Below, piece after piece: positions 1 through 64,000 of a stretch of 64,000 nt of DNA. The position numbers were made by a program, and so were the translations under genes. Position 1 is the stretch's first letter. Each line of letters opens with the position of its first letter. The notes below the pieces were generated by a model, which ran no database searches, had not been told where the DNA came from, and saw only the letters and a program-made list of their open reading frames with translations. The DNA lies in the NCBI RefSeq assembly GCF_020400605.1, contig NZ_JAINRD010000005.1, forward strand, positions 1 to 64,000, read 5' to 3'. The DNA is from Streptomyces aculeolatus. Its GTDB lineage: Bacteria > Actinomycetota > Actinomycetes > Streptomycetales > Streptomycetaceae.

Positions 1-127
1 GTTCCAACCCTAACAGCTTCTCGGGGTTGAAATGACCGCCCCTCGGGCCCAGTTGACCGGGCACGACGGCCCTCGGGCTCGTCGGGCGGTGCCGTAAACC
101 TACTGGACGTTCGTCCCCCGTGCAAAT
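1..127. other. No gene recognised at left edge
   Basis: I see no credible coding region or RNA gene in these bases. They lie downstream of the RNase J gene and its terminator hairpin. They may be the upstream region of a gene lying outside the window. Confidence 0.4.
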
Positions 128-188
128 CAGCCCCGGCCCCAACCCCCGCCTGGGGCAACGTCCGAGGCGGGAGTCGGGGCCGGGGCTG
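128..188 (-). terminator. Intrinsic-type terminator after RNase J gene
   Basis: A perfect 13-bp inverted repeat (128-140 with 176-188) encloses a second perfect 7-bp stem (145-151 with 165-171). It begins 27 bases past the RNase J stop. Read on the minus strand the hairpin is followed by a short A/T-containing stretch rather than a long U-tract, as is common in Streptomyces. Confidence 0.8.
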
Positions 189-215
189 TCGGGCCGGGGC
201 CGGCCCGGGTGGCCG

Positions 216-1901
216 TCAGACCTCGACGACGACCGGGAGGATCATCGGGCGGCGGCGGAAGGTGTCGGAGACCCACTTGCCCACTGTGCGCCGTACCAGC
301 TGCTGGAGTTGGTGCGTCTCGGCGACGCCGTTGGAGGCCGACTTGGCGAGGGCTTCCTCCAGCTTCGGGATCACGTCGCGGAACGCCCCGTCCTCGATGC
401 CCGAGCCGCGGCTCTGGACATGGGGGCCGCCGACGATCTTGCCGGTGGTGCTGTCGACCACGACGAAGACGCTGATGATGCCCTCCTCGCCGAGGATCCG
501 GCGGTCCTTGAGCGAGGACTCCGTCACATCGCCGACGGAGAGGCCGTCGACGTACACGTAGCCCGCCTGGACCTTGCCGGAGATCTTGGCGACGCCGTCG
601 ACCAGGTCGACGGCCACGCCGTCCTCGGCGATGACGATGCGGTCGGCGCGGACGCCCGTCGCCGCCGCGAGTTCGGCGTTCGCGCGCAGGTGGCGCCATT
701 CGCCGTGCACCGGCATGACGTTGCGGGGCTTGCAGATGTTGTAGAAGTACAGCAGTTCGCCGGCCGAGGCGTGGCCCGAGACGTGCACCTTGGCGTTGCC
801 CTTGTGGACGACGTTGGCGCCCCAGCGGGTGAGGCCGTTGATGACCCGGTAGACGGCGTTCTCGTTCCCCGGGATCAGCGACGAGGCGAGGATGACCGTG
901 TCGCCGGCGACGATGCGGATCTGGTGGTCGCGGTTGGCCATGCGGGACAGGGCCGCCATCGGCTCGCCCTGCGAGCCCGTGCAGACGAGGACGACCTCGT
1001 GGTCCGGCAGGTCGTCGAGGGTCTTCACGTCGACGACGAGGCCGGGGGGCACGCGCAGGTAGCCGAGGTCGCGGGCGATGCCCATGTTGCGGACCATGGA
1101 GCGGCCGACGAAGGCGACCTTCCTGCCGTACGCGTGCGCCGCGTCCAGGACCTGCTGGATGCGGTGCACGTGGCTCGCGAAGCTCGCCACGATGATGCGC
1201 CGCTGCGCCGCCGCGAAGACCCCCCGCAGTACCCCGGAGATGTCCTTCTCCGGGGCCACGAACCCCGGGACCTCGGCGTTGGTGGAGTCGACGAGCAGCA
1301 GGTCGATGCCCTCCTCGCCGAGGCGCGCGAACGCGGGCAGGTCGGTGAGGCGCCCGTCGAGGGGCAACTGGTCCATCTTGAAGTCGCCCGTGTGCACGAC
1401 GACGCCCGCGGGGGTGCGGACGGCGACGGCGAGGCTGTCCGGGATGGAGTGGTTGACGGAGACGAACTCGCAGTCGAAGGGCCCGATGCGCTCCCGGCCG
1501 CCCTCGGCGACCTGGAGGGTGTACGGGCGGATGCGGTGCTCCTGGAGCTTGGCCTCGATGAGGGCCAGGGTCAGCTTGGAGCCGATCAGGGGAATGTCCG
1601 CCTTCTCGCGGAGCAGGTAGGGCACGGCGCCGATGTGGTCCTCGTGCCCGTGCGTCAGGACGATGCCCTCGATGTCGTCGAGGCGGTCCCTGATGGTGGA
1701 GAAGTCGGGAAGGATCAGGTCGACCCCGGGCTGCTCCTCCTCGGGGAAGAGGACTCCGCAGTCGACGATCAGCAGGCGGCCGCCGTATTCGAAGACGGTC
1801 ATGTTGCGGCCGATCTCGCCGAGCCCGCCGAGCGGCGTGACGCGCAGGGCGCCCTTCGCGAGTGCGGGGGGCGGGCCGAGTTCGGGATGGGGATGGCTCA
1901 A
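216..1901 (-). CDS. rnj: Ribonuclease J
   Basis: This is a metallo-beta-lactamase/beta-CASP ribonuclease of 561 residues. The family combines 5'-3' exonuclease and endonuclease activity in mRNA decay and rRNA maturation. The zinc motif HGHEDHIGAVPYLL lies about 80 residues in. The N-terminus RVTPLGGLGEIGRNM and the beta-CASP region with GSQGEPMAALSRM are also typical. I start it at a TTG (1899-1901) because a GAGGAGAG ribosome-binding site sits just upstream and the following residues match family N-termini. An in-frame GTG 20 codons earlier lacks this support. It is downstream of dapA on the same strand with a 179-base gap, and a strong hairpin follows the stop. The family is certain; the TTG start is likely. 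Confidence 0.95.
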   Translation of the reverse strand: MSHPHPELGPPPALAKGALRVTPLGGLGEIGRNMTVFEYGGRLLIVDCGVLFPEEEQPGVDLILPDFSTIRDRLDDIEGIVLTHGHEDHIGAVPYLLREKADIPLIGSKLTLALIEAKLQEHRIRPYTLQVAEGGRERIGPFDCEFVSVNHSIPDSLAVAVRTPAGVVVHTGDFKMDQLPLDGRLTDLPAFARLGEEGIDLLLVDSTNAEVPGFVAPEKDISGVLRGVFAAAQRRIIVASFASHVHRIQQVLDAAHAYGRKVAFVGRSMVRNMGIARDLGYLRVPPGLVVDVKTLDDLPDHEVVLVCTGSQGEPMAALSRMANRDHQIRIVAGDTVILASSLIPGNENAVYRVINGLTRWGANVVHKGNAKVHVSGHASAGELLYFYNICKPRNVMPVHGEWRHLRANAELAAATGVRADRIVIAEDGVAVDLVDGVAKISGKVQAGYVYVDGLSVGDVTESSLKDRRILGEEGIISVFVVVDSTTGKIVGGPHVQSRGSGIEDGAFRDVIPKLEEALAKSASNGVAETHQLQQLVRRTVGKWVSDTFRRRPMILPVVVEV

Positions 1902-2080
1902 AGGTCTCTCCTCACCATGCGCACCGGCCGGGTCCCGGCGGCGGGCCCGGGCGGGGCGCACATGAATGCATGCGACGGCGGCTTCCCTGAAGCCGCGCCG
2001 CGGGTTTCTCGGTATGCGGTTGTGACGTCTGTGGCGGTGAGGACGGCGGGTGTGCGTTGCGTACGGCCGGGCGCGTCCGG

Positions 2081-2980
2081 CTACACGTGCACGCCGCCGC
2101 CCTTGAGGTCCCGCTTGAGCTGCTCGGTCTCCTCCGGCGAGAGTCCCACGAGCGGCAGCCGCAGCGGGCCGCCGGGCAGCTGCCGCAGGGCGAGCGACGC
2201 CTTGACGGTGATGACGCCCTGGGTGCGGAACATGCCGGTGTAGACGGGGAGCAGTTGCTGGTGCAGTTCGGTGGCCTTGGTCACGTCCCCGCTGGTGTAC
2301 GCCTCGACGAGGGCGACCAGTTCGGGGGTGACGAGGTGGCCGACGACGGAGACGAAGCCGACGCCGCCGACGGACAGCAGCGGCAGGTTCAGCATGTCGT
2401 CGCCGGAGTACCAGGCCAGGCCCGTCTGGGCGATGGCCCAGCTGGCGCGGCCGAGGTCGCCCTTGGCGTCCTTGTTGGCGACGATCCGGGGGTGCTCGGC
2501 CAGCCGGAGCATGGTCTCGGTGTTGATCGGGACGCCGCTGCGGCCGGGGATGTCGTAGAGCATCACGGGCAGGTCGGTGGCGTCGGCGATGGCCTTGAAG
2601 TGGGCGTAGAGGCCCTGCTGCGGCGGCTTGCTGTAGTACGGCGTGACGGTCAGCAGGCCGTGGGCGCCGGCGTCCTGGGCGGCGCGGGCCAGCTCGACGC
2701 TGTGCCGGGTGTCGTTCGTCGAGGCTCCGGCGACGACGTGGGCGCGGTCGCCGACGGCGTCCACCACGGCCCGTACGAGCTGGGCTTTCTCCGCATCGCT
2801 GGTGGTGGGGGACTCACCGGTGGTGCCGTTGAGCACCAGCCCGTCGTTGCCTGCGTCGACGAGGTGGGCGGCGAGTCGCTGGGCGCCGTCGAGGTCGAGG
2901 GCGCCGTCGGGGGTGAACGGCGTGACCATGGCGGTCAGCATCCGTCCGAAGGGCGTCTGCGGGGTGGATGTCGGAGCCAT
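2081..2980 (-). CDS. dapA: 4-hydroxy-tetrahydrodipicolinate synthase
   Basis: DapA condenses pyruvate with aspartate semialdehyde, the first committed step of the diaminopimelate/lysine pathway that feeds peptidoglycan. The 299-residue protein is normal length for this TIM-barrel family. The Schiff-base lysine lies in IVANKDAKGD, the catalytic tyrosine in YDIPGRSGV and the pyruvate-binding threonines in NGTTGESPT. I chose the ATG at 2980, giving MAPTSTPQTPFG, rather than an in-frame start 27 codons upstream, because conserved sequence begins right after it; the ribosome-binding site is weak. It is transcribed toward the RNase J gene and probably shares a transcript with it. The partner dapB lies about 1.8 kb away in a different transcription unit. 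Confidence 0.95.
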   Translation of the reverse strand: MAPTSTPQTPFGRMLTAMVTPFTPDGALDLDGAQRLAAHLVDAGNDGLVLNGTTGESPTTSDAEKAQLVRAVVDAVGDRAHVVAGASTNDTRHSVELARAAQDAGAHGLLTVTPYYSKPPQQGLYAHFKAIADATDLPVMLYDIPGRSGVPINTETMLRLAEHPRIVANKDAKGDLGRASWAIAQTGLAWYSGDDMLNLPLLSVGGVGFVSVVGHLVTPELVALVEAYTSGDVTKATELHQQLLPVYTGMFRTQGVITVKASLALRQLPGGPLRLPLVGLSPEETEQLKRDLKGGGVHV

Positions 2981-3325
2981 GAGTGACACGCTACTCGTAA
3001 GAATGCCCGGAGTGCGCGCTTGGGTGGCGTGCGGTGCGGCAGGCGCGGGAGAACCCGGCACTGCCTGCTCGGGGGTTCAAGCAGTACCGGGTTCGTATCC
3101 TCAGCCTAGGCGAACTTCGCGATAACCACCATTCCAGACATTTCTCAGCGGTTTTCGCGTGTCCGCCGGCTTCGCCGGTGCTCTGTGCGCCATCCGTGCG
3201 TTGGTACCTTTGAGAGGTATTCGGCACATGGCCCTGGATCTGGGCACTTTACGGGACGTTCCGACGTTGTCCGGATGGCAGGAGCCGAGTCGACAAACCC
3301 ACGAGCCCTGAGGTGGTGCCCCAGC
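2981..3325. other. Divergent intergenic region dapA / small membrane protein
   Basis: These 345 bases separate the start of dapA (leftward) from the 81-residue membrane protein (rightward) and should carry both promoters. I see a short GC-rich stem-loop around 3160-3180 but no convincing -35/-10 pair. A stretch near 3085-3100 resembles a tRNA T-arm but cannot be folded into a tRNA. No credible gene is seen. Confidence 0.4.
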
Positions 3326-3571
3326 ATGCTTCGCCGTCGGCGTGAGCCCGTTCCGTTCGCCTTCATAGCGGAGGCCGACCGCTTCCGCAGCGACGTCCCC
3401 GTGCCGCCACCCGTGGAACGCGCCGGGATCGGGGAGATCGCCGGACGGGCCCTGGTGGGCGTGCTGATAGTGGCGGGCCTCGTGGGCGCGGTGGTGTTCG
3501 GCATCCCGGCGATGCAGCTCACCGACGACCCGGGATCCGCACAGGACACGGAGAACGTGCAGACCCCCTGA
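3326..3571 (+). CDS. Small single-pass membrane protein
   Basis: This is an 81-residue protein of unknown function. The N-terminus is basic (MLRRRREPVPF), and one transmembrane helix lies at about residues 36-57 (GRALVGVLIVAGLVGAVVFG). A short acidic tail follows. The start is the ATG at 3326 with an AGGTGG ribosome-binding site about 9 bases upstream; the frame stays open further 5' but that extension looks non-coding. It is divergent from dapA and followed by a hairpin and then the PH-domain-like membrane gene on the same strand. No catalytic motif is visible, so no role is assigned. Confidence 0.7.
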   Translation: MLRRRREPVPFAFIAEADRFRSDVPVPPPVERAGIGEIAGRALVGVLIVAGLVGAVVFGIPAMQLTDDPGSAQDTENVQTP

Positions 3572-3608
3572 GGCCGCGCGCGGCGCGCCGTCCCGGCCGC
3601 CGCAGCAG

Positions 3609-3637
3609 CCCCGGGTGCCCCGTCCGCACCCCCGGGG
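3609..3637 (+). terminator. Possible terminator after small membrane protein
   Basis: An imperfect inverted repeat (3609-3618 with 3626-3637, one bulged C) lies 38 bases after the stop codon. There is no U-tract, so it may only be a GC-rich fold. Confidence 0.35.
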
Positions 3638-3673
3638 TGGTGGGCCCGCCGGGGCCTCGCTAGCCTCGCAGGC

Positions 3674-4243
3674 GTGCCACTGCCCTTTCTGACCGCCGAC
3701 CGCGACTTCGGAGACGTCGCCGGCGACGCTCCCCTCCCCTACGCCGACCGCGACCGCTGGCGACGGCCGTACCGCCCGGGCCCCTGGCGGGTCCTCATGG
3801 CCGCCGTGGAACTGCTGCTCGCCTCGTACCTCCTCTTCGCGACCGTCATCATGCTGCTTGCGGGCTCGGTCACGGGCGCGCTGACGTGCGCGGGCGTGGC
3901 GGTGGCCTTCATCCTGGCGGCGCTGCGGCTGCTGCGGGTCGGCGTGTGGGTGAGCGCGCACGGGCTGCGGCAGGTGCACCTCCTCCATACCGTCACCCTG
4001 GCGTGGGACGAGATCGCCGCCGTACGGACCGTGCAGCAGCCGGTGAAGTGGCTCGGCCTGCCCCGTACGGTGCAGGGGCAGGCGGTCCTGGTGGTCCCCG
4101 CGGCGCGGCGGCGCGGGCGGGGCGGGGCCGCGGTGCCGCTGCGGCCGCTGCTGACGGACAACAACGCCGACTTCCTCAGCCGCCCGGAGGCGTTCGACCG
4201 CGCGGCGGACACCGTCGAGGCGTGGGCGACGGAGCTGCGCTGA
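3674..4243 (+). CDS. PH-domain-like membrane protein
   Basis: The 189-residue protein has two adjacent hydrophobic segments at about residues 38-60 and 62-84. A cytosolic domain follows with VWVSAHGLRQVHLLHTVTLAWDEIAAVRTV, the pattern of bacterial PH-like (bPH) domains in actinobacterial membrane proteins. The family role is poorly defined; membrane or envelope association is the most that can be said. The start is GTG at 3674. No Shine-Dalgarno is evident, and a TAGCCT hexamer resembling a -10 element ends about 8 bases before the start, so a leaderless transcript is possible. It converges on the TPR membrane protein gene. Confidence 0.75.
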   Translation: MPLPFLTADRDFGDVAGDAPLPYADRDRWRRPYRPGPWRVLMAAVELLLASYLLFATVIMLLAGSVTGALTCAGVAVAFILAALRLLRVGVWVSAHGLRQVHLLHTVTLAWDEIAAVRTVQQPVKWLGLPRTVQGQAVLVVPAARRRGRGGAAVPLRPLLTDNNADFLSRPEAFDRAADTVEAWATELR

Positions 4244-4285
4244 ACGCCCGCGGCGCCGCCGGGGCGGCCCGGGGCGTACGGTCCG

Positions 4286-4729
4286 CTAGCCGGCCGTCCT
4301 GCGCAGCGTGATCGCCCGCTGCATCGCCTTGCGCGCCCGCGGGGTGTCGCGCGCGTCGTGGTACGCGACCGCAAGCCGGAACCAGCACCGCCAGTCCCCG
4401 GGCGCCGACTCGGTCTCCTCCTTGCGCCGGCGGAAGACCTCGTCGGCCGAGTCGCGGTCGATGCGGCCGCTGGGGGTGCGCTTCAGCTCGTCGACCGGGA
4501 GGCCGCCCTCGGCGTCCAGCTCCCGCGCCAGCGCGTTCGCGGCGCGCGCGAAGGCGGTGGTGTGCCACAGGAACCAGATGCCGATGGCGGGCAGCACCAG
4601 CACGGCGACGCCGAAGGCGACGGTCACCGGCGTGCCCTCGCGCAGCAGGTACCAGCCGCGGGTGCCGGCGAGGAAGAAGTAGACGACCAGCACGGCCGAC
4701 AGCACGACGTACGTGATCTTCGAGCGCAT
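4286..4729 (-). CDS. TPR-like membrane protein
   Basis: The 147-residue protein has two N-terminal transmembrane helices (about residues 5-25 and 34-56). A cytosolic segment follows that ends in a tetratricopeptide-like helix pair (APGDWRCWFRLAVAYHDARDTPRARKAMQRAITL, about residues 108-142). This suggests a scaffold or protein-interaction role at the membrane, not an enzyme. It begins 19 bases after the dapB stop and is the last gene of the rpsO-pnp-M16-dapB run, so it is probably cotranscribed. The exact function is unknown. Confidence 0.75.
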   Translation of the reverse strand: MRSKITYVVLSAVLVVYFFLAGTRGWYLLREGTPVTVAFGVAVLVLPAIGIWFLWHTTAFARAANALARELDAEGGLPVDELKRTPSGRIDRDSADEVFRRRKEETESAPGDWRCWFRLAVAYHDARDTPRARKAMQRAITLRRTAG

Positions 4730-4748
4730 CAGCGGAGTCCCGGCGGCG

Positions 4749-9198
<4,450 letters not shown>

Positions 9199-9561
9199 CA
9201 GGAAATTCTCCTCGTCTGCACCCACGCCCGTGTGGCGTGGGCGGTGAGCGGTGGAGCACCCGCGCGGCAGGCTCGGGCCGGATGAGCGGCTGTAGGCCGG
9301 GCCGGTCTTCGATCGAAGCCACCGGGGGCGCGCTCTCGCGTGCTCCGAAGGCCACTACCGAGGACCGGCGCCCGCTGTCGGCACAGGTCCGGCGGCTGCG
9401 GGCGGTTGCTCCCCGTGTTCACTCTGTGCTGATGTCCTGCCGACCAGAGTACAAGTCCCCCTGGCGGCGTCTCGACGGCTGGCTGGCAACCGTTCGGTAA
9501 GGGTCCGTACGGACGGACCGGCCCGGCGTCCGGGCGAAACCGGAGCGCTGCGGGCATACGC
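9199..9561. other. pnp leader / rpsO-pnp intergenic region
   Basis: Between the rpsO terminator hairpin and the pnp start lie about 360 bases without a gene. In Streptomyces this interval is known to carry a separate pnp promoter in addition to read-through from rpsO. I cannot place a confident -35/-10 pair. A GAGGAG ribosome-binding site closes the region next to pnp. Confidence 0.5.
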
Positions 9562-9598
9562 CGAGGGAGCGGCTCCCGGTGCGGGAGCCGCTCCCTCG
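9562..9598 (-). terminator. rpsO-pnp intergenic hairpin
   Basis: A perfect 16-bp inverted repeat (9562-9577 with 9583-9598) with a 5-base loop begins 8 bases after the rpsO stop. It can act as an attenuator/terminator of rpsO. By analogy with the characterised rpsO-pnp operon it is also a likely RNase III processing site that sets PNPase levels. Confidence 0.85.
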
Positions 9599-9605
9599 AA
9601 CGGCG

Positions 9606-9893
9606 CTAGCGGGCGCCGGCGGCGCCGCGGCGGATGCCGAGGCGGTCGACCAGCGTACGGAAGCGGGCGATGTCCTTCTTCGCCAGGTACTGCAGCAGCC
9701 GGCGGCGGCGGCCGACGAGCAGGAGCAGACCGCGGCGCGAGTGGTGGTCGTGCTTGTGGGTCTTCAGGTGCTCGGTGAGGTCGCTGATGCGCTGGGTGAG
9801 CATCGCCACCTGTACCTCGGGGGAGCCGGTGTCGCCTTCCTTCGTGGCGTACTCGGCCATGATCTTCTGCTTGGTCGCGGTGTCGAGCGACAT
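9606..9893 (-). CDS. rpsO: 30S ribosomal protein S15
   Basis: S15 is a primary 16S rRNA-binding protein of the 30S subunit. At 95 residues it has the usual length. It contains [17 protein letters not shown] near the N-terminus and [20 protein letters not shown], the rRNA-contacting helix region. A GAGGAG ribosome-binding site precedes the ATG by 6 bases. It heads the run rpsO-pnp-M16-dapB-TPR protein. About 200 bases upstream separate it from the M23 peptidase gene on the same strand. Confidence 0.98.
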
Positions 9894-10039
9894 GTCCTAC
9901 TCCTCGGGTCGGCGCCGCCGAGCGTCCCTGGTTTTGGTCACAGGGAATCTGCGGTGACTCGGCAGGCGGGGCGGTCGCGGCGCCTCACCCGAGGGATACG
10001 GGGGCGCTCACGCGAACCGTCCGCCAGCCTATCAGCCGT

Positions 10040-10061
10040 GCGGCGGCCCGAGGACCGCCGC
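10040..10061 (-). terminator. Possible terminator after M23 peptidase gene
   Basis: A 7-bp perfect stem (10040-10046 with 10055-10061) and an overlapping GC-rich repeat (10061-10086) lie 33-54 bases past the M23 stop on the minus strand. There is no U-tract. Confidence 0.4.
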
Positions 10062-10093
10062 CCGGCGCCGCCCGGCGGGGCCGGGCGTGCGGG

Positions 10094-10612
10094 TCAGATC
10101 TTGACACCGTGCTTGCTGAGGAACGCGACCGGGTCCACGGCGGAGCCGTAGTCGGGGGTCGTGCGGACCTCGAAGTGCAGGTGCGGGCCGGTGGAGTTGC
10201 CGGTCGTGCCGATCTTGCCGATCAGCTCCTTGGCGTTGACCTTCTCGCCCACGTTCACGTCGATCTTGGACAGGTGGGCGTACTGGGTGTAGAGGCCCTC
10301 GCCGTGCTTGATCACGATGTTGTTGCCGTAGGCGCCGCCCCAGCCGGCCGTGACCACGGTGCCGTCGCTGGCCGACTTGACCTTCGTGCCCGTGGGGGCG
10401 GCGAAGTCCTGGCCGCTGTGCTTCGCGGCCCAGCGGGCACCGCCCTGGTTGTACTGGCCGGTGACGTCGTAGTCGGCCGTGACGGGCTTGACCCAGTCGG
10501 GCTTGCTGTCGGCCGTGGCGACGCCCGAGCCGAGGGCGACGACCATGCCGGCGCCCGCGGCGAGCATGGCGGTGGTGGCTACGGGGGCGGTGAACTTGGC
10601 GTGCTTGAACAT
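10094..10612 (-). CDS. Secreted M23 family peptidoglycan endopeptidase
   Basis: The 172-residue protein has a signal peptide (residues 1-35, MFKHAKF then a hydrophobic core ending GVATADS). A single M23 (LytM/lysostaphin-like) domain follows. Zinc ligands are visible as H65 and D69 (HSGQDFAAPTG) and H144/H146 (GPHLHFEVR), so it should be active. It would cut peptide cross-bridges in the cell wall during growth or sporulation. Start: ATG 10612 with a GGAGGG ribosome-binding site. The 5' region is unusually long and holds paired 15-bp repeats (10855-10893), which suggests regulation upstream. Several Streptomyces wall hydrolases use a c-di-AMP riboswitch, but I could not find that consensus here. 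Confidence 0.92.
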   Translation of the reverse strand: MFKHAKFTAPVATTAMLAAGAGMVVALGSGVATADSKPDWVKPVTADYDVTGQYNQGGARWAAKHSGQDFAAPTGTKVKSASDGTVVTAGWGGAYGNNIVIKHGEGLYTQYAHLSKIDVNVGEKVNAKELIGKIGTTGNSTGPHLHFEVRTTPDYGSAVDPVAFLSKHGVKI

Positions 10613-11107
10613 TCTCGGAATTCCCTCCAGAAAGGTTCCGACCCCGGCTGCGCTCCGAGGTCGCTCCACCTTGGTAACGCGTCCGATCGGGGCAGACAAG
10701 GGCCCTTGGTACGAGCCTGGGTCGTAGCCGCGATTCGGGTTTTTCCGCCCCTTGTGCACCCCAAAAGAACGGCGCCTGGAGCCACCCCGGACGGCACCCA
10801 AGCTGGCGTTTTTAGGGCATCCATGCAGGTCAGAGCCGATCGATCGACCCGTTTCCAAAAGTCCGGCGGACTCCCCTGCCAAAAGTCCGGCGGCCGCAGG
10901 GGCGAAAGTCCCGGACCCTTGTCAGATTCGCCTACTACCGCTTTTAGGATTCCTTCAGAGGCATGTGGTGCACGCCACTCCCGGATAAGAATTCGCGGCT
11001 CTCTCGCGGGCCTTTCTCCCCTGCCGCACGGGACCAATTACCCCCCGACTGGCGCGGAGCCCCACCGTCCCCGGTAGGCTGCGTCCGGCCAGTTCCTAGG
11101 AGGGGGT
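10613..11107. other. Divergent intergenic region M23 peptidase / kinase array
   Basis: These 495 bases separate the M23 gene (leftward) from the first kinase-like gene (rightward). They contain the two 15-bp direct repeats at 10855-10893 and a third partial copy of their core near 10903-10915. A TAGGCT hexamer at 11075-11080 could be a -10 element for the kinase array, but no good -35 accompanies it. An AGGAGGGGG ribosome-binding site lies just before 11108. No gene is seen. Confidence 0.45.
10855..10893. repeat. Paired 15-bp direct repeats upstream of M23 gene
   Basis: CCAAAAGTCCGGCGG occurs perfectly at 10855-10869 and 10879-10893, a 24-base period. A shorter relative (GAAAGTCCCGG) follows near 10904-10914. 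The A-tract core is striking in this GC-rich DNA and fits a regulator-binding site. It lies about 240 bases upstream of the M23 start codon and 215-250 upstream of the kinase array. Confidence 0.65.
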
Positions 11108-13516
11108 ATGGAACCGCTGCGACTCGACGACCCCGAGCAGTTCGGGGCGTACCGGCCGGTGGGGCGTCTGGATACGGACGCGGGCGAGATGCGCGCGCCG
11201 GCCGCGCGCTACATCGCCCAGGCGCCGGGCGGCGAACGCACAGTCCTGATCACCGCACCGCACACCGACGCGACGGCCGCCGACCACGGCCACGCCGGGC
11301 GCTTCCACGCGGCCGCCGCCGAGGCCCAGCGCCTCGGCGGTACGGCCGGCCCGTGGCTGGCGCCGGTGAGCGAGCTGTCGACCGGCGGCGCCCCGTGGTG
11401 GGCGATGCCGTACCGGCCGGCGCTGCCGCTGCCCGCCGCGCTGGACGCGCAGCGGGGCCCGCTGCCCGAGCGCACCGTGTACGCCGTGGGCGCCGCGCTG
11501 GCCGAGACGCTGGCCGCGCTGCACGCCGGCGGGGTGGCGCACGGCGGGCTCGACCCGACGGCCGTGCTGCTCACCGGTGACGGTCCGCTGCTGACCGGCT
11601 ACGGCACGGTGAGCGCGGCGGGCGCCGACGGCAGCCCGCGCGAGAGCATGGCCGGGCTCATACCGGAGTTCCTGCCGCCCGAGCAGGTCGCGGGCGGGCG
11701 CCCGCGGCCGCTGGGGGACGTGTACGCGCTGGCCGCGGTGCTCCTGTACGCCGCCACCGGCCGGGTCCCCGGGGGCGACCCGGCGGCGGACCCGCAGGCG
11801 CAGTACCCGGGCGACCCGCTGACGGACCCGCTCGCCGGCGATCCCGCGTACGGCCACGACCCGTACGCCGCGGATCCCTACGCCTCCGACCCGTACGGCA
11901 CCCCCGCGAACCCGCTGGACCTCCTCCAGCCCGCGCTCCGCGCCGTCCTGGAGCCCTGCCTCCACCCCGACCCCGCGCGCCGCCCCGCCGCCGCGACGCT
12001 GCTGCCGGAGCTGCTCCGCGCCGCCGCGCCGGGCGCGGGGGGCCCCGGCCCGGGTGCCGCGGCCCCCGGGACCGTGCTCGACGCCGCGACCACCCGCTCC
12101 GGCGCGGCCCTGGCCCCCGGCTGGCTGCCCCGCCGGGTCAGCGCCGCCCTGGCGCTCCAGGCCTCCGACGTGCTCGCCGCCGAGACCGAGCCGGACCCCG
12201 CCTTCCTGGCGGCGCTCGCGGCCGAGGCCTCGGGCACCCCGGACCTGATCGGCGACGCGACCGTCATCGGCCGCCCCGCCACCCGCCGCGCCCTGCTCGC
12301 CGGCATCGCCGGCGGGGCCGCGGGCGTCGCGGCCGGCGGCGCCGCCGCCTGGGCCGCGACCACCGAGGACCCGCCTCCGCCGCCGACCGCCGCGGAGCGG
12401 CTGGCCGCCCGCAACACCGGCAGCAAGCGGCTGACCGGAGCCGCGCCGCCCGTGCTGTGGGGCAAGGGCCTGGGCAAGGTCGAGCCGGTCGGCCCGCCGG
12501 TCGTCGCCGGGTCCTCCGCCGCGCTGGTCGTCGCGAAGTCCGGCGTCTTCGCGATGGACCTGCGCACCGGCGACGAGCTGTGGGAGCAGTCGGAGGTCAG
12601 CCCCGCGGGCCCCGCGGTGCCGCTCGGCGACGGCATGGTGATGGTGCCCGGCAAGGACCTGACGGTGCTCGATGCCGCGGACGGCTCGGTCGCCTGGACG
12701 TCGGAGAAGTTCCGCAAGGGCGGCAGGACGCCGTACGGCGCGCTCCTCGGCGTGGCCGGCGACACCGCGGCGTTCACCGTCAAGGAGGGCGGCGAGCTGA
12801 CCGTCGTCGGCTACGACCTCGCCGAGCGGCGCGAGCTGTGGCGCTCGCCCGGCTCCGCCGCCGCGACCGCCGCGCTCTTCCTCGGCGGCTCCGTCGTCCT
12901 GGTGCCCGAGGCCGACGACGACGCCACGCACCGCGACAAGCCGGTCACCGTCTCCGCGCTCGACCTCGGCAGCGGCGAGGAGCGGTGGGCGCAGGAGTAC
13001 GCCGGGATGGCGGGCGGCCACTGGGCCGCGGCCGGCAAGGACCTGCTGGTCGCCACCGCCGGCAAGGACATGCGCGGGTTCGACGTGACCGGCGACGGCG
13101 CCGAGCTGTGGAAGCTGACCGCGGAGCCGTGGGACGAGGACACCTCGAACCCGCAGAACTTCGGCCCGCCCGCCGTGCAGGGCGAGACGATCCACGCCCT
13201 CGACACGTTCCGCGCCGTGCACTCGGTGGCGCGCGACTCGGGCGAGGAGCAGTGGAAGCGCAACCCGCAGCTGGCCTACGTGGGGGTGCTCGTCCAGGCC
13301 CCGGCGCTGCACGTCACGCCCGACGGGAAGGTCCTGATCGCGGGCGACGACACGCAGGTGCTGGCGTACGACGCGGACGGCGGCGACCTGCTGTGGCGGT
13401 TCACCGACATGCGGCCGGGGAAGCCGAAGTACGCGCACCGGCGCCGGGTGGCGGTCGGCAAGGACACGGCCGTGGTCGCGAGCGGGAGCAGCGTCTACGC
13501 GCTGCCGCTGGACTGA
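11108..13516 (+). CDS. Pseudokinase - membrane segment - PQQ-like beta-propeller protein (paralogue A)
   Basis: This 802-residue protein keeps the fold outline of a bacterial Ser/Thr kinase (about residues 10-330) but not the chemistry. There is no glycine loop or VAxK lysine. The catalytic loop reads HGGLDPTAVLL (145-155) instead of HRDLKPSN, and the DFG position reads TGYG (163-166). The PPEQ element (190-193) and following helix survive. A TRRALLAG twin-arginine motif (392-399) leads a hydrophobic segment (~395-417). At least six PQQ-type propeller blades follow, each ending in a pattern like LRTGDELW. It is probably a membrane-anchored sensor or scaffold. It has a strong ribosome-binding site, and the next paralogue starts 28 bases later. 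Pseudokinase status is directly visible; the role is inferred. Confidence 0.88.
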   Translation: MEPLRLDDPEQFGAYRPVGRLDTDAGEMRAPAARYIAQAPGGERTVLITAPHTDATAADHGHAGRFHAAAAEAQRLGGTAGPWLAPVSELSTGGAPWWAMPYRPALPLPAALDAQRGPLPERTVYAVGAALAETLAALHAGGVAHGGLDPTAVLLTGDGPLLTGYGTVSAAGADGSPRESMAGLIPEFLPPEQVAGGRPRPLGDVYALAAVLLYAATGRVPGGDPAADPQAQYPGDPLTDPLAGDPAYGHDPYAADPYASDPYGTPANPLDLLQPALRAVLEPCLHPDPARRPAAATLLPELLRAAAPGAGGPGPGAAAPGTVLDAATTRSGAALAPGWLPRRVSAALALQASDVLAAETEPDPAFLAALAAEASGTPDLIGDATVIGRPATRRALLAGIAGGAAGVAAGGAAAWAATTEDPPPPPTAAERLAARNTGSKRLTGAAPPVLWGKGLGKVEPVGPPVVAGSSAALVVAKSGVFAMDLRTGDELWEQSEVSPAGPAVPLGDGMVMVPGKDLTVLDAADGSVAWTSEKFRKGGRTPYGALLGVAGDTAAFTVKEGGELTVVGYDLAERRELWRSPGSAAATAALFLGGSVVLVPEADDDATHRDKPVTVSALDLGSGEERWAQEYAGMAGGHWAAAGKDLLVATAGKDMRGFDVTGDGAELWKLTAEPWDEDTSNPQNFGPPAVQGETIHALDTFRAVHSVARDSGEEQWKRNPQLAYVGVLVQAPALHVTPDGKVLIAGDDTQVLAYDADGGDLLWRFTDMRPGKPKYAHRRRVAVGKDTAVVASGSSVYALPLD

Positions 13517-13544
13517 GCGCGCGACGCCAAGGGGGATTGTTCGT

Positions 13545-15815
13545 ATGCACACGTTGACCGGATCCGGCGGCCACAACGGCGGCGCGACCGGCACGGCCGG
13601 CGGCGCGCACACCGGCGGCCCGCAGCAGCGGGTGGGCCCGCACCGGATCGTCGCGCCGCTCGGCCCGTACGGCCAGGAGGGCGGGCCCGGCGCCGACGGG
13701 CCGCAGTTCCATCTGGCGTTCAGCGAGCCGCTGGGCCGGGTCGTGGTGCTCATGACGCCGCCCGCGGCGCTTGCCGCCGATCCCGGCTTCCGGGTCCGCT
13801 TCGCCTCCGAGGCCGGTACGTCCGCGCGGCTGGCGGGGCACGCCGCCGCGCCGGTGGCCGGGGTGGCGCCGCAGGACGAGGAGCCGTGGGTGGCGTACGA
13901 CTGCGCGCCCGCGCTGCCGCTGCCCGCGGCGCTGGCGGCGCACGGCGGTCCGCTGCCGGTGCCGTACGTCTGCCAGCTGGGGGTGTCGCTGGCCGCCGCG
14001 GTGCTCCAGGCGCACGCGCAGGGTCTGGTGTACGCGGGGCTGACGCCGGCCGCGGTGCTGCTGACGTCGGCGGGGCCGCGGCTCGTGGCGTACGGCGCGG
14101 TGCGCGCGGCGGCGCCGGGCGACGGCCCGCGTACGGCGGTGCCCGGGCTGCCGCCCGCGTGGCTGCCGCCGGAGCAGCAGGCCGGCGGGGTGCCGCGGCC
14201 GCTGGGCGACATCTACGCGCTGGGCGCGGTGCTGGCGTACGCCGCCACCGGTGCCCACTCCCCCGACCCCGGTGCGCTGCCGGAGCCGCTGGCGTCGGTC
14301 CTCGCCGGCTGCCTGGCCGGGGACCCGGCGCAGCGCCCCCGCGCGGACGCGCTGCTCCAGCAGCTCCAGCAGGTGCAGCAGGCCCTGCCGGCGGAGCCGG
14401 GGCAGGAGCAGCTGCCGGGGGCCGTCGCGGCCGCGCTGACCGCGCAGCTGCCCTCGCTGCCGGCGCAGGGCCCGCTCACGCCGCCGCCCGGGCCGGGCGC
14501 GCCCGGCGGCCCGCCCGCCGTCGGCGGGACACCGGACACCTCGGCCGGGGCGGGCGTCGGGGAGACCTCGGTGCCGCCGTCCCGCCCGGGGCGCCGCGCC
14601 CTGCTGCGCGGCCTCGCCTTCGGTGCCGCGGGCCTCGCGGTCGGCGGGGGCGGCGTCTACGCGTACCGCCGTGCGACAGAAGAGGATCCGCCGGTCTACC
14701 GCACCACCCCCGCGAAGGGCGCCGCGCCCAAGCCGCTGTGGCACTACTCGCTGCAGGGCCAGGAGGCCACGGGGATCAGCCTCATCGGCAAGATCGCCGT
14801 CGTGGAGACGATGGGCGCGCTCACCGCCGTCAACGTGCGCACCGGAAAGAAGGCGTGGGACTCCGACGTGTTCGCGGACGGGGGCCTGATCGACCTCGGC
14901 CGCGGCCGGGCGCTCGTCATCCCGTCGATGGGATCCATGGAGGTCGTCGAGCTGGCCGGGGGCAAGTCGAAGGGTGCCATCGAGGAGTACTCGCTCGGCA
15001 GCAAGCTGTCCTTCCAGGAGGCCGCCGGCGCCGCCGACGGGATCGTCTACTTCCTGGCCACGGTGGGTGAGGACCTGGAGAAGTTCGCCATGGTGGCGTA
15101 CGACACCCGCAAGGGCGAGGAAGTGTGGCAGAAGCCGCTGCCCGAGGGCTACGGCGACCTGAGCGACAACCCGCTCAGCGACGGCGAGACGATGAAGGTC
15201 CGCGGCCGCGAGCTGCTCATCCCCAGCGCCCCCACCTCCGGCTTCGACTTCACCTACCTCGCGCTCGACCGGCGCACCGGCGAGAAGGCGTGGGAGCAGA
15301 AGTTCGAGGGGATCGAGGACTACGACGGCCCCAGCACCTACGCGACCGACGCCGGGACGCTCTTCAGCCCCAACAACGAGGCGGACACGCTCCGGGGGTT
15401 CGAGATGCGCGGCGCGAAGAAGCTGTGGGAGCACCCGATGAAGGAGCACTTCTTCGCCGAGCTGACCGACGCGCGCTCGCGCGTGCTCTACGGCACGCAG
15501 GGTGCCCAGGTCACCGCGCTGTCGGTGCAGAACGGCAAGCGGGTGTGGAGCACCCCGGTCTACTCCGGCGGCAAGTTCGACGTCACGGACGTCCTCCTCA
15601 GCGGTACCGGCGGCACCCTCTTCTACAGCAACGACGCCGAGGTGCAGGCGTTCCGCACCCGCGACGGCGCGCCGCTGTGGCGGTTCGCGACGGTCAGCGA
15701 GGCCGGCTCGGCCTCCGACGACGGCCCCGGCATCTCCGGCCGGGTGCTCGCCGCGGACGACGGCATCGCTCTCGTCATGTCCAAGGACGCCCTCTACGCA
15801 CTCCCGGTGGACTGA
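13545..15815 (+). CDS. Pseudokinase - membrane segment - PQQ-like beta-propeller protein (paralogue B)
   Basis: This 756-residue paralogue has the same layout: kinase-like domain (about 28-290), GRRALLRG motif (349-356) before a hydrophobic segment (~352-374), then at least six PQQ-like blades. It is also catalytically dead. The loop that should be HRDLKPSN reads YAGLTPAA (163-170), the DFG aspartate is replaced (LVAYGAV), and no glycine-rich loop or lysine is seen. LPPEQQAGG is retained. The N-terminus is Gly/His/Thr-rich. I start at the ATG at 13545; the upstream AGGGGG is a plausible ribosome-binding site. It is tightly linked to A and to the active kinase C (4-base gap), so the three are surely cotranscribed. 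Confidence 0.86.
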   Translation: MHTLTGSGGHNGGATGTAGGAHTGGPQQRVGPHRIVAPLGPYGQEGGPGADGPQFHLAFSEPLGRVVVLMTPPAALAADPGFRVRFASEAGTSARLAGHAAAPVAGVAPQDEEPWVAYDCAPALPLPAALAAHGGPLPVPYVCQLGVSLAAAVLQAHAQGLVYAGLTPAAVLLTSAGPRLVAYGAVRAAAPGDGPRTAVPGLPPAWLPPEQQAGGVPRPLGDIYALGAVLAYAATGAHSPDPGALPEPLASVLAGCLAGDPAQRPRADALLQQLQQVQQALPAEPGQEQLPGAVAAALTAQLPSLPAQGPLTPPPGPGAPGGPPAVGGTPDTSAGAGVGETSVPPSRPGRRALLRGLAFGAAGLAVGGGGVYAYRRATEEDPPVYRTTPAKGAAPKPLWHYSLQGQEATGISLIGKIAVVETMGALTAVNVRTGKKAWDSDVFADGGLIDLGRGRALVIPSMGSMEVVELAGGKSKGAIEEYSLGSKLSFQEAAGAADGIVYFLATVGEDLEKFAMVAYDTRKGEEVWQKPLPEGYGDLSDNPLSDGETMKVRGRELLIPSAPTSGFDFTYLALDRRTGEKAWEQKFEGIEDYDGPSTYATDAGTLFSPNNEADTLRGFEMRGAKKLWEHPMKEHFFAELTDARSRVLYGTQGAQVTALSVQNGKRVWSTPVYSGGKFDVTDVLLSGTGGTLFYSNDAEVQAFRTRDGAPLWRFATVSEAGSASDDGPGISGRVLAADDGIALVMSKDALYALPVD

Positions 15816-15819
15816 TCCC

Positions 15820-18063
15820 ATGGCTACGCCCCTCACCCACGACGATCCGCAGCAGCTGGGCCCGTACCGGCTGGTCGCCCGCCTCGGCAGTGGCGGCATG
15901 GGCACCGTCTACCTCGCCCGCTCCACGGGCGGGCGCACCGTGGCGCTGAAGACCATGCACGCCGACCTCGTCAGCGGCGAGGCCGGCACGACGGGTGCCG
16001 AGTTCCGCACCCGCTTCCGGCTGGAGACCGACGCCGCCCGCGTCATCGGCGACCACTACGGCGCCGAGGTCGTCGACGCCGACCCGCTGGCGGAGACGCC
16101 GTGGCTGGCGACCGAGTACGTGCTCGGCCCGCCGCTGGACGAGGCGGTCGCGGTGTCGGGGCCGCTGCCCGAGACCACGACGCGGGCGCTGGGCGCCGCG
16201 CTCTGCGAGGCGCTCGGGCAGCTGCACCGCTCCGGCGTCGTCCACCGCGACCTCAAGCCGTCGAACATCCTGCTGACGTCGTCCGGGCCCAAGGTCATCG
16301 ACTTCGGCATCGCCCGCGCGGCGGGCGACGACCACCTGACCCGTACCGGCACCGCCGCGGGCACGCCCGCCTTCATGTCGCCCGAGCAGGCGTCCGGCGT
16401 CGAACACACCCCGGTCGGCGACGTGTTCGCGCTGGCCGGCGTGCTGGTCTTCGCCTGCACGGGCCACGGCCCGTTCGGCGGCGGCCAGGCCGCGGACCTG
16501 CTGTACCGGGTGCGCTACGGCGAGGCGGACCTGTCCGGCGTGCCCGCGGGGCTGCTGCCGCTGCTCCAGCGCTGCCTGGCCAAGGAGCAGGAGGCCCGCC
16601 CCGGCACCGACGAGCTGGCGGGGCTGCTCGCCGAGGGGCTGCCGGGCGGCACGGCCGACTTCGCCGACCACCTCCCGGACGCGCTGCACGCCGACATCCT
16701 GCGCCGCGCCGCCGTGGCCTGGCAGCCGCAGCCGCCGCGGCTGCCGTCGCCGGAGCAGGCCGCGCTGGAGACGCAGTTGGGCGCGGGCGGCACGGGCCCG
16801 TCGCGGCGCAAGGTGCTGGCGCTCGCGGGCGCGGGCGCCGTGGCGGTCGGCGGCGCGGGGGTCGGGGCGTGGGCGTTCCTCCGCGACGACGAGAAGGAGC
16901 CGGAGGCCAAGCCCAAGGCGAAGAAGCCGAAGGCGCCGAAGGAGCTGTGGACCCGCCCGGTCGTCGGCGGCGGCGGCGCGTTCAGCCTGGCCACCGGCGG
17001 CACCTACGTGCTGCTCCTCACCAGCGCCGGCGGCGGGCAGTTCGTGGACGCGCGCAACGGCAAGCTGCGCGGCGTCGACGACGCCGCAATGCCCTCGCTG
17101 GGTATCGTCGGCGACGACTCAGGGTTCTACGCCGTCGGCAGCCGCGACATCTCGGGTGATGGATCGTATGCCGTCTTCACCAGCGACCCGGAGACGGGCG
17201 AGCGGGAGGAACACGTCGTCCTCAAGGGCGCGGAGGTCAAGGGCACGGCCATCGAGGGCTACGAGAACGACATCATGCTGATGCGCGCGACCGCCCGCTG
17301 GGTCACCCGGGTCTACAAGGACAAGAAGACGAAGAAGCGCGTCGTCGAGAAGACGGAGTGGACCCCGCAGTTCGTGGCCGCGGACCTGAAGACCGGCGAG
17401 TTGCTGTGGGGCTTCGACAACAAGTCCCCGGACACCGGCCCCTCGTACGCGACGGCCCTGACGAAGAACGAGGCGCTCATCCGCGTCGAGTCCACCCTGA
17501 CGTGCCTCGACGCGCGGACCGGCGAGGTGCGCTGGACCTGGGAGGCGCCGAAGGCGGACCGCGACGCGCTCGCGGGACTCCAGCAGTTCCCCACGGTCAA
17601 GGGCCACGTCCTCCTCGGCCTGCGCGACCTGACCGCGCTGCGGCTGTCGGACGGCGAGGTGGGCTGGACGCTCGGCAAGGACCGCGACGCACGCGCCGCG
17701 CTCGGCCCCGACACCCGGCTGTACGGCACGCCCGCGGTCAAGGACGGCAAGGCCTACGTCGTCGAGAACGGCAACGGCTTCATCGCCATCGACGGCGCCA
17801 GCGGCGAGGTCGAGTGGGAGGCCAAGGCCGACTGGGCCGGGCCGCAGGCGTTCATCGTCGCGCCCGTGGTCGGCAAGAAGTACGCGTACGTGGGCACCGG
17901 CGGGCGCGACTGGGTGCGGGCCGTCGACCTGGAGGAGCACAGGACCGCGTGGTCGTACCGGGGGCCCGAGGACAACGAGCGCCCCATGGTCCTCGAACAG
18001 GACGACGCGAAGGTCGTCCTCGTCGTCACCGCCGCCGAAGTGCGCGGGCTCCCCCTTCAGTAG
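15820..18063 (+). CDS. Membrane Ser/Thr protein kinase with PQQ-like propeller (paralogue C)
   Basis: This 747-residue Hanks-type kinase has all catalytic features: GSGGMG loop (23-28), VALK lysine 44, HRDLKPSN (142-149), DFG (161-163) and SPEQ (187-190). A disordered stretch leads to SRRKVLAL (328-335) and a hydrophobic segment (~333-353). A Lys/Pro/Glu-rich linker and PQQ-like blades such as LDARTGEVRW and IDGASGEVEW follow. Normal topology would place the kinase in the cytosol and the propeller outside, so the propeller may sense an extracellular ligand. It starts 4 bases after paralogue B, which implies translational coupling. Substrates are unknown; the pseudokinase neighbours are plausible partners. 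Confidence 0.92.
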   Translation: MATPLTHDDPQQLGPYRLVARLGSGGMGTVYLARSTGGRTVALKTMHADLVSGEAGTTGAEFRTRFRLETDAARVIGDHYGAEVVDADPLAETPWLATEYVLGPPLDEAVAVSGPLPETTTRALGAALCEALGQLHRSGVVHRDLKPSNILLTSSGPKVIDFGIARAAGDDHLTRTGTAAGTPAFMSPEQASGVEHTPVGDVFALAGVLVFACTGHGPFGGGQAADLLYRVRYGEADLSGVPAGLLPLLQRCLAKEQEARPGTDELAGLLAEGLPGGTADFADHLPDALHADILRRAAVAWQPQPPRLPSPEQAALETQLGAGGTGPSRRKVLALAGAGAVAVGGAGVGAWAFLRDDEKEPEAKPKAKKPKAPKELWTRPVVGGGGAFSLATGGTYVLLLTSAGGGQFVDARNGKLRGVDDAAMPSLGIVGDDSGFYAVGSRDISGDGSYAVFTSDPETGEREEHVVLKGAEVKGTAIEGYENDIMLMRATARWVTRVYKDKKTKKRVVEKTEWTPQFVAADLKTGELLWGFDNKSPDTGPSYATALTKNEALIRVESTLTCLDARTGEVRWTWEAPKADRDALAGLQQFPTVKGHVLLGLRDLTALRLSDGEVGWTLGKDRDARAALGPDTRLYGTPAVKDGKAYVVENGNGFIAIDGASGEVEWEAKADWAGPQAFIVAPVVGKKYAYVGTGGRDWVRAVDLEEHRTAWSYRGPEDNERPMVLEQDDAKVVLVVTAAEVRGLPLQ

Positions 18064-18089
18064 GAACTTCCACCAGGAGCGGTACGTCC

Positions 18090-20162
18090 ATGAAACCCCT
18101 CGGCACCGGAGACCCGCTGCGCCTCGGCCCGTACCGCCTCATCGGCGTGCTCGGCGCCGGCGGCATGGGCAAGGTGTACCTCGGCCGCGACTCCTCGGGG
18201 CGGCCCGCCGCGATCAAGGTGCTGCGGCCCGAGCTGGCCCACCAGTCGAACCTGGCGCAGCGCTTCGTCCGCGAGGCGCACGCCGCGCAGGCCGTGCAGA
18301 GCCCCGGTGTGGCGCGGGTGCTGGGCGCCGAGACGGAGGGCGGACGGCCGTGGATCGCCTGCGAGTTCCTCGCCGGGCCGACCCTCGCCGAGGCCGTCGA
18401 GCGGTACGGGCCGCTGGACGGCACGGCGCTGCGGGCGGTCGGCGCGGCGCTCGCGAGCACGCTCACCGACATCCACGCGGCCGGCCTCGTCCACCGCGAC
18501 GTCAAGCCGCCCAACATCGTGCTGACCGCGACCGGGCCGCGCATCATCGACTTCGGCATCGCCCGCCCCGAGCACGGCCTGACGCTCACCAGCACCGGCG
18601 AGGCGCCCGTCACCCCGGGCTACGGGCCGCCGGAGCAGGTGCTCGGGCAGCGCGTGGGCCCGCCCGCGGACGTCTTCGCGCTGGGCGCGGTGCTCACGCT
18701 GGCGGCGACGGGGCAGACGGCGTACCAGGGCAGCCATGTGGCGGCCGTGCAGTACGAGGTGGTGCACGGCGAGCCGCGGCTCGAAGGGCTGCCGCCCGAC
18801 CTGTACCCGCTGATCGCCCCGTGCCTGGCCAAGGACCCCGCGTACCGCCCCACTCCGCCGCAGATCGCCGCCGCCCTCGCCCCGCCGCCCGGCTCCGAGG
18901 CCGTCTGGCGGCAGGGCGCACTCGCCGACGACATCGAGGGCCGCGAGCAGGAGGCGGGCCGCCTCGCCGCACTCCCCGCGGCCGGTGACACCCAGATCCC
19001 GGGGCCCTCGCGGCGGCGGCTGCTCGTCGGGCTCGGCGCCGGCGGCGCGGTCCTGGCGGCGAGCGCGGGCACGGCCGCGTGGTGGTGGCTGGGGAAGGAC
19101 GACGGCGGAACGACGGCGGCGCCCAAGCGCGACCCGTGGGCGGCGCAGCCGCTGAAGGGCTACAGCGCGAACAACGCCCCCGCGGCGCTCTGGGGCCCGG
19201 TCAGCGGGCTCAACTCCGATATGCCGATGCTGCTTCCGCTGCGCGAGATCCTGGTCGCCGCGATGGCCGACGGCAGCATCGCGGGTCTGGACATCCGCAC
19301 CGGCAGGGAGAAGTGGCGCCAGGAGGAGGCCGCGGCGGCGGCCCGCGCGGCGGCGCTCGACGAGAACACCTTCGTCGCGGCGGACGCCGAGGGCACCGTG
19401 TACGGGCTGCGCGGCCGGGACCGGCGCGAGCAGTGGTCGGCGCCGGGCGCCCGGGCGGAGGTCGTGCTCGCGGCCGACGCGGACGGGGCGTACGTGACGA
19501 CGAAGGACGGCGAGCTGCGCGCGGTCGGCACCGGCGGCAAGGAGCGGTGGACTGTCGGGCTGCCGGTCAAGTCGACCGTCAGCAAGCCCGCGTGGGCCGC
19601 GGTCGCCGACGGCCTGCTGGTGGTCTCGGGTTCCGACGGCAAGATCGCGGTGGTCGACACCAAGGACGGCAGGAAGGTGTGGGACACCCCGAAGCGCAGC
19701 TCCTACGCGATGCCGTGCGCGATCGGCGGGGGCTTCCTGTACGCGGGCGGGGACGGGCTGACGGCGTACGCGTTGAAGGGCGACGGCAAGCCGGAGTGGA
19801 ACGTGGAGCCGAAGGGCGAGTACATCTGGAGCGCGCCGGCGCTGGACGGCGAGGTGCTCTATGCCGTGAACGACACCATGCTCACCGCCATGAACGCGAA
19901 GACCCGGGACACCGAGTGGACGGAGGAGGCGTCGACCGTCGCCCTGAGGTACCCGCCGGTGGTCCAGGGGAACTCGCTGTGGTGCGGTACGTCGTCGAAT
20001 GGCGATCCCGACGCCCTGAAGGTCTACGACATCGGCAAGGGCAGGGTGGCGTGGGAGGATCGCCGGACGTCGCGTGAGCGGGACGACTGGACCATGGCCG
20101 CGGCGAACAACCGGGTGTTCATCCTCTACACGGGGTCGCTGACCGCAAACCCGGTGTTCTGA
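18090..20162 (+). CDS. Membrane Ser/Thr protein kinase with PQQ-like propeller (paralogue D)
   Basis: This 690-residue protein is a second intact Hanks-type kinase: GAGGMG (22-27), AIK lysine 43, HRDVKPPN (135-142), DFG (154-156), PPEQ (180-183). A SRRRLLVG motif (307-314) precedes a hydrophobic segment (~312-332). Seven or so PQQ-like blades fill the rest (for example LDIRTGREKW, VDTKDGRKVW). The ATG at 18090 has an AGGAG ribosome-binding site; the frame continues 5' inside gene C but that part is a shadow. It lies 26 bases after C and ends the four-gene array; a terminator-like hairpin follows. Confidence 0.92.
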   Translation: MKPLGTGDPLRLGPYRLIGVLGAGGMGKVYLGRDSSGRPAAIKVLRPELAHQSNLAQRFVREAHAAQAVQSPGVARVLGAETEGGRPWIACEFLAGPTLAEAVERYGPLDGTALRAVGAALASTLTDIHAAGLVHRDVKPPNIVLTATGPRIIDFGIARPEHGLTLTSTGEAPVTPGYGPPEQVLGQRVGPPADVFALGAVLTLAATGQTAYQGSHVAAVQYEVVHGEPRLEGLPPDLYPLIAPCLAKDPAYRPTPPQIAAALAPPPGSEAVWRQGALADDIEGREQEAGRLAALPAAGDTQIPGPSRRRLLVGLGAGGAVLAASAGTAAWWWLGKDDGGTTAAPKRDPWAAQPLKGYSANNAPAALWGPVSGLNSDMPMLLPLREILVAAMADGSIAGLDIRTGREKWRQEEAAAAARAAALDENTFVAADAEGTVYGLRGRDRREQWSAPGARAEVVLAADADGAYVTTKDGELRAVGTGGKERWTVGLPVKSTVSKPAWAAVADGLLVVSGSDGKIAVVDTKDGRKVWDTPKRSSYAMPCAIGGGFLYAGGDGLTAYALKGDGKPEWNVEPKGEYIWSAPALDGEVLYAVNDTMLTAMNAKTRDTEWTEEASTVALRYPPVVQGNSLWCGTSSNGDPDALKVYDIGKGRVAWEDRRTSRERDDWTMAAANNRVFILYTGSLTANPVF

Positions 20163-20217
20163 CCGGCTGTCGGGGGCACGGCCCGGGCGGGTGCGCCGCA
20201 CCCGCGGCGGGGCCGGT
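20162..20217 (+). terminator. Terminator-like fold after kinase array
   Basis: An outer 6-bp pair (20162-20167 with 20212-20217) flanks a 7-bp perfect hairpin (20187-20193 with 20199-20205). It begins at the stop codon of paralogue D and probably separates the kinase array from the MinD-like gene. Confidence 0.5.
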
Positions 20218-20261
20218 GTTCTGAACGGTGACACATCCGTTGCCGATTGCGACAGTCCGGC

Positions 20262-20292
20262 CTGCCGGCGCGCTCGGTCCTCCCCTTAGGGT
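20262..20292 (+). promoter_or_regulatory. Possible promoter of MinD-like gene
   Basis: TAGGGT at 20287-20292 matches the Streptomyces housekeeping -10 pattern. The -35 (CTGCCG, 20262-20267, 19-base spacer) is weak. It would give a leader of about 60 bases. Confidence 0.3.
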
Positions 20293-20361
20293 GGGAGAAG
20301 CACACGGCACCGGGCATGCGCCGGCATGACCGCCGTGCTGCGAGGGGATTCGGGAGGCACA

Positions 20362-23300
20362 GTGAGCAGCGATCGGGACGAGAACGGCGCGGGCCGGACC
20401 AGCCCCGATGTCGAGCGGACCGGCACGGAGCAGGAGGGCACGGGCGAGTTCACCACCAGCCCTGCGCCCACCGCCTGGTACACCCAGGGGGTGCCGCCGC
20501 CGAGCACCGGGCACGACGAGGAGGCGGGCACCGGCTCGTCCCAGTCCGGCTCGGCGATGCCCCCGTTGCCCAACGGCTTCACCGCCGCCCATGCACCCGC
20601 CCCGGGACCGGTGCCGGAGTCGATGACCCCGCCGCCGTTCCTGCTGACGCTGCCGGACGAGCCGCCGGAGACCGGCACGGTGCCGGAGCCCCGGGCGGCG
20701 GAGGAGTCGCCGGCGGCCGCCGCCGCGGACCTGGCCGCGGACGCCGACCGGGACGACGACAGGGACGGCGCGCAGGACGACGACGACCAGGACGAGGCGT
20801 ACGCGGCGGAGGACGACTCCCCGCCGCTGACGGCGGCGACGGACCCGGCCGCGGTGGCGTTCGCCGCGCTGCCGATGGCTCCGGCGGCCCCCGGGGCCGA
20901 GGCGGACGACGACGAGGATGCCGGCGGCGTGGCCGCGGCGGAGTCCGAGGACTTCACGTCGTCCCCGGCGAGCGCGCCGAGTTGGTACGGAGGCGGCGCC
21001 TCCGCGGCGCCGGCGGCGTACGACGAGCAGGACTCCGGCTCCGCCGGTGCCGGGACGGACGACGAGTCCGCCGGAGCCACGGCGGAGTCCGCGGACGCGA
21101 CGGTCGGCGCGGACGACGACGGTGGCACCGGTGCGGAGTGGTCCGCCGCCGAGGCGTCCGCCGACGACGGCTCCGCGTCCGGCGCCGACTGGCCCGCCCT
21201 CCCGGAGGCGGCCCCCGCCGCGGAGGCGGACGAGGCCGACCGGGACGACGACACGTGGCACAGCACCGACTCGGGGTCGGGCTGGCCCTTCCCCTCCGCG
21301 AGCACGTCCGCGGACGGGACCGAGGACGACGACGAACCGGCCGCGGCCACCGCGGACACCGACGGGACCGACGAGGCCCCCGAAGCGGAAGCCGGGGCAT
21401 CCGGCACCGACTGGCACAGCACGGCAGCGCCGTCCGCGGACACGGGTGCGGGCGAGGCGTCCGACGCGGGTACGGGCTGGCCGTTCGCGTCCGCCGCGGA
21501 GGCGGACGACGGCGAAACCGCCGAGCCCGCCGCAGCCGCCGAAGCGACGTCGGTGGACGCGACCGGCGCTTCGTCCGGCGGCCACTGGCGCAGCAGCGTG
21601 CCCGAGGCGGACACCGAGGAGCCCGCGGAGTCCGGCTCCGCGTGGCCTTCGTTCGCCGGCACTCAGGAGGCCGCGGACGCCGGGACCGACGCGGCCGCGG
21701 ACGGCACCGACGAGGGCCCCGAGACCCCGGCGGCCGGTGCCGCGTGGCCGCCCGTGCCCGAGGCGCTGCCCGCCGCGGAGCCGGACACCGGTGACGCGCC
21801 CGCGGCCGACGCGGCCTTCCCCGCACCGCAGTTCGCGCCGCCCCCGCGGCCGGAACCTGACGACGCGAGTACGCCCGCCCCGTACCGGGACGACGCCACG
21901 CGCACGCTGACCCCGCTCGTCGCCCACGCGCCGCCCGCCGCGGCGCAGGACGACCGCGACGACAGCGACGGGACCGACGAGGCGCGCGGCGACCAGGACA
22001 AGGGCGACGTGGTGAGCGGCGCGACGATGCGCTTCTCGCCCGCCTCGCTGCGCGCGCAGGCGGCCGAGGTCCAGGACCGTACGCCCGCGGACGACGAGCC
22101 GAACGACGCCGTGCCGACCGCACCCGAGGTGCAGGACCGGGTGCCGGCCGACGCCGCACCCGCCCGCGACGACGAGCCGCAGGACGCGCCGCCGCAGGCC
22201 AGCCCGTACGCGACGGACCGCGCGCCGGCCGGCGCGAACCCGTGGGCGCCCGCGCCCGCCCCCGACGCGTCCGCCTCGCCGACGGCGCTGCCGCCGCTCC
22301 CCCCGCAGTTCCCCGCCGCCGAGCAGCAGCGCCCCCCGGCGTCGGACCTGCCGTCCGGCCCGCCGCCCGCCGCCGGCGCACCCTGGCAGTCGCCCGCCGC
22401 GCAGCCGGCACCGGAGCAGGCCGCGCCGCAGCCTCCCGCGGCTCCCCCGGCGGCGCCCTCCGCCCCGCCGGGCGCCGTACCGCCGCAGCAGCCGTACCAG
22501 GCCCAGCCCGCTCCGGGCGCCGTCCCGCCCGGCGCCCCGGCGCCCGGCACCGCCCCGGAGTCCGCGGGCGCCTCCCCGGCGCCGTCCGCGCCGCCGGCCG
22601 GCGCCCACGCCCCGGCGCCCCCGGCCTCGGCCGCTCCGGCCGCCCCGCCCGGCGCCCCCGGCGCGTACTCCGCGCCCGGCAGCCGGCTCCCGGCCCCGCA
22701 CACCCCGCCCGCGCCCGCCGCCGCCGGCGAGGCGCCCCGCTCCGGGCCCGCCGCGGAGCCGCCGCCCGGCTGGACCGTGGCGTCGCCCTCCGGCGTGCCC
22801 GTGGCCCCGGCCGGCCAGCACCCCGACTCCCGCGCCCCGCAGGGCGGTTACGGCTGGCCCCAGCCGCCCGGCGCCCAGCCCGGACAGCAGGGCCAGCCCG
22901 GACAGCCCGGACAGCCCGGACAGCAGAGCCTGCCCGGCCAGCAGAACCAGCCGGGCCAGCCCGGTCAGCCGGCGCAGCCGGGCCAGCAGCCCGGTCAGCC
23001 CGGCGCCTACCCGGGTCTCCCCGGCCAGCCCCAGCAGCAGGCCCAGCCCGGCCAGCAGCCCGGCTACCCCGCCCAGCAGCCCGGCCACCAGCCTCCCGGC
23101 CTCCCGCCCGCCGGCGGCTCCCCGTCCGGCCCGCCCGGCCAGGGCGCCCTCTCCCCCGCCACGTCCCCGGCACCGCCCGCCCAGCCCGGTGGCGACCCGC
23201 GGTCCGGCGGCTGGCCCGAGGTCACACCGGAGCAGCGCCGCCAGCCGGTGCACAACGCGCCCCTCGGCTACACCGCCGCGGTCGAGCTGTCCTCCGAGCA

Positions 23301-24378
23301 GCTGCTGCACGACAAGCACAAGCCGCAGCGCAAGTCGGAGCGCGGCGGCCTGTCCCGGTTCAAGCTCGGCGGCAAGGCGGCCGAGGAGGAGCGGCAGCGC
23401 AAGATCGCCCTCGTCCGCACGCCGGTGCTGTCGTGCTACCGCATCGCCGTGATCTCCCTCAAGGGCGGCGTCGGCAAGACCACGACGACCACCGCGCTCG
23501 GCGCGACCCTCGCCGCCGAGCGGCAGGACAAGGTCATCGCGATCGACGCCAACCCGGACGCGGGCACGCTGGGCCGCCGGGTGCGCCGCGAGACGGGCGC
23601 CACGATCCGCGACCTGGTGACGGCGATCCCGTACCTGAACAGCTACATGGACATCCGCCGGTTCACCTCGCAGGCGCCGTCCGGCCTGGAGATCCTGGCC
23701 AACGACGTCGACCCGGCGGTCTCCACGACGTTCAACGACGAGGACTACCGCCGCGTCATCGACGTGCTCGGCAAGCAGTACCCGGTGATCCTCACCGACT
23801 CCGGCACCGGCCTGCTCTACAGCGCCATGCGCGGCGTGCTGGACCTCGCCGACCAGCTCATCGTCGTGGCCACGCCGTCCGTCGACGGCGCGTCCAGCGC
23901 CAGCACCACGCTGGACTGGCTGCACGCCCACGGCTACGCCGACCTGGTGTCGCGGAGCATCACGGTCATCTCCGGCGTCCGCGAGACCGCCAAGATGATC
24001 AAGATCGACGACATCGTCAACCACTTCAAGCAGCGCACCCGCGCGGTGCAGGTGATCCCGTTCGACGAGCACCTGTCGGCCGGTGCCGAGCTGGACCTGA
24101 CGATGATGCGGCCGAAGACCAAGGAGGCGTACTTCAACCTCGCCGCGCTCGTCGCCGAGGACTTCACCCGCGCCCAGCAGGCGCAGGGCCTGTGGACCGG
24201 CGAGGGCGGCCAGCAGCCGCCGCACGCGATGCCGCCGCTGCCGGGCCAGGGCGGCGGCGCGGACGGCGCCGGCGGCTACGGCGCGGGCGGGGGGTACCCG
24301 GGCGGCGGCGGCTATCCGGGTGGTGCGCCCGGCACCGGCCCGTCGCAGGCGCAGTCAGGACCGAGCCCGTACGGGTGA
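20362..24378 (+). CDS. Large disordered protein with C-terminal MinD/ParA-like ATPase
   Basis: About 1338 residues. The first ~950 are low complexity: an acidic Ala/Asp/Glu-rich part, then Pro/Ala-rich sequence and Gly-Gln-Pro repeats. A conserved segment ([22 protein letters not shown]) follows, then a MinD/ParA-type ATPase with the deviant Walker A KGGVGKTT at 1034-1041, a switch-like [11 protein letters not shown], and a domain running to about 1290. The tail is Gly/Tyr/Pro-rich. I start at GTG 20362, next to a GGGAGG ribosome-binding site, not 12 codons earlier. Related proteins occur beside type VII (ESX) secretion genes in Streptomyces and mycobacteria, where they may energise or position the machinery. 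No ESX genes are visible here, so its partner is unclear. Confidence 0.85.
22870..23100 (+). repeat. Gly-Gln-Pro coding repeats in MinD-like gene
   Basis: Short in-frame repeats built on CCCGGACAG and CCCGGCCAG units encode irregular Gly-Gln-Pro-rich tripeptides. This is a disordered linker and a likely site of length variation between strains. Confidence 0.75.
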
Positions 24379-24446
24379 CGCGTCGGCGGCACCCACCGGC
24401 GGCCCCGGACGGGAGCCCGCCCGGCCTGCCGCCATTGGGTTGAACC

Positions 24447-24485
24447 AATGAGGCCCGCAGCCTTTTTGAAGGCGCGGGCCTCATT
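24447..24485 (+). terminator. Terminator after MinD-like gene
   Basis: A perfect 12-bp stem (24447-24458 with 24474-24485) continues into an inner 5-bp stem (24460-24464 with 24469-24473) after one unpaired base. It starts 69 bases past the stop. A small ATTGG/CCAAT hairpin (24434-24449) partly overlaps its left arm. Confidence 0.85.
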
Positions 24486-24530
24486 CGCGTTTCAGCCGGG
24501 TATCGCCCTCGTACAGGCCGGTCACGGTCG

Positions 24531-24560
24531 TTGACATGTTTAGACCAACCTCGCTAGACA
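24531..24560 (+). promoter_or_regulatory. Consensus-like promoter of oligopeptide transporter operon
   Basis: TTGACA (24531-24536), an 18-base spacer and TAGACA (24555-24560) closely match the housekeeping (HrdB-type) pattern. Transcription would begin near 24567, about 50 bases before the chosen start of the binding-protein gene. It lies directly after the terminator of the MinD-like gene. Confidence 0.65.
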
Positions 24561-24616
24561 GACCCGACCCCAGGCCGGTCAGCCGGCATCCCGCCCCCTT
24601 CAGCCCGCGAGGTGTC

Positions 24617-26518
24617 ATGCAGCCCACCGACGAGAACGCCCCGACACCCGGCCCACTCCACCGACCGACACCCGCCGCCCGCGCCGGCCGCCCCGGCCGC
24701 CGGCTGCGCCGCGTACTCGGCGCGGGCGCCGCGGCCCTCGCGCTGATCGCGGCCACCGCCGCCGGCCCGGCCGCGGCCAAGTCCGCCCAGGACGACGGCG
24801 GCGACGGCGACGGCGACAAGGCCGTCCTGACGGCCGCCGTCGCGCAGAGCGTCGACTCCCTCAGCCCGTTCCTCGCGGTCACCCTCGTGGCCACGAGCCT
24901 GAACCGGCTGATGTACGACTCCCTCGTCAACTACGACGTCAAGACACAGGAGCCCATCCCGGGGCTGGCCGAGAAGTGGGAGCCCTCGAACGCGGGCAAA
25001 ACGTGGACGTACACCATGCGCGACGGCGTGAAGTGGTCCGACGGCAAGCCGCTGACCGCCGAGGACGCCCGCTGGACGTTCCACACGATGATGACCGACG
25101 AGGCCGCCGGCGCGGCCAACGGCTCGTACGTCGCCAACTTCGCGAAGGTCTCGGCGCCCGACGCCCGCACGCTCGTCGTGGAGCTGAAGGAGCCGCAGGC
25201 GACGATGAACTCGATGGACCTGCCGATCGTGCCCAAGCACGTCTGGCAGGACGTCGAGGACCTCGGGAAGTTCAACAACGACTCCGACTTCCCGGTCGTG
25301 AGCAGCGGCCCGTACATACTGACGGGCTTCAAGACCGACTCGTACGTCACCTTCGAGCCGAACCCGGACTTCTGGCGGGGCAAGCCGAAGTTCGACGAGC
25401 TGAGGTTCAAGTACTACAAGGAAACCGACGCCGCCGTCGCCGCCCTGCGCAAGGGCGAGGTGTCCTTCGTGCCGGACCTGACGCCCGCGCACGCCGCGTC
25501 GCTGGAGGGCCAGCCCGACATCAAGGTCAACGACGGCCAGGGCCGGCGCTTCTGGGCCATCGCGACCAACCCCGGTGCCCGGGACGTCAAGGGCCGCAAG
25601 TTCGGCGACGGACATCCGGCGCTGCTCGACCCGCGGGTGCGCGAGGCGCTGTTCCTCGCGGTGGACCGCGAGGTGATAGTGGACAAGGTGCTGCAGGGGC
25701 ACGGCGTCGAGGGCGAGGGCTACATCCCGCCGCGCTTCGGCGACTACCACTGGAAGCCGTCGGCCGAGCAGAAGATCGGCTACGACCCGGCGAAGGCGGC
25801 GCGGCTGCTGGACCAGGCGGGCTACAAGCTCAAGGACGGCAAGCGCGTCGGCAAGGACGGCAAGCCGCTGGACCTGCGGATGCTGTGCCACTCCACCGAC
25901 GCCAGGGACAAGGCGGCGGGCAAGTTCCTGGAGGAGTGGTGGGGCGCGCTGGGCATCGGCCTGGACCTGCAGTGCCTGGACAACGTCGGCGACCCGTGGG
26001 TGGCCGGCGAGTACGACCTCGCCTTCGACGGCTGGTCCGTCAACCCGGACCCGGACTTCGTCCTCGCCATCCACACCTGTGCCGCGCTGCCGGAGTCGGA
26101 GGACGTCGTCGGGCAGACGGACAACTTCATCTGCAACAAGGACTACGACCGGCTCTACGCGGAGCAGCTGGCCGCGTACGACGACCCGGGAAAGCGCGCG
26201 GAGATAGTCCGGGAGATGCAGTCGGTGCTCTACGACACCGGGTACATGAACGTGCTGGCGTACCCGAACTCCGTGGAGGCGTACCGCACCGACCACATCG
26301 AGTCGATCACCGCGATGCCCGCGGGCAACGGCAACATCTGGGGCCAGGACGGCTCCTGGAGCTGGGCCACCGCGGTCCCCGCCGCCGAGGCGTCCGACGA
26401 CGACGGCGGCTCGGCGATGGGCGTGGTGCTCGGCGGCGGCGCGGCGGTCGCGGTGGTGGTCGCGGCGGGCGTGGTCTTCACGATGCGCCGGCGGGCGACC
26501 GCGGAGGACCGCGAGTAG
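24617..26518 (+). CDS. Oligopeptide ABC transporter substrate-binding protein
   Basis: This 633-residue family 5 (DppA/OppA-like) solute-binding protein has a long basic N-region, then a signal peptide core ending in GPAAAKSA. There is no lipobox cysteine. The binding domain runs through PGLAEKWEPSNAGKTWTYTMRDGVKWSDGKPLTAED. The C-terminus has a Gly/Ala/Val transmembrane helix followed by MRRR, so it appears to be held by a C-terminal anchor instead of a lipid. I start at ATG 24617 because an earlier in-frame ATG at 24536 lies in the -35 box of the apparent promoter; GAGG lies just before 24617. It leads a five-gene transporter operon. The exact peptide ligand is unknown. Confidence 0.88.
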   Translation: MQPTDENAPTPGPLHRPTPAARAGRPGRRLRRVLGAGAAALALIAATAAGPAAAKSAQDDGGDGDGDKAVLTAAVAQSVDSLSPFLAVTLVATSLNRLMYDSLVNYDVKTQEPIPGLAEKWEPSNAGKTWTYTMRDGVKWSDGKPLTAEDARWTFHTMMTDEAAGAANGSYVANFAKVSAPDARTLVVELKEPQATMNSMDLPIVPKHVWQDVEDLGKFNNDSDFPVVSSGPYILTGFKTDSYVTFEPNPDFWRGKPKFDELRFKYYKETDAAVAALRKGEVSFVPDLTPAHAASLEGQPDIKVNDGQGRRFWAIATNPGARDVKGRKFGDGHPALLDPRVREALFLAVDREVIVDKVLQGHGVEGEGYIPPRFGDYHWKPSAEQKIGYDPAKAARLLDQAGYKLKDGKRVGKDGKPLDLRMLCHSTDARDKAAGKFLEEWWGALGIGLDLQCLDNVGDPWVAGEYDLAFDGWSVNPDPDFVLAIHTCAALPESEDVVGQTDNFICNKDYDRLYAEQLAAYDDPGKRAEIVREMQSVLYDTGYMNVLAYPNSVEAYRTDHIESITAMPAGNGNIWGQDGSWSWATAVPAAEASDDDGGSAMGVVLGGGAAVAVVVAAGVVFTMRRRATAEDRE

Positions 26519-26660
26519 CCCGTACGCACCCTCGCCCCCGGGGCGTCCGGCGCCCGCCGCGCCGGGACACCCCGCCGGACCGCACCCACCGCCCGACCGC
26601 ACCCACCACCCCACCCCGCGCCACGCACCCCCGGACGGCACCCCCAGCAAAGCGAGGGCC

Positions 26661-27716
26661 ATGTCTACGGCAGACCCACCCGTCACCTCCGCCGCCGTGA
26701 AAACGGCGCCCGACGCCCGCGGCGCCGCGGGCAGTTCCCGCCGCGCCTACCTCAGCTACGTGGCGGGCAAGCTCGCCGGCGCCGCGGTCTCCCTCTTCGC
26801 CATCCTCGTCACCAGCTTCTTCCTCTTCCGGATCATCCCCGGCGACCCGGTCAAGACGATGACGCACGGCCGCAAGGTCGACGCCGAGCAACTCGCCGCG
26901 CTGCGCCGCCACTACGGTCTCGACCTGCCGCTGTGGGAGCAGTTCACGCAGTACGTCGGCGACGCGCTGACCGGCAACCTCGGCGACTCGTACCAGTTCA
27001 ACGAGCCGGTCCTCGACCTCATCCGGGAGCGCGTGCCGGCCACCCTGCTGCTCACCGGCACGGCCGTGGTCCTCTACAGCGCGCTCGGCCTCTGGCTGGG
27101 CACCCGCGCGGCCTGGCGGCACGGCGGGCTCGGCGACAAGGTCAACACGAGCGTCGCGCTCACCCTGTGGTCGGTGCCGCACTTCTGGCTCGGGATGCTG
27201 CTCATCATCGTCTTCTCCGTCGGCATCGGCCCCATCCCCGGGCTGTTCCCCACCGGCGGCATGGAGTCGGGCGGCGAGCACGGCATCGCGTACGTCGTGG
27301 ACGTGGTCCACCACATGTTCCTGCCGGTGCTCACCCTCGTGGCCGCGTGCTACGCGCAGACGCTGCTGGTCATGCGCTCCTCGCTGCTCGACGAGATGGG
27401 CAGCGACTACCTGACGGCCGCCCGCGCCAAGGGGCTGCGCGATGACCTCGTACGCCGCCGGCACGCCGTGCCCAACGCGATGCTGCCGACGATCACACTC
27501 GTCTTCGTCAACCTCGGGTTCATCGCGGCCGGCTCCATCCTGGTCGAGACGGTCTTCTCCTGGCCGGGCCTGGGCGGGCTGTTCTACCAGGCGCTGAGCG
27601 TCCCCGACCTGCCGCTGATCCAGGGCCTGTTCATCGTCTACGCGGGCTCGATGATCCTGGCGAGCGTGGTCGCCGACCTGATCTATCCGCTGTTCGATCC
27701 CCGGGTGGGCCGATGA
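26661..27716 (+). CDS. Oligopeptide ABC transporter permease (DppB/OppB type)
   Basis: The 351-residue inner-membrane permease has six predicted helices. The first follows a ~35-residue disordered N-terminus (YVAGKLAGAAVSLFAILVTSFFLFRIIPGDPV). The coupling-helix region is EMGSDYLTAARAKGLRDDLVRRRHAVPNAMLP (about residues 247-278), which docks on the ATPases. It follows the binding-protein gene after 142 bases and overlaps the second permease gene by 4 bases (ATGA). It forms the translocation channel with that second permease. Confidence 0.93.
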   Translation: MSTADPPVTSAAVKTAPDARGAAGSSRRAYLSYVAGKLAGAAVSLFAILVTSFFLFRIIPGDPVKTMTHGRKVDAEQLAALRRHYGLDLPLWEQFTQYVGDALTGNLGDSYQFNEPVLDLIRERVPATLLLTGTAVVLYSALGLWLGTRAAWRHGGLGDKVNTSVALTLWSVPHFWLGMLLIIVFSVGIGPIPGLFPTGGMESGGEHGIAYVVDVVHHMFLPVLTLVAACYAQTLLVMRSSLLDEMGSDYLTAARAKGLRDDLVRRRHAVPNAMLPTITLVFVNLGFIAAGSILVETVFSWPGLGGLFYQALSVPDLPLIQGLFIVYAGSMILASVVADLIYPLFDPRVGR

Positions 27717-28675
27717 GTACGGAAGCACTGGGCAAGGACCCGGGCCCGGAGCCCGCCTCCCGGCCCTCGGCGGAACCCGCCGCCGCCGACCCGCGGGCGC
27801 TGGCCCGCGCGCGCCGGCGCCGGTCGGCGGCCCGCTTCTGGCGCGCGTACCGCAGGCAGCGCGCGGGGCTCGTGGGCCTCGTCGCGCTCGTCGTCATCGC
27901 GTTCGTGGCGCTGGCCGCGCCGCTGCTCGTCGGCGCCGACGCCGACAGCGTCACCGACGCGCCGGGCACGGCGCTGGAGGACCCCAGCACCGAGTTCCCG
28001 CTGGGCACCGACCAGTTCGGCCGCTCGGTGCTCGACCTCCTGGTCCACGGCGCACGCATCTCGCTCACCGTCGGGCTGCTGGCCGCCGCGCTGACCGTCG
28101 GCATCGGCACCCTCGTCGGGATGGTCGCCGGCCACTACGGCGGCTGGCTGTCCGGCGTGCTCATGCGCGTCACGGACTTCTTCCTCGTCATGCCGACGCT
28201 GGTGCTGGCCATCGTGCTGGCGACGGTGATGTCCCGGTCGGTCACCACGGTGATCATCGCCATCGGCGTGGCCGCCTGGCCCAAGACCGCCCGGCTGGTC
28301 CGGGCCCAGACGCTGGCCATCGAGGCACGCCCGTACGTCGAACGCGCCCGGGCGCTCGGCGGCGGCCACACCCACATCATGCTCCGGCACGTGCTGCCGA
28401 ACGTGATGCCGCTGGTCCTCGCGCAGACCACGCTGGTCATCTCCGAGGCCATCCTCACCGAGGCGACGCTCGCGTTCCTCGGCCTCGGCGACCCGCAGGT
28501 CATCTCCTGGGGCGGCATGCTCCAGGACGCCCGCGAGGCGGGCGCGATCAGCTCCGGGCACTGGTCGTTCCTGGTGCCGCCGGGCATCGCCATCGCGGTC
28601 GTCGCGCTGTGCTTCACGCTGTCGGGACGCGCACTGGAATCCGTGCTCAACCCGAAGCTGGGGGTGGCGAAGTGA
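27713..28675 (+). CDS. Oligopeptide ABC transporter permease (DppC/OppC type)
   Basis: The 320-residue permease has the family N-terminal motif FWRAYRRQRAGLVGLVAL before helix 1. The paired signature PLGTDQFGRSVLDLLVHGARISL follows, then the EAA coupling loop EARPYVERARALGGGHTHIMLRHVLPN (about 202-228). The ATG overlaps the upstream permease stop, and its own TGA overlaps the GTG of the next ATPase gene. It is the heterodimer partner of the upstream permease. Confidence 0.93.
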   Translation: MSTEALGKDPGPEPASRPSAEPAAADPRALARARRRRSAARFWRAYRRQRAGLVGLVALVVIAFVALAAPLLVGADADSVTDAPGTALEDPSTEFPLGTDQFGRSVLDLLVHGARISLTVGLLAAALTVGIGTLVGMVAGHYGGWLSGVLMRVTDFFLVMPTLVLAIVLATVMSRSVTTVIIAIGVAAWPKTARLVRAQTLAIEARPYVERARALGGGHTHIMLRHVLPNVMPLVLAQTTLVISEAILTEATLAFLGLGDPQVISWGGMLQDAREAGAISSGHWSFLVPPGIAIAVVALCFTLSGRALESVLNPKLGVAK

Positions 28676-29649
28676 CGCTCCTCGACGTGCGCGACCTGCA
28701 CGTGACGTACGGAACGGGCGCCGCCGCCGTCCCCGCGGTGCGCGGCGTCGACCTCGGCCTGGAAGCCGGGCAGAAACTCGGCCTCGCCGGCGAGTCGGGC
28801 TGCGGCAAGTCGACCCTGGCGCTGGCACTGCTGCGGCTGCTGCCGCGCTCGGCGCGGCTCTCCGGGGAGATCCTGCTCGACGGCGAGGACGTGCTCACCA
28901 TGTCGTGGGGGCGGCTGCGCGCGGTGCGCTGGGCGGGGGCGTCGATCGTCTTCCAGGGCGCGATGCACTCCCTCAACGCCGTCCACCGCGTCCGCGACCA
29001 GATCGCCGAGCCGATCCTGCTGCACCGGCTGGAGACCTCGCCGGCCGCCGCCCGGCGGCGCGCCGAGGGGCTGCTGGAGCAGGTCGGACTGCCGGCCGCC
29101 CGGGGCGGCGCGTACCCGCACGAGCTGTCCGGCGGACAGCGGCAGCGGGTGATGATCGCGATGGCGCTGGCGTGCGACCCGCGGCTGATCGTCGCCGACG
29201 AGCCGACGACGGCGCTGGACGTGATGATCCAGGCGCAGATCCTGCGGCTCATCGAGCGGCTCGTCGCCGACCAGGGCATCAGCCTGCTGATGATCAGCCA
29301 CGACCTGGCGGTGCTCTCCGACACCTGCGACCGGCTGGCCGTCATGTATGCGGGCCGGATCGTCGAGGAGGGCCCGGCGCAGCGGGTGTTCACGGCGGCG
29401 GAGCACCCGTACAGCGGCGCGCTGGCGGCGGCGTTCCCGACCGTCGGCCGCGCCGCGGACCGCCGCGCCCCGCAGGGCCTGCCCGGCGACCCGCCGGACC
29501 CGGCCCGGCTGCCGCCGGGCTGCGCGTTCCACCCGCGCTGCCCGGTGGCGCTGGAGACCTGCGCGGCGGACGACCCGCGGCTGCGGGAGGCGGGCCCGGG
29601 GCGGCGGGCGGCGTGCGTACACGTGGACAGCGTCAAGGAGGCACGGTGA
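28672..29649 (+). CDS. Oligopeptide ABC transporter ATPase (DppD/OppD type)
   Basis: The 325-residue ABC ATPase has Walker A GESGCGKST (about 38-46), signature LSGGQRQRV, Walker B LIVADEPTTALD and the switch histidine in MISHDLAVLSD. The C-terminal oligopeptide-family region PPGCAFHPRCPVALETC carries the cysteines seen in Dpp/Opp ATPases, which in some members bind an iron-sulfur cluster. The start is GTG 28672, overlapping the permease stop (GTGA). A longer frame 5' lies inside the permease gene and is not used. Confidence 0.93.
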   Translation: MTLLDVRDLHVTYGTGAAAVPAVRGVDLGLEAGQKLGLAGESGCGKSTLALALLRLLPRSARLSGEILLDGEDVLTMSWGRLRAVRWAGASIVFQGAMHSLNAVHRVRDQIAEPILLHRLETSPAAARRRAEGLLEQVGLPAARGGAYPHELSGGQRQRVMIAMALACDPRLIVADEPTTALDVMIQAQILRLIERLVADQGISLLMISHDLAVLSDTCDRLAVMYAGRIVEEGPAQRVFTAAEHPYSGALAAAFPTVGRAADRRAPQGLPGDPPDPARLPPGCAFHPRCPVALETCAADDPRLREAGPGRRAACVHVDSVKEAR

Positions 29650-30791
29650 GCGGGGAGTCGGCGGAGACGGCGAAGACGGCGGCCGTACGCAAGGAAACGG
29701 CGGACGCCCCGGACGCGGCCCGCACGGGCGGCACGGCCGGGGAGGCGGACGCCGGCGTACGGAAGGACACGGCCGCGGCGCCGGGACGCGACCACGGCGC
29801 CGCCGCCGGGCCGCTGCTCGCCGCCGAGGGCCTGAAGGTCGTCTTCCCCGGCCGGCACGGCGCACCCGCCGCGCGGGCCGTCGACGGGGTGAACCTGGCC
29901 GTCGGCACGGGCGAGATCGTCGCCCTCGTCGGCGAGTCCGGCTGCGGCAAGACCACCCTGGCCCGCGCGCTCCTCGGCCTGGTCCGCCCCACCGCGGGCG
30001 CGGTCTCGTTCCGCGGCTCGCGGCTGGCGTACGGCAGCCGGGCCCTCAAGGCGTACCGCCGGCGCGTGCAGCTCGTCCTCCAGGACCCCAGCGGGTCGCT
30101 CAACCCCCGGCACACCGTCTACGACGCCGTCGCCGAGGGCCTGCGCATCCACGGCCACCGCGGCGACGAGCGCGCCGTCGTGGCCTCCGCGCTCTCCCGC
30201 GCCGGGCTGCGCCCGCCGGAGCGGTTCTTCCTGCGCTACCCGCACGAGCTGTCCGGCGGGCAGCGGCAGCGCGTCGTCATCGCCGGCGCCCTCGTCCTGG
30301 ACCCGGAGCTGATCGTCGCCGACGAGCCGGTGGCCTCGCTCGACGCGTCGGTGCGCGGCGAGATCCTGGCGCTGCTGCTGCGGCTGCGCGACCAACTGGG
30401 GCTGTCCGCACTGGTCGTCACGCACGACCTGGGGCTCGCGTGGAACATCGCGGACCGGGTGGCGGTGATGTACCTGGGCCGGATCGTGGAGGCGGGGCCG
30501 GTGGAGGAGGTGCTGACGGCGCCGCGGCACCCCTACACGAAGGCCCTGCTGTCGGTGCTGCCGGAGTCGGGGACGCCGCCGGTGGTGCTGACCGGGGAGC
30601 CGCCGGACCCGGCGCGGATCCCGGGCGGGTGCCGGTTCCACGCCCGCTGCCAACAGCTCGCCTCCGGCGAGGCGGCGAAGGCGGGCGTGGCCGACGCCTG
30701 CCGCGGCACGGACCTGCCGGTACTGGACGGAACCACCCCGGGAGTGGCCTGCCACCTGAACGCGACGCCGGCGGCGGCACCGCCGGGATAG
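29646..30791 (+). CDS. Oligopeptide ABC transporter ATPase (DppF/OppF type)
   Basis: The 381-residue second ATPase starts at GTG 29646, overlapping the previous stop. About 55 low-complexity residues precede the ABC domain, which is unusual for the family. Walker A is GESGCGKTT, the signature LSGGQRQRV, Walker B LIVADEPVASLD, and the switch region VVTHDLGLAWN. The C-terminal GGCRFHARCQQLASGEA only partly keeps the cysteine-rich Opp tail. It completes a binding protein-two permease-two ATPase importer. Confidence 0.92.
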   Translation: MSGESAETAKTAAVRKETADAPDAARTGGTAGEADAGVRKDTAAAPGRDHGAAAGPLLAAEGLKVVFPGRHGAPAARAVDGVNLAVGTGEIVALVGESGCGKTTLARALLGLVRPTAGAVSFRGSRLAYGSRALKAYRRRVQLVLQDPSGSLNPRHTVYDAVAEGLRIHGHRGDERAVVASALSRAGLRPPERFFLRYPHELSGGQRQRVVIAGALVLDPELIVADEPVASLDASVRGEILALLLRLRDQLGLSALVVTHDLGLAWNIADRVAVMYLGRIVEAGPVEEVLTAPRHPYTKALLSVLPESGTPPVVLTGEPPDPARIPGGCRFHARCQQLASGEAAKAGVADACRGTDLPVLDGTTPGVACHLNATPAAAPPG

Positions 30792-30800
30792 CACCGCCGC

Positions 30801-30834
30801 CGGGACGGTGTCAGTCGCAGCCGACGCCGTCCCG
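30801..30834. terminator. Bidirectional terminator between transporter operon and ribF
   Basis: A perfect 8-bp inverted repeat (30801-30808 with 30827-30834) lies in the 103-base gap between two convergent stop codons. It has no clear U-tract. Confidence 0.5.
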
Positions 30835-30894
30835 AGGCGGATCGGCGGTGACGGCAACGGTGTCCTGTGCGTGTCGGGCCGGTCGGCCCCGGAA

Positions 30895-31839
30895 TCAGCG
30901 GGGCGTGGTCAGTTCGCGGCAGGTGTCGACGTCTCGGCGCATCTGGGTCTTCAGGTCCTCGACCGTCTCGAAGCGCTCCTGGCCGCGGACGAAGGCGAGG
31001 AAGTCGACCGCCACGTGCATGCCGTACAGGTCGAGGTCGTCGCGGTCGAGCGCGTACGCCTCCACCGTCCGCTCCGTGCCGTCGAACTGCGGGTTCGTCC
31101 CCACCGAGACCGCCGCCGGCATCCGCTCGCCGCCCGCGTCCAGCCAGCCCGCGTACACCCCGTCCGCGGGGACCGCGGTGTGCGGCAGGGTCTCCAGGTT
31201 GGCGGTGGGGAAGCCCAGCTCCCGGCCGCGCTGCGCGCCCCGTACGACGATGCCCTCGACCCGGTGCGGCCGGCCCAGCACCTCCGCCGCCCCCGCGACG
31301 TCGCCCTCGGCGATCAGCCGGCGGGCGAGGGTGGAGGAGAACGGCTCGCCGCCGCCCGCGGTGCCGCTGACCTGGAGGTCGACGACGTCCACCGCGTAGT
31401 CGTACGTCCCGCCGAGCGAGGCGAGGAACGCGACGTCGCCGGCGGCCTTGTGGCCGAAGCGGAAGTTGGGGCCCTCCACCACGCACTGCGCGTGCAACTT
31501 GTCGACCAGCACCTTGACCACGAAGTCCGCGGGCGACAGCTTCGAGAACTCCGCGGTGAACGGCAGGATCAGCAACGCGTCCACGCCGAGGTCCGCCATC
31601 AGCTCCGCCCGCCGGTGGTGCGCGGCCAGCAGCGGGGGGTGGCTGCCGGGGCGTACGACCTCCGTGGGGTGCGGGTCGAAGGTCACGACGACGGACTGCA
31701 CGCCCAGCTCCCGGGCCCGCGCCACCGTCCGGCCGATGATGAGCTGGTGGCCGCGGTGCACGCCGTCGAACGAGCCGATGGTGACGACGCTGCGCCCCCA
31801 CCCCTCGGGGATGTCCTCCAAGCCACGCCAGCGCTGCAC
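30895..31839 (-). CDS. ribF: Bifunctional riboflavin kinase / FAD synthetase
   Basis: RibF makes FMN and FAD. The 314-residue protein has the nucleotidyltransferase motif TIGSFDGVHRGHQ near residue 20 and VVTFDPHP downstream. The C-terminal riboflavin kinase has GRELGFPTANL and DGVYAGWL. I choose GTG 31839 (VQRWRGLEDIPEGWG), with GAGGAG 8 bases upstream, over a start 19 codons earlier. It is the last gene of the rimP-to-ribF minus-strand block, 146 bases downstream of the trypsin-NACHT gene. Confidence 0.95.
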   Translation of the reverse strand: MQRWRGLEDIPEGWGRSVVTIGSFDGVHRGHQLIIGRTVARARELGVQSVVVTFDPHPTEVVRPGSHPPLLAAHHRRAELMADLGVDALLILPFTAEFSKLSPADFVVKVLVDKLHAQCVVEGPNFRFGHKAAGDVAFLASLGGTYDYAVDVVDLQVSGTAGGGEPFSSTLARRLIAEGDVAGAAEVLGRPHRVEGIVVRGAQRGRELGFPTANLETLPHTAVPADGVYAGWLDAGGERMPAAVSVGTNPQFDGTERTVEAYALDRDDLDLYGMHVAVDFLAFVRGQERFETVEDLKTQMRRDVDTCRELTTPR

Positions 31840-31985
31840 TGTGCCCGCTCCTCGGTCCGCCGTTGCCGTGCCTGCCCGTGCAGGATTGTGGAACACAAGA
31901 CTGCCATGCTCGCGGCCCGGCGCAGGACCCGGGCGCCGGTCGGGCCCCGCGGGACGGCCGGTTCCGGTGCCGCGGGGGTACGGGC

Positions 31986-34900
31986 TCAGGACGCGCGGCG
32001 CGGGTGCGACGTGCCCACGGCGAGCTGCGCGCTCGGCCCGAGCACCGCGGCCCAGGCGTCCCGGTCCGCGGCCAGCCAGCCGCGCAGTTGCTCCGCGAAC
32101 GCGGGCAGCTCGGCGGCGAGCGCCACCAGCCGCCGGTCGAAGACGGCCGCCCCCTCGGGCGTACGGGACAGCAGCAGCCCCACGCGCTGGACGAGGTCCC
32201 GCGTGCCCGGCTCCGCGCGCCCGGCCGCGGTACGGCCGACGGCGGCGAGCAGCGCGTCGAGCACGGCAGGTTCGCGCTCGCGGTCCAGGAGCACGTCCAG
32301 CAGTTCGCGGCGCAGCGCGTGGGAGGCGGGGGTGCCCGGCTCGGCGACGACCGGGGCGAGTGCGCGGCGTACCACCGGCGAGTGCGCGGTCAGCAGTTCC
32401 ACGGCGAGCGGGATGAGCACGGCGCGGTCGCCCGGCCCGTGCTCCAGCCGTCGGTCGACGAAGTCGGCGGCGGCCGCGGCGCCTTCGGGATGGTGGTCGA
32501 CGTACTCGCGGACGAGGTCCGCGGCGCCGCGCGCGAGCGCCGGGGCCGGGGCGCGGACCCCGGCGAGGGCGGCCAGCACGTCGGCGGCGCCGCTGCCGGG
32601 ACGGTGGAGGCGGTCGCGGAAGGCGTCGAGCACCGGCCCGGGGTGGGTGGCGAGCGCGGGAGCGAGGTCGGCGGGCGCGAGGTGCGGGTCGTCGGCGGCG
32701 AGGAGGTCCAGGGCGCGGTCGAGGTGCGCGGCGCGGCTGTCGGGGTCGCGGAGCAGCACGGCGAGGGCGGGGCCGTGGAGGGTGTCGTCACCGGCGCGGG
32801 TGAGCAGGGCTTCGGCGGCGTAGCGGAGGAGCGCGCGGTCGGCGGTGCCGCGGGCGTGCGGGGCGGTCGCCTGCGCGTACGCGGCCGCGGCGGCCCGCCG
32901 CCGCGCGCGGGGGTCGCGCGCCCAGCGGTCCACGGCACGGCACAGGGCGGACGGCTCGTCCTCGGCGAGCGCGGCGAGGAGTTCGGCGGCGCGCGGGTGG
33001 GCACTGGCCACGAGGGTGTCGGCGAGGTCGTCGACGGCGCGGGCGCGGTGGGTGTGGAGGAGGGCCTGCGCGGCGTCGGCGACGGTGGCGCCCCCGGCGG
33101 GCAGCGCGCGTTCGTCGTCGAACCAGGCGACGAGGAGCGGCTGCGCGGCGGTCGGGTCGGCGCGCAGCAGGTCCCCTGCGGCGGTCAGGTACGCGGACGG
33201 GCGGCGGGTGTCGGCGGGTACGAGGATGCGCAGCAGGTCGAGGCGGTCGGCGAGCGGGAGGGGCAGCCGGGCGGTGAACGACGGGCCGAAGGGGGCGAGC
33301 ACGTCGGGGAGCCCGGCGGTGCCGCCGCAGCGGGCGGCGTGGCCGGCGACGCAGACGGCGAGGCGGCGAAGCACGTGCCGGTACGGGCGGGCGTCGGGCA
33401 CGCGCAGCAGGGTGTCGCGGAGCAGGTGGGCGCCCCACCAGCCGCCGTCGGCCGCCGGGTACGGGCCGGATCCGGGCTCCGGGAACGCCGGGCGCCGGCT
33501 GACGGCGGCGCCGACGGCGCCCAGCAGGTCCGTCAGCCGGTGCCCCAACTCCGTACGGCCGTACCGCCGTTCCAGCAGGAGCAGCGCCTCGACGCACGCC
33601 CCGACGCGGTGTGGCGGCACCGGCAGCGCGCGCCGGCCGGCGCCGCCGTCCGCGGAGGACGGCAGGTCGCCGGGGCGCCAGCGCTCGGACGTGCGGTGGA
33701 CGAGGACGGCGAGGGCGGCGTCGACGTCGAGGTGCGCGCCCTGCAGCCAGTCGGCGAACCCCTCGTGCGCGAAGCGGTAGCCGGCACCCGCGGGCACCAG
33801 CAGCCCTTCGGCGAGCACCGCGTCGGCCCACCCGGTGAGCCCGGCGATGTGGTCCGGCATCCGCCACGGGAACAGCTCCTCGAACGCCGCCCGCTCCAAC
33901 TCCCCCTGCCCCGGCCCCAGGCACCGCCGCGCCGCCTCGTGCGCCTGCCCGGCGACGTACGCGGCGAGCCGCCCGACGGCGGCCCCGCGGGGAGCCGCGG
34001 GCCCGGCGCCGCGGGCGAGCCGCTCGGCGATGCGCAGGCAGACGAGCGCGAGATACGACTCGAACACCTCCCACCGCCGCAGCCCTCCACCGCCCGGCGC
34101 GGCCGCGTCTCCCCCCGGCCTCTCCCCGTCGCCCCGCGGCAGTGCCGCGCGGACCTCCGCCAGGAGCCGCAGCGTCAGCGGGTGGGCGGCGTCCGCCGGG
34201 TGGAGGGCGGTCGCGGGGATGCCGTAGCGGGTACGGGCGCGGGCCGCCTCCGCCGGGGTGAAGTCCCCCAGCGGTACGCACGGCGGCAGCGTGTCCGGCC
34301 CCGGCTGCCCCGCGTGCAGCATCCCCGCGGGGAACAGCGCGCCCGCCCGCTCCCAGTACTCCGGGCGGCACGCCAGCACCAGCCGTACGCCGTGCTCGTC
34401 CAGCCACCGCGCCGTGTGCGCCGTCCAGTCCGCCAGCGACGCCGCCAGCACCGGCGGCATCTCCTCCGGGCCGTCGAGCACGACGAGCAACGGCCGCCCC
34501 GCGACGTGCGCTTGCGCCGCGACCGCCTCCGGGGTGGCCGTCGCCGGGTCGCCCGCGCAGCCGCCGTCCCCCGCCGTACCGGCCACCACCCGCGCGGCGT
34601 CGCGCAGCGCCCGGGACACGGCATCCCGTACGCCCGCGTCCGCGACCTTCAGATCCGCGCCCCGCAGGCGCACCGACGGCGCGGGAGTGCGGCCGGCGGC
34701 GCGGCGGGCGGCGAGCCCGGCGAGTGCGGCGGACCGGCCGCTGCCGGGCTCGCCGACGAGCGCGAGGACGTGCGCGGCACCGGCGAAGAACCGGCCGAAC
34801 TCCGCCACCACACCCCGCCGTTCCGCGGGCGGTCCCCACACATGCGCGAGAGGGCCCCCGGCCCCCGGTGGTGCCGCGACGACGCAGGCTCCCCGGCCCA

Positions 34901-35750
34901 GGGCGACGCCCGCGCCCGCAGCACCGCGGGCGACCGCGGCGGCCCCGGCCCGCACGACCCGGTCCGCAGCGGCAACTCCCGCGGCTCCCCCGGCCCCCGC
35001 GAAACCCTCCGCTCCCCCGAAGCGCCCGGCTCCCCCGATACCCCCCGCTCCCGCGAACGCACCACCGCTCGCCTCCCCCAGCTCCACCGCCCCCGCCAGG
35101 TTCAAGTCCCGTCCGTACGCCGCCACCTGCGCCCCGCCCCGGTCCAGCACCGCCCCGAGCGTCCCCGCCGCGTCGTCCGCCGCCCCGCGCAGCGGCAGCG
35201 CGTGGGCCACCCCGCCGCGGTCCGCGTGCAGCGCGGTGCCGACCACCGCGACCACCGCGCCGCTCGCGGCGTCCAGCACCGGCGCGCCGCTCGCCTCGCC
35301 GCCCGGGTGCAGCGACTCGTGCGGGCCGAGGGCGAGTTGCAGCACGCCCTCGACGAGGTGGTAGCGGTCGGTCGCGGTGTACGTCGCCGTGGCCGCGGCC
35401 ACCACCCGACCCGGCACCCGCGTCCCGGGCAGCGCGACGGCCACCTCCGTGCCGTCGTCGGGCACCGCGGCGGCGAGCGCGAACGGCCGGGCGCCGGCCA
35501 GCCCCCGGGCCCGTACGACCGCCAGGTCCGCACCGGGCAGCGACGTGACGTCCGCGGACTCGATCAGCCAGGTGTGCTCGTCGCCGGGCGCGTGCAGCAC
35601 CAGCCGGGCGAGCCCGTCCACGGCCTCGTGGCTGGTGAGCACGGTGCCCTCGGCGTCCACGAGGAATCCGGTGCCCCGCGGGCGGCCGGCGAGGTCGCGG
35701 ATGCGTACGACGGTGCCGGGCGCGCGCGGCGGCGGCGATGAATACGGCAA
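31986..35750 (-). CDS. Trypsin-like protease fused to NACHT/STAND-type ATPase
   Basis: About 1254 residues. Residues 10-200 look like a trypsin-fold protease with a plausible triad: H41 in LTSHEAV, D75 in GADLAVV and S154 in GEASGAPVLD. A Gly/Ala-rich linker leads to a P-loop ATPase with Walker A GEPGSGRS (~331), Walker B LLVVLDGPEEM (~417) and RLVLACRPEYW, the sensor-like pattern of NACHT/STAND NTPases. The remaining ~700 residues are Leu/Ala/Arg-rich helices and may form a repeat scaffold. I prefer TTG 35750 because GGGGAGG lies 7 bases upstream; GTG 35792 is the alternative. It sits between truB and ribF. Similar architectures occur in bacterial conflict systems; its role here is unknown. 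Confidence 0.82.
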   Translation of the reverse strand: MPYSSPPPRAPGTVVRIRDLAGRPRGTGFLVDAEGTVLTSHEAVDGLARLVLHAPGDEHTWLIESADVTSLPGADLAVVRARGLAGARPFALAAAVPDDGTEVAVALPGTRVPGRVVAAATATYTATDRYHLVEGVLQLALGPHESLHPGGEASGAPVLDAASGAVVAVVGTALHADRGGVAHALPLRGAADDAAGTLGAVLDRGGAQVAAYGRDLNLAGAVELGEASGGAFAGAGGIGGAGRFGGAEGFAGAGGAAGVAAADRVVRAGAAAVARGAAGAGVALGRGACVVAAPPGAGGPLAHVWGPPAERRGVVAEFGRFFAGAAHVLALVGEPGSGRSAALAGLAARRAAGRTPAPSVRLRGADLKVADAGVRDAVSRALRDAARVVAGTAGDGGCAGDPATATPEAVAAQAHVAGRPLLVVLDGPEEMPPVLAASLADWTAHTARWLDEHGVRLVLACRPEYWERAGALFPAGMLHAGQPGPDTLPPCVPLGDFTPAEAARARTRYGIPATALHPADAAHPLTLRLLAEVRAALPRGDGERPGGDAAAPGGGGLRRWEVFESYLALVCLRIAERLARGAGPAAPRGAAVGRLAAYVAGQAHEAARRCLGPGQGELERAAFEELFPWRMPDHIAGLTGWADAVLAEGLLVPAGAGYRFAHEGFADWLQGAHLDVDAALAVLVHRTSERWRPGDLPSSADGGAGRRALPVPPHRVGACVEALLLLERRYGRTELGHRLTDLLGAVGAAVSRRPAFPEPGSGPYPAADGGWWGAHLLRDTLLRVPDARPYRHVLRRLAVCVAGHAARCGGTAGLPDVLAPFGPSFTARLPLPLADRLDLLRILVPADTRRPSAYLTAAGDLLRADPTAAQPLLVAWFDDERALPAGGATVADAAQALLHTHRARAVDDLADTLVASAHPRAAELLAALAEDEPSALCRAVDRWARDPRARRRAAAAAYAQATAPHARGTADRALLRYAAEALLTRAGDDTLHGPALAVLLRDPDSRAAHLDRALDLLAADDPHLAPADLAPALATHPGPVLDAFRDRLHRPGSGAADVLAALAGVRAPAPALARGAADLVREYVDHHPEGAAAAADFVDRRLEHGPGDRAVLIPLAVELLTAHSPVVRRALAPVVAEPGTPASHALRRELLDVLLDREREPAVLDALLAAVGRTAAGRAEPGTRDLVQRVGLLLSRTPEGAAVFDRRLVALAAELPAFAEQLRGWLAADRDAWAAVLGPSAQLAVGTSHPRRAS

Positions 35751-35913
35751 CGACCAGCCTCCCCGGGTGGGCCCCAGGGCATGGCTTGCCACCGGCTGAT
35801 CACGGGAAACGACGAATGGCGCGATGCGCCCCCCGGGGCACCCGTTCGGCGGAATCCAGGCCGCCGCGGACACCCGGAGCGGCGGTCACACCCCCCGGCG
35901 GGAGCCCCGCGGG

Positions 35914-36816
35914 CTACGCGAAGACCGCGAGCGCCTTCGCCCGCCCGCCGGCCGGCTCCACCAGCGCCAGGAACCGCCCGTCGGGACCGAACACCGCGTT
36001 CGGCCCCTCCGCCAGCTCCGCCGGCACCGCCAGCCGCACCCCGTGCGACAGCAGCCGGGCCTGCTCGGCGTCCACGTCCCAGCGCGGGAAGGCCGCCGCC
36101 GCCGCGTCACCGATCGGCAGCACGTCGAGCCGCTCCTCCAACTGCTCCAGCGTCCGCGCCCCGTCCAGCCCGTACGGGCCCACGCGGGTGCGGCGCAGCG
36201 CGGTGAGGTGGCCGCCGACGCCCAGTTCGGCGCCGAGGTCGCGGGCCAGGGCGCGGATATACGTGCCGGAGGAGCACACCACCGTCACGTCCAGGTCCGT
36301 CACCCGCGTACCGTCCCCGGCGACCGCCGCCCGCACCTCGTGCAGCACGAACGTGCTGACGGTCACCGGCCGCGCCGGCAGCTCCACGGCCTCGCCGTCG
36401 AGCACCCGCTTGTACGACCGCTTGCCGTCCACCTTGATCGCGCTGACGGCCGACGGCACCTGCATGATGTCGCCGGTCAGCCCGGCGATGCCGGCGTCGA
36501 CCGCACCGGGCGGCAGGTCGCCGGCGTCGGCGGCGGCGGTGACGTCGCCCTCGGCGTCGTCGGTGACCGTCGTCTGACCGAGCCGGATCGTGGCCCGGTA
36601 CTCCTTGTCGGTGAGCGCGAGATGGCCCAGCAGCCGGGTCGCCTTCTCCACGCCGACGACGAGCACGCCCGTCGCCATCGGGTCCAGCGTCCCGGCGTGG
36701 CCGACGCGCCGGGTACGGGCCAGCCGGCGCAGCCGGCCGACGACGTCGTGCGAGGTCAGCCCGGCCGGCTTGTCGACGATGACAAGGCCGTCCGGGCCGG
36801 TCGACTTCCCCTTCAT
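35914..36816 (-). CDS. truB: tRNA pseudouridine(55) synthase
   Basis: TruB isomerises U55 in the T-loop of tRNAs. The 300-residue protein carries the catalytic motif GHAGTLDPMATGVLVV with the active aspartate near residue 46. It also has KEYRATIRLG and the PSAVSAIKVDGKRSYK segment. A PUA-like C-terminal domain is present. Its ATG overlaps the end of rbfA by 4 bases (ATGA), so the two are translationally coupled. Confidence 0.97.
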   Translation of the reverse strand: MKGKSTGPDGLVIVDKPAGLTSHDVVGRLRRLARTRRVGHAGTLDPMATGVLVVGVEKATRLLGHLALTDKEYRATIRLGQTTVTDDAEGDVTAAADAGDLPPGAVDAGIAGLTGDIMQVPSAVSAIKVDGKRSYKRVLDGEAVELPARPVTVSTFVLHEVRAAVAGDGTRVTDLDVTVVCSSGTYIRALARDLGAELGVGGHLTALRRTRVGPYGLDGARTLEQLEERLDVLPIGDAAAAAFPRWDVDAEQARLLSHGVRLAVPAELAEGPNAVFGPDGRFLALVEPAGGRAKALAVFA

Positions 36817-37361
36817 GCCCCCGCCGGGCCCCCGTCCGTGTCACCGCGGGCAGCACCGGAGCCCGGCGCGCCGCGGTCCGCCCCGTCGTCCGCGGCATCC
36901 GCGGCGTCGGTGCCGTTCGCGTCGTCCGCGTCCTCGTCGTCCCGGTCCCGCTTGTACGGGTCCGCCCCCGCCGCGTACTCCGCGCCCGCGGCGGCGCTGC
37001 GCACCTGCTCGTCCTGGAGCCGGGCGCGCTCCAGCACGTCGTCGATGTTCTTGGCGTTCTCGGGCAGCGCGTCCGGCATGAATGCCAGCGTGGGCGTGAA
37101 CTTCACCCCGGCGGCGGCGCCGACCGCCGAGCGCAGCACGCCCTTGGCGCTCTCCAGCCCCTTGGCCGCCTGCGCCCGCTCCTCGTCGTCGCCGTACACC
37201 GTGTAGAAGACGGTCGCCTCCCGCAGGTCACCGGTGACGCGCGTGTCGGTGATGGTCACCCGGGAGCCGAGCCGCGGGTCCTTGATCCCCCGCTGCAGCT
37301 TCTCGGCCACGACCTCACGGATGAGGTCCGCCAAGCGCTTCGCCCGTGCGTTGTCGGCCAC
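36813..37361 (-). CDS. rbfA: Ribosome-binding factor A
   Basis: RbfA helps mature the 5' end of 16S rRNA and is needed for cold growth in model bacteria. The KH-like core (residues 1-120) includes RLADLIREVVAEKLQRGIKDPRLG and the VYFTVYGDDEE-like strand. The tail from about residue 125 is an acidic, Ala/Asp-rich disordered extension, as in other streptomycetes. It overlaps truB and follows the DUF503 gene by 24 bases. Confidence 0.96.
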   Translation of the reverse strand: MADNARAKRLADLIREVVAEKLQRGIKDPRLGSRVTITDTRVTGDLREATVFYTVYGDDEERAQAAKGLESAKGVLRSAVGAAAGVKFTPTLAFMPDALPENAKNIDDVLERARLQDEQVRSAAAGAEYAAGADPYKRDRDDEDADDANGTDAADAADDGADRGAPGSGAARGDTDGGPAGA

Positions 37362-37385
37362 TGGTCCGTCTCCTTGCCCACTTGT

Positions 37386-37697
37386 CTACTCGTCGTCTTC
37401 GTGGTGGATCCGCCGCCGTACGGACAGCAGCTCCACCTCCGGCCGGGCGGCGAGCATCCGCTCGCACCGGTCCAGCGTCTCGGTGAGGTGCCCGGCGTCC
37501 CCGGAGACCGTCGCCAGACCGATCACGGCCCGGCGGTGCAGATCCTGGTGCCCGACCTCCGCGGCGGTGACCGCGTACTTGCGGATCAGCTCCGCGACGA
37601 TCGGGCGGACGACGGAGCGCTTCTCCTTCAGCGACCGTACGTCGCCGAGGAGGAAGTCGCAGGAAAGCGTCCCTACGTACACGTGTGTCCGGATCAC
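37386..37697 (-). CDS. DUF503 family protein
   Basis: This 103-residue member of the DUF503 (YlxP-like) family shows the motif DVRSLKEKRSVVRPIVAELIRKYAV. It is found between infB and rbfA in many Gram-positive bacteria, and ribosome-binding or assembly roles have been proposed for it. Two GTG starts are possible, at 37697 and 37682 (VYVGTLSCDF). The shorter form matches relatives better, but both lack a strong ribosome-binding site. An infB terminator hairpin lies just upstream. Confidence 0.88.
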   Translation of the reverse strand: MIRTHVYVGTLSCDFLLGDVRSLKEKRSVVRPIVAELIRKYAVTAAEVGHQDLHRRAVIGLATVSGDAGHLTETLDRCERMLAARPEVELLSVRRRIHHEDDE

Positions 37698-37733
37698 CCG
37701 CCGGTACGGGATATACGGGATGGAGTGGCGGCG

Positions 37734-37765
37734 AGGGGGCGGCCCTTCGCGAAGGGCCGCCCCCT
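37734..37765 (-). terminator. Terminator-like palindrome after infB
   Basis: A perfect 32-base palindrome centred at 37749.5 forms a stem of about 14 bp with a 4-base loop. It lies 18-49 bases past the infB stop and before the DUF503 gene. It could reduce read-through into DUF503-rbfA-truB. Confidence 0.8.
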
Positions 37766-37782
37766 GCCGACGGTGCTACTGG

Positions 37783-40700
37783 TCAGGCGCGCGGCTTCTC
37801 GCGCATCTCGTACGTCGCGATGACGTCGTCCACCTTGATGTCGTTGTAGTTTCCGAGGTTGATACCGCCCTCGAAGCCTTCGCGGATCTCGGTGACGTCG
37901 TCCTTGAAGCGGCGCAGGCCCTCGATGTTGAGGTTCTCCGCGACCACCTTGCCGTCGCGGATGACCCGGGCCTTGGTGTTGCGCTTGACCTCGCCGGAGC
38001 GGATGAGAACACCGGCGATGTTGCCCAGCTTGGAGGAGCGGAAGACCTCGCGGATCTCGGCGGTGCCGAGCTCCACCTCCTCGTACTCCGGCTTGAGCAT
38101 GCCCTTCAGCGCGGCCTCGATCTCCTCGATGACCTGGTAGATCACCGAGTAGTACCGGACGTCGACGCCCTCGCGCTCGGCCATCTGCGTCGCCCGGCCC
38201 TCGGCGCGGACGTTGAAGCCGATCACGATCGCGTCCGAGCCCGTGGCCAGGTCGATGTCGGTCTCGGTGACCGCACCGACGCCGCGGTGCAGCACGCGCA
38301 GGTCGACCTCTTCACCGACGTCCAGCTGCATGAGCGAGGACTCCAGCGCCTCGACGGAACCCGCCGCGTCGCCCTTGATGATGAGGTTGAGCTGCTGCAC
38401 CTCGCCGGCCTTGAGCACCTTGTCCAGGTCCTCCAGCGACACCCGGCGGGTGCGCTTGGCGAAGGCGGCGTTGCGCTCGCGCGCGGCGCGCTTCTCGGCG
38501 ATCTGGCGGGCCGTACGGTCCTCCTCGACCACCAGGAAGTTGTCCCCGGCGCCGGGGACGCTGGTCAGACCGAGCACCTGGGCGGGGGTCGAAGGACCGA
38601 CCTCGTCCAGGGGGTTGCCCAGGTCGTCGAGCATGGCGCGCACGCGGCCGTAGGCGTCGCCGACGACCATCGTGTCCCCGACGCGCAGCGTGCCGCGCTG
38701 GACCAGCACGGTCGCCAGGGCGCCGCGGCCGCGGTCGAGGTGGGCCTCGATCGCGATGCCCTCGGCGGCCTGCTCCGGGTTCGCGCGCAGGTCCAGGCTG
38801 GCGTCCGCGGTGAGGACGACGGCCTCCAGCAGGTTCTCGATGTGCAGGCCCTGCTTGGCGGAGATGTCGACGAACATCGTCTCGCCGCCGAACTCCTCGG
38901 CCACCAGCCCGTACTCGGTGAGCTGGCCGCGCACCTTCGTCGGGTCCGAACCCTCGACGTCGATCTTGTTGACCGCGACGACGATCGGCACGTCGGCCGC
39001 CTTGGCGTGGTTCAGCGCCTCGACCGTCTGCGGCATCACGCCGTCGTTGGCCGCGACCACGAGGATCGCGATGTCGGTCGCCTTCGCACCGCGGGCACGC
39101 ATGGCGGTGAACGCCTCGTGGCCCGGGGTGTCGATGAAGGTGATCCGGCGCTCCTCGCCGTTGACGTCGGTCGCCACCTGGTACGCGCCGATGTGCTGGG
39201 TGATACCGCCGGCCTCGCCCTCCAGGACGTTGGTCTTGCGGATCGCGTCCAGCAGGCGCGTCTTGCCGTGGTCGACGTGACCCATGACGGTGACCACCGG
39301 GGGCCGCGCCACGAGCGCTTCCTCGCCGCCCTCGTCCTCGCCGAACTCGATGTCGAACGAGTCGAGCAGCTCGCGGTCCTCCTCCTCCGGGCTGACGACC
39401 TGGACGGTGTAGTTCATCTCCTCGCCCAGGAGGTGCAGCGTCTCGTCGGAGACGGACTGCGTCGCGGTGACCATCTCGCCCAGGTTGAACATCACCTGGA
39501 CCAGGGACGCCGGGTTGGCGTTGATCTTCTCCGCGAAGTCGGTGAGCGACGCGCCGCGGGAGAGACGGACCGTCTCGCCCTTGCCGCGCGGGAGCATCAC
39601 GCCGCCGATGGACGGCGCCTGCATCTGCTCGTACTCCTGGCGGCGCTGCCGCTTCGACTTGCGACCGCGGCGCGCGGGACCGCCCGGACGCCCGAAGGCG
39701 CCCTGCGTGCCGCCGCGGCCACCGGGACCGCCGGGACGGCCGCCGAAGCCGGGACGGCCACCGCCGCCACCGCCGCCGGGACGGCCGCCGAAGCCGCCGC
39801 CACCGCCGCCGCCACCGGGACGACCGCCGAAGCCGCCGCCACCGCCGGGACGACCGCCGCCACCGCCGCCGCCACCGGGACGACCGCCGGGACCGCCGCC
39901 GCCCGGACGGCCACCGCCGCCGGGACGACCGCCGGCCGGGGCGCCGGGGCGCCCGCTGGGGGCGGGACGCTGCGGCATCATGCCGGGGTTCGGGCGCGGG
40001 CCGCCGGGACGCGGGCCGCCGCCCTGGCCGCCCTGCGGCCGGGGCATGCCGCCCGGGGTGGGCCGGGAGCCGCCCGGCGTCTGCGGGCGCGGGCCACCGC
40101 CCTGCGCGCCGCCCTGGCCGCCGCCGCCGGGGCGGGGGGCCTGCGGGCGCGGGGCCTGCGGGCGGGCCATGCCGGTGGAGCCGCTGGACGTGAACGGGTT
40201 GTTGCCCGGGCGCGGGCCCGCGGGCCTACCGCCGGGACGCGGGCCGGGCCCGCCGGAGCGGGCACCGCCGGGACGGCCACCGCCGCCACCGGCCTGGCCA
40301 CCGCCCTGACCCTGGCCGGCACCGCCGCCGCGCGCGGGGGCGGGCGGCCGCGGACCCGGCTTCACGCCGGGCTTCGGGGCGCCGCCGCGGTCCGCTGCGG
40401 GGGGTGCGGTGAACTCCGGCGCCTCGGGCGCCGGGGCCGGGGCCTTCTGCGCCGGCGGGGTCGGGCCCGGAGCCGGACGGGGCGCCGCCGGGGCGGGCGC
40501 GGGCCTGCCGGCGTCGGCGCCCGGGCGCGGCGCGGGCTTGCGCTCCGCGGCCTGCTCGGGCTTGACGGGGGCGGGCTTCGCCGCGGGTGCGCCGGGGACG
40601 CCGGGCTTGGCGGCGGCCTTCTTCGGCGCTGCGGGCTTGCCGGCGGGCTTGGCCGATGCCGAGCCGTTGCCGGACTGGAATGCGTCAGTCAGTTTGCGTA

Positions 40701-40827
40701 CGACCGGCGCCTCGATGGTCGAGGACGCCGAGCGGACGAATTCGCCAAGTTCTTGGAGCTTGGCCATGACGACCTTGCTCTCGACGCCGAACTCCTTGGC
40801 GAGTTCGTATACCCGGACCTTAGCCAC
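37783..40827 (-). CDS. infB: Translation initiation factor IF-2
   Basis: IF-2 is the GTPase that brings initiator tRNA to the ribosome. The 1014-residue protein has an N-terminal IF2N fold ([18 protein letters not shown]). A very long Pro/Gly/Arg-rich disordered region covers residues ~55-400, and a second IF2N-like segment lies near 425-480. The G domain has [14 protein letters not shown] (~515), [12 protein letters not shown] and SAKQG, and domains II-IV complete the C-terminus. GTG start at 40827. It lies 81 bases after the ylxR gene, in the usual nusA-ylxR-infB order. Confidence 0.98.
39690..40330 (-). repeat. Gly/Pro/Arg-rich coding repeats in infB
   Basis: Short, imperfect GC-rich units (mostly CCGCCGCCACCGCCGGGACG-like on the plus strand) encode GGRPGGGG and PRPGG stretches. 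This is the disordered linker of actinobacterial IF-2, enlarged here. It is prone to slippage and assembly errors. Confidence 0.8.
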
Positions 40828-40908
40828 TTCGCTCCTTCTGGTCCGGGGGTGTCCGCCGGACCGTCGCTACTTCTGCATGGGCGTACTCATCGCGTACTCA
40901 TCGAGTGC

Positions 40909-41277
40909 TCATCGCAATCTCGACCCACTTCCGACTCGCGAGGTACCTGGCCGCGCGGGGTTCCGCGCGGCGCTCGTGTTCTTCGTGCTCATGTCTGCCT
41001 CCACGGCCTGCTGCTCCACGAAGCGGTCCACGTCTGCGGTGCCGAGCGGCCCCCGGGCCCGCAGGGCCCGGACGAACGCCCGGCGGCGGACCGCCAGGTC
41101 GAGGCATGCCTTGACGGGGTGCAGATAAGCGCCCCGGCCGGGCAGCGTACCGCGGGGATCGGGGACGCACGCGCCGCCGACCTCCACCACACGCAGCAGA
41201 TCGCCTTTGGTCGCACGCACCCGGCACCCCACGCAGGTGCGCTCGGGGCAGCCCCGGGCGCGCGTCCGGCCAGACAC
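40909..41277 (-). CDS. ylxR: YlxR family (DUF448) RNA-binding protein
   Basis: The 122-residue protein has the family motif ERTCVGCR near the N-terminus and GRGAYLHPVKACLDLAVRRRAFVRAL. YlxR proteins are small basic nucleic-acid-binding proteins encoded between nusA and infB. I favour GTG 41277 (VSGRTRARGCPERTC), with GGAGG about 10 bases upstream; GTG 41295 is an alternative. The C-terminal ~35 residues are basic and low-complexity. Confidence 0.92.
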   Translation of the reverse strand: MSGRTRARGCPERTCVGCRVRATKGDLLRVVEVGGACVPDPRGTLPGRGAYLHPVKACLDLAVRRRAFVRALRARGPLGTADVDRFVEQQAVEADMSTKNTSAARNPARPGTSRVGSGSRLR

Positions 41278-41440
41278 GCTCAAGTCTACCTCCACGGCCG
41301 GCGGGCACCCTTTCGGGGGGCCGATCGAACGCCTGTTCTCGCCCAGGGCAACGCGCAGCCCGCGGCGGGCCCGACGATACGTGATCCACTCCCCGTGATG
41401 CGACCCGGTTTCCGCGGCCCCGGCCCCCGGCCCGGAAAGC

Positions 41441-41468
41441 GGGTTCCGGGCCGTCCGGCCCGGAACCC
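41441..41468 (-). terminator. Hairpin directly after nusA
   Basis: A perfect 12-bp stem (41441-41452 with 41457-41468) with a 4-base loop starts 4 bases past the nusA stop. It may partly terminate transcription between nusA and ylxR-infB. Confidence 0.8.
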
Positions 41469-41472
41469 CTCG

Positions 41473-42459
41473 TCAGTCCGCCGGCTGCTCGGTGTCGGGG
41501 CGGATGTCGATGCGCCAGCCCGTCAGCCGGGCCGCCAGCCGGGCGTTCTGGCCTTCCTTGCCGATCGCCAGGGAGAGCTGGTAGTCCGGCACCGTCACCC
41601 GGGCCGAGCGCGCCGCCAGGTCGACGATGTCGACCTTGGTCACCCGCGCCGGCGACAGCGCGTTGGCGACCAGGTCGCCCGGCTCGTCGGACCAGTCGAC
41701 GATGTCGATCTTCTCGCCGCCCAGCTCGGCCATCACGTTGCGCACGCGGCCGCCCATCGGGCCGATGCAGGCGCCCTTCGCGTTCAGCCCGGAGCGCGTG
41801 GACCGTACCGCGATCTTGGTGCGGTGCCCGGCCTCGCGCGCGATGGCCGCGATCTCCACCGAGCCGTCGGCGATCTCCGGCACCTCCAGCGCGAAGAGCT
41901 TCTTCACCAGGTTCGGATGTGTGCGCGAGAGGGTCACGGACGGGCCGCGTACGCCCTTGGTCACCCGCACCACGTACGTGCGCAGCCGGGTGCCGTGCTT
42001 GTAGTCCTCGCCCGGCACCTGCTCCTGCACGGGCAGGATGGCCTCCAGCCGGCCGATGTCGACCAGCACGTTGTTCGGGTCCTTGCCCTGCTGCACCATG
42101 CCCGTGACGATGTCGCCCTCGCGGCCCGCGTACTCGCCGAAGGTGATCTCCTCCTCGGCGTCCCGCAGCCGCTGCAGGATGACCTGCTTCGCGGTGGTGG
42201 CGGCGATCCGGCCGAAACCCGACGGGGTGTCGTCGAACTCGCGGGCCTCCCCGCCCTCAGGCACGTCGTCCGGGTCCTCCTTGGCCCACACGGTGACGTG
42301 CCCGGTCTCCCGGTTCAGCTCCACCCGGGCCTGCTGCCGGCTGCCCTCGGTGCGGTGGTACGCGATGAGGAGGGCCGACTCGATCGCCTCGACCAGCAGG
42401 TCGAAGGAGATCTCCTTCTCCCGTACCAAGCCGCGCAGGGCGCTCATGTCGATGTCCAC
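41473..42459 (-). CDS. nusA: Transcription termination/antitermination factor NusA
   Basis: NusA binds RNA polymerase and modulates pausing, termination and antitermination. The 328-residue protein starts [30 protein letters not shown] at GTG 42459, with GAGGAGGG 9 bases upstream. It contains the S1 region ([11 protein letters not shown]) and KH domains with [26 protein letters not shown] and [19 protein letters not shown]. The stop of rimP is 2 bases upstream of the start, so the genes are cotranscribed. Confidence 0.97.
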
Positions 42460-42461
42460 TG

Positions 42462-42962
42462 CTACGAGCCCTCCTCGTCCTTCGTCACCTTGCGGTTGAA
42501 CTCGATCTCGACGCGGGCCCCGGCGATCTCGCCGAACTCCAGCCGCCGGGCGCTGGGCTTGCGGCCCTTCACCCCCGGCACCTGCAGGTCGACTCCCGCG
42601 TCGTCCACCGCGGTGATGCGTCCCACGACCTCGCCGCCCTCCCGTAGCTGCACCTTGACCATTCGGTCCGCGGCACGACGGTAGTGGCGCGGCAGGGTCA
42701 GCGGGCGGTCCGTACCCGGAGACGTGACTTCCAGGACGTACGGGTGGTCGCCCATGGCGTCGGAGACGTCCAGCTCCTCCGCGACGCGCCGGCTCAACTC
42801 CGCGCAGGTGTCGAGGCCCACGCCGCCGTCGGCGTCGACCACGACCCGCAGGACACGCCGCCTGCCCGCCGGGGTGAGCGCGATCTCCTCCAAATCGAGG
42901 CCGCGTTCCTTGACGAGCGGCTCCAGCAGATCCCGCAGCCTCTCGTTCTGGGTGGTGCTCAT
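42462..42962 (-). CDS. rimP: Ribosome maturation factor RimP
   Basis: RimP assists 30S subunit assembly. The 166-residue protein shows the family segment [29 protein letters not shown] and the [17 protein letters not shown] motif. It starts at ATG 42962 with GAGGAG 8 bases upstream. It heads the rimP-nusA-ylxR-infB block. It diverges from a lipoprotein gene across about 100 bases that contain a palindrome and a TTGACC element. Confidence 0.96.
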
Positions 42963-42994
42963 CCGGGTGACTCCTCGGCCGCGTGTGCTGTTGT

Positions 42995-43004
42995 GTGACG
43001 TCAC
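42995..43004. promoter_or_regulatory. GTGACGTCAC palindrome in rimP promoter region
   Basis: A perfect 10-bp palindrome overlaps CACGTG and lies between a minus-strand TTGACC (43011-43016) and the rimP start. The position fits an operator for rimP-nusA or for the divergent lipoprotein gene. The -10 element is not clear. Confidence 0.4.
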
Positions 43005-43065
43005 GTGTCCGGTCAAAGCGTATCCGCTCCACGACCGGTGCGTTGCCCACCGGTACGCTCGGCTC

Positions 43066-43626
43066 GTGCGGATCAAGGGACTCCCGGCGAGAAGGACCGT
43101 GCTGGCCGGTGCCGCCGGGCTGGCGGCGACAGGCACTACCGCAGGCTGTTCCGGAGACGGCGGCGACGACGGGGGCGCCGACCCCGCCCGTACCGAACGG
43201 CTCCGGCGCCGGGCCGCGGCGGAGTCGCGCGCGCTGCTGCGCCGCTACGACGCGACGATCGCGGCCCACCCCGGCCAGGTCACGGCGCTCGGCCCGCTGC
43301 GCGCGGAGGTGGCGCAGCACGTGGCCGCGCTGGCCCGCGGCCTGCCCGCGGACACCCGGGCCGCGTCCCCGGGCCCGGGCGCGGGGACGGAGGGCTCCGG
43401 CGACCGCGCCGACGCCGCTCCCCCGCCGCCTGCGGAGAAGCGCGGCGGGGAGGCGGTGCCCGCGGACCCGGCGGAGGCCTTCGCCGCGCTGGCCACCGCG
43501 GAGAAGCGCACCGCCGACGCCCACACCGCCGCCCTGGCCGCTGCCCCGGGCGAGTTCGCGGGCCTGCTGGCCTCGGTCGCCGCCGCCGGCGCTGCCCACG
43601 TCTACCTCCTCGGGACCACGGCGTGA
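43066..43626 (+). CDS. Putative lipoprotein of unknown function
   Basis: This 186-residue protein has a basic, Tat-like N-terminus ([17 protein letters not shown]) and a lipobox ending in a cysteine (TTAGCS, about residue 29). A Gly/Asp linker and a mostly helical Ala/Arg-rich domain follow. The helical pattern resembles the ferritin-like family of the next gene. GTG start at 43066; a TACGCT hexamer ends about 7 bases upstream, so a leaderless message is possible. It is divergent from rimP. No enzymatic motif is seen. Confidence 0.8.
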
Positions 43627-43834
43627 GCGCTACGGGCCCAGGCCCCCGGCGCCGCTGCCGGAGCGGGCCGGACGTGCGTCCGGGCCGGAGGCACCGGCCG
43701 GTGGCGCGACGGCCGAGGACCTGCCTGCTCCCGGCCCGGCCGACTCCTGCCCGGCGGGCCCCTGTCCGGCGGCCCACCGCCCCGTACGCGGCGGCGCCGG
43801 CCGGCCGCGCCCGTCCCGTAGCCCAGGAGGCATC

Positions 43835-44311
43835 GTGAGCGAACCGTCCGAGGAGGCCCGCGCCGCGGCGCAGCGCGCGCTGGCCGCCGAGCACGCCGCC
43901 GTCTACGGCTACGGCGTCGTCGGCGCCCACGCCGGCGGCATGGCCGACCAGGCGCGCGCCGGCTACGACGCCCACCGCGCCCGCCGCGACACCCTCAGCC
44001 GCGTCGTCAGCGACCTGGGCGACCGGCCGCAGCCCGCCGCCGCCGCGTACGCGCTGCCGTTCGCGGTGCCGGACGAGGCCGCCGCCGTGCGGCTGGCGAC
44101 CGAGCTGGAGGACCGGATCGCGGGCAGCTACGCCGACCTCGTCCGGGCCGCGGAGGGCGATCTGCGCCGCGAGGCGGCGGCCGCGCTGCGCGAGGCGGCG
44201 GTCCGGGCGGCGCGCTGGCGCGGCGGGAGCGTAGCCTTCCCTGGTCTGGCCGAACGCACGCCCGACACCGCACCCGCGGGCCGGCAGGAGGGCGCCGGCC
44301 GCACGGACTGA
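43835..44311 (+). CDS. Ferritin-like domain protein (DUF4439 type)
   Basis: The 158-residue, nearly all-helical protein contains ALAAEHAAVYGYGVVGAHAG near the N-terminus, the helix pattern of DUF4439 ferritin-like proteins. Possible metal ligands are E19 and H20 of that helix, but a full di-iron set is not evident. GTG start at 43835 with AGGAGG 4 bases upstream. It follows the lipoprotein gene after 208 bases without another gene, and precedes the APH-like gene by 42 bases. Function unknown. Confidence 0.8.
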   Translation: MSEPSEEARAAAQRALAAEHAAVYGYGVVGAHAGGMADQARAGYDAHRARRDTLSRVVSDLGDRPQPAAAAYALPFAVPDEAAAVRLATELEDRIAGSYADLVRAAEGDLRREAAAALREAAVRAARWRGGSVAFPGLAERTPDTAPAGRQEGAGRTD

Positions 44312-44353
44312 CCCGCCCGCCCCGGCCTGACGCAGCAGGAGGACACCGCCCGT

Positions 44354-45274
44354 ATGGCATCTGCAGCTCAGTACCGGTCCGAGCCGCCGGAGCGCCTGGT
44401 GCGCCATGTCTCCGCCCACGGCGACCCGGGCCGCGCCTGGCTCGCGGGGCTGTCCGGGCTGGTGGACGGCCTGCTCCGGCGCTGGGCGCTGACCGCGGAG
44501 CGGGTGCACGCGCCGGGCGGGCGGACCAGCGTCCTCGTCCTCGTACGGCAGGAGGACGGCACGCCGGCCGCGCTCAAGGTCGCGTACGAGCCGGAGCGCA
44601 TCGCGGCCGAGCAGCGCGCGCTGGAGCACTGGAACGGCGTCGGCGCCGTGCGGCTGCTGCGCGCCGACGCCGCCTCGGGGGCGCTGCTGCTCGAACGGCT
44701 CCAGGCGGACGTCAGCCTCCGCTCGCTGGCCGAGGCCAAGGCGCAGCTGGAGTCGGCCGCCACGCTGCAGCGGCTGTGGACCGCGCCGCCCGCGGACCAC
44801 GCGCTGCCGACGGTGGCGGAGCACACCGGGCGGCTCGCGGAGCGGCTGCGCGAGCTGCGCGCGGAGCCGTACGCGGAGCTGGTCGACGCGGCGCTGGAAC
44901 GCCGCGAGGCGCTGCTCGGCGACCGGGCGGCGGCGGGGCCCGACGTGCTGCTGCACGGCGACTACCACCAGGGGCACGTGCTGGCCGCCGAGCGGATGCC
45001 GTGGCTCGCGGTGGGGCCGCGGCCGCTGGTGGGCGAGCGGGCGTACGACCTGGCGTGGCCGGCCCGGGACCGCGTCGACACCCTCGTGGCCGCGCCGGGC
45101 GCGGCGGCCGCGACGCGGCGGCGGCTGACGAAGCTGGCGGACTCCCTGGACGTGGACCGCGACCGGCTGCGGGACTGGACGCTGTTCCGCTGCGTCGCCA
45201 CGGGCGTGACGGCCCTGGCCCGCGGCGACCGCAACGGCGGCGAACTCCACCTGGAGTACGCGGGCTGGCTCTGA
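44354..45274 (+). CDS. Degenerate aminoglycoside/hydroxyurea kinase-like protein
   Basis: The 306-residue protein resembles the APH(6)/streptomycin-hydroxyurea kinase family: AALKVAYEPERIAAEQRAL holds the nucleotide lysine and LLLHGDYHQGHVL the Brenner-like motif. The usual HGDxHxxN asparagine is histidine here. The metal-binding aspartate expected in WLAxDP is glycine (WLAVGPRPLVGERAYDLAW). Catalysis is therefore doubtful; it may be a pseudo-enzyme or have a different substrate. ATG 44354 has a GGAGGA ribosome-binding site. It lies between a ferritin-like gene and a PBP gene, away from any antibiotic cluster. Confidence 0.8.
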   Translation: MASAAQYRSEPPERLVRHVSAHGDPGRAWLAGLSGLVDGLLRRWALTAERVHAPGGRTSVLVLVRQEDGTPAALKVAYEPERIAAEQRALEHWNGVGAVRLLRADAASGALLLERLQADVSLRSLAEAKAQLESAATLQRLWTAPPADHALPTVAEHTGRLAERLRELRAEPYAELVDAALERREALLGDRAAAGPDVLLHGDYHQGHVLAAERMPWLAVGPRPLVGERAYDLAWPARDRVDTLVAAPGAAAATRRRLTKLADSLDVDRDRLRDWTLFRCVATGVTALARGDRNGGELHLEYAGWL

Positions 45275-45378
45275 ACCGCCCCGGGACCGCCCCGGGGCCG
45301 CCCGCGGCGCCGACCGCCGTTCCCGGACGGCCTGTTGGCGTCCCCTGCGCGCCGTGGGCGACGCCCTAGGATGCCCGC

Positions 45379-47271
45379 ATGGATCTGGCTCTGCCCGCGC
45401 GCAAACGGTCCCAGTGGGCCCTGGTCGCCGGGGCCGTGGTGGTGGCGGCCGGGGTGCTGGCCGGGAGCATCGCGTACGTGCTGGGCGGCGACGACGACGC
45501 CGCCGACGCGCAGGAGGGGGTGCGGGCGTACGTCGCCGCCTGGGCGCGCGGCGCCAACGAGGAGGCCGCGAGCCGCACCGACCGGCCCCGGGCCGCCGCC
45601 GACCTGCTGGACTCCGTACAGCGCGGGCTGGACCCCCAGGACGTGCTGGTGTCGGTGGACGACGCTGAGGAGGGCGAGGGCGGCACGTACACCGTGCCCT
45701 TCTCCGTACGGCTGCGGCTGCCCGGCTTCGGCACCTGGGAGTACGAGACCCGCGCGGTGGCCCTGCCTCCGGGCGGCGACGGGGACGACGGCGGCTGGCG
45801 GGTGCGCTGGGAGCCCCGGCTCGTCCACCCCGCGCTGCGCCGCCACCAGACCCTCGTCACGACCACCCGGCGCGCCGAGCGCGCCCCGATACTCGCCGCC
45901 GACGGCTCGGAGCTGGCCGGCGACGCCAAGGTGTGGGCCGTATCGATCTGGCCCGCCAAGCTGTCCGAGCCCGACCGCGCGTACGCCGTCCTCGGCGACC
46001 CCGCGCTCGGTGCGGACCTCGACGTTCCGCGGCTGAAGAAGCGCGTCGCCGCCGCGGAGCCGGACGAGTCCGTGCCGGTGGTGACCCTCCGGGACGAGGT
46101 CTACCGGCAGCACCGCGACCGGCTGCTGGCCGTCCCGGGGCTGCAGTTCGTCGACTCCGACCAGCCCGTAGCGCATCTGGCCCGCTCGCTGGTCGGGGCC
46201 GTCTCGCCGGACACCGGCAGGGGCTCCTCGGCGCTCCAGGCGCGCTACGACAAGCGGCTGTACGCGCCGCCCGGCGGCGAGGTCGTGATCGCCGACCGGG
46301 CCACGGGGGCGCCGGTGCGCACCCTGGCCCGCAAGAAGCCGGGCGCGGGGAAGCCGGTGCGCACGACGATCGAGCCCGGTGTGCAGCGCGCCGCGGAGGA
46401 GGCGGTCGGCGGGCTGGGCAAGAGCGCGTCGATCGTCGCGGTCGACCCTCGGACCGGCCGGGTGCTGGCCGTCGCCGACAGCCCGGACACCGGCGAGAGC
46501 CGGGCGCTGACCGGCCGCTTCCCACCCGGCTCCACCTTCAAGACGGTCACCGCCGCCGCGCTCCTCGACGGCGGCCTGGCCGCCGGGGACCCCGTGGCCT
46601 GCCCGGCGGCGACCCACGTGGCGGGGCAACGCTTCGAGAACCAGGGCGAGTTCGACCTCCCGAAGGGCACCACCTTCGCCGAGGCGTTCGCCCAGTCCTG
46701 CAACACCGCCTTCGTCGGCCTGCGCGACGACCTGGACGACGAGACGCTGACGGACACGGCCCGGGCCTTCGGCATCGGCGGCACCTGGCAGGTCGGCGCC
46801 GCCACCTTCGACGGCAGCGTGCCCGCGGCGGACGGCGACAACGACAAGGCCGCGGCGATGATCGGGCAGGGCCGGGTGGAGGCGAGCCCGCTGGTGATGG
46901 CGTCGGTGGCGGCGACGGTCAAGGGCGGCCGGTTCCGGCAGCCGGTACTGGTGCCGGACGCGGTGGACGAGCCGTACCGGGCGCCGGAGAAGCTCGACAA
47001 GGGGACCTACCAGCAGCTGCGCGCGCTGATGCGCGGCGTCGTCACCGACGGGTCCGGCGCGGCGCTCCGCGGTATCCCGGGGCTGCCGCACGCCAAGACC
47101 GGGACCGCCGAGTTCGGCACCGAGAGCCCGCCGCGGACCCACGCGTGGATGATCGGCTACCTGGAGGGCGCCGATCTCGCCTTCAGCGTGCTCGTCGAGG
47201 ACGGCGGCTCGGGCGGCAAGGACGCGGGCCCGGTGGCCGCCGCCTTCCTCCGCGCGGCAACCGCCGGCTGA
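45379..47271 (+). CDS. Class B penicillin-binding protein
   Basis: This 630-residue transpeptidase has one N-terminal membrane helix (residues ~12-35), an NTF2-like domain (~45-150), a dimerisation domain (~150-310) and a transpeptidase domain. The catalytic motifs are intact: STFK (S385, K388), SCN (440-442) and KTG (573-575). It should cross-link peptidoglycan outside the membrane. The NTF2-like domain is of the MecA_N type seen in low-affinity PBPs, so reduced beta-lactam affinity is possible. The ATG lies about 6 bases after TAGGAT, a -10-like hexamer, suggesting a leaderless message. It converges on proS. Confidence 0.93.
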   Translation: MDLALPARKRSQWALVAGAVVVAAGVLAGSIAYVLGGDDDAADAQEGVRAYVAAWARGANEEAASRTDRPRAAADLLDSVQRGLDPQDVLVSVDDAEEGEGGTYTVPFSVRLRLPGFGTWEYETRAVALPPGGDGDDGGWRVRWEPRLVHPALRRHQTLVTTTRRAERAPILAADGSELAGDAKVWAVSIWPAKLSEPDRAYAVLGDPALGADLDVPRLKKRVAAAEPDESVPVVTLRDEVYRQHRDRLLAVPGLQFVDSDQPVAHLARSLVGAVSPDTGRGSSALQARYDKRLYAPPGGEVVIADRATGAPVRTLARKKPGAGKPVRTTIEPGVQRAAEEAVGGLGKSASIVAVDPRTGRVLAVADSPDTGESRALTGRFPPGSTFKTVTAAALLDGGLAAGDPVACPAATHVAGQRFENQGEFDLPKGTTFAEAFAQSCNTAFVGLRDDLDDETLTDTARAFGIGGTWQVGAATFDGSVPAADGDNDKAAAMIGQGRVEASPLVMASVAATVKGGRFRQPVLVPDAVDEPYRAPEKLDKGTYQQLRALMRGVVTDGSGAALRGIPGLPHAKTGTAEFGTESPPRTHAWMIGYLEGADLAFSVLVEDGGSGGKDAGPVAAAFLRAATAG

Positions 47272-47330
47272 CGCCGGGACCCGCGGCCGGCCGGCGCCCG
47301 GCCCCGGACGCCGCCGTCACGCCGCTGCCG

Positions 47331-49046
47331 TCACGCCGTCGCCGTCAGCCGCGCCAGCGCCTCGTCCACCGGCAGCTCCTCGCGCTCCCCGGTGCGGCGG
47401 TCCTTCAGCTCCACCACGCCGTCGCCCGCGCGCCGCCCCGCGACGAGGATCTGCGGCACCCCGATCAGCTCGGCGTCCGTGAACTTCACACCCGGTGACA
47501 CCGACGCCCGGTCGTCCACGAGCACCCGCACGCCCGCCGCGCCCAGCTTCTCCGCCAGTTCGAGGGCCAGCTCCGTCTGCTTGGCCTTGCCCGCCGCGAC
47601 GATGTGCACGTCCGCCGGGGCCACCTCGCGCGGCCAGCACAGCCCCAGCTCGTCGTGCGTCTGCTCGGCGAGGGCGGCGACGGCCCGGGAGACCCCGATC
47701 CCGTACGAACCCATGGTCACCCGCACCGGCTTGCCGTTCTGGCCGAGGACGTCCAGCTCGAAGGCGTCGGCGTACTTGCGGCCGAGCTGGAAGATGTGGC
47801 CGATCTCGATGGCCCGGTCCAGCTCGATGCCCGAGCCGCAGCGCGGGCAGGGGTCGCCGGGCTCGACGACGACCACGTCCAGGTACTGGTCGACCTCGAA
47901 GTCGCGGCCGCACACCACGTTGCGCGAGTGGGAGTCGGGCTTGTTGGAGCCGGTCACCCACGACGTGCCCGGGGCGACGCGGGGGTCGGCCAGGTACCGG
48001 AAGGCCTTGCCGGCCATGCCCTGCGGGCCGACGTATCCCCGGACGAGGTCCGGGCGGTCGGCGAAGTCCTCGGCGGTGACGACCTCGACCTCGGCCGGGG
48101 CCAGTTGCTCGGCGAGCTTGCCGAGGTCCACCTCGCGGTCGCCGGGGACGCCGACCGCGGTGATCTCGCCGTCGATCTTCACCAGCAGGTTCTTCAGCGT
48201 CGCCGAGGCGGGGACGCCCAGGTGCGCGGCGAGCGTCTCGATCGTCGGGGTGTCCGGCGTGTCCAGCTCCTCGACCGGCGGGAGCCCGTCGACCGGGGCG
48301 GGCGCCACCGTCGTCGTCAGCGCCTCGGTGTTCGCCGCATAGCCGCAGGACGGGCACTGCACGTACGTGTCCTCGCCGGCGGCGGCGGGGGCGAGGAACT
48401 CCTCGCTGGCCGAGCCGCCCATGGCACCGGAGACGGCGGAGACGATCCGGTAGTCGAAGCCGAGCCGCTCGAAGATCCGCTGGTACGCCTCGCGGTGCAG
48501 CCCGTAGGAGGCGGCGAGGCCGTCGTCGGAGGTGTCGAAGGAGTACGAGTCCTTCATGTGGAACTCGCGGCCGCGCAGCACGCCGGAGCGGGGCCTGGCC
48601 TCGTCCCGGTACTTGATCTGGATCTGGTAGAGGATCACGGGCATGTCCTTGTAGGACGAGCACTGGTCCTTGACCACCTGGGCGAACAGCTCCTCGTGCG
48701 TGGGACCCAGCACGTAGTCGACGCCCTTGCGGTCCTTGAGGGCGAAGAGCAGGTCGCCGTACTCCTCGGCGCGGCCCGTCGTCTCGTACAGCTCGCGGGG
48801 CAGCAGGGCGGGCAGCAGCACCTCCTGGCCGCCGATCCCGTCCATCTCCTCGCGGACGACCCGCGCCACGTTCTCCAGGACCCGCTTGCCGAGCGGCAGC
48901 CAGGTCCACACCCCGGCGGACGAGCGGCGGACGTAGCCCGCGCGGACGAGCAGCTTGTGGCTCGCGGTCTCGGCGTCGGCGGGGTCGTCGCGCAGCGTCT
49001 TGAGCATCATCCGGGACATGCGCTGAACGTGGCTGTGCTGGCTCAT
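47331..49046 (-). CDS. proS: Prolyl-tRNA synthetase
   Basis: This 571-residue class II synthetase charges tRNA-Pro. Motif 2 lies around [31 protein letters not shown], and motif 3 around [16 protein letters not shown]. An insertion (about residues 225-400) is the bacterial-type editing domain that clears Ala-tRNA-Pro. The ATG at 49046 gives [18 protein letters not shown]; an internal ATG nine codons later is also possible. It is downstream of two GNAT genes on the same strand. Confidence 0.97.
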
Positions 49047-49127
49047 GCCCCGGACTCTAGCGCCGGACCCGGGCCCGCCGGTAATTCGTCCGCCGAAGCT
49101 GTGGACAACTCGCCGGTTGTGGACAAC

Positions 49128-49661
49128 TCAGCGCAGCAGCGGCAGCTCGGCGCCCATCACCACGTACGGGCTGGGGGCGCCGGGGAAGACCACGCGGCGG
49201 GCGAGGTCGCGGTAGCCGAGCTGCCGGTACAGATGGCGCGCGGGGCTCTCCACGTCGATCGCCGAGAGCAGGCTCCTGGGCTCCGCGGCGGTGTCGGTGA
49301 TCCGGGTGATCAGCTCGCGGCCGATGCCGCGCTGCTGGAAGGCCGGGTGCACGTGGAGTTCGGTGATAACGAAGGTGTCGTCGAGCCAGCGGTCCTCGCC
49401 GACGGCGCGCAGATACGGCTGGACGACGGTGGACCACCAGTAGACCCGGTTGTTCGGCATGCCGTAGACGAACCCGACGAGCCGGCCGGTGGCGGTGGTG
49501 GCGCCCAGCGCGCGGGCGCCCGCGTTGGTCAGGTGGCGCAGCACGACGTGGCGGCGGACGGCGATCTCGTCGTCGGTGAGCCCGAAGGCGACGGCCTGAA
49601 CGGCGAGCGCGTCGTCCACGCGGGCGGCGAGGTCGAGAGGGCCGACGACGACGTCATCCAT
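49128..49661 (-). CDS. GNAT family N-acetyltransferase
   Basis: This 177-residue acetyltransferase has the acetyl-CoA motif ELHVHPAFQQRGIGREL, with the Q/RxxGxG/A loop intact. The C-terminal LYRQLGYRDLARRVVFPG is also typical. The acceptor could be a small molecule or a protein N-terminus; nothing narrows it further. It lies 81 bases upstream of proS on the same strand. Confidence 0.9.
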   Translation of the reverse strand: MDDVVVGPLDLAARVDDALAVQAVAFGLTDDEIAVRRHVVLRHLTNAGARALGATTATGRLVGFVYGMPNNRVYWWSTVVQPYLRAVGEDRWLDDTFVITELHVHPAFQQRGIGRELITRITDTAAEPRSLLSAIDVESPARHLYRQLGYRDLARRVVFPGAPSPYVVMGAELPLLR

Positions 49662-49797
49662 GGCTGCGCACCCTACCGTGCGCTCGCGGGCCGCCGGTCC
49701 ACCCCCGCTGCTACGCCCGCTGCGCGGCCCCGGAGCGCACCGGGCACGGCGCCCGTAACGGGCGTCGCCGGCCCCGCGCGCGCCGCGGGCGGGACGC

Positions 49798-50643
49798 TCA
49801 GAACAGCACGCTCATGAACGCCCCGACCTCGCGGAAGCCCACCCTGCGGTAGGCCGCGCGGGCCACGGTGTTGAAGTCGTTCACGTACAGGCTGACCACC
49901 GGTGCCACCTCGCGCAGCGCGTACCGCAGGACCGCCGCGAGACCCGTCTCCGACAGGCCGCGCCCGCGGTGCTCCGGCGCCACCCACACGCCCTGGATCT
50001 GGCACGCGTGCTTCGTCGCCGCGCCGATCTCCGCCTTGAAGACGACCTCGCCGTCCTCCACGCGCGCGAAGGACCGGCCGCCGCCGACGAGTTCGGCGAC
50101 CCGCGCCTGGTACAGCAGCCCGCCGTCGCCGGCGAGCGGCGAGATGCCGACCTCCTCGGTGAACATCGCCACGCACGCCGGCATGATCAGGTCCATCTCG
50201 TCCTTGCGGATGCGCCGGACCAGCGGGTCCGGCTCGACGTCCGCGGGCAGCGAGGTGGTGACCATCAGCGGCTGCCGCGCGCGCACCTCCCGCGCGGGGC
50301 CCCAGGCGGGCTCCAGCAGGGACCACAGCCCGGCCGTGGGCTCCGCCGGGCCGACGATCGAGGAGCAGCGCCGCCCGGCCCGCCGCGCGCGCTCCGCGAA
50401 GCCGCGTACGGCCTCGGGGGTGGCGCAGACGGGCACGAGATTGGCGCCGGCGTAGCAGAGGGACTCCAGCCGCCCGTCCGCGTACCAGCCCCACAGCTCA
50501 CCGCCGAGCCGCCAGGGGTCCAGTCCGGCGACGGCGACCCGGGAGGCGACGAACGCGTTGGCGACCGGTTCGCGGTCGAGCACGGCGCGAGCGGCATCGA
50601 GTTCCGCGGGCTCCAGCAGCCGTGTGGTGGTGGTCGTCAACAC
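49798..50643 (-). CDS. GNAT family N-acetyltransferase with N-terminal extension
   Basis: The 281-residue protein has a GNAT domain in its C-terminal half: IQGVWVAPEHRGRGLSETGLAAVL, then SLYVNDFNTVARAAYRRVGF. The N-terminal half (DREPVANAFVASRV, ELWGWYADGRLESLCYAGANLVPV) looks like a degenerate second GNAT fold. This conserved pairing is found next to ispG in streptomycetes. The start is GTG 50643 (VLTTTTTRLLEP) with a weak ribosome-binding site. It lies 62 bases downstream of ispG. Confidence 0.88.
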   Translation of the reverse strand: MLTTTTTRLLEPAELDAARAVLDREPVANAFVASRVAVAGLDPWRLGGELWGWYADGRLESLCYAGANLVPVCATPEAVRGFAERARRAGRRCSSIVGPAEPTAGLWSLLEPAWGPAREVRARQPLMVTTSLPADVEPDPLVRRIRKDEMDLIMPACVAMFTEEVGISPLAGDGGLLYQARVAELVGGGRSFARVEDGEVVFKAEIGAATKHACQIQGVWVAPEHRGRGLSETGLAAVLRYALREVAPVVSLYVNDFNTVARAAYRRVGFREVGAFMSVLF

Positions 50644-50705
50644 AGCGGCACTGTACCTGTGCGCGCGTCCGCCCGCTTCCTGCGGGTACGCGCAGTGCCC
50701 GGCGG

Positions 50706-51860
<1,155 letters not shown>

Positions 51861-52040
51861 CTGGCGGCAACCCCTGTTGTACGGATCATGGCCCCCACCG
51901 GATGAGGCCCGGGCTACCGAGATTACGGCACCGGCACCCCGCGCCGCGGCCGGTCCCGGGGTGGTCACCGGAAGTGTCGATAAACCGGCACCGGACGTTT
52001 ACCCGACGGCGCCCCGGGTCCGCGGCATGCGCGCCGCGGG

Positions 52041-52083
52041 GGCGGAGCGGGCGCGTACGCCGTGGTGCGCGCCCCGCTCCGCC
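52041..52083 (-). terminator. Hairpin after site-2 protease gene
   Basis: An 11-bp perfect stem (52041-52051 with 52073-52083) extends inward with one bulge. It lies just past the stop of the protease gene and before ispG. It may make ispG expression partly independent. Confidence 0.65.
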
Positions 52084-52090
52084 GCCCGGG

Positions 52091-53407
52091 TCAGCCCGTG
52101 AGCTTCACCGGGTTCACCACGTCCGCGACGAGCACCAGCAGCGTGAAGCAGATGAACACCCCGGCGACCACGTACGCCACCGGCATCAGCTTCGCGACGT
52201 CGAAGGGGCCCGGGTCGGGCCGCCGGAAGACGCGCGCGAACGCGCGCCGCACCGACTCCCACAGCGCCCCCGCGATGTGCCCGCCGTCCAGCGGCAGCAG
52301 CGGCAGCATGTTGAACAGGAACAGCGACAGGTTGAAGCCCGCCACCAGCAGGAGCATCGACGCCACCCGCTGCTCCGGCGGGATGTCGAGGTTCAGCACC
52401 TCGCCGCCGACCCGGGCCGCGCCGACGACGCCGACCGGCGAGTCCTCCTTGCGCTCCTCGCCCTGGAACGCCGCGTCCCACAGGTCGGGGACCTTCGACG
52501 GCAGCGCGATGAGGGCGTCGAAGCCGTTGACGACCATGTCGCCCATGCGGTCCACGGACTGGCCGAAGTCCTGCCTGACCACGCCGGTGGCCGGCGTGAA
52601 GCCGAGGAAGCCGGCCTTCACGTACTCGCCTTCGACGTAGCCGCCGTCGCCGTCGCTCTTGCTGACGGTGTTCTCGGTGAGCGTGGGGTGCAGGTCGACG
52701 CGCTTGCCGTCGCGCTCGACGGTGACCGTGGCCGGGCCGATGGTGTCGCGGATGCTGGTCTGGAGGGTCTCCCAGTCGTCGACCGGGCGGCCGTTGAACG
52801 CCACGATCTCGTCGCCGCGCTCCAGGCCCGCCTTCTTCGCGGGTGCGGCGGGGTCGCCCTCCCGGCACTTGCGGTCCGGGTTCTCGGCGACCGACTCGGC
52901 CTTGATCACGCAGTCGGAGACGGAGCCGACGGTCGTGGTCTGGGTGGCGATGCCGAAGGTCATCATCACGCCGACGAACACCACGACGGCCAGCACCAGG
53001 TTCATGAACGGGCCGGCGAACATCACGATGACCCGCTTCCACGGGGCCCGCGTGTAGAACAGCCTGCTCTCGTCGCCGGGCTTCAGCTCCTCGTACGCCG
53101 CCTGCCGCGCGTCCTCGATCATCCCGCGGAACGGCGAGGTGGAGCGCTGCTGCACCCGGCCGTCCTCGCCGGGCGGGAACATCCCGATCATGCGGATGTA
53201 GCCGCCGAGCGGGATCCACTTGATGCCGTACTCCGTCTCCCCCTTCTTGCGGGACCACATCGTGGGGCCGAAGCCGACCATGTACTGCGGGACGCGGATG
53301 CCGAACAGCTTGGCCGTGCTGAGGTGGCCGAGTTCGTGCCAGGCGATGGAGACCAGGAGCCCGAAGGCGAAGACGACGATGCCGAGAATCGTCATGAGTG
53401 TCGTCAT
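52091..53407 (-). CDS. Site-2-type membrane zinc metalloprotease (RseP/MucP-like)
   Basis: The 438-residue multi-pass protease cleaves within membranes, usually releasing sigma or anti-sigma factors. The zinc site HELGH is at residues 24-28 (H24, E25, H28) and the third-ligand motif LDG lies near the C-terminus ([11 protein letters not shown]). A PDZ domain occupies the centre ([23 protein letters not shown]). It starts 30 bases after dxr, and its neighbours ispG and dxr make this the conserved dxr-RIP-ispG order of actinomycetes. Possible targets are not encoded nearby. Confidence 0.95.
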
Positions 53408-53437
53408 GGGCGCACCTTCGTCATCAGTTGTCGGTCG

Positions 53438-54697
53438 TCACTTGTCGTGCTGGTCGGCCGGCAGCCCGGCCAGCTCCCTGGCCCGGGCGCGCGCCCAGGT
53501 CTCGGCTTCGAGGACGTCCGCGACCGTCAGCCGGGTTCCCGGATCGTCCGTGCCGTGTTCCGCGACGACCTGGCTGACCGTGTCCATGATGCCAAGGAAC
53601 GGGAGCTTGCCGGTGAGGAAGCCGTCGACACATTCCTCGTTCGCGGCGTTGAAGACCGCCGGGGCGGTGCCGCCGAGGGCGCCGACGTGGCAGGCCAGCG
53701 GCACGGACGGGAACGCCTTCTCGTCGAGGGGGAAGAACTCCCAGGTGGCGGCGGCCGACCAGGCGAAGGCGGGCGCGGCGTCCGGCACCCGCTCCGGCCA
53801 GCCCAGCGCCAGCGCGATCGGCATCCGCATGTCGGGCGGGCTGGCCTGGGCCAGGGTGGAGCCGTCGGTGAACTCGACCATGGAGTGCACGTAGGACTGC
53901 GGGTGGACGACGACCTCGATGCGGTCGAAGGGCACGTCGTACAGCAGGTGTGCCTCGATGACCTCCAGGCCCTTGTTGACCAGGGTGGCGGAGTTGATGG
54001 TGACGACCGGGCCCATGTCCCAGGTGGGGTGGGCGAGCGCCTGCTCCGGGGTGACGTCCGTCAGCTCCTCGCGCGTCCTGCCGCGGAACGGGCCGCCGGA
54101 GGCGGTGACGAGCAGCTTGCGGACCTCGCCGCGTGCGCCGCCGAGCAGGGCCTGGTAGAGGGCGGAGTGCTCGGAGTCCACGGGCACGATCTGGCCGTGC
54201 CGGGCCACCTCCCTGACCAGCGGGCCGCCGACGATCAGCGACTCCTTGTTGGCCAGCGCCAGCATCCGGCCGGCCTTGAGGGCGGCGAGGGTGGGCGCGA
54301 GGCCGATGGAGCCGGTGATGCCGTTGAGCACGGTGTGGCACTCGTCGGCGGCGAGTTCGGTGGCGGCGTCCGGACCCGCCAGCACCTCCGGCAGCGGCTC
54401 CCCGGCCCCGTACCGCGCGGCCAGCGCCGCGCGCAGCTCGCCCGCCCGGTCGGCGCGGGCGACCGCGACGCGGCGTACCCGCAGCTGGTGCGCCTGCTCG
54501 GCCAGCAGCTCCACCCGGCCGCCCGCCGCGGACAGGGCGGTGACCCGGAACCGGTCGGGGTTGCGCAGCACGATGTCGACGGCCTGGGTGCCGATCGAAC
54601 CGGTCGAGCCGAGGACGACGATCTCTCGGGGGCCGTCGGCGGCGGCCGCGGAGCGCAGGTGCGGGTCGGCCAGTGGAGCAGCGGGGGTCTCGGTCAT
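53438..54697 (-). CDS. dxr: 1-deoxy-D-xylulose 5-phosphate reductoisomerase
   Basis: Dxr converts DXP to MEP in the isoprenoid pathway. The 419-residue protein has the NADPH motif [18 protein letters not shown] and the metal/substrate site [14 protein letters not shown]. The flexible-loop and C-terminal motifs [16 protein letters not shown] and [14 protein letters not shown] are present. The start is ATG 54697; upstream open frame is a shadow of the TauE gene. It follows the TauE-like permease by 17 bases and precedes the site-2 protease by 30 bases. Confidence 0.97.
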
Positions 54698-54714
54698 CGA
54701 CCCATTGTGACCGC

Positions 54715-55686
54715 TCAGCCCTGGCGTGGCGCAGACGCCCTCTCGATGCCGTCGCCCGGCGCCTCGCCGGGCGGTCCGCCGTCCGCTCCCAGCGCGCCGG
54801 CGGGGGCGGTTGCGGCGCGCGGGCGCCGGGGGCGGCTGGTGATCACGGCGTACGCGGCGAGCACGGCGCAGGCCGGGATGATCACGGTCTCGGGCACGTG
54901 CACCAGGGAGAGCCCGGTGGCCAGCAGGATGATCGCGAGCACCCAGCGCAGCACGGCGCCGGGGGCCCGGGTGGAGAGCACCGCGCCGACGAGCACGCCG
55001 GGGATGGCGCCCAGGAGCAGCACGGCGGCGAGCCCGAGGCTGGCGTCTCCGACGATGAAGTGGCCGGCGGCCGCGGCGGCGACGATCGGGATGGCCTGGA
55101 CGAGGTCGGTGCCGACGAGGTGGTTGGCCTTGAGCCGGGGGTGCACGAGCATCAGCATCACGATGATCAGCGAGCCGGAGCCGACGGAGGTCATGCCGAC
55201 GACGAGGCCGCCGACGAGCCCGATGAGCAGCGTGGGCCCCGGCCGTACCGGTACGTGGGCGTCCTCGGTCTCCGCACCGTCCTGTGCGGCGCGCCGCCGG
55301 TCGAGCCACATCCGGGCGAGCATGCCGGTGACGGCGAGCAGCAGGGCCGCGCCGATGACGATCTTCACCCGGCTCTGCAGGTCCTCGCCCTCGCCGAGGA
55401 ACTGCAGCAGGAAGGCGCCGCAGAACGCGGCCGGCACACCGGTGGGCAGCAGCCAGCGCACCACGTCCCAGCGGACGGTGCCCGCCTTCTGGTGCACGGC
55501 GGCGCCGAACGGCTTCATGAACACGGAGGTCGCGAGGTCGCTGCCGATGGCCTGCGTCGGGTTGACCCCGAAGACCGTCACCATGATGGGGGTCATGAGG
55601 GCGCCGCCGCCCATGCCGGTGAGGCCGACCATGCAGCCAACGAGGGCTCCGGCCACGACCATCGACCACGAAAAGTCCATAGACAT
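54715..55686 (-). CDS. TauE/SafE family membrane permease (sulfite/anion exporter type)
   Basis: The 323-residue protein has about eight hydrophobic helices. It carries the TauE/SafE signature [19 protein letters not shown] near the N-terminus and its repeat [19 protein letters not shown] in the second half. The family exports sulfite, sulfoacetate or related anions; the substrate here is not evident. The start is ATG 55686, with only a weak upstream ribosome-binding site. Two 12-bp repeats lie immediately upstream. It is the first gene of the TauE-dxr-RIP run and diverges from the ArsR-SRPBCC regulator gene. Confidence 0.9.
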
Positions 55687-55687
55687 C

Positions 55688-55721
55688 GATACTAGGGATT
55701 TCCTATCGGGATGCTAGGGAT
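55688..55721. repeat. Paired 12-bp repeats before TauE gene
   Basis: GATACTAGGGAT (55688-55699) and GATGCTAGGGAT (55710-55721), 22 bases apart, differ at one position. The first lies 2 bases upstream of the TauE start codon. The two-turn spacing suits a dimeric repressor acting on the TauE promoter. Confidence 0.6.
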
Positions 55722-55777
55722 AGCCTTCAGTCAATTTCACCCCCGAACCGTGAGCTGCGCCACTCGGGAGCCCCGCC

Positions 55778-55806
55778 TTGACAGGCAACCATTTGGTTGC
55801 CAATCT
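55778..55806 (+). promoter_or_regulatory. Promoter with operator for ArsR-SRPBCC gene
   Basis: TTGACA (55778-55783), a 17-base spacer and CAATCT (55801-55806) form a promoter 20 bases before the start codon. The spacer is almost filled by the perfect inverted repeat GGCAACC-ATTT-GGTTGCC (55784-55801), a typical position for an autoregulatory ArsR operator. Confidence 0.65.
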
Positions 55807-55826
55807 GCTGGGCAGAGGTGGTGACC

Positions 55827-56618
55827 ATGGACGACGTCTTCAGGGCGCTCGCCGACGGCAGCCGCAGAGAGCTGCTGGACCGCCTCAACGAGCGGAACGG
55901 CCAGACCCTGCGGGAGTTGTGCGCGGGACTGGAGATGAGCAGGCAGGCGGTGAGCAAGCACCTGGCGGTGCTGGAGTCCGCCGGCCTGGTCACCGCCGTA
56001 CGGCACGGCCGGGAGAAGCTGCACTACCTGAACCCCGTGCCGGTCCACGAGCTGGCCGACCGCTGGATCAGCCGGTACGAGCGCGGGCGTCTGACGGCCC
56101 TGTCCGCGCTGAAGCAAGCGCTGGAAGGACAGTCCGTGACCAAGCCCGCGTTCGTCTACACGATCTACATCGACACCACGGCCGAGCGGCTCTACGAGGC
56201 GCTGACGACGCCCGAATTCCTGAAGCAGTACCACGGCGGCTGGGCGCCCCGCTCCGACTGGCAGGTGGGCTCCACCGTCTACTGGCCCGTGGAGGAGCAC
56301 GGCGAGCCCCAGGACCTGGGCCAGCGCGTCCTGATCGCCGAGCCCGGCAAGCGGCTGGTGTACACCTGGCACACGCTCCAGCCCATGCACCAGGAGATGC
56401 TGGGCATGTCCGACGCGGAGTTCGCGGAGGCGCGCAAGGAGCGCTCGCAGGTGGCCTTCGACATCGAACCGGCGGAGATCCCGGAGCTGGGCGTGAAGCT
56501 GACCATCACGCACGACCACTTCGACAGCCCCGGGAGCAGGATGCTGGAGAGCGTCAGCGGCGGCTGGATCATGCTCGCCTCGCAGCTCAAGTCGATCCTG
56601 GAGCGGCAGCCGGCCTGA
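55827..56618 (+). CDS. ArsR-type regulator fused to SRPBCC (AHSA1-like) domain
   Basis: The 263-residue protein joins an ArsR winged helix (residues 1-90, MDDVFRALADGSRRELLDRL and MSRQAVSKHLAVLESAGLV) to an SRPBCC/AHSA1 ligand-binding domain (about 110-263, YTIYIDTTAERLYEALTTPEFLKQY). No metal-binding cysteine motif is seen, so a hydrophobic or organic ligand is more likely than a metal. ATG 55827 has AGAGGTGG upstream. It diverges from the TauE gene and converges on the acyl-CoA dehydrogenase gene. It probably controls itself and perhaps the TauE operon. Confidence 0.9.
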   Translation: MDDVFRALADGSRRELLDRLNERNGQTLRELCAGLEMSRQAVSKHLAVLESAGLVTAVRHGREKLHYLNPVPVHELADRWISRYERGRLTALSALKQALEGQSVTKPAFVYTIYIDTTAERLYEALTTPEFLKQYHGGWAPRSDWQVGSTVYWPVEEHGEPQDLGQRVLIAEPGKRLVYTWHTLQPMHQEMLGMSDAEFAEARKERSQVAFDIEPAEIPELGVKLTITHDHFDSPGSRMLESVSGGWIMLASQLKSILERQPA

Positions 56619-56620
56619 CG

Positions 56621-56674
56621 GCCCGCGCACGGCGTCCGCACCGCCGCGAAGGACGGTGCGGCCGCCGCGCGGGC
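56621..56674. terminator. Bidirectional terminator between regulator and acyl-CoA dehydrogenase
   Basis: A long, nearly perfect inverted repeat (56621-56643 with 56654-56674) fills the gap between two convergent stop codons. It pairs 20 or so bases per arm with one small bulge and one mismatch. Confidence 0.85.
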
Positions 56675-56679
56675 AGTGC

Positions 56680-58656
56680 CTAGCGGATCGGCCGGTGCAG
56701 GTTCGGCTTCTTCGCCGGGCCCGGCTCGGCCTCGGCGATCCACGGGCCGTCGCCCGACGGGTCGACGATGCCCTCCTCCAGCCAGGTGTACGCGTCGTCC
56801 AGTACCCGCCGCACCACCGTGCGGTCCAGGTCGTCGGTGTTCGTCCACAGCCGGCCGAACAGCTCCTCGACCCGGATGCGGGCCTGCCGGCAGAAGGCGT
56901 CGGCCAGTTCGTACGCCTCCTTGCCGTGCCCGCCCCGGCCGGCGGCGGTGCGCAGCATCTCGGCCCGTACGCACGCGGCGCTCATCGCGAACAGCTCCGC
57001 GCCGATGTCCACCACCCGGCCGAGGAACCCCTGCTTGGTCTCCATCTTCCCCTGCCAGCGGGACATCCCGTAGAACGTCGAGCGCGCCAGCCGGCGGGCG
57101 CCGCGCTCCACGAAGCGCAGGTGGGTGGAGAGGTCGCGGTGACCTGGCGGGTGGAACTCGCCGTAGGTCCGCGGCACCTGCCCCTTGCCCGCGACCAGCT
57201 TCGGCAGCCAGCGGGCGTAGAAGCCGCCGGCGCGCGCGCCCGCGCGTGCCTTCTCGGAGAGGTTCTTCTGCGGGTCGATGAGGTCGCCGGCGACCTTGAG
57301 GTGGGCGTCCACCGCCTCCCGGGCGATGAGCAGGTGCATGATCTCCGTGGAGCCCTCGAAGATCCGGTTGATCCTCAGGTCCCGGACGATCTGCTCCGCC
57401 GGGATCGCCTTCTCGCCGCGGGCGGCGAGCGACTCGGCCGTCTCGTAGCCGCGGCCGCCGCGGATCTGGATCAGCTCGTCGGCCATGAGGCTGGCCATCT
57501 CCGAGCCGTAGAGCTTGGCGAGGGCGGCCTCGATGCGGATGTCGTTGCGGTCCTCGTCGGCCATCTGCGAGGACAGGTCGAGCACGGCCTCCAGCGCGAA
57601 CGTCGTCGCCGCGATGAAGGAGATCTTCGCCCCGACCGCCTCGTGCTTGGCCACCGGCCGCCCCCACTGCTCGCGGGCGCCGCCCCAGCCGCGGGCGATC
57701 TTCAGACACCACTTGCCGGCGCCCACGCACAGCGCGGGCAGCGAGAGCCGCCCGGTGTTGAGCGTGGTCAGGGCGATCTTCAGGCCCGCACCCTCGGGGC
57801 CGATGCGGTTGGCGGCGGGAACGCGCACCTGGTGGAAGCGGGTGACGCCGTTCTCGATGCCGCGCAGGCCCATGAAGCTGTTGCGGTTCTCGACGGTGAC
57901 GCCCTCGGCGGCGGCCTCGACGACGAACGCCGTGATGCCGCCCCGGTGCCCTTCCGCCCCCTCGTCAGAAGGCCGCGGCGGTACCCGCGCCATGACCACG
58001 AGCAGGTCGGCGACGACGCCGTTGGTGGTCCAGAGCTTGACGCCGTCGAGCAGGTAGTCGGCGTCGGGCCCGTCGCCGTCGGGGACCGCGGTGGTCGCCA
58101 GCCGGGCCGGGTCGGAGCCCACGTCGGGCTCGGTGAGCAGGAAGGCGGAGATGTCGGTGCGGGCGCACCGGGGCAGGAACTCCTCCTTCTGCTCCTCGGT
58201 GCCGAAGATCTTCAGCGGCTGCGGCACACCGATCGACTGGTGCGCCGAGAGCAGCGCGCCGACGGCGGGGCTCGCGGTGCCGACGAGGGCGAGGGACTTG
58301 TTGTAGTAGACCTGCGTCAGGCCGAGACCGCCGTACTTCCGGTCGATCTTCATGCCGAAGGCGCCGATCTCCTTCAGCCCGCGCACGGTCTCGTCGGGGA
58401 TCTGCGCGTCGCGCTCGATCCGCGCCCCGTCGATGTGCGGGTCGCAGAAGTCGCGCAGCGTGGCGAGGAACTCCTCACCGCGCTCGACGTCCGCGGGGGC
58501 GGGCTCGGGGTGGGGGTGGATGAGGTCCAGGCGGAAGCGGCCGAGAAACAGCTCCTTGGCGAAGCTGGGTTTGCGCCAGTCCTGCTCGCGTGCGGCCTCG
58601 GCGACCTCCCTGGCTTCCTTCTCGGAGACGGACGGCCGTGTGGATGGTGCGGTCAT
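56680..58656 (-). CDS. Acyl-CoA dehydrogenase, long form
   Basis: The 658-residue flavoprotein contains the FAD/substrate motifs ISAFLLTEPDVGSDPARL and KLWTTNGVVADLLVV, and the C-terminal helix RGGRGYETAESLA. It should oxidise acyl-CoAs to enoyl-CoAs in fatty-acid breakdown. It is about 270 residues longer than a standard ACAD. The extra C-terminal region (residues ~430-650) resembles the extension of the VLCAD/FadE-like subfamily, often linked to long substrates. I start at ATG 58656, with GAGGTGAG 7 bases upstream; a GTG four codons earlier lacks this spacing. It is divergent from the aldehyde dehydrogenase. Confidence 0.92.
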   Translation of the reverse strand: MTAPSTRPSVSEKEAREVAEAAREQDWRKPSFAKELFLGRFRLDLIHPHPEPAPADVERGEEFLATLRDFCDPHIDGARIERDAQIPDETVRGLKEIGAFGMKIDRKYGGLGLTQVYYNKSLALVGTASPAVGALLSAHQSIGVPQPLKIFGTEEQKEEFLPRCARTDISAFLLTEPDVGSDPARLATTAVPDGDGPDADYLLDGVKLWTTNGVVADLLVVMARVPPRPSDEGAEGHRGGITAFVVEAAAEGVTVENRNSFMGLRGIENGVTRFHQVRVPAANRIGPEGAGLKIALTTLNTGRLSLPALCVGAGKWCLKIARGWGGAREQWGRPVAKHEAVGAKISFIAATTFALEAVLDLSSQMADEDRNDIRIEAALAKLYGSEMASLMADELIQIRGGRGYETAESLAARGEKAIPAEQIVRDLRINRIFEGSTEIMHLLIAREAVDAHLKVAGDLIDPQKNLSEKARAGARAGGFYARWLPKLVAGKGQVPRTYGEFHPPGHRDLSTHLRFVERGARRLARSTFYGMSRWQGKMETKQGFLGRVVDIGAELFAMSAACVRAEMLRTAAGRGGHGKEAYELADAFCRQARIRVEELFGRLWTNTDDLDRTVVRRVLDDAYTWLEEGIVDPSGDGPWIAEAEPGPAKKPNLHRPIR

Positions 58657-59113
58657 GAGGGGACTCACCTCGCCGCTGAGTAGGGGTTACCAGCCGGTGC
58701 TACTTGTGCGTATGTACCCGATTCGGGAGGACGACACCACCCCGCGCGCGCCAATCGGGTGCCCCGGGCCCTCCGCGGCCCCGTACGCGCCCTGCTCGCG
58801 CCCCCTCCGCACGCCCCTGGCGCCCCTGCCGCACGCCCTCGGCGATCGGGCCGCGTCCCCTCGGCGATCGGGCCGCGATCCCGCCGTGTGCCCCCGTCGA
58901 TCCCGCGGCGATCCCGCCGCGATCCCCCTCTTCCCGCACTCCCGCCCCAGGGTAGGCCGCCCCTGTGACAAGATCACCGGGCCGCGGCGGGGGCCCACCC
59001 TTCCGTCACGTAGCGACGCACCCGCCGAGTGCTACGTGCCGGACAACGCACCCTGCCCCGCCGAGCGCCTACGGTGGGCAGCAGAGGTACATGACTCTCC
59101 GGAGGGATCTGCC
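58657..59113. other. Divergent intergenic region acyl-CoA dehydrogenase / aldehyde dehydrogenase
   Basis: These 457 bases hold a CCCGATTCGGG palindrome (58717-58727), the 11-bp tandem repeat described separately, and a GGAGGG ribosome-binding site for the aldehyde dehydrogenase gene. Short open frames across it have no ribosome-binding site or protein-like composition. No gene is supported. Confidence 0.5.
58840..58927. repeat. Degenerate 11-bp tandem repeat, eight units
   Basis: Eight consecutive 11-base units related to CGGCGATCCCG run through the region; units 1 and 3 are identical and units 6-8 differ slightly. One larger pair (20 bases, 58836-58855 and 58858-58877) repeats exactly at a 22-base period. 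The 11-base period is close to one helical turn. Confidence 0.7.
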
Positions 59114-60562
59114 GTGACTTCCACACAAGCGTTCTGGCTCGCCGGCCGGCAGGCGACCGGCGAGGACACCCTAGACGTCACCTCGCCCTGGGACGGCCGC
59201 AAGGTCGGCACGGTGAGCATTCCCACCGACGCCCAGATCGAGGAGGCCGTCGCCGCCGCGCACGCGGTGAAGGAGGAGCTGGCCGCCACCCCCGCGCACG
59301 TGCGCGCCGCGGCGCTCGACCACGTGACCAAGCAGATCGCCGCGCGCGCCGAGGAGATCGCCCGGCTGATCTCCGCCGAGAACGGCAAGCCGCTGAAGTG
59401 GGCGCGCGGCGAGGTCGGCCGCGCCGTGTCCACGTTCCGCTTCGCCACCGAGGAGGCCCGCAGGTGGGGCAGCGGTGACGGCCAGCGGCTCGACACCGAC
59501 CCGGGCGGGGCCGGCCGGCTGGCCTTCACCCGCCGCTTCCCGTACGGCCCGGTCCTCGGCATCGCGCCGTTCAACTTCCCGCTGAACCTGTGCGCCCACA
59601 AGGTCGCCCCGGCCCTGGCCGTCGGCGCCCCGATCATCCTCAAGCCCGCCCCCGCGACCCCGCTGTCCGGTCTGCTGCTCGGCGAGCTGCTGGCGGAGAC
59701 CGACCTGCCGGCCGGGAGCTGGAGCGTGCTGCCGGTGCCGAACGACCGGATGCCCGACCTCACCGAGGACGACCGGCTGCCGATCATCTCCTTCACCGGC
59801 TCCGACACCGTCGGCTACGCGATCCTGGAGGCGGTCCCCGGCAAGCGCGTCACCCTGGAGCTGGGCGGCAACGGCGCCGCCGTCGTGCTGGGCGACTACG
59901 CCTCCGAGGCCGACCTCGACCACGCCGCGCAGCGGATCGGCACGTTCGCCAACTACCAGGCGGGCCAGTCGTGCATCTCCGTCCAGCGCGTGATCGCCGA
60001 CGCCTCGGTGTACGACCGCCTGGTGCCGAAGATCGTCGCGGCCGTCGAGTCGCAGGTGACCGGTGACCCGGCGGACGAGTCCACCGACGTCGGCCCGATG
60101 GTCAGCGAGGCCGCGGCCCAGCGGCTGGAGTCGTGGGTCGACGAGGCCGTGGGCGCCGGCGCCCAGCTGCTGACGGGCGGCAAGCGGGACGGTGCGTCGT
60201 ACACGCCGACGGTGCTCACCGACGTGCCGGGCGGGGTGAAGATCTCCCGCGAGGAGGCGTTCGGGCCGGTGGTGACGGTGCAGCGGGCGGACGGCGAGGA
60301 CGCCGCGTTCGCGGCGGTCAACGACTCGAAGTACGGCCTCCAGGCCGGCGTGTTCACGCACGACGTGCAGAGCGCCTTCCGGGCGCAGCGGAAGCTGGAG
60401 GTCGGCGGCGTGATCGTCGGCGACGTCCCGTCGTACCGCGCGGACCAGATGCCGTACGGGGGCGTGAAGCGCTCCGGCGTGGGGCGCGAGGGCGTGCGGT
60501 TCGCGATGGAGGACTACACGTACGAGAAGGTCATGGTCTTCACGGGCCTCGACGCACTCTGA
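59114..60562 (+). CDS. Aldehyde dehydrogenase (NAD(P)-dependent)
   Basis: This 482-residue ALDH superfamily enzyme oxidises aldehydes to acids. The catalytic cysteine is C287 in GQSCISVQRV, the general-base glutamate E249 in LELGGNG, and the cofactor glycine motif FTGSDTVGYAIL is present. It looks closest to the lactaldehyde/semialdehyde-type ALDHs, but the substrate cannot be fixed from sequence. GTG 59114 has GGAGGG 8 bases upstream; the frame is open further 5' but that is intergenic. A strong terminator follows. It diverges from an acyl-CoA dehydrogenase. Confidence 0.93.
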   Translation: MTSTQAFWLAGRQATGEDTLDVTSPWDGRKVGTVSIPTDAQIEEAVAAAHAVKEELAATPAHVRAAALDHVTKQIAARAEEIARLISAENGKPLKWARGEVGRAVSTFRFATEEARRWGSGDGQRLDTDPGGAGRLAFTRRFPYGPVLGIAPFNFPLNLCAHKVAPALAVGAPIILKPAPATPLSGLLLGELLAETDLPAGSWSVLPVPNDRMPDLTEDDRLPIISFTGSDTVGYAILEAVPGKRVTLELGGNGAAVVLGDYASEADLDHAAQRIGTFANYQAGQSCISVQRVIADASVYDRLVPKIVAAVESQVTGDPADESTDVGPMVSEAAAQRLESWVDEAVGAGAQLLTGGKRDGASYTPTVLTDVPGGVKISREEAFGPVVTVQRADGEDAAFAAVNDSKYGLQAGVFTHDVQSAFRAQRKLEVGGVIVGDVPSYRADQMPYGGVKRSGVGREGVRFAMEDYTYEKVMVFTGLDAL

Positions 60563-60576
60563 CGCCGCCCGGCGAC

Positions 60577-60608
60577 AGGACCCCCGGGGCACCCGCCCCG
60601 GGGGTCCT
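60577..60608 (+). terminator. Terminator after aldehyde dehydrogenase
   Basis: A perfect 14-bp inverted repeat (60577-60590 with 60595-60608) with a 4-base loop is followed by a short T-containing tail. It begins 15 bases past the stop. Confidence 0.88.
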
Positions 60609-60658
60609 CGCGTTTCGGCCAACCCGGGAATAACTACGAATTAATCGGTGACAGGCTC

Positions 60659-60688
60659 CTGACAAGCCGGAGCCGCGCCCTCTAGGGT
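60659..60688 (+). promoter_or_regulatory. Promoter of phospholipase D-like gene
   Basis: CTGACA (60659-60664), an 18-base spacer and TAGGGT (60683-60688) fit the housekeeping pattern. It would give a leader of about 40 bases before the ATG at 60735. An upstream in-frame GTG (60687) overlaps the -10 and cannot be the start if this promoter is used. Confidence 0.65.
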
Positions 60689-60734
60689 GCTCGGCGACCC
60701 GCCAACTCCCAGGCATCCAGGGGGGATTCACCAC

Positions 60735-62051
60735 ATGAGACGCATACGCGCCTGGCGGCCCGCCGGCGTAGCCGCCGTCCTGCTCTCGCTGACCGCGACC
60801 CTCGTCTCCGGCGCCACCGCCGCCGAGCACGAGCCCGCGAGCGCGCCCGGGCCCGCGCAGCCGGCCGCCGCCGCGCCGTCAGCCCTCGCGAAGCCCGTCG
60901 TCAACGGCCCCGTCTTCAACGACCCGCTCGGCTCCGCCGCCCAGCGCAGCGCCGTCTTCACCCAGCTCATCGCGCTCATCGACGCCACCCCCGCCGGCCA
61001 GACCATCCGCGCCTCGGTGTTCGAGCTGGAGGACGCGGCCGTCGCCGACGCCCTCATAGCCGCCCACGGCCGCGGCGTCGCGGTGAAGCTGATCGTCGAC
61101 GACAACACCCGGGACAAGGGCAGCGCCGCCTGGACCTCGCTGCGCGGCGCGCTGGGCACGGACGACACGAAGACGTCCTGGATAGTCGTCTGCGACGACC
61201 GGTTCGAGACCCCCGGCCAGGACAACGTCCAGCGCGGCTGCCTGCCGACGCCGCCGCCCGGCCCCGCGTACAACCACAACAAGTTCTTCGTCTTCAGCAG
61301 GGTCGGCCCCTTCGACGACGGGACCGGCTACGACAAGGTCGTCTTCCAGTCGTCCTCCAACCTCAACGACTGGTACAAGAACGAGTCGTACAACGACGCC
61401 GTGACCTTCACCGACGCCACCGTCCACGACGGCTACGCGAAGTTCCACGAGGACCAGCGCCGCCTGCGCCACTCGGCGACCGGCGACAACACGTACTACT
61501 GGTCCACCCCCACCGGCTCCCGCTACCGGGCGTTCTTCTTCCCCCGCGGCGACTCGAACTACGGCAACCCGGCCTCCGACACCATCGTCAACACCCTCGA
61601 CGAGGTGGCGTGCGCGTACACCGGCACGGACGGCAAGCGGCACCAGACGGACATCCGCGTCGCCATGTTCCAGTTCCTCGGCTCCCGCAAGCAGGTGGCC
61701 CAGAAGCTGGCGCAGAAGCGCGCGCAGGGCTGCTGGGTCGACGTCGTCTACAGCGAGGGCGACGCGACGGTCGAGGGCATCCTCGACGGCGCCGGCATCC
61801 AGCGGCAGTACTGCAACTTCAACAACGGCCCGGGCATCGACGTGCGTACGCACACGAAGTTCTGGCTGCTGGACGGCGACTACAACGGCAGCATCACACC
61901 GCGCGTGTACACGGGCAGCCACAACTGGACCGGATCAGGGCTGCGTTCCGCGGACGAGGCGATGGTGCGGATCACGAGCGCGGACTACCACGCGAAGTAC
62001 CTGTCGTACTTCTACAAGATCCGCGACACCTGCAAGGCCCGTACGCCGTGA
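60735..62051 (+). CDS. Secreted phospholipase D-like protein
   Basis: This 438-residue protein has a signal peptide (MRRIRAWRPAGVAAVLLSL, cut near ATAAE), so it is exported. Two HxK-type motifs mark the PLD superfamily: NHNKFFVFS (H181, K183), with serine in place of the usual aspartate, and THTKFWLLD (H373, K375, D380). The family hydrolyses or transfers phosphodiesters, including phospholipids and nucleic acids; the substrate is unknown. ATG 60735 follows a GGGGG ribosome-binding site. It converges on the PucR gene. Confidence 0.88.
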   Translation: MRRIRAWRPAGVAAVLLSLTATLVSGATAAEHEPASAPGPAQPAAAAPSALAKPVVNGPVFNDPLGSAAQRSAVFTQLIALIDATPAGQTIRASVFELEDAAVADALIAAHGRGVAVKLIVDDNTRDKGSAAWTSLRGALGTDDTKTSWIVVCDDRFETPGQDNVQRGCLPTPPPGPAYNHNKFFVFSRVGPFDDGTGYDKVVFQSSSNLNDWYKNESYNDAVTFTDATVHDGYAKFHEDQRRLRHSATGDNTYYWSTPTGSRYRAFFFPRGDSNYGNPASDTIVNTLDEVACAYTGTDGKRHQTDIRVAMFQFLGSRKQVAQKLAQKRAQGCWVDVVYSEGDATVEGILDGAGIQRQYCNFNNGPGIDVRTHTKFWLLDGDYNGSITPRVYTGSHNWTGSGLRSADEAMVRITSADYHAKYLSYFYKIRDTCKARTP

Positions 62052-62060
62052 GCCGCCCGC

Positions 62061-62094
62061 GGCCGCGCCGGGGCGTGCGCGCCCCGGCGCGGCC
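62061..62094. terminator. Bidirectional terminator between PLD-like and PucR genes
   Basis: A perfect 15-bp stem (62061-62075 with 62080-62094) with a 4-base loop lies between the two convergent stop codons. Confidence 0.85.
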
Positions 62095-62118
62095 CGGCGC
62101 GGCCCGTGGGGGCGCGCC

Positions 62119-63975
62119 CTACGCCTTGAGGGCCAGCCACAGCTCCATCCGCGTGTCCGGGTCGTCCAGCGAGCGCCCGAGGATCTCCTCGACCCGCCGC
62201 ATCCGGTAGCGCAGCGTGTGCCGGTGCACCCCGAGGTCGGCCGCCGCGGCGTCCCACTGCCCGTGCCGCGACAGCCACGCGCGCAGCGAGGCCACCAGGT
62301 CGCCGCGGCCCCGCTCGTCGTGCTCGCGCAGCGCCCGCAGCGTGCCGTCCGCGAACGCCTGCACCGCGTCGTCAGCCAGCAGGTCCACCACCGAGCCCGC
62401 CGTGACGTCCTCGTGCTCGACCAGCACCCGGCCGCGCCGCCGCGCCACCGACAGCGCCTGCTCCGCCTGCTTGTACGCCACCGTCACCACCGCGGGCCCC
62501 GCCGGCGCCGACACCCCGGCGACCAGCGGCAGGGCCCCCTGCCCCGCGGCGGACCCGCGGGCCTGCCCCACCGCGCCCGGGTGCGCGGCCTCGACCCGCC
62601 CGGCGTGCTGCGCCGCCGCCTCCGCGACCGCGCCGCCGTCCGTGGCCAGCACCACCAGCCGCCCGGCGTCGGGCACCGCGAGGAACGTCTCGCCGGCCCC
62701 GGCCGCCGCGGCGTCCAGCGCGTCGGCCAGTTCCCCCAGCGCCTCCGGCAGCGGCTCCGGGTCGCCCTCCCCCACCGGCGCCACCGGGACGGCGGCGTCG
62801 GCGACGAGGAGGCGTACGGGCGCGTCCAGCAGCCCGCCGTACAGCGGTCCCGCGACGGCCCGCGCGTGGTCGGGCTGGCCGGCGAGGAGCAGCCGCAGGA
62901 CGGCGGTGCCGAGGCGCTGCTCGGCGGCGGAGAAGGCGCTGGAGCGCTCGGTGACGAGGGTGAGGAGGGAGACGGCGGCGTGGACGGCGTAGCGCTCGGC
63001 GGGGGCGAGCTTGCCGCCGGTCCCGACGGCGAGCACGCCGCAGCAGCGGCGGCCGGAGCCGAGGGACTGCAGCTCGACGCGGTCCTCGGCGGCGCCGGCG
63101 GCGGTGTCGGCGGTGCCGCGCCGGGGGGCGGCACCGTTGCCGGCGCTGCCGCCGCCGGCGGTACGGCCGGACGGGGCGCCTCCGGACGAAGCACCGGACG
63201 CGGCCCCGCGGGCCGTACCGCCAACGGCGGCAGCCGCGGCCGTGCCGCTGCCCGCGTCCGGTGCCGCGGCCCCCTCCGCCGCACCTTCCGCGGCGCCCTC
63301 CGCCGCTTCCTCCGCGCCCTCCGGCTCCTCTGCCCGTACGCCCGCCACCACCGCGCTCGCCGGCGCCGGCCGCCGCCGCAGCCGGGCCGCGTCGCCCTTC
63401 AGTGCCTCCGCCCGCGCCTCCGCCCGCGCCGGGGACACCGCGAGCACCTCGCCCGCCGTGTCGTACAGCGCCGCCCAGCCGCCCACGTGCGCCGCGAGCC
63501 GGCTGACGACGGTCGCCGGCCCCTCCGCGCCGAGCGCCGCCCGCGTCAGGTCCCGCTGCGCCTCGAAGCCGCGGGTCAGCGCCCGGTACTGGTCGGCGGC
63601 GATGGCCGCGGAGACCACCTTGGAGATGGCGATGAACGGCGTCGTCCGCGGCACCTCCAGCAGCGGCACCCGCGCCTCCCGGGAGGCCGCGAGCAGCGCC
63701 TCCGGCGCCGTCTCGTAGTTCACGCCGACCCCGAAGCCCACCCCGACCACACCGGCGTCCGCGAGCCGCCGCATGTAGCGGCGCATGGCGTCGGCGTCCT
63801 CGACGTCGAGCTTGAGCGCGGTGGTCAGGATCAGCTCGCCGCCTTCGAGGTACGGCACGGGGTCTATCAGTTCGCTGGTCTGCGCCCAGCGCACGGTCAC
63901 GGCCAGGTCGTCGGCCCCGGTGAGGACCGAGAGCTTGAGGGTGGGATGGCGGACGAGCGAGGCGAGCGTGGGCAT
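62119..63975 (-). CDS. PucR-family transcriptional regulator
   Basis: The 618-residue protein has an N-terminal PucR-like domain (MPTLASLVRHPTLKLSVLTGADDL and PYLEGGELILTTALKL). The C-terminal PucR helix-turn-helix is WDAAAADLGVHRHTLRYRMRRVEEIL. A low-complexity Ala/Glu/Gly/Ser insertion (about residues 215-300) interrupts the middle domain. Family members respond to purine, amino-acid or GABA-type metabolites, often regulating nearby aldehyde dehydrogenase or aminotransferase genes. The ATG 63975 has GAAGGTG just upstream. The promoter region continues beyond the window edge. Confidence 0.92.
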   Translation of the reverse strand: MPTLASLVRHPTLKLSVLTGADDLAVTVRWAQTSELIDPVPYLEGGELILTTALKLDVEDADAMRRYMRRLADAGVVGVGFGVGVNYETAPEALLAASREARVPLLEVPRTTPFIAISKVVSAAIAADQYRALTRGFEAQRDLTRAALGAEGPATVVSRLAAHVGGWAALYDTAGEVLAVSPARAEARAEALKGDAARLRRRPAPASAVVAGVRAEEPEGAEEAAEGAAEGAAEGAAAPDAGSGTAAAAAVGGTARGAASGASSGGAPSGRTAGGGSAGNGAAPRRGTADTAAGAAEDRVELQSLGSGRRCCGVLAVGTGGKLAPAERYAVHAAVSLLTLVTERSSAFSAAEQRLGTAVLRLLLAGQPDHARAVAGPLYGGLLDAPVRLLVADAAVPVAPVGEGDPEPLPEALGELADALDAAAAGAGETFLAVPDAGRLVVLATDGGAVAEAAAQHAGRVEAAHPGAVGQARGSAAGQGALPLVAGVSAPAGPAVVTVAYKQAEQALSVARRRGRVLVEHEDVTAGSVVDLLADDAVQAFADGTLRALREHDERGRGDLVASLRAWLSRHGQWDAAAADLGVHRHTLRYRMRRVEEILGRSLDDPDTRMELWLALKA

Positions 63976-64000
63976 GGCACCTTCTGGCTGCTGCGGCGGC

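Follow-up and report, generated by a model that had tools for sequence, protein, structure and literature searches.

The window (64,000 nt of Streptomyces aculeolatus contig NZ_JAINRD010000005.1) exhibits four consecutive genes, designated A to D (Table 1), in which 28, 4 and 26 nt separate one stop codon from the next start (A/B, B/C and C/D, respectively). All four products carry a kinase-like domain and a PQQ_2 beta-propeller scoring above the Pfam cut-off, with a hydrophobic segment between the two in A, B, C and D alike. The description of the array as tightly spaced tandem paralogues of one architecture, given in an earlier note on this DNA, is thus borne out. Pfam Pkinase matches C and D above its curated cut-off (106.7 and 121 bits, respectively); the match to A (23.1 bits, residues 115-299 only) falls below that cut-off, and no Pkinase match to B is listed in Pfam. 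An AlphaFold2 model of the B pseudokinase domain (pLDDT 81) matches kinase folds. A single-sequence model of full-length A reached a pLDDT of 37.6 and was left uninterpreted.

Table 1. Genes and domains of the four-gene array and the adjoining context gene (positions in the window)
Feature	Position	Strand	Length	Remarks
Gene A	11108-13516	+	802 aa	
A pseudokinase domain	11108-12037	+		HGG for HRD, GYG for DFG
A TRRALL twin-arginine-like motif and internal membrane segment	12281-12364	+		
A PQQ_2 beta-propeller	12398-13513	+		Pfam
Gene B	13545-15815	+	756 aa	
B pseudokinase domain	13629-14441	+		YAG for HRD, AYG for DFG
B RRALLR motif and internal membrane segment	14592-14666	+		
B PQQ_2 beta-propeller	14685-15812	+		Pfam; fastest-evolving part
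Gene C	15820-18063	+	747 aa	
C intact Ser/Thr kinase domain	15820-16644	+		GSGGMG, VALK, HRDLKPSN, DFG
C SRRKVL twin-arginine-like motif and internal membrane segment	16801-16881	+		
C PQQ_2 beta-propeller	16915-18060	+		Pfam
Gene D	18090-20162	+	690 aa	
D intact Ser/Thr kinase domain	18090-18884	+		GAGGMG, AAIK, HRDVKPPN, DFG; most conserved part
D SRRRLL twin-arginine-like motif and internal membrane segment	19008-19095	+		
D PQQ_2 beta-propeller	19110-20159	+		Pfam
SCO5717-like MinD/ParA ATPase, context gene	20326-24378	+		NCBIfam

In the motif alignment, the Lys is replaced by Thr in A and by Met in B, the Asn by Ala in both, and HRD and DFG by HGG and GYG (A) and by YAG and AYG (B). Every catalytic residue checked is absent from A and B, as the earlier note had stated for the ATP Lys, HRD and DFG, and C and D retain the Gly-loop, Lys, Glu, HRD, Asn and DFG. 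The pattern extends to the 28 pseudokinases of the 22 array loci described below. The beta3 Lys, the HRD Asp and the DFG Asp are present in none of these proteins, the HRDxK Lys is gone from all 28 and the Asn from 27, which removes the residues that normally coordinate ATP and metal; a check for relatives of the pseudokinases with intact motifs found none among the 28. The Hanks-type set (Gly-loop, VAIK Lys, Glu, HRD, Asn and DFG) is present in all 44 C and D domains, which on these motifs are apparently working Hanks-type Ser/Thr kinases. Scaffold residues persist in the pseudokinases (APE Glu and alpha-F Asp in 28 of 28, alpha-C Glu in 25 of 28), and the alpha-G stretch is shortened to 16-23 residues, against 34, in 25 of the 28 (17 in B). 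Three A proteins of the window's clade carry a low-complexity insert at the alpha-G position, that of the window's A being Tyr-rich and DPYA-like. Chance alone is an unlikely source of the motif loss in A and B: the Lys, Glu, HRD Asp, Asn and DFG Asp are all intact in each of 28 other AfsK-like kinases of the window genome, although this set, the best 30 of 67 AfsK-profile matches minus C and D, is biased towards intact kinases.

A search of 101 Streptomyces genomes with a pseudokinase profile gave unambiguous relatives in 21, that of the window included, and the named strain CNH099 also carries the array, giving a total of 22 loci. The array is thus conserved beyond this strain, and the idea of a curiosity confined to the window is ruled out by those 21 genomes. 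A B-based pattern search of the named genomes had returned three loci, with the array in CNH099 only; because full-length B is rare, a search with this single protein over 20 relatives made the array look nearly unique. At all 22 loci the order is pseudokinase(s)-C-D on one strand, with the dead kinase(s) directly upstream and 2-161 nt from a stop to the next matched domain. The order of two dead and two live kinases described in the earlier note recurs in six loci, but it is the minority form. The commoner one (16 of 22) exhibits one short soluble pseudokinase, designated P, followed by the two live kinases. P has no membrane segment or sensor domain, so that 16 of the 28 pseudokinases are short proteins devoid of a propeller and the dead subunit usually comes without a sensor domain of its own. 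Propeller matches are also found in the other five four-gene loci, the one in B of locus L126 being weak (58 bits). The suggestion that the pseudokinases are sensors cannot be general, given the form of most loci.

The C-kinase profile finds C in 23 of the 101 genomes, with a clean gap between scores of at least 456 bits and of at most 366 bits. These include all 21 genomes picked up by the pseudokinase profile, the other two being G081 and G049. When 196 genomes of the class were scored with the pseudokinase profile, values of 311 bits or more came from three Streptomyces genomes alone (G000, G094 and G255), and the next-best score was 210.3 bits; a wide spread outside Streptomyces is thus unsupported in this set, where remote relatives could be missed, since the same profile gives the divergent dead kinase of G081 only 172 bits.

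In a quick tree computed without bootstrap and with 15 of the 28 background kinases, the pseudokinases, C and D form one clade each (SH-aLRT 100, 99 and 100, respectively). G081 harbors a divergent array in the order D-P-C, with a divergent dead kinase. In a second tree, including G081 and all 28 background kinases, its members group one each with P, C and D (support 96, 99 and 99). By this placement the G081 array likely represents sister copies of all three members, and the dead partner is probably older than the G081 split, as this array has one member per clade; the G081 dead kinase sits on a long branch (1.01) and its placement is flagged as unsure by the tree program. In G049, C and D are retained whereas P is reduced to a remnant. 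Thus P is not strictly required, and may be dispensable.

All four kinase-like domains evolve under purifying selection, with dN/dS values, obtained from three close relatives by a simple method on high-GC DNA, of 0.35-0.43 for A, 0.21-0.38 for B, 0.13 for C and 0.06-0.07 for D. The pseudokinase domains thus evolve faster than C and D, and the B propeller exhibits values of 0.59 against G055 and 1.07 against CNH099. C and D have conserved kinase domains (median 75% and 73%, respectively) and variable propellers (27% and 33%). Distance matrices from 18 loci, with A representing P in the four-gene loci, are correlated for P and C (r = 0.65, Mantel p = 0.0002), P and D (r = 0.41, p = 0.0024) and C and D (r = 0.61, p = 0.0002), a signal that could come partly from shared species history.

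Tat signals are characterized by a (S/T)RRx(F/L)(L/K)-type motif that is followed by a mildly hydrophobic segment. All six A proteins, 21 of the 22 C, all 22 D and two of the six B proteins carry a Tat-type motif, as do six of the 28 other AfsK-like kinases of the window genome; none of the 16 short P proteins does. The (S/T/G)RRx(F/L/V)L-type motif starting the membrane segment suggests that the propeller may be exported folded via Tat. If functional, such an internal twin-arginine motif would bring a sensor domain to the cell exterior in an unusual way.

The recurrence of the same set in about one fifth of the Streptomyces genomes sampled, often beside protein-export genes, makes it probable that the dead copies serve a function and are not mere debris. 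The reading that we favour, with some confidence, takes the array for a receptor Ser/Thr kinase module of three components, of which the pseudokinase is a non-catalytic one. C and D would be receptor kinases held in the membrane by an internal signal-anchor. Their kinase domain would lie in the cytoplasm and their propeller outside, the latter exported folded by Tat through the internal motif and sensing something in the envelope. In other systems pseudokinases bind kinases, set their activity or recruit substrates. By analogy, the pseudokinase (A/B or the short P) would be a dedicated non-catalytic subunit, which most likely docks onto the kinase domain of C, of D or of both, controlling their activity or bringing in their substrate. 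The constant linkage, the correlated divergence and the purifying selection all fit the heteromeric receptor with pseudokinase partners proposed in the earlier note. The favoured reading also draws on the separate clades of P, C and D, the scaffold residues retained in the pseudokinases, the contrast between conserved kinase domains and variable propellers in C and D, and the kinase fold modelled for B; the P remnant of G049 fits it less well, and the loss of alpha-G, which removes a common protein-binding surface, speaks against the subunit reading. A stronger version, in which the array is a three-part inherited heteromeric unit (one or two pseudokinases and two live kinases) comparable to the dead-partner receptor pairs of eukaryotes, inserted by Tat via an internal signal behind the kinase domain, wired to type VII secretion in many Streptomyces and, for the actinobacterial secretion system, the first signalling module of this sort, seems to us rather doubtful.

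Where a type VII secretion system (T7SS) adjoins the array, the T7SS or its cargo would be the likeliest output. The SCO5717-like gene next to D has an N-terminal NCBIfam match (31.3 bits) just below the cut-off of 35. Of 38 other Streptomyces loci inspected, 34 have its relative beside genes for ESX type VII secretion. Within stretches of 14-25 kb per locus, T7SS markers occur near 12 of 23 array loci and 0 of 20 control AfsK-like kinase loci, which were no random draw (Fisher p = 1e-4). A strict count, dropping L037 and L112 (subtilase match only) and L126 (weak EccC-like match only), gives 9 of 23 (p = 0.002), and collapsing close relatives gives 8 of 19 (p = 0.001). A mycosin-like subtilase and a WXG100 gene pair precede P on the same strand in L116, L117, L120 and L123, Pfam confirming the WXG100 identity of three genes of this set. 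In G102 and G062 the gene order is EccC, EccD, A, B, C, D, rpsO, pnp. WXG100, EccD, S8 peptidase, M23 and S15 were confirmed among the neighbours, four of ten having no match in Pfam.

These neighbourhoods, and the precedent of PknA phosphorylating the WXG100 protein CFP10 in mycobacteria (PMC10653824), lend themselves to another explanation, namely that the array is an accessory regulator of the T7SS, sensing the envelope or cargo. Its phosphorylation targets would be WXG100 substrates or the ESX machine itself, and its pseudokinase would serve for docking, loosely like EssB/YukC in the T7SSb of Firmicutes. We regard it as possible but hold it only tentatively. The window genome and G055 keep the array under selection with no EccC above the family cut-off and no EccB, while EccC is found in 20 of 22 array genomes and EccB in 8 of 10 tested. 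Moreover, 11 of the 23 array loci have no marker nearby; the positive loci are not independent events, at least seven sharing one SCO5717-pnp chromosomal site; and 23 of the 34 SCO5717 loci with ESX genes sit in genomes devoid of the array, so that the co-presence expected of an EssB-like core component was not found. The pseudokinase could also act as a decoy or brake, competing for substrate or dimerising with C and D to hold them inactive, as a dominant negative for tuning. The C-lobe scaffold kept despite the loss of catalysis would suit such a role, and C and D outlasting P in G049 is what loss of a brake predicts; the missing alpha-G helix speaks against simple substrate mimicry, and sequence data cannot tell a brake from positive allostery. 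On balance we consider it unlikely.

Far less probable still is that A and B are functionless paralogues decaying after tandem duplication. Tandem AfsK-like kinases are common in the window genome (67 profile matches, some of them several per gene, and no fewer than eight adjacent pairs), the evolution of A and B is faster than that of C and D, and G049 has lost most of P, all of which decay would explain. Already disfavoured, it has against it the loss of the same residues in all 28 pseudokinases of 22 loci with open frames, the dN/dS of 0.21-0.43 of the pseudokinase domains, and a P clade found only with C and D. We give equally little credence to another catalytic activity of the pseudokinase, such as AMPylation or glutamylation after SelO and SidJ: repurposing of the kinase fold has been described (PMC12599244), but the residue losses listed above speak against it. 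For the favoured receptor kinase module, G049 supplies a natural deletion and G081 a divergent relative, and type VII secretion is a candidate output that can be tested.

Several known systems resemble parts of the array. A to D share with AfsK the combination of a kinase domain and a PQQ-type propeller, and the AfsK profile NF053615 is their top NCBIfam match. However, their scores (57, 90, 282 and 236 bits for A, B, C and D) lie below the cut-off of 1300, so that they are not AfsK equivalogs; the above-cut-off match of the window genome lies elsewhere (1401 bits), and A and B, unlike AfsK, are dead. The MviN pseudokinase of mycobacteria is under the control of a live kinase. MviN (ActPs3) resembles the array proteins as a bacterial pseudokinase of the Ser/Thr kinase family, but its operon as listed contains no kinase gene and its domain set is different (PMC12599244). 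EssB/YukC is a T7SSb pseudokinase with an inside domain, one membrane span and a folded outer domain (PMC9600267), which A and B recall in their pseudokinase inside, single span, folded domain outside and T7SS link. EssB differs in being a core component of a Firmicutes machine and in its helical outer domain, where the array has a propeller; the array is present without a canonical T7SS in the window's clade, and no EssB entry was found among the matches listed (60 and 50).

Judged by the published description, the pseudokinases of the array also resemble ActPs1, a group of actinobacterial pseudokinases with all three catalytic motifs substituted, a G-helix missing in about 60% of members, a C-terminal PQQ_2 domain in many, and a position next to family Act1 in the kinase tree (O'Boyle et al. 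2025, PMC12599244). The array pseudokinases share the three catalytic substitutions, the short alpha-G and PQQ_2, but 16 of 28 are devoid of the propeller, and they are tied to two live kinases; the passages on ActPs1 give no operon or partners, and the same 2025 review states the functions of bacterial pseudokinase families as unknown (PMC12599244). No description of this dead-plus-live module was recognised in a literature search covering titles and abstract openings, with subscription papers mostly outside its scope. What looks like one of these families gains, in Streptomyces, a set of genomic partners that is almost constant. Should the complex prove real, dead-plus-live receptor kinase complexes would have evolved independently in bacteria.

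The four tandem genes of the array, in which two pseudokinases (A and B) precede two live kinases (C and D), are separated by intergenic gaps of 28, 4 and 26 nt. All four proteins exhibit a PQQ_2 propeller in the Pfam search, and an internal hydrophobic segment separates it from the kinase part. Pkinase matches above the curated cut-off were obtained for C and D only; A exhibits a weak match (residues 115-299), and the search listed no Pkinase match for B. Aligned to live kinases, A has Thr in place of the beta3 Lys and Ala in place of the catalytic Asn, and its HRD and DFG motifs have become HGG and GYG; the corresponding residues of B are Met, Ala, YAG and AYG. The catalytic motifs of C and D are intact. 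The description of A and B as dead and of C and D as live, which the earlier note had drawn from the sequence, is thus borne out by the aligned motifs and by Pfam. The observation of two dead and two live kinases in one array is right; its reading as a dead-plus-live receptor system is half-proven, judging from sequence data. The array is flanked on one side by an M23 peptidase gene adjoining rpsO (both confirmed by Pfam) and by pnp, and on the other by a SCO5717-like MinD/ParA ATPase gene.

Genes of the kinase array in the window
Gene	Coordinates	Strand	Product
A	11108-13516	+	pseudokinase with PQQ_2 propeller
B	13545-15815	+	pseudokinase with PQQ_2 propeller
C	15820-18063	+	live kinase with PQQ_2 propeller
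D	18090-20162	+	live kinase with PQQ_2 propeller

A pseudokinase profile built from eight sequences was searched against 101 Streptomyces genomes. Twenty-one of them, including the window genome, scored at least 216 bits, the next best match being 193 bits; the profile is insensitive to remote relatives, a dead kinase of genome G081 scoring 172 bits. In a class-wide sample of 196 genomes, only three (G000, G094 and G255, all Streptomyces) reached at least 311 bits, the next score being 210.3; the G255 array has the same order, pseudokinase, C, D, as other loci. Gene order was read by all-frame scan at 22 loci, from the 21 profile-positive genomes and strain CNH099 (L031). The order pseudokinase(s), C, D, in one direction, was found in all 22, with 2-161 nt from a stop codon to the next matched domain. 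Conservation outside the strain therefore holds for the array, but its two-dead, two-live form, in which both pseudokinases bear propellers, is found at only six loci (window, CNH099, G055, G102, G062 and G094, the B propeller of G094 being a weak match of 58 bits). At the remaining 16 the pseudokinase is single and short, and lacks both the membrane segment and the propeller. A lone soluble pseudokinase beside two live receptor kinases is the commonest arrangement, and the window has the fuller two-plus-two form. The association of dead and live kinases is neither due to chance nor unique to this strain.

The earlier note would have been contradicted by A or B orthologues with intact motifs; the beta3 Lys, HRD Asp and DFG Asp, as well as the HRDxK Lys, are each absent from all 28 pseudokinase domains, and the catalytic Asn is kept in one (the A protein of locus L122). 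The APE Glu and alpha-F Asp are retained in 28/28 and the alpha-C Glu in 25/28, the three exceptions being A proteins of the window clade. In 25 domains the alpha-G stretch has 16-23 residues rather than 34, and in those three A proteins a low-complexity DPYA-like insert replaces it; in the window A this Tyr-rich DPYA/DPY stretch, seen in window-clade A proteins only (n = 3), lies at about residues 220-270. Every one of the 44 C and D kinase domains keeps its catalytic motifs. In a quick tree without bootstrap, each of the three groups, pseudokinases, C and D, is monophyletic (SH-aLRT 100, 99 and 100). Since A and B fall in separate subgroups of the pseudokinase clade (support 88 and 96), the A/B pair looks like an old duplication. 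The dead state itself appears old and shared across the loci. Decay is an unlikely origin of the dead state of A and B. Nei-Gojobori dN/dS values of the kinase domains (window against G055 and CNH099, respectively) were 0.43 and 0.35 for A, 0.21 and 0.38 for B, 0.13 and 0.13 for C, and 0.07 and 0.06 for D; propeller values were 0.39-0.59, except for B against CNH099 (1.07).

The dead partner is closely tied to C and D. A C-kinase profile separates 23 genomes (at least 456 bits) from all others of the genus sample (at most 366 bits); these include all 21 pseudokinase-bearing genomes, the other two being G081 and G049. G081 exhibits a divergent three-kinase array (locus L160, 7430-13992, minus strand) in the order live D-like, dead, live C-like. 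Inspected by eye, its dead kinase carries Ile at the Lys position, HQG in place of HRD and GFG in place of DFG; an alpha-G-like stretch, a membrane segment and a C-terminal part resembling a propeller are retained. In the tree this kinase joins all the pseudokinases (99), on a long branch whose placement the program flagged as unsure, and the two live kinases fall with C (99) and with D (96); the dead kinase may resemble the ancestral form. In G049 (locus L159) the dead partner has been lost naturally: C and D are present, and upstream of them lies only a C-terminal pseudokinase remnant (about 9140-9350; 60-81% identity over 42-68 residues), which argues against a strict need for the pseudokinase. 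The dead partner is thus present in 22/23 C-bearing genomes, and no pseudokinase without C and D was seen among the loci examined.

Distances were compared over 18 loci, dropping the near copies L031, L038, L124 and L112 and letting A stand for the pseudokinase in four-gene loci. They correlate between pseudokinase and C (r = 0.65, Mantel p = 0.0002), pseudokinase and D (r = 0.41, p = 0.0024) and C and D (r = 0.61, p = 0.0002), as well as between the C and D propellers (r = 0.69, p = 0.0002), and weakly between the kinase and propeller of C (r = 0.20, p = 0.07). Median identity across loci is 75% (C) and 73% (D) for kinase domains, 27% and 33% for their propellers, and 52% for the pseudokinase. 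Such conservation of the kinase, together with a variable outer domain, fits a receptor with a varying ligand.

A motif of the type (S/T/G/A/P)RRx(F/L/V/I/M), after the Tat consensus, opens the hydrophobic segment in 6/6 A, 2/6 B, 21/22 C and 22/22 D proteins; the C exception is L126, where the segment finder took another segment. The window B reads GRRALLRG, with Arg inside. The 16 short pseudokinases lack such a segment altogether. In the window genome the AfsK kinase profile matches 67 times, and several of the kinases stand in tandem pairs (loci L001-L030 examined); among the best 30 apart from C and D, the motif occurs in 6/28 and an RR pair in six more. GC-rich genomes such as Streptomyces favour Arg over Lys, and Arg-rich anchors are in keeping with the positive-inside rule as well. 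An internal Tat signal-anchor is possible.

Type VII secretion (T7SS/ESX) genes are enriched around the arrays. Seven marker profiles were made from 38 SCO5717 loci, L046 being excluded and L060 overlapping array locus L120. At least one marker was found at 12/23 array loci, against 0/20 control loci, which surround other AfsK-like kinases with high scores in genomes that carry an array (Fisher p = 1e-4). When close relatives are collapsed and L126 is taken as negative, the count is 9/19 (p = 4e-4). The calls at L037 and L112 are subtilase matches alone, the mycosin profile being an S8 peptidase profile, and that at L126 is a weak EccC-like match; removing all three leaves 9/23 (p = 0.002), collapsed 8/19 (p = 0.001). 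At L116, L117, L120 and L123, the pseudokinase is preceded on its own strand by a mycosin-like subtilase and a pair of WXG100 genes, Pfam confirming 3/3 WXG100 genes tested. Large DUF6571-related proteins, which may be type VII cargo, adjoin arrays at L037 (14355-18391; the one with a Pfam match), L112, L117, L119 and L120, beside small genes or subtilase genes.

SCO5717 adjoins ESX genes in 34/38 loci, and the window array sits between SCO5717 and rpsO, the ESX position in most species of that set. No EccC above the family cut-off was found in the window genome or G055 (20/22 array genomes have one), nor any EccB (present in 8/10 genomes tested); both carry, away from the array, an EccC-like gene of divergent sequence with a WXG100 gene nearby. 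The SCO5717-like gene, normally a neighbour of this system, is kept in both (within 10094-24378 of the window, and at locus L038 of G055). ESX markers are also absent at four SCO5717 loci (L044, L066, L075 and L076), so that ESX loss there is not special to the window clade. The array occurs in only 11 of the 34 genomes having ESX genes at SCO5717. On balance, T7SS is a likely, not exclusive, output of the module.

The B pseudokinase domain model (pLDDT 81, pTM 0.84, ten-row alignment) retrieved Mycobacterium tuberculosis PknA and PknI first in Foldseek, with Aurora A among the hits that follow (TM normalised by query length, about 0.62-0.74); PknB and PknA were the top sequence matches of the pseudokinase profile. 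PknA is reported to phosphorylate CFP10 (PMC10653824), which shows that kinases can control type VII cargo. EssB/YukC of T7SSb has a comparable layout (PMC9600267), although the array module does not belong to the core of the actinobacterial type VII system. Aravind and colleagues describe, from other conflict systems, catalytically disrupted kinases that are kin to the propeller kinases of actinobacteria (PMC7159879); dead relatives of this family are thus known in other settings. The portion of PMC3482391 available contains nothing on the module. In features the array pseudokinases resemble ActPs1, described in a 2025 review as actinobacterial pseudokinases that have lost all three motifs, about 60% lacking the G-helix and many having PQQ_2 (PMC12599244): they share the motif loss throughout, the G-helix loss in most and PQQ_2 in the long forms. 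Whereas the accessible text of that source names no partner or operon for ActPs1, the array pseudokinase is tied to C and D.
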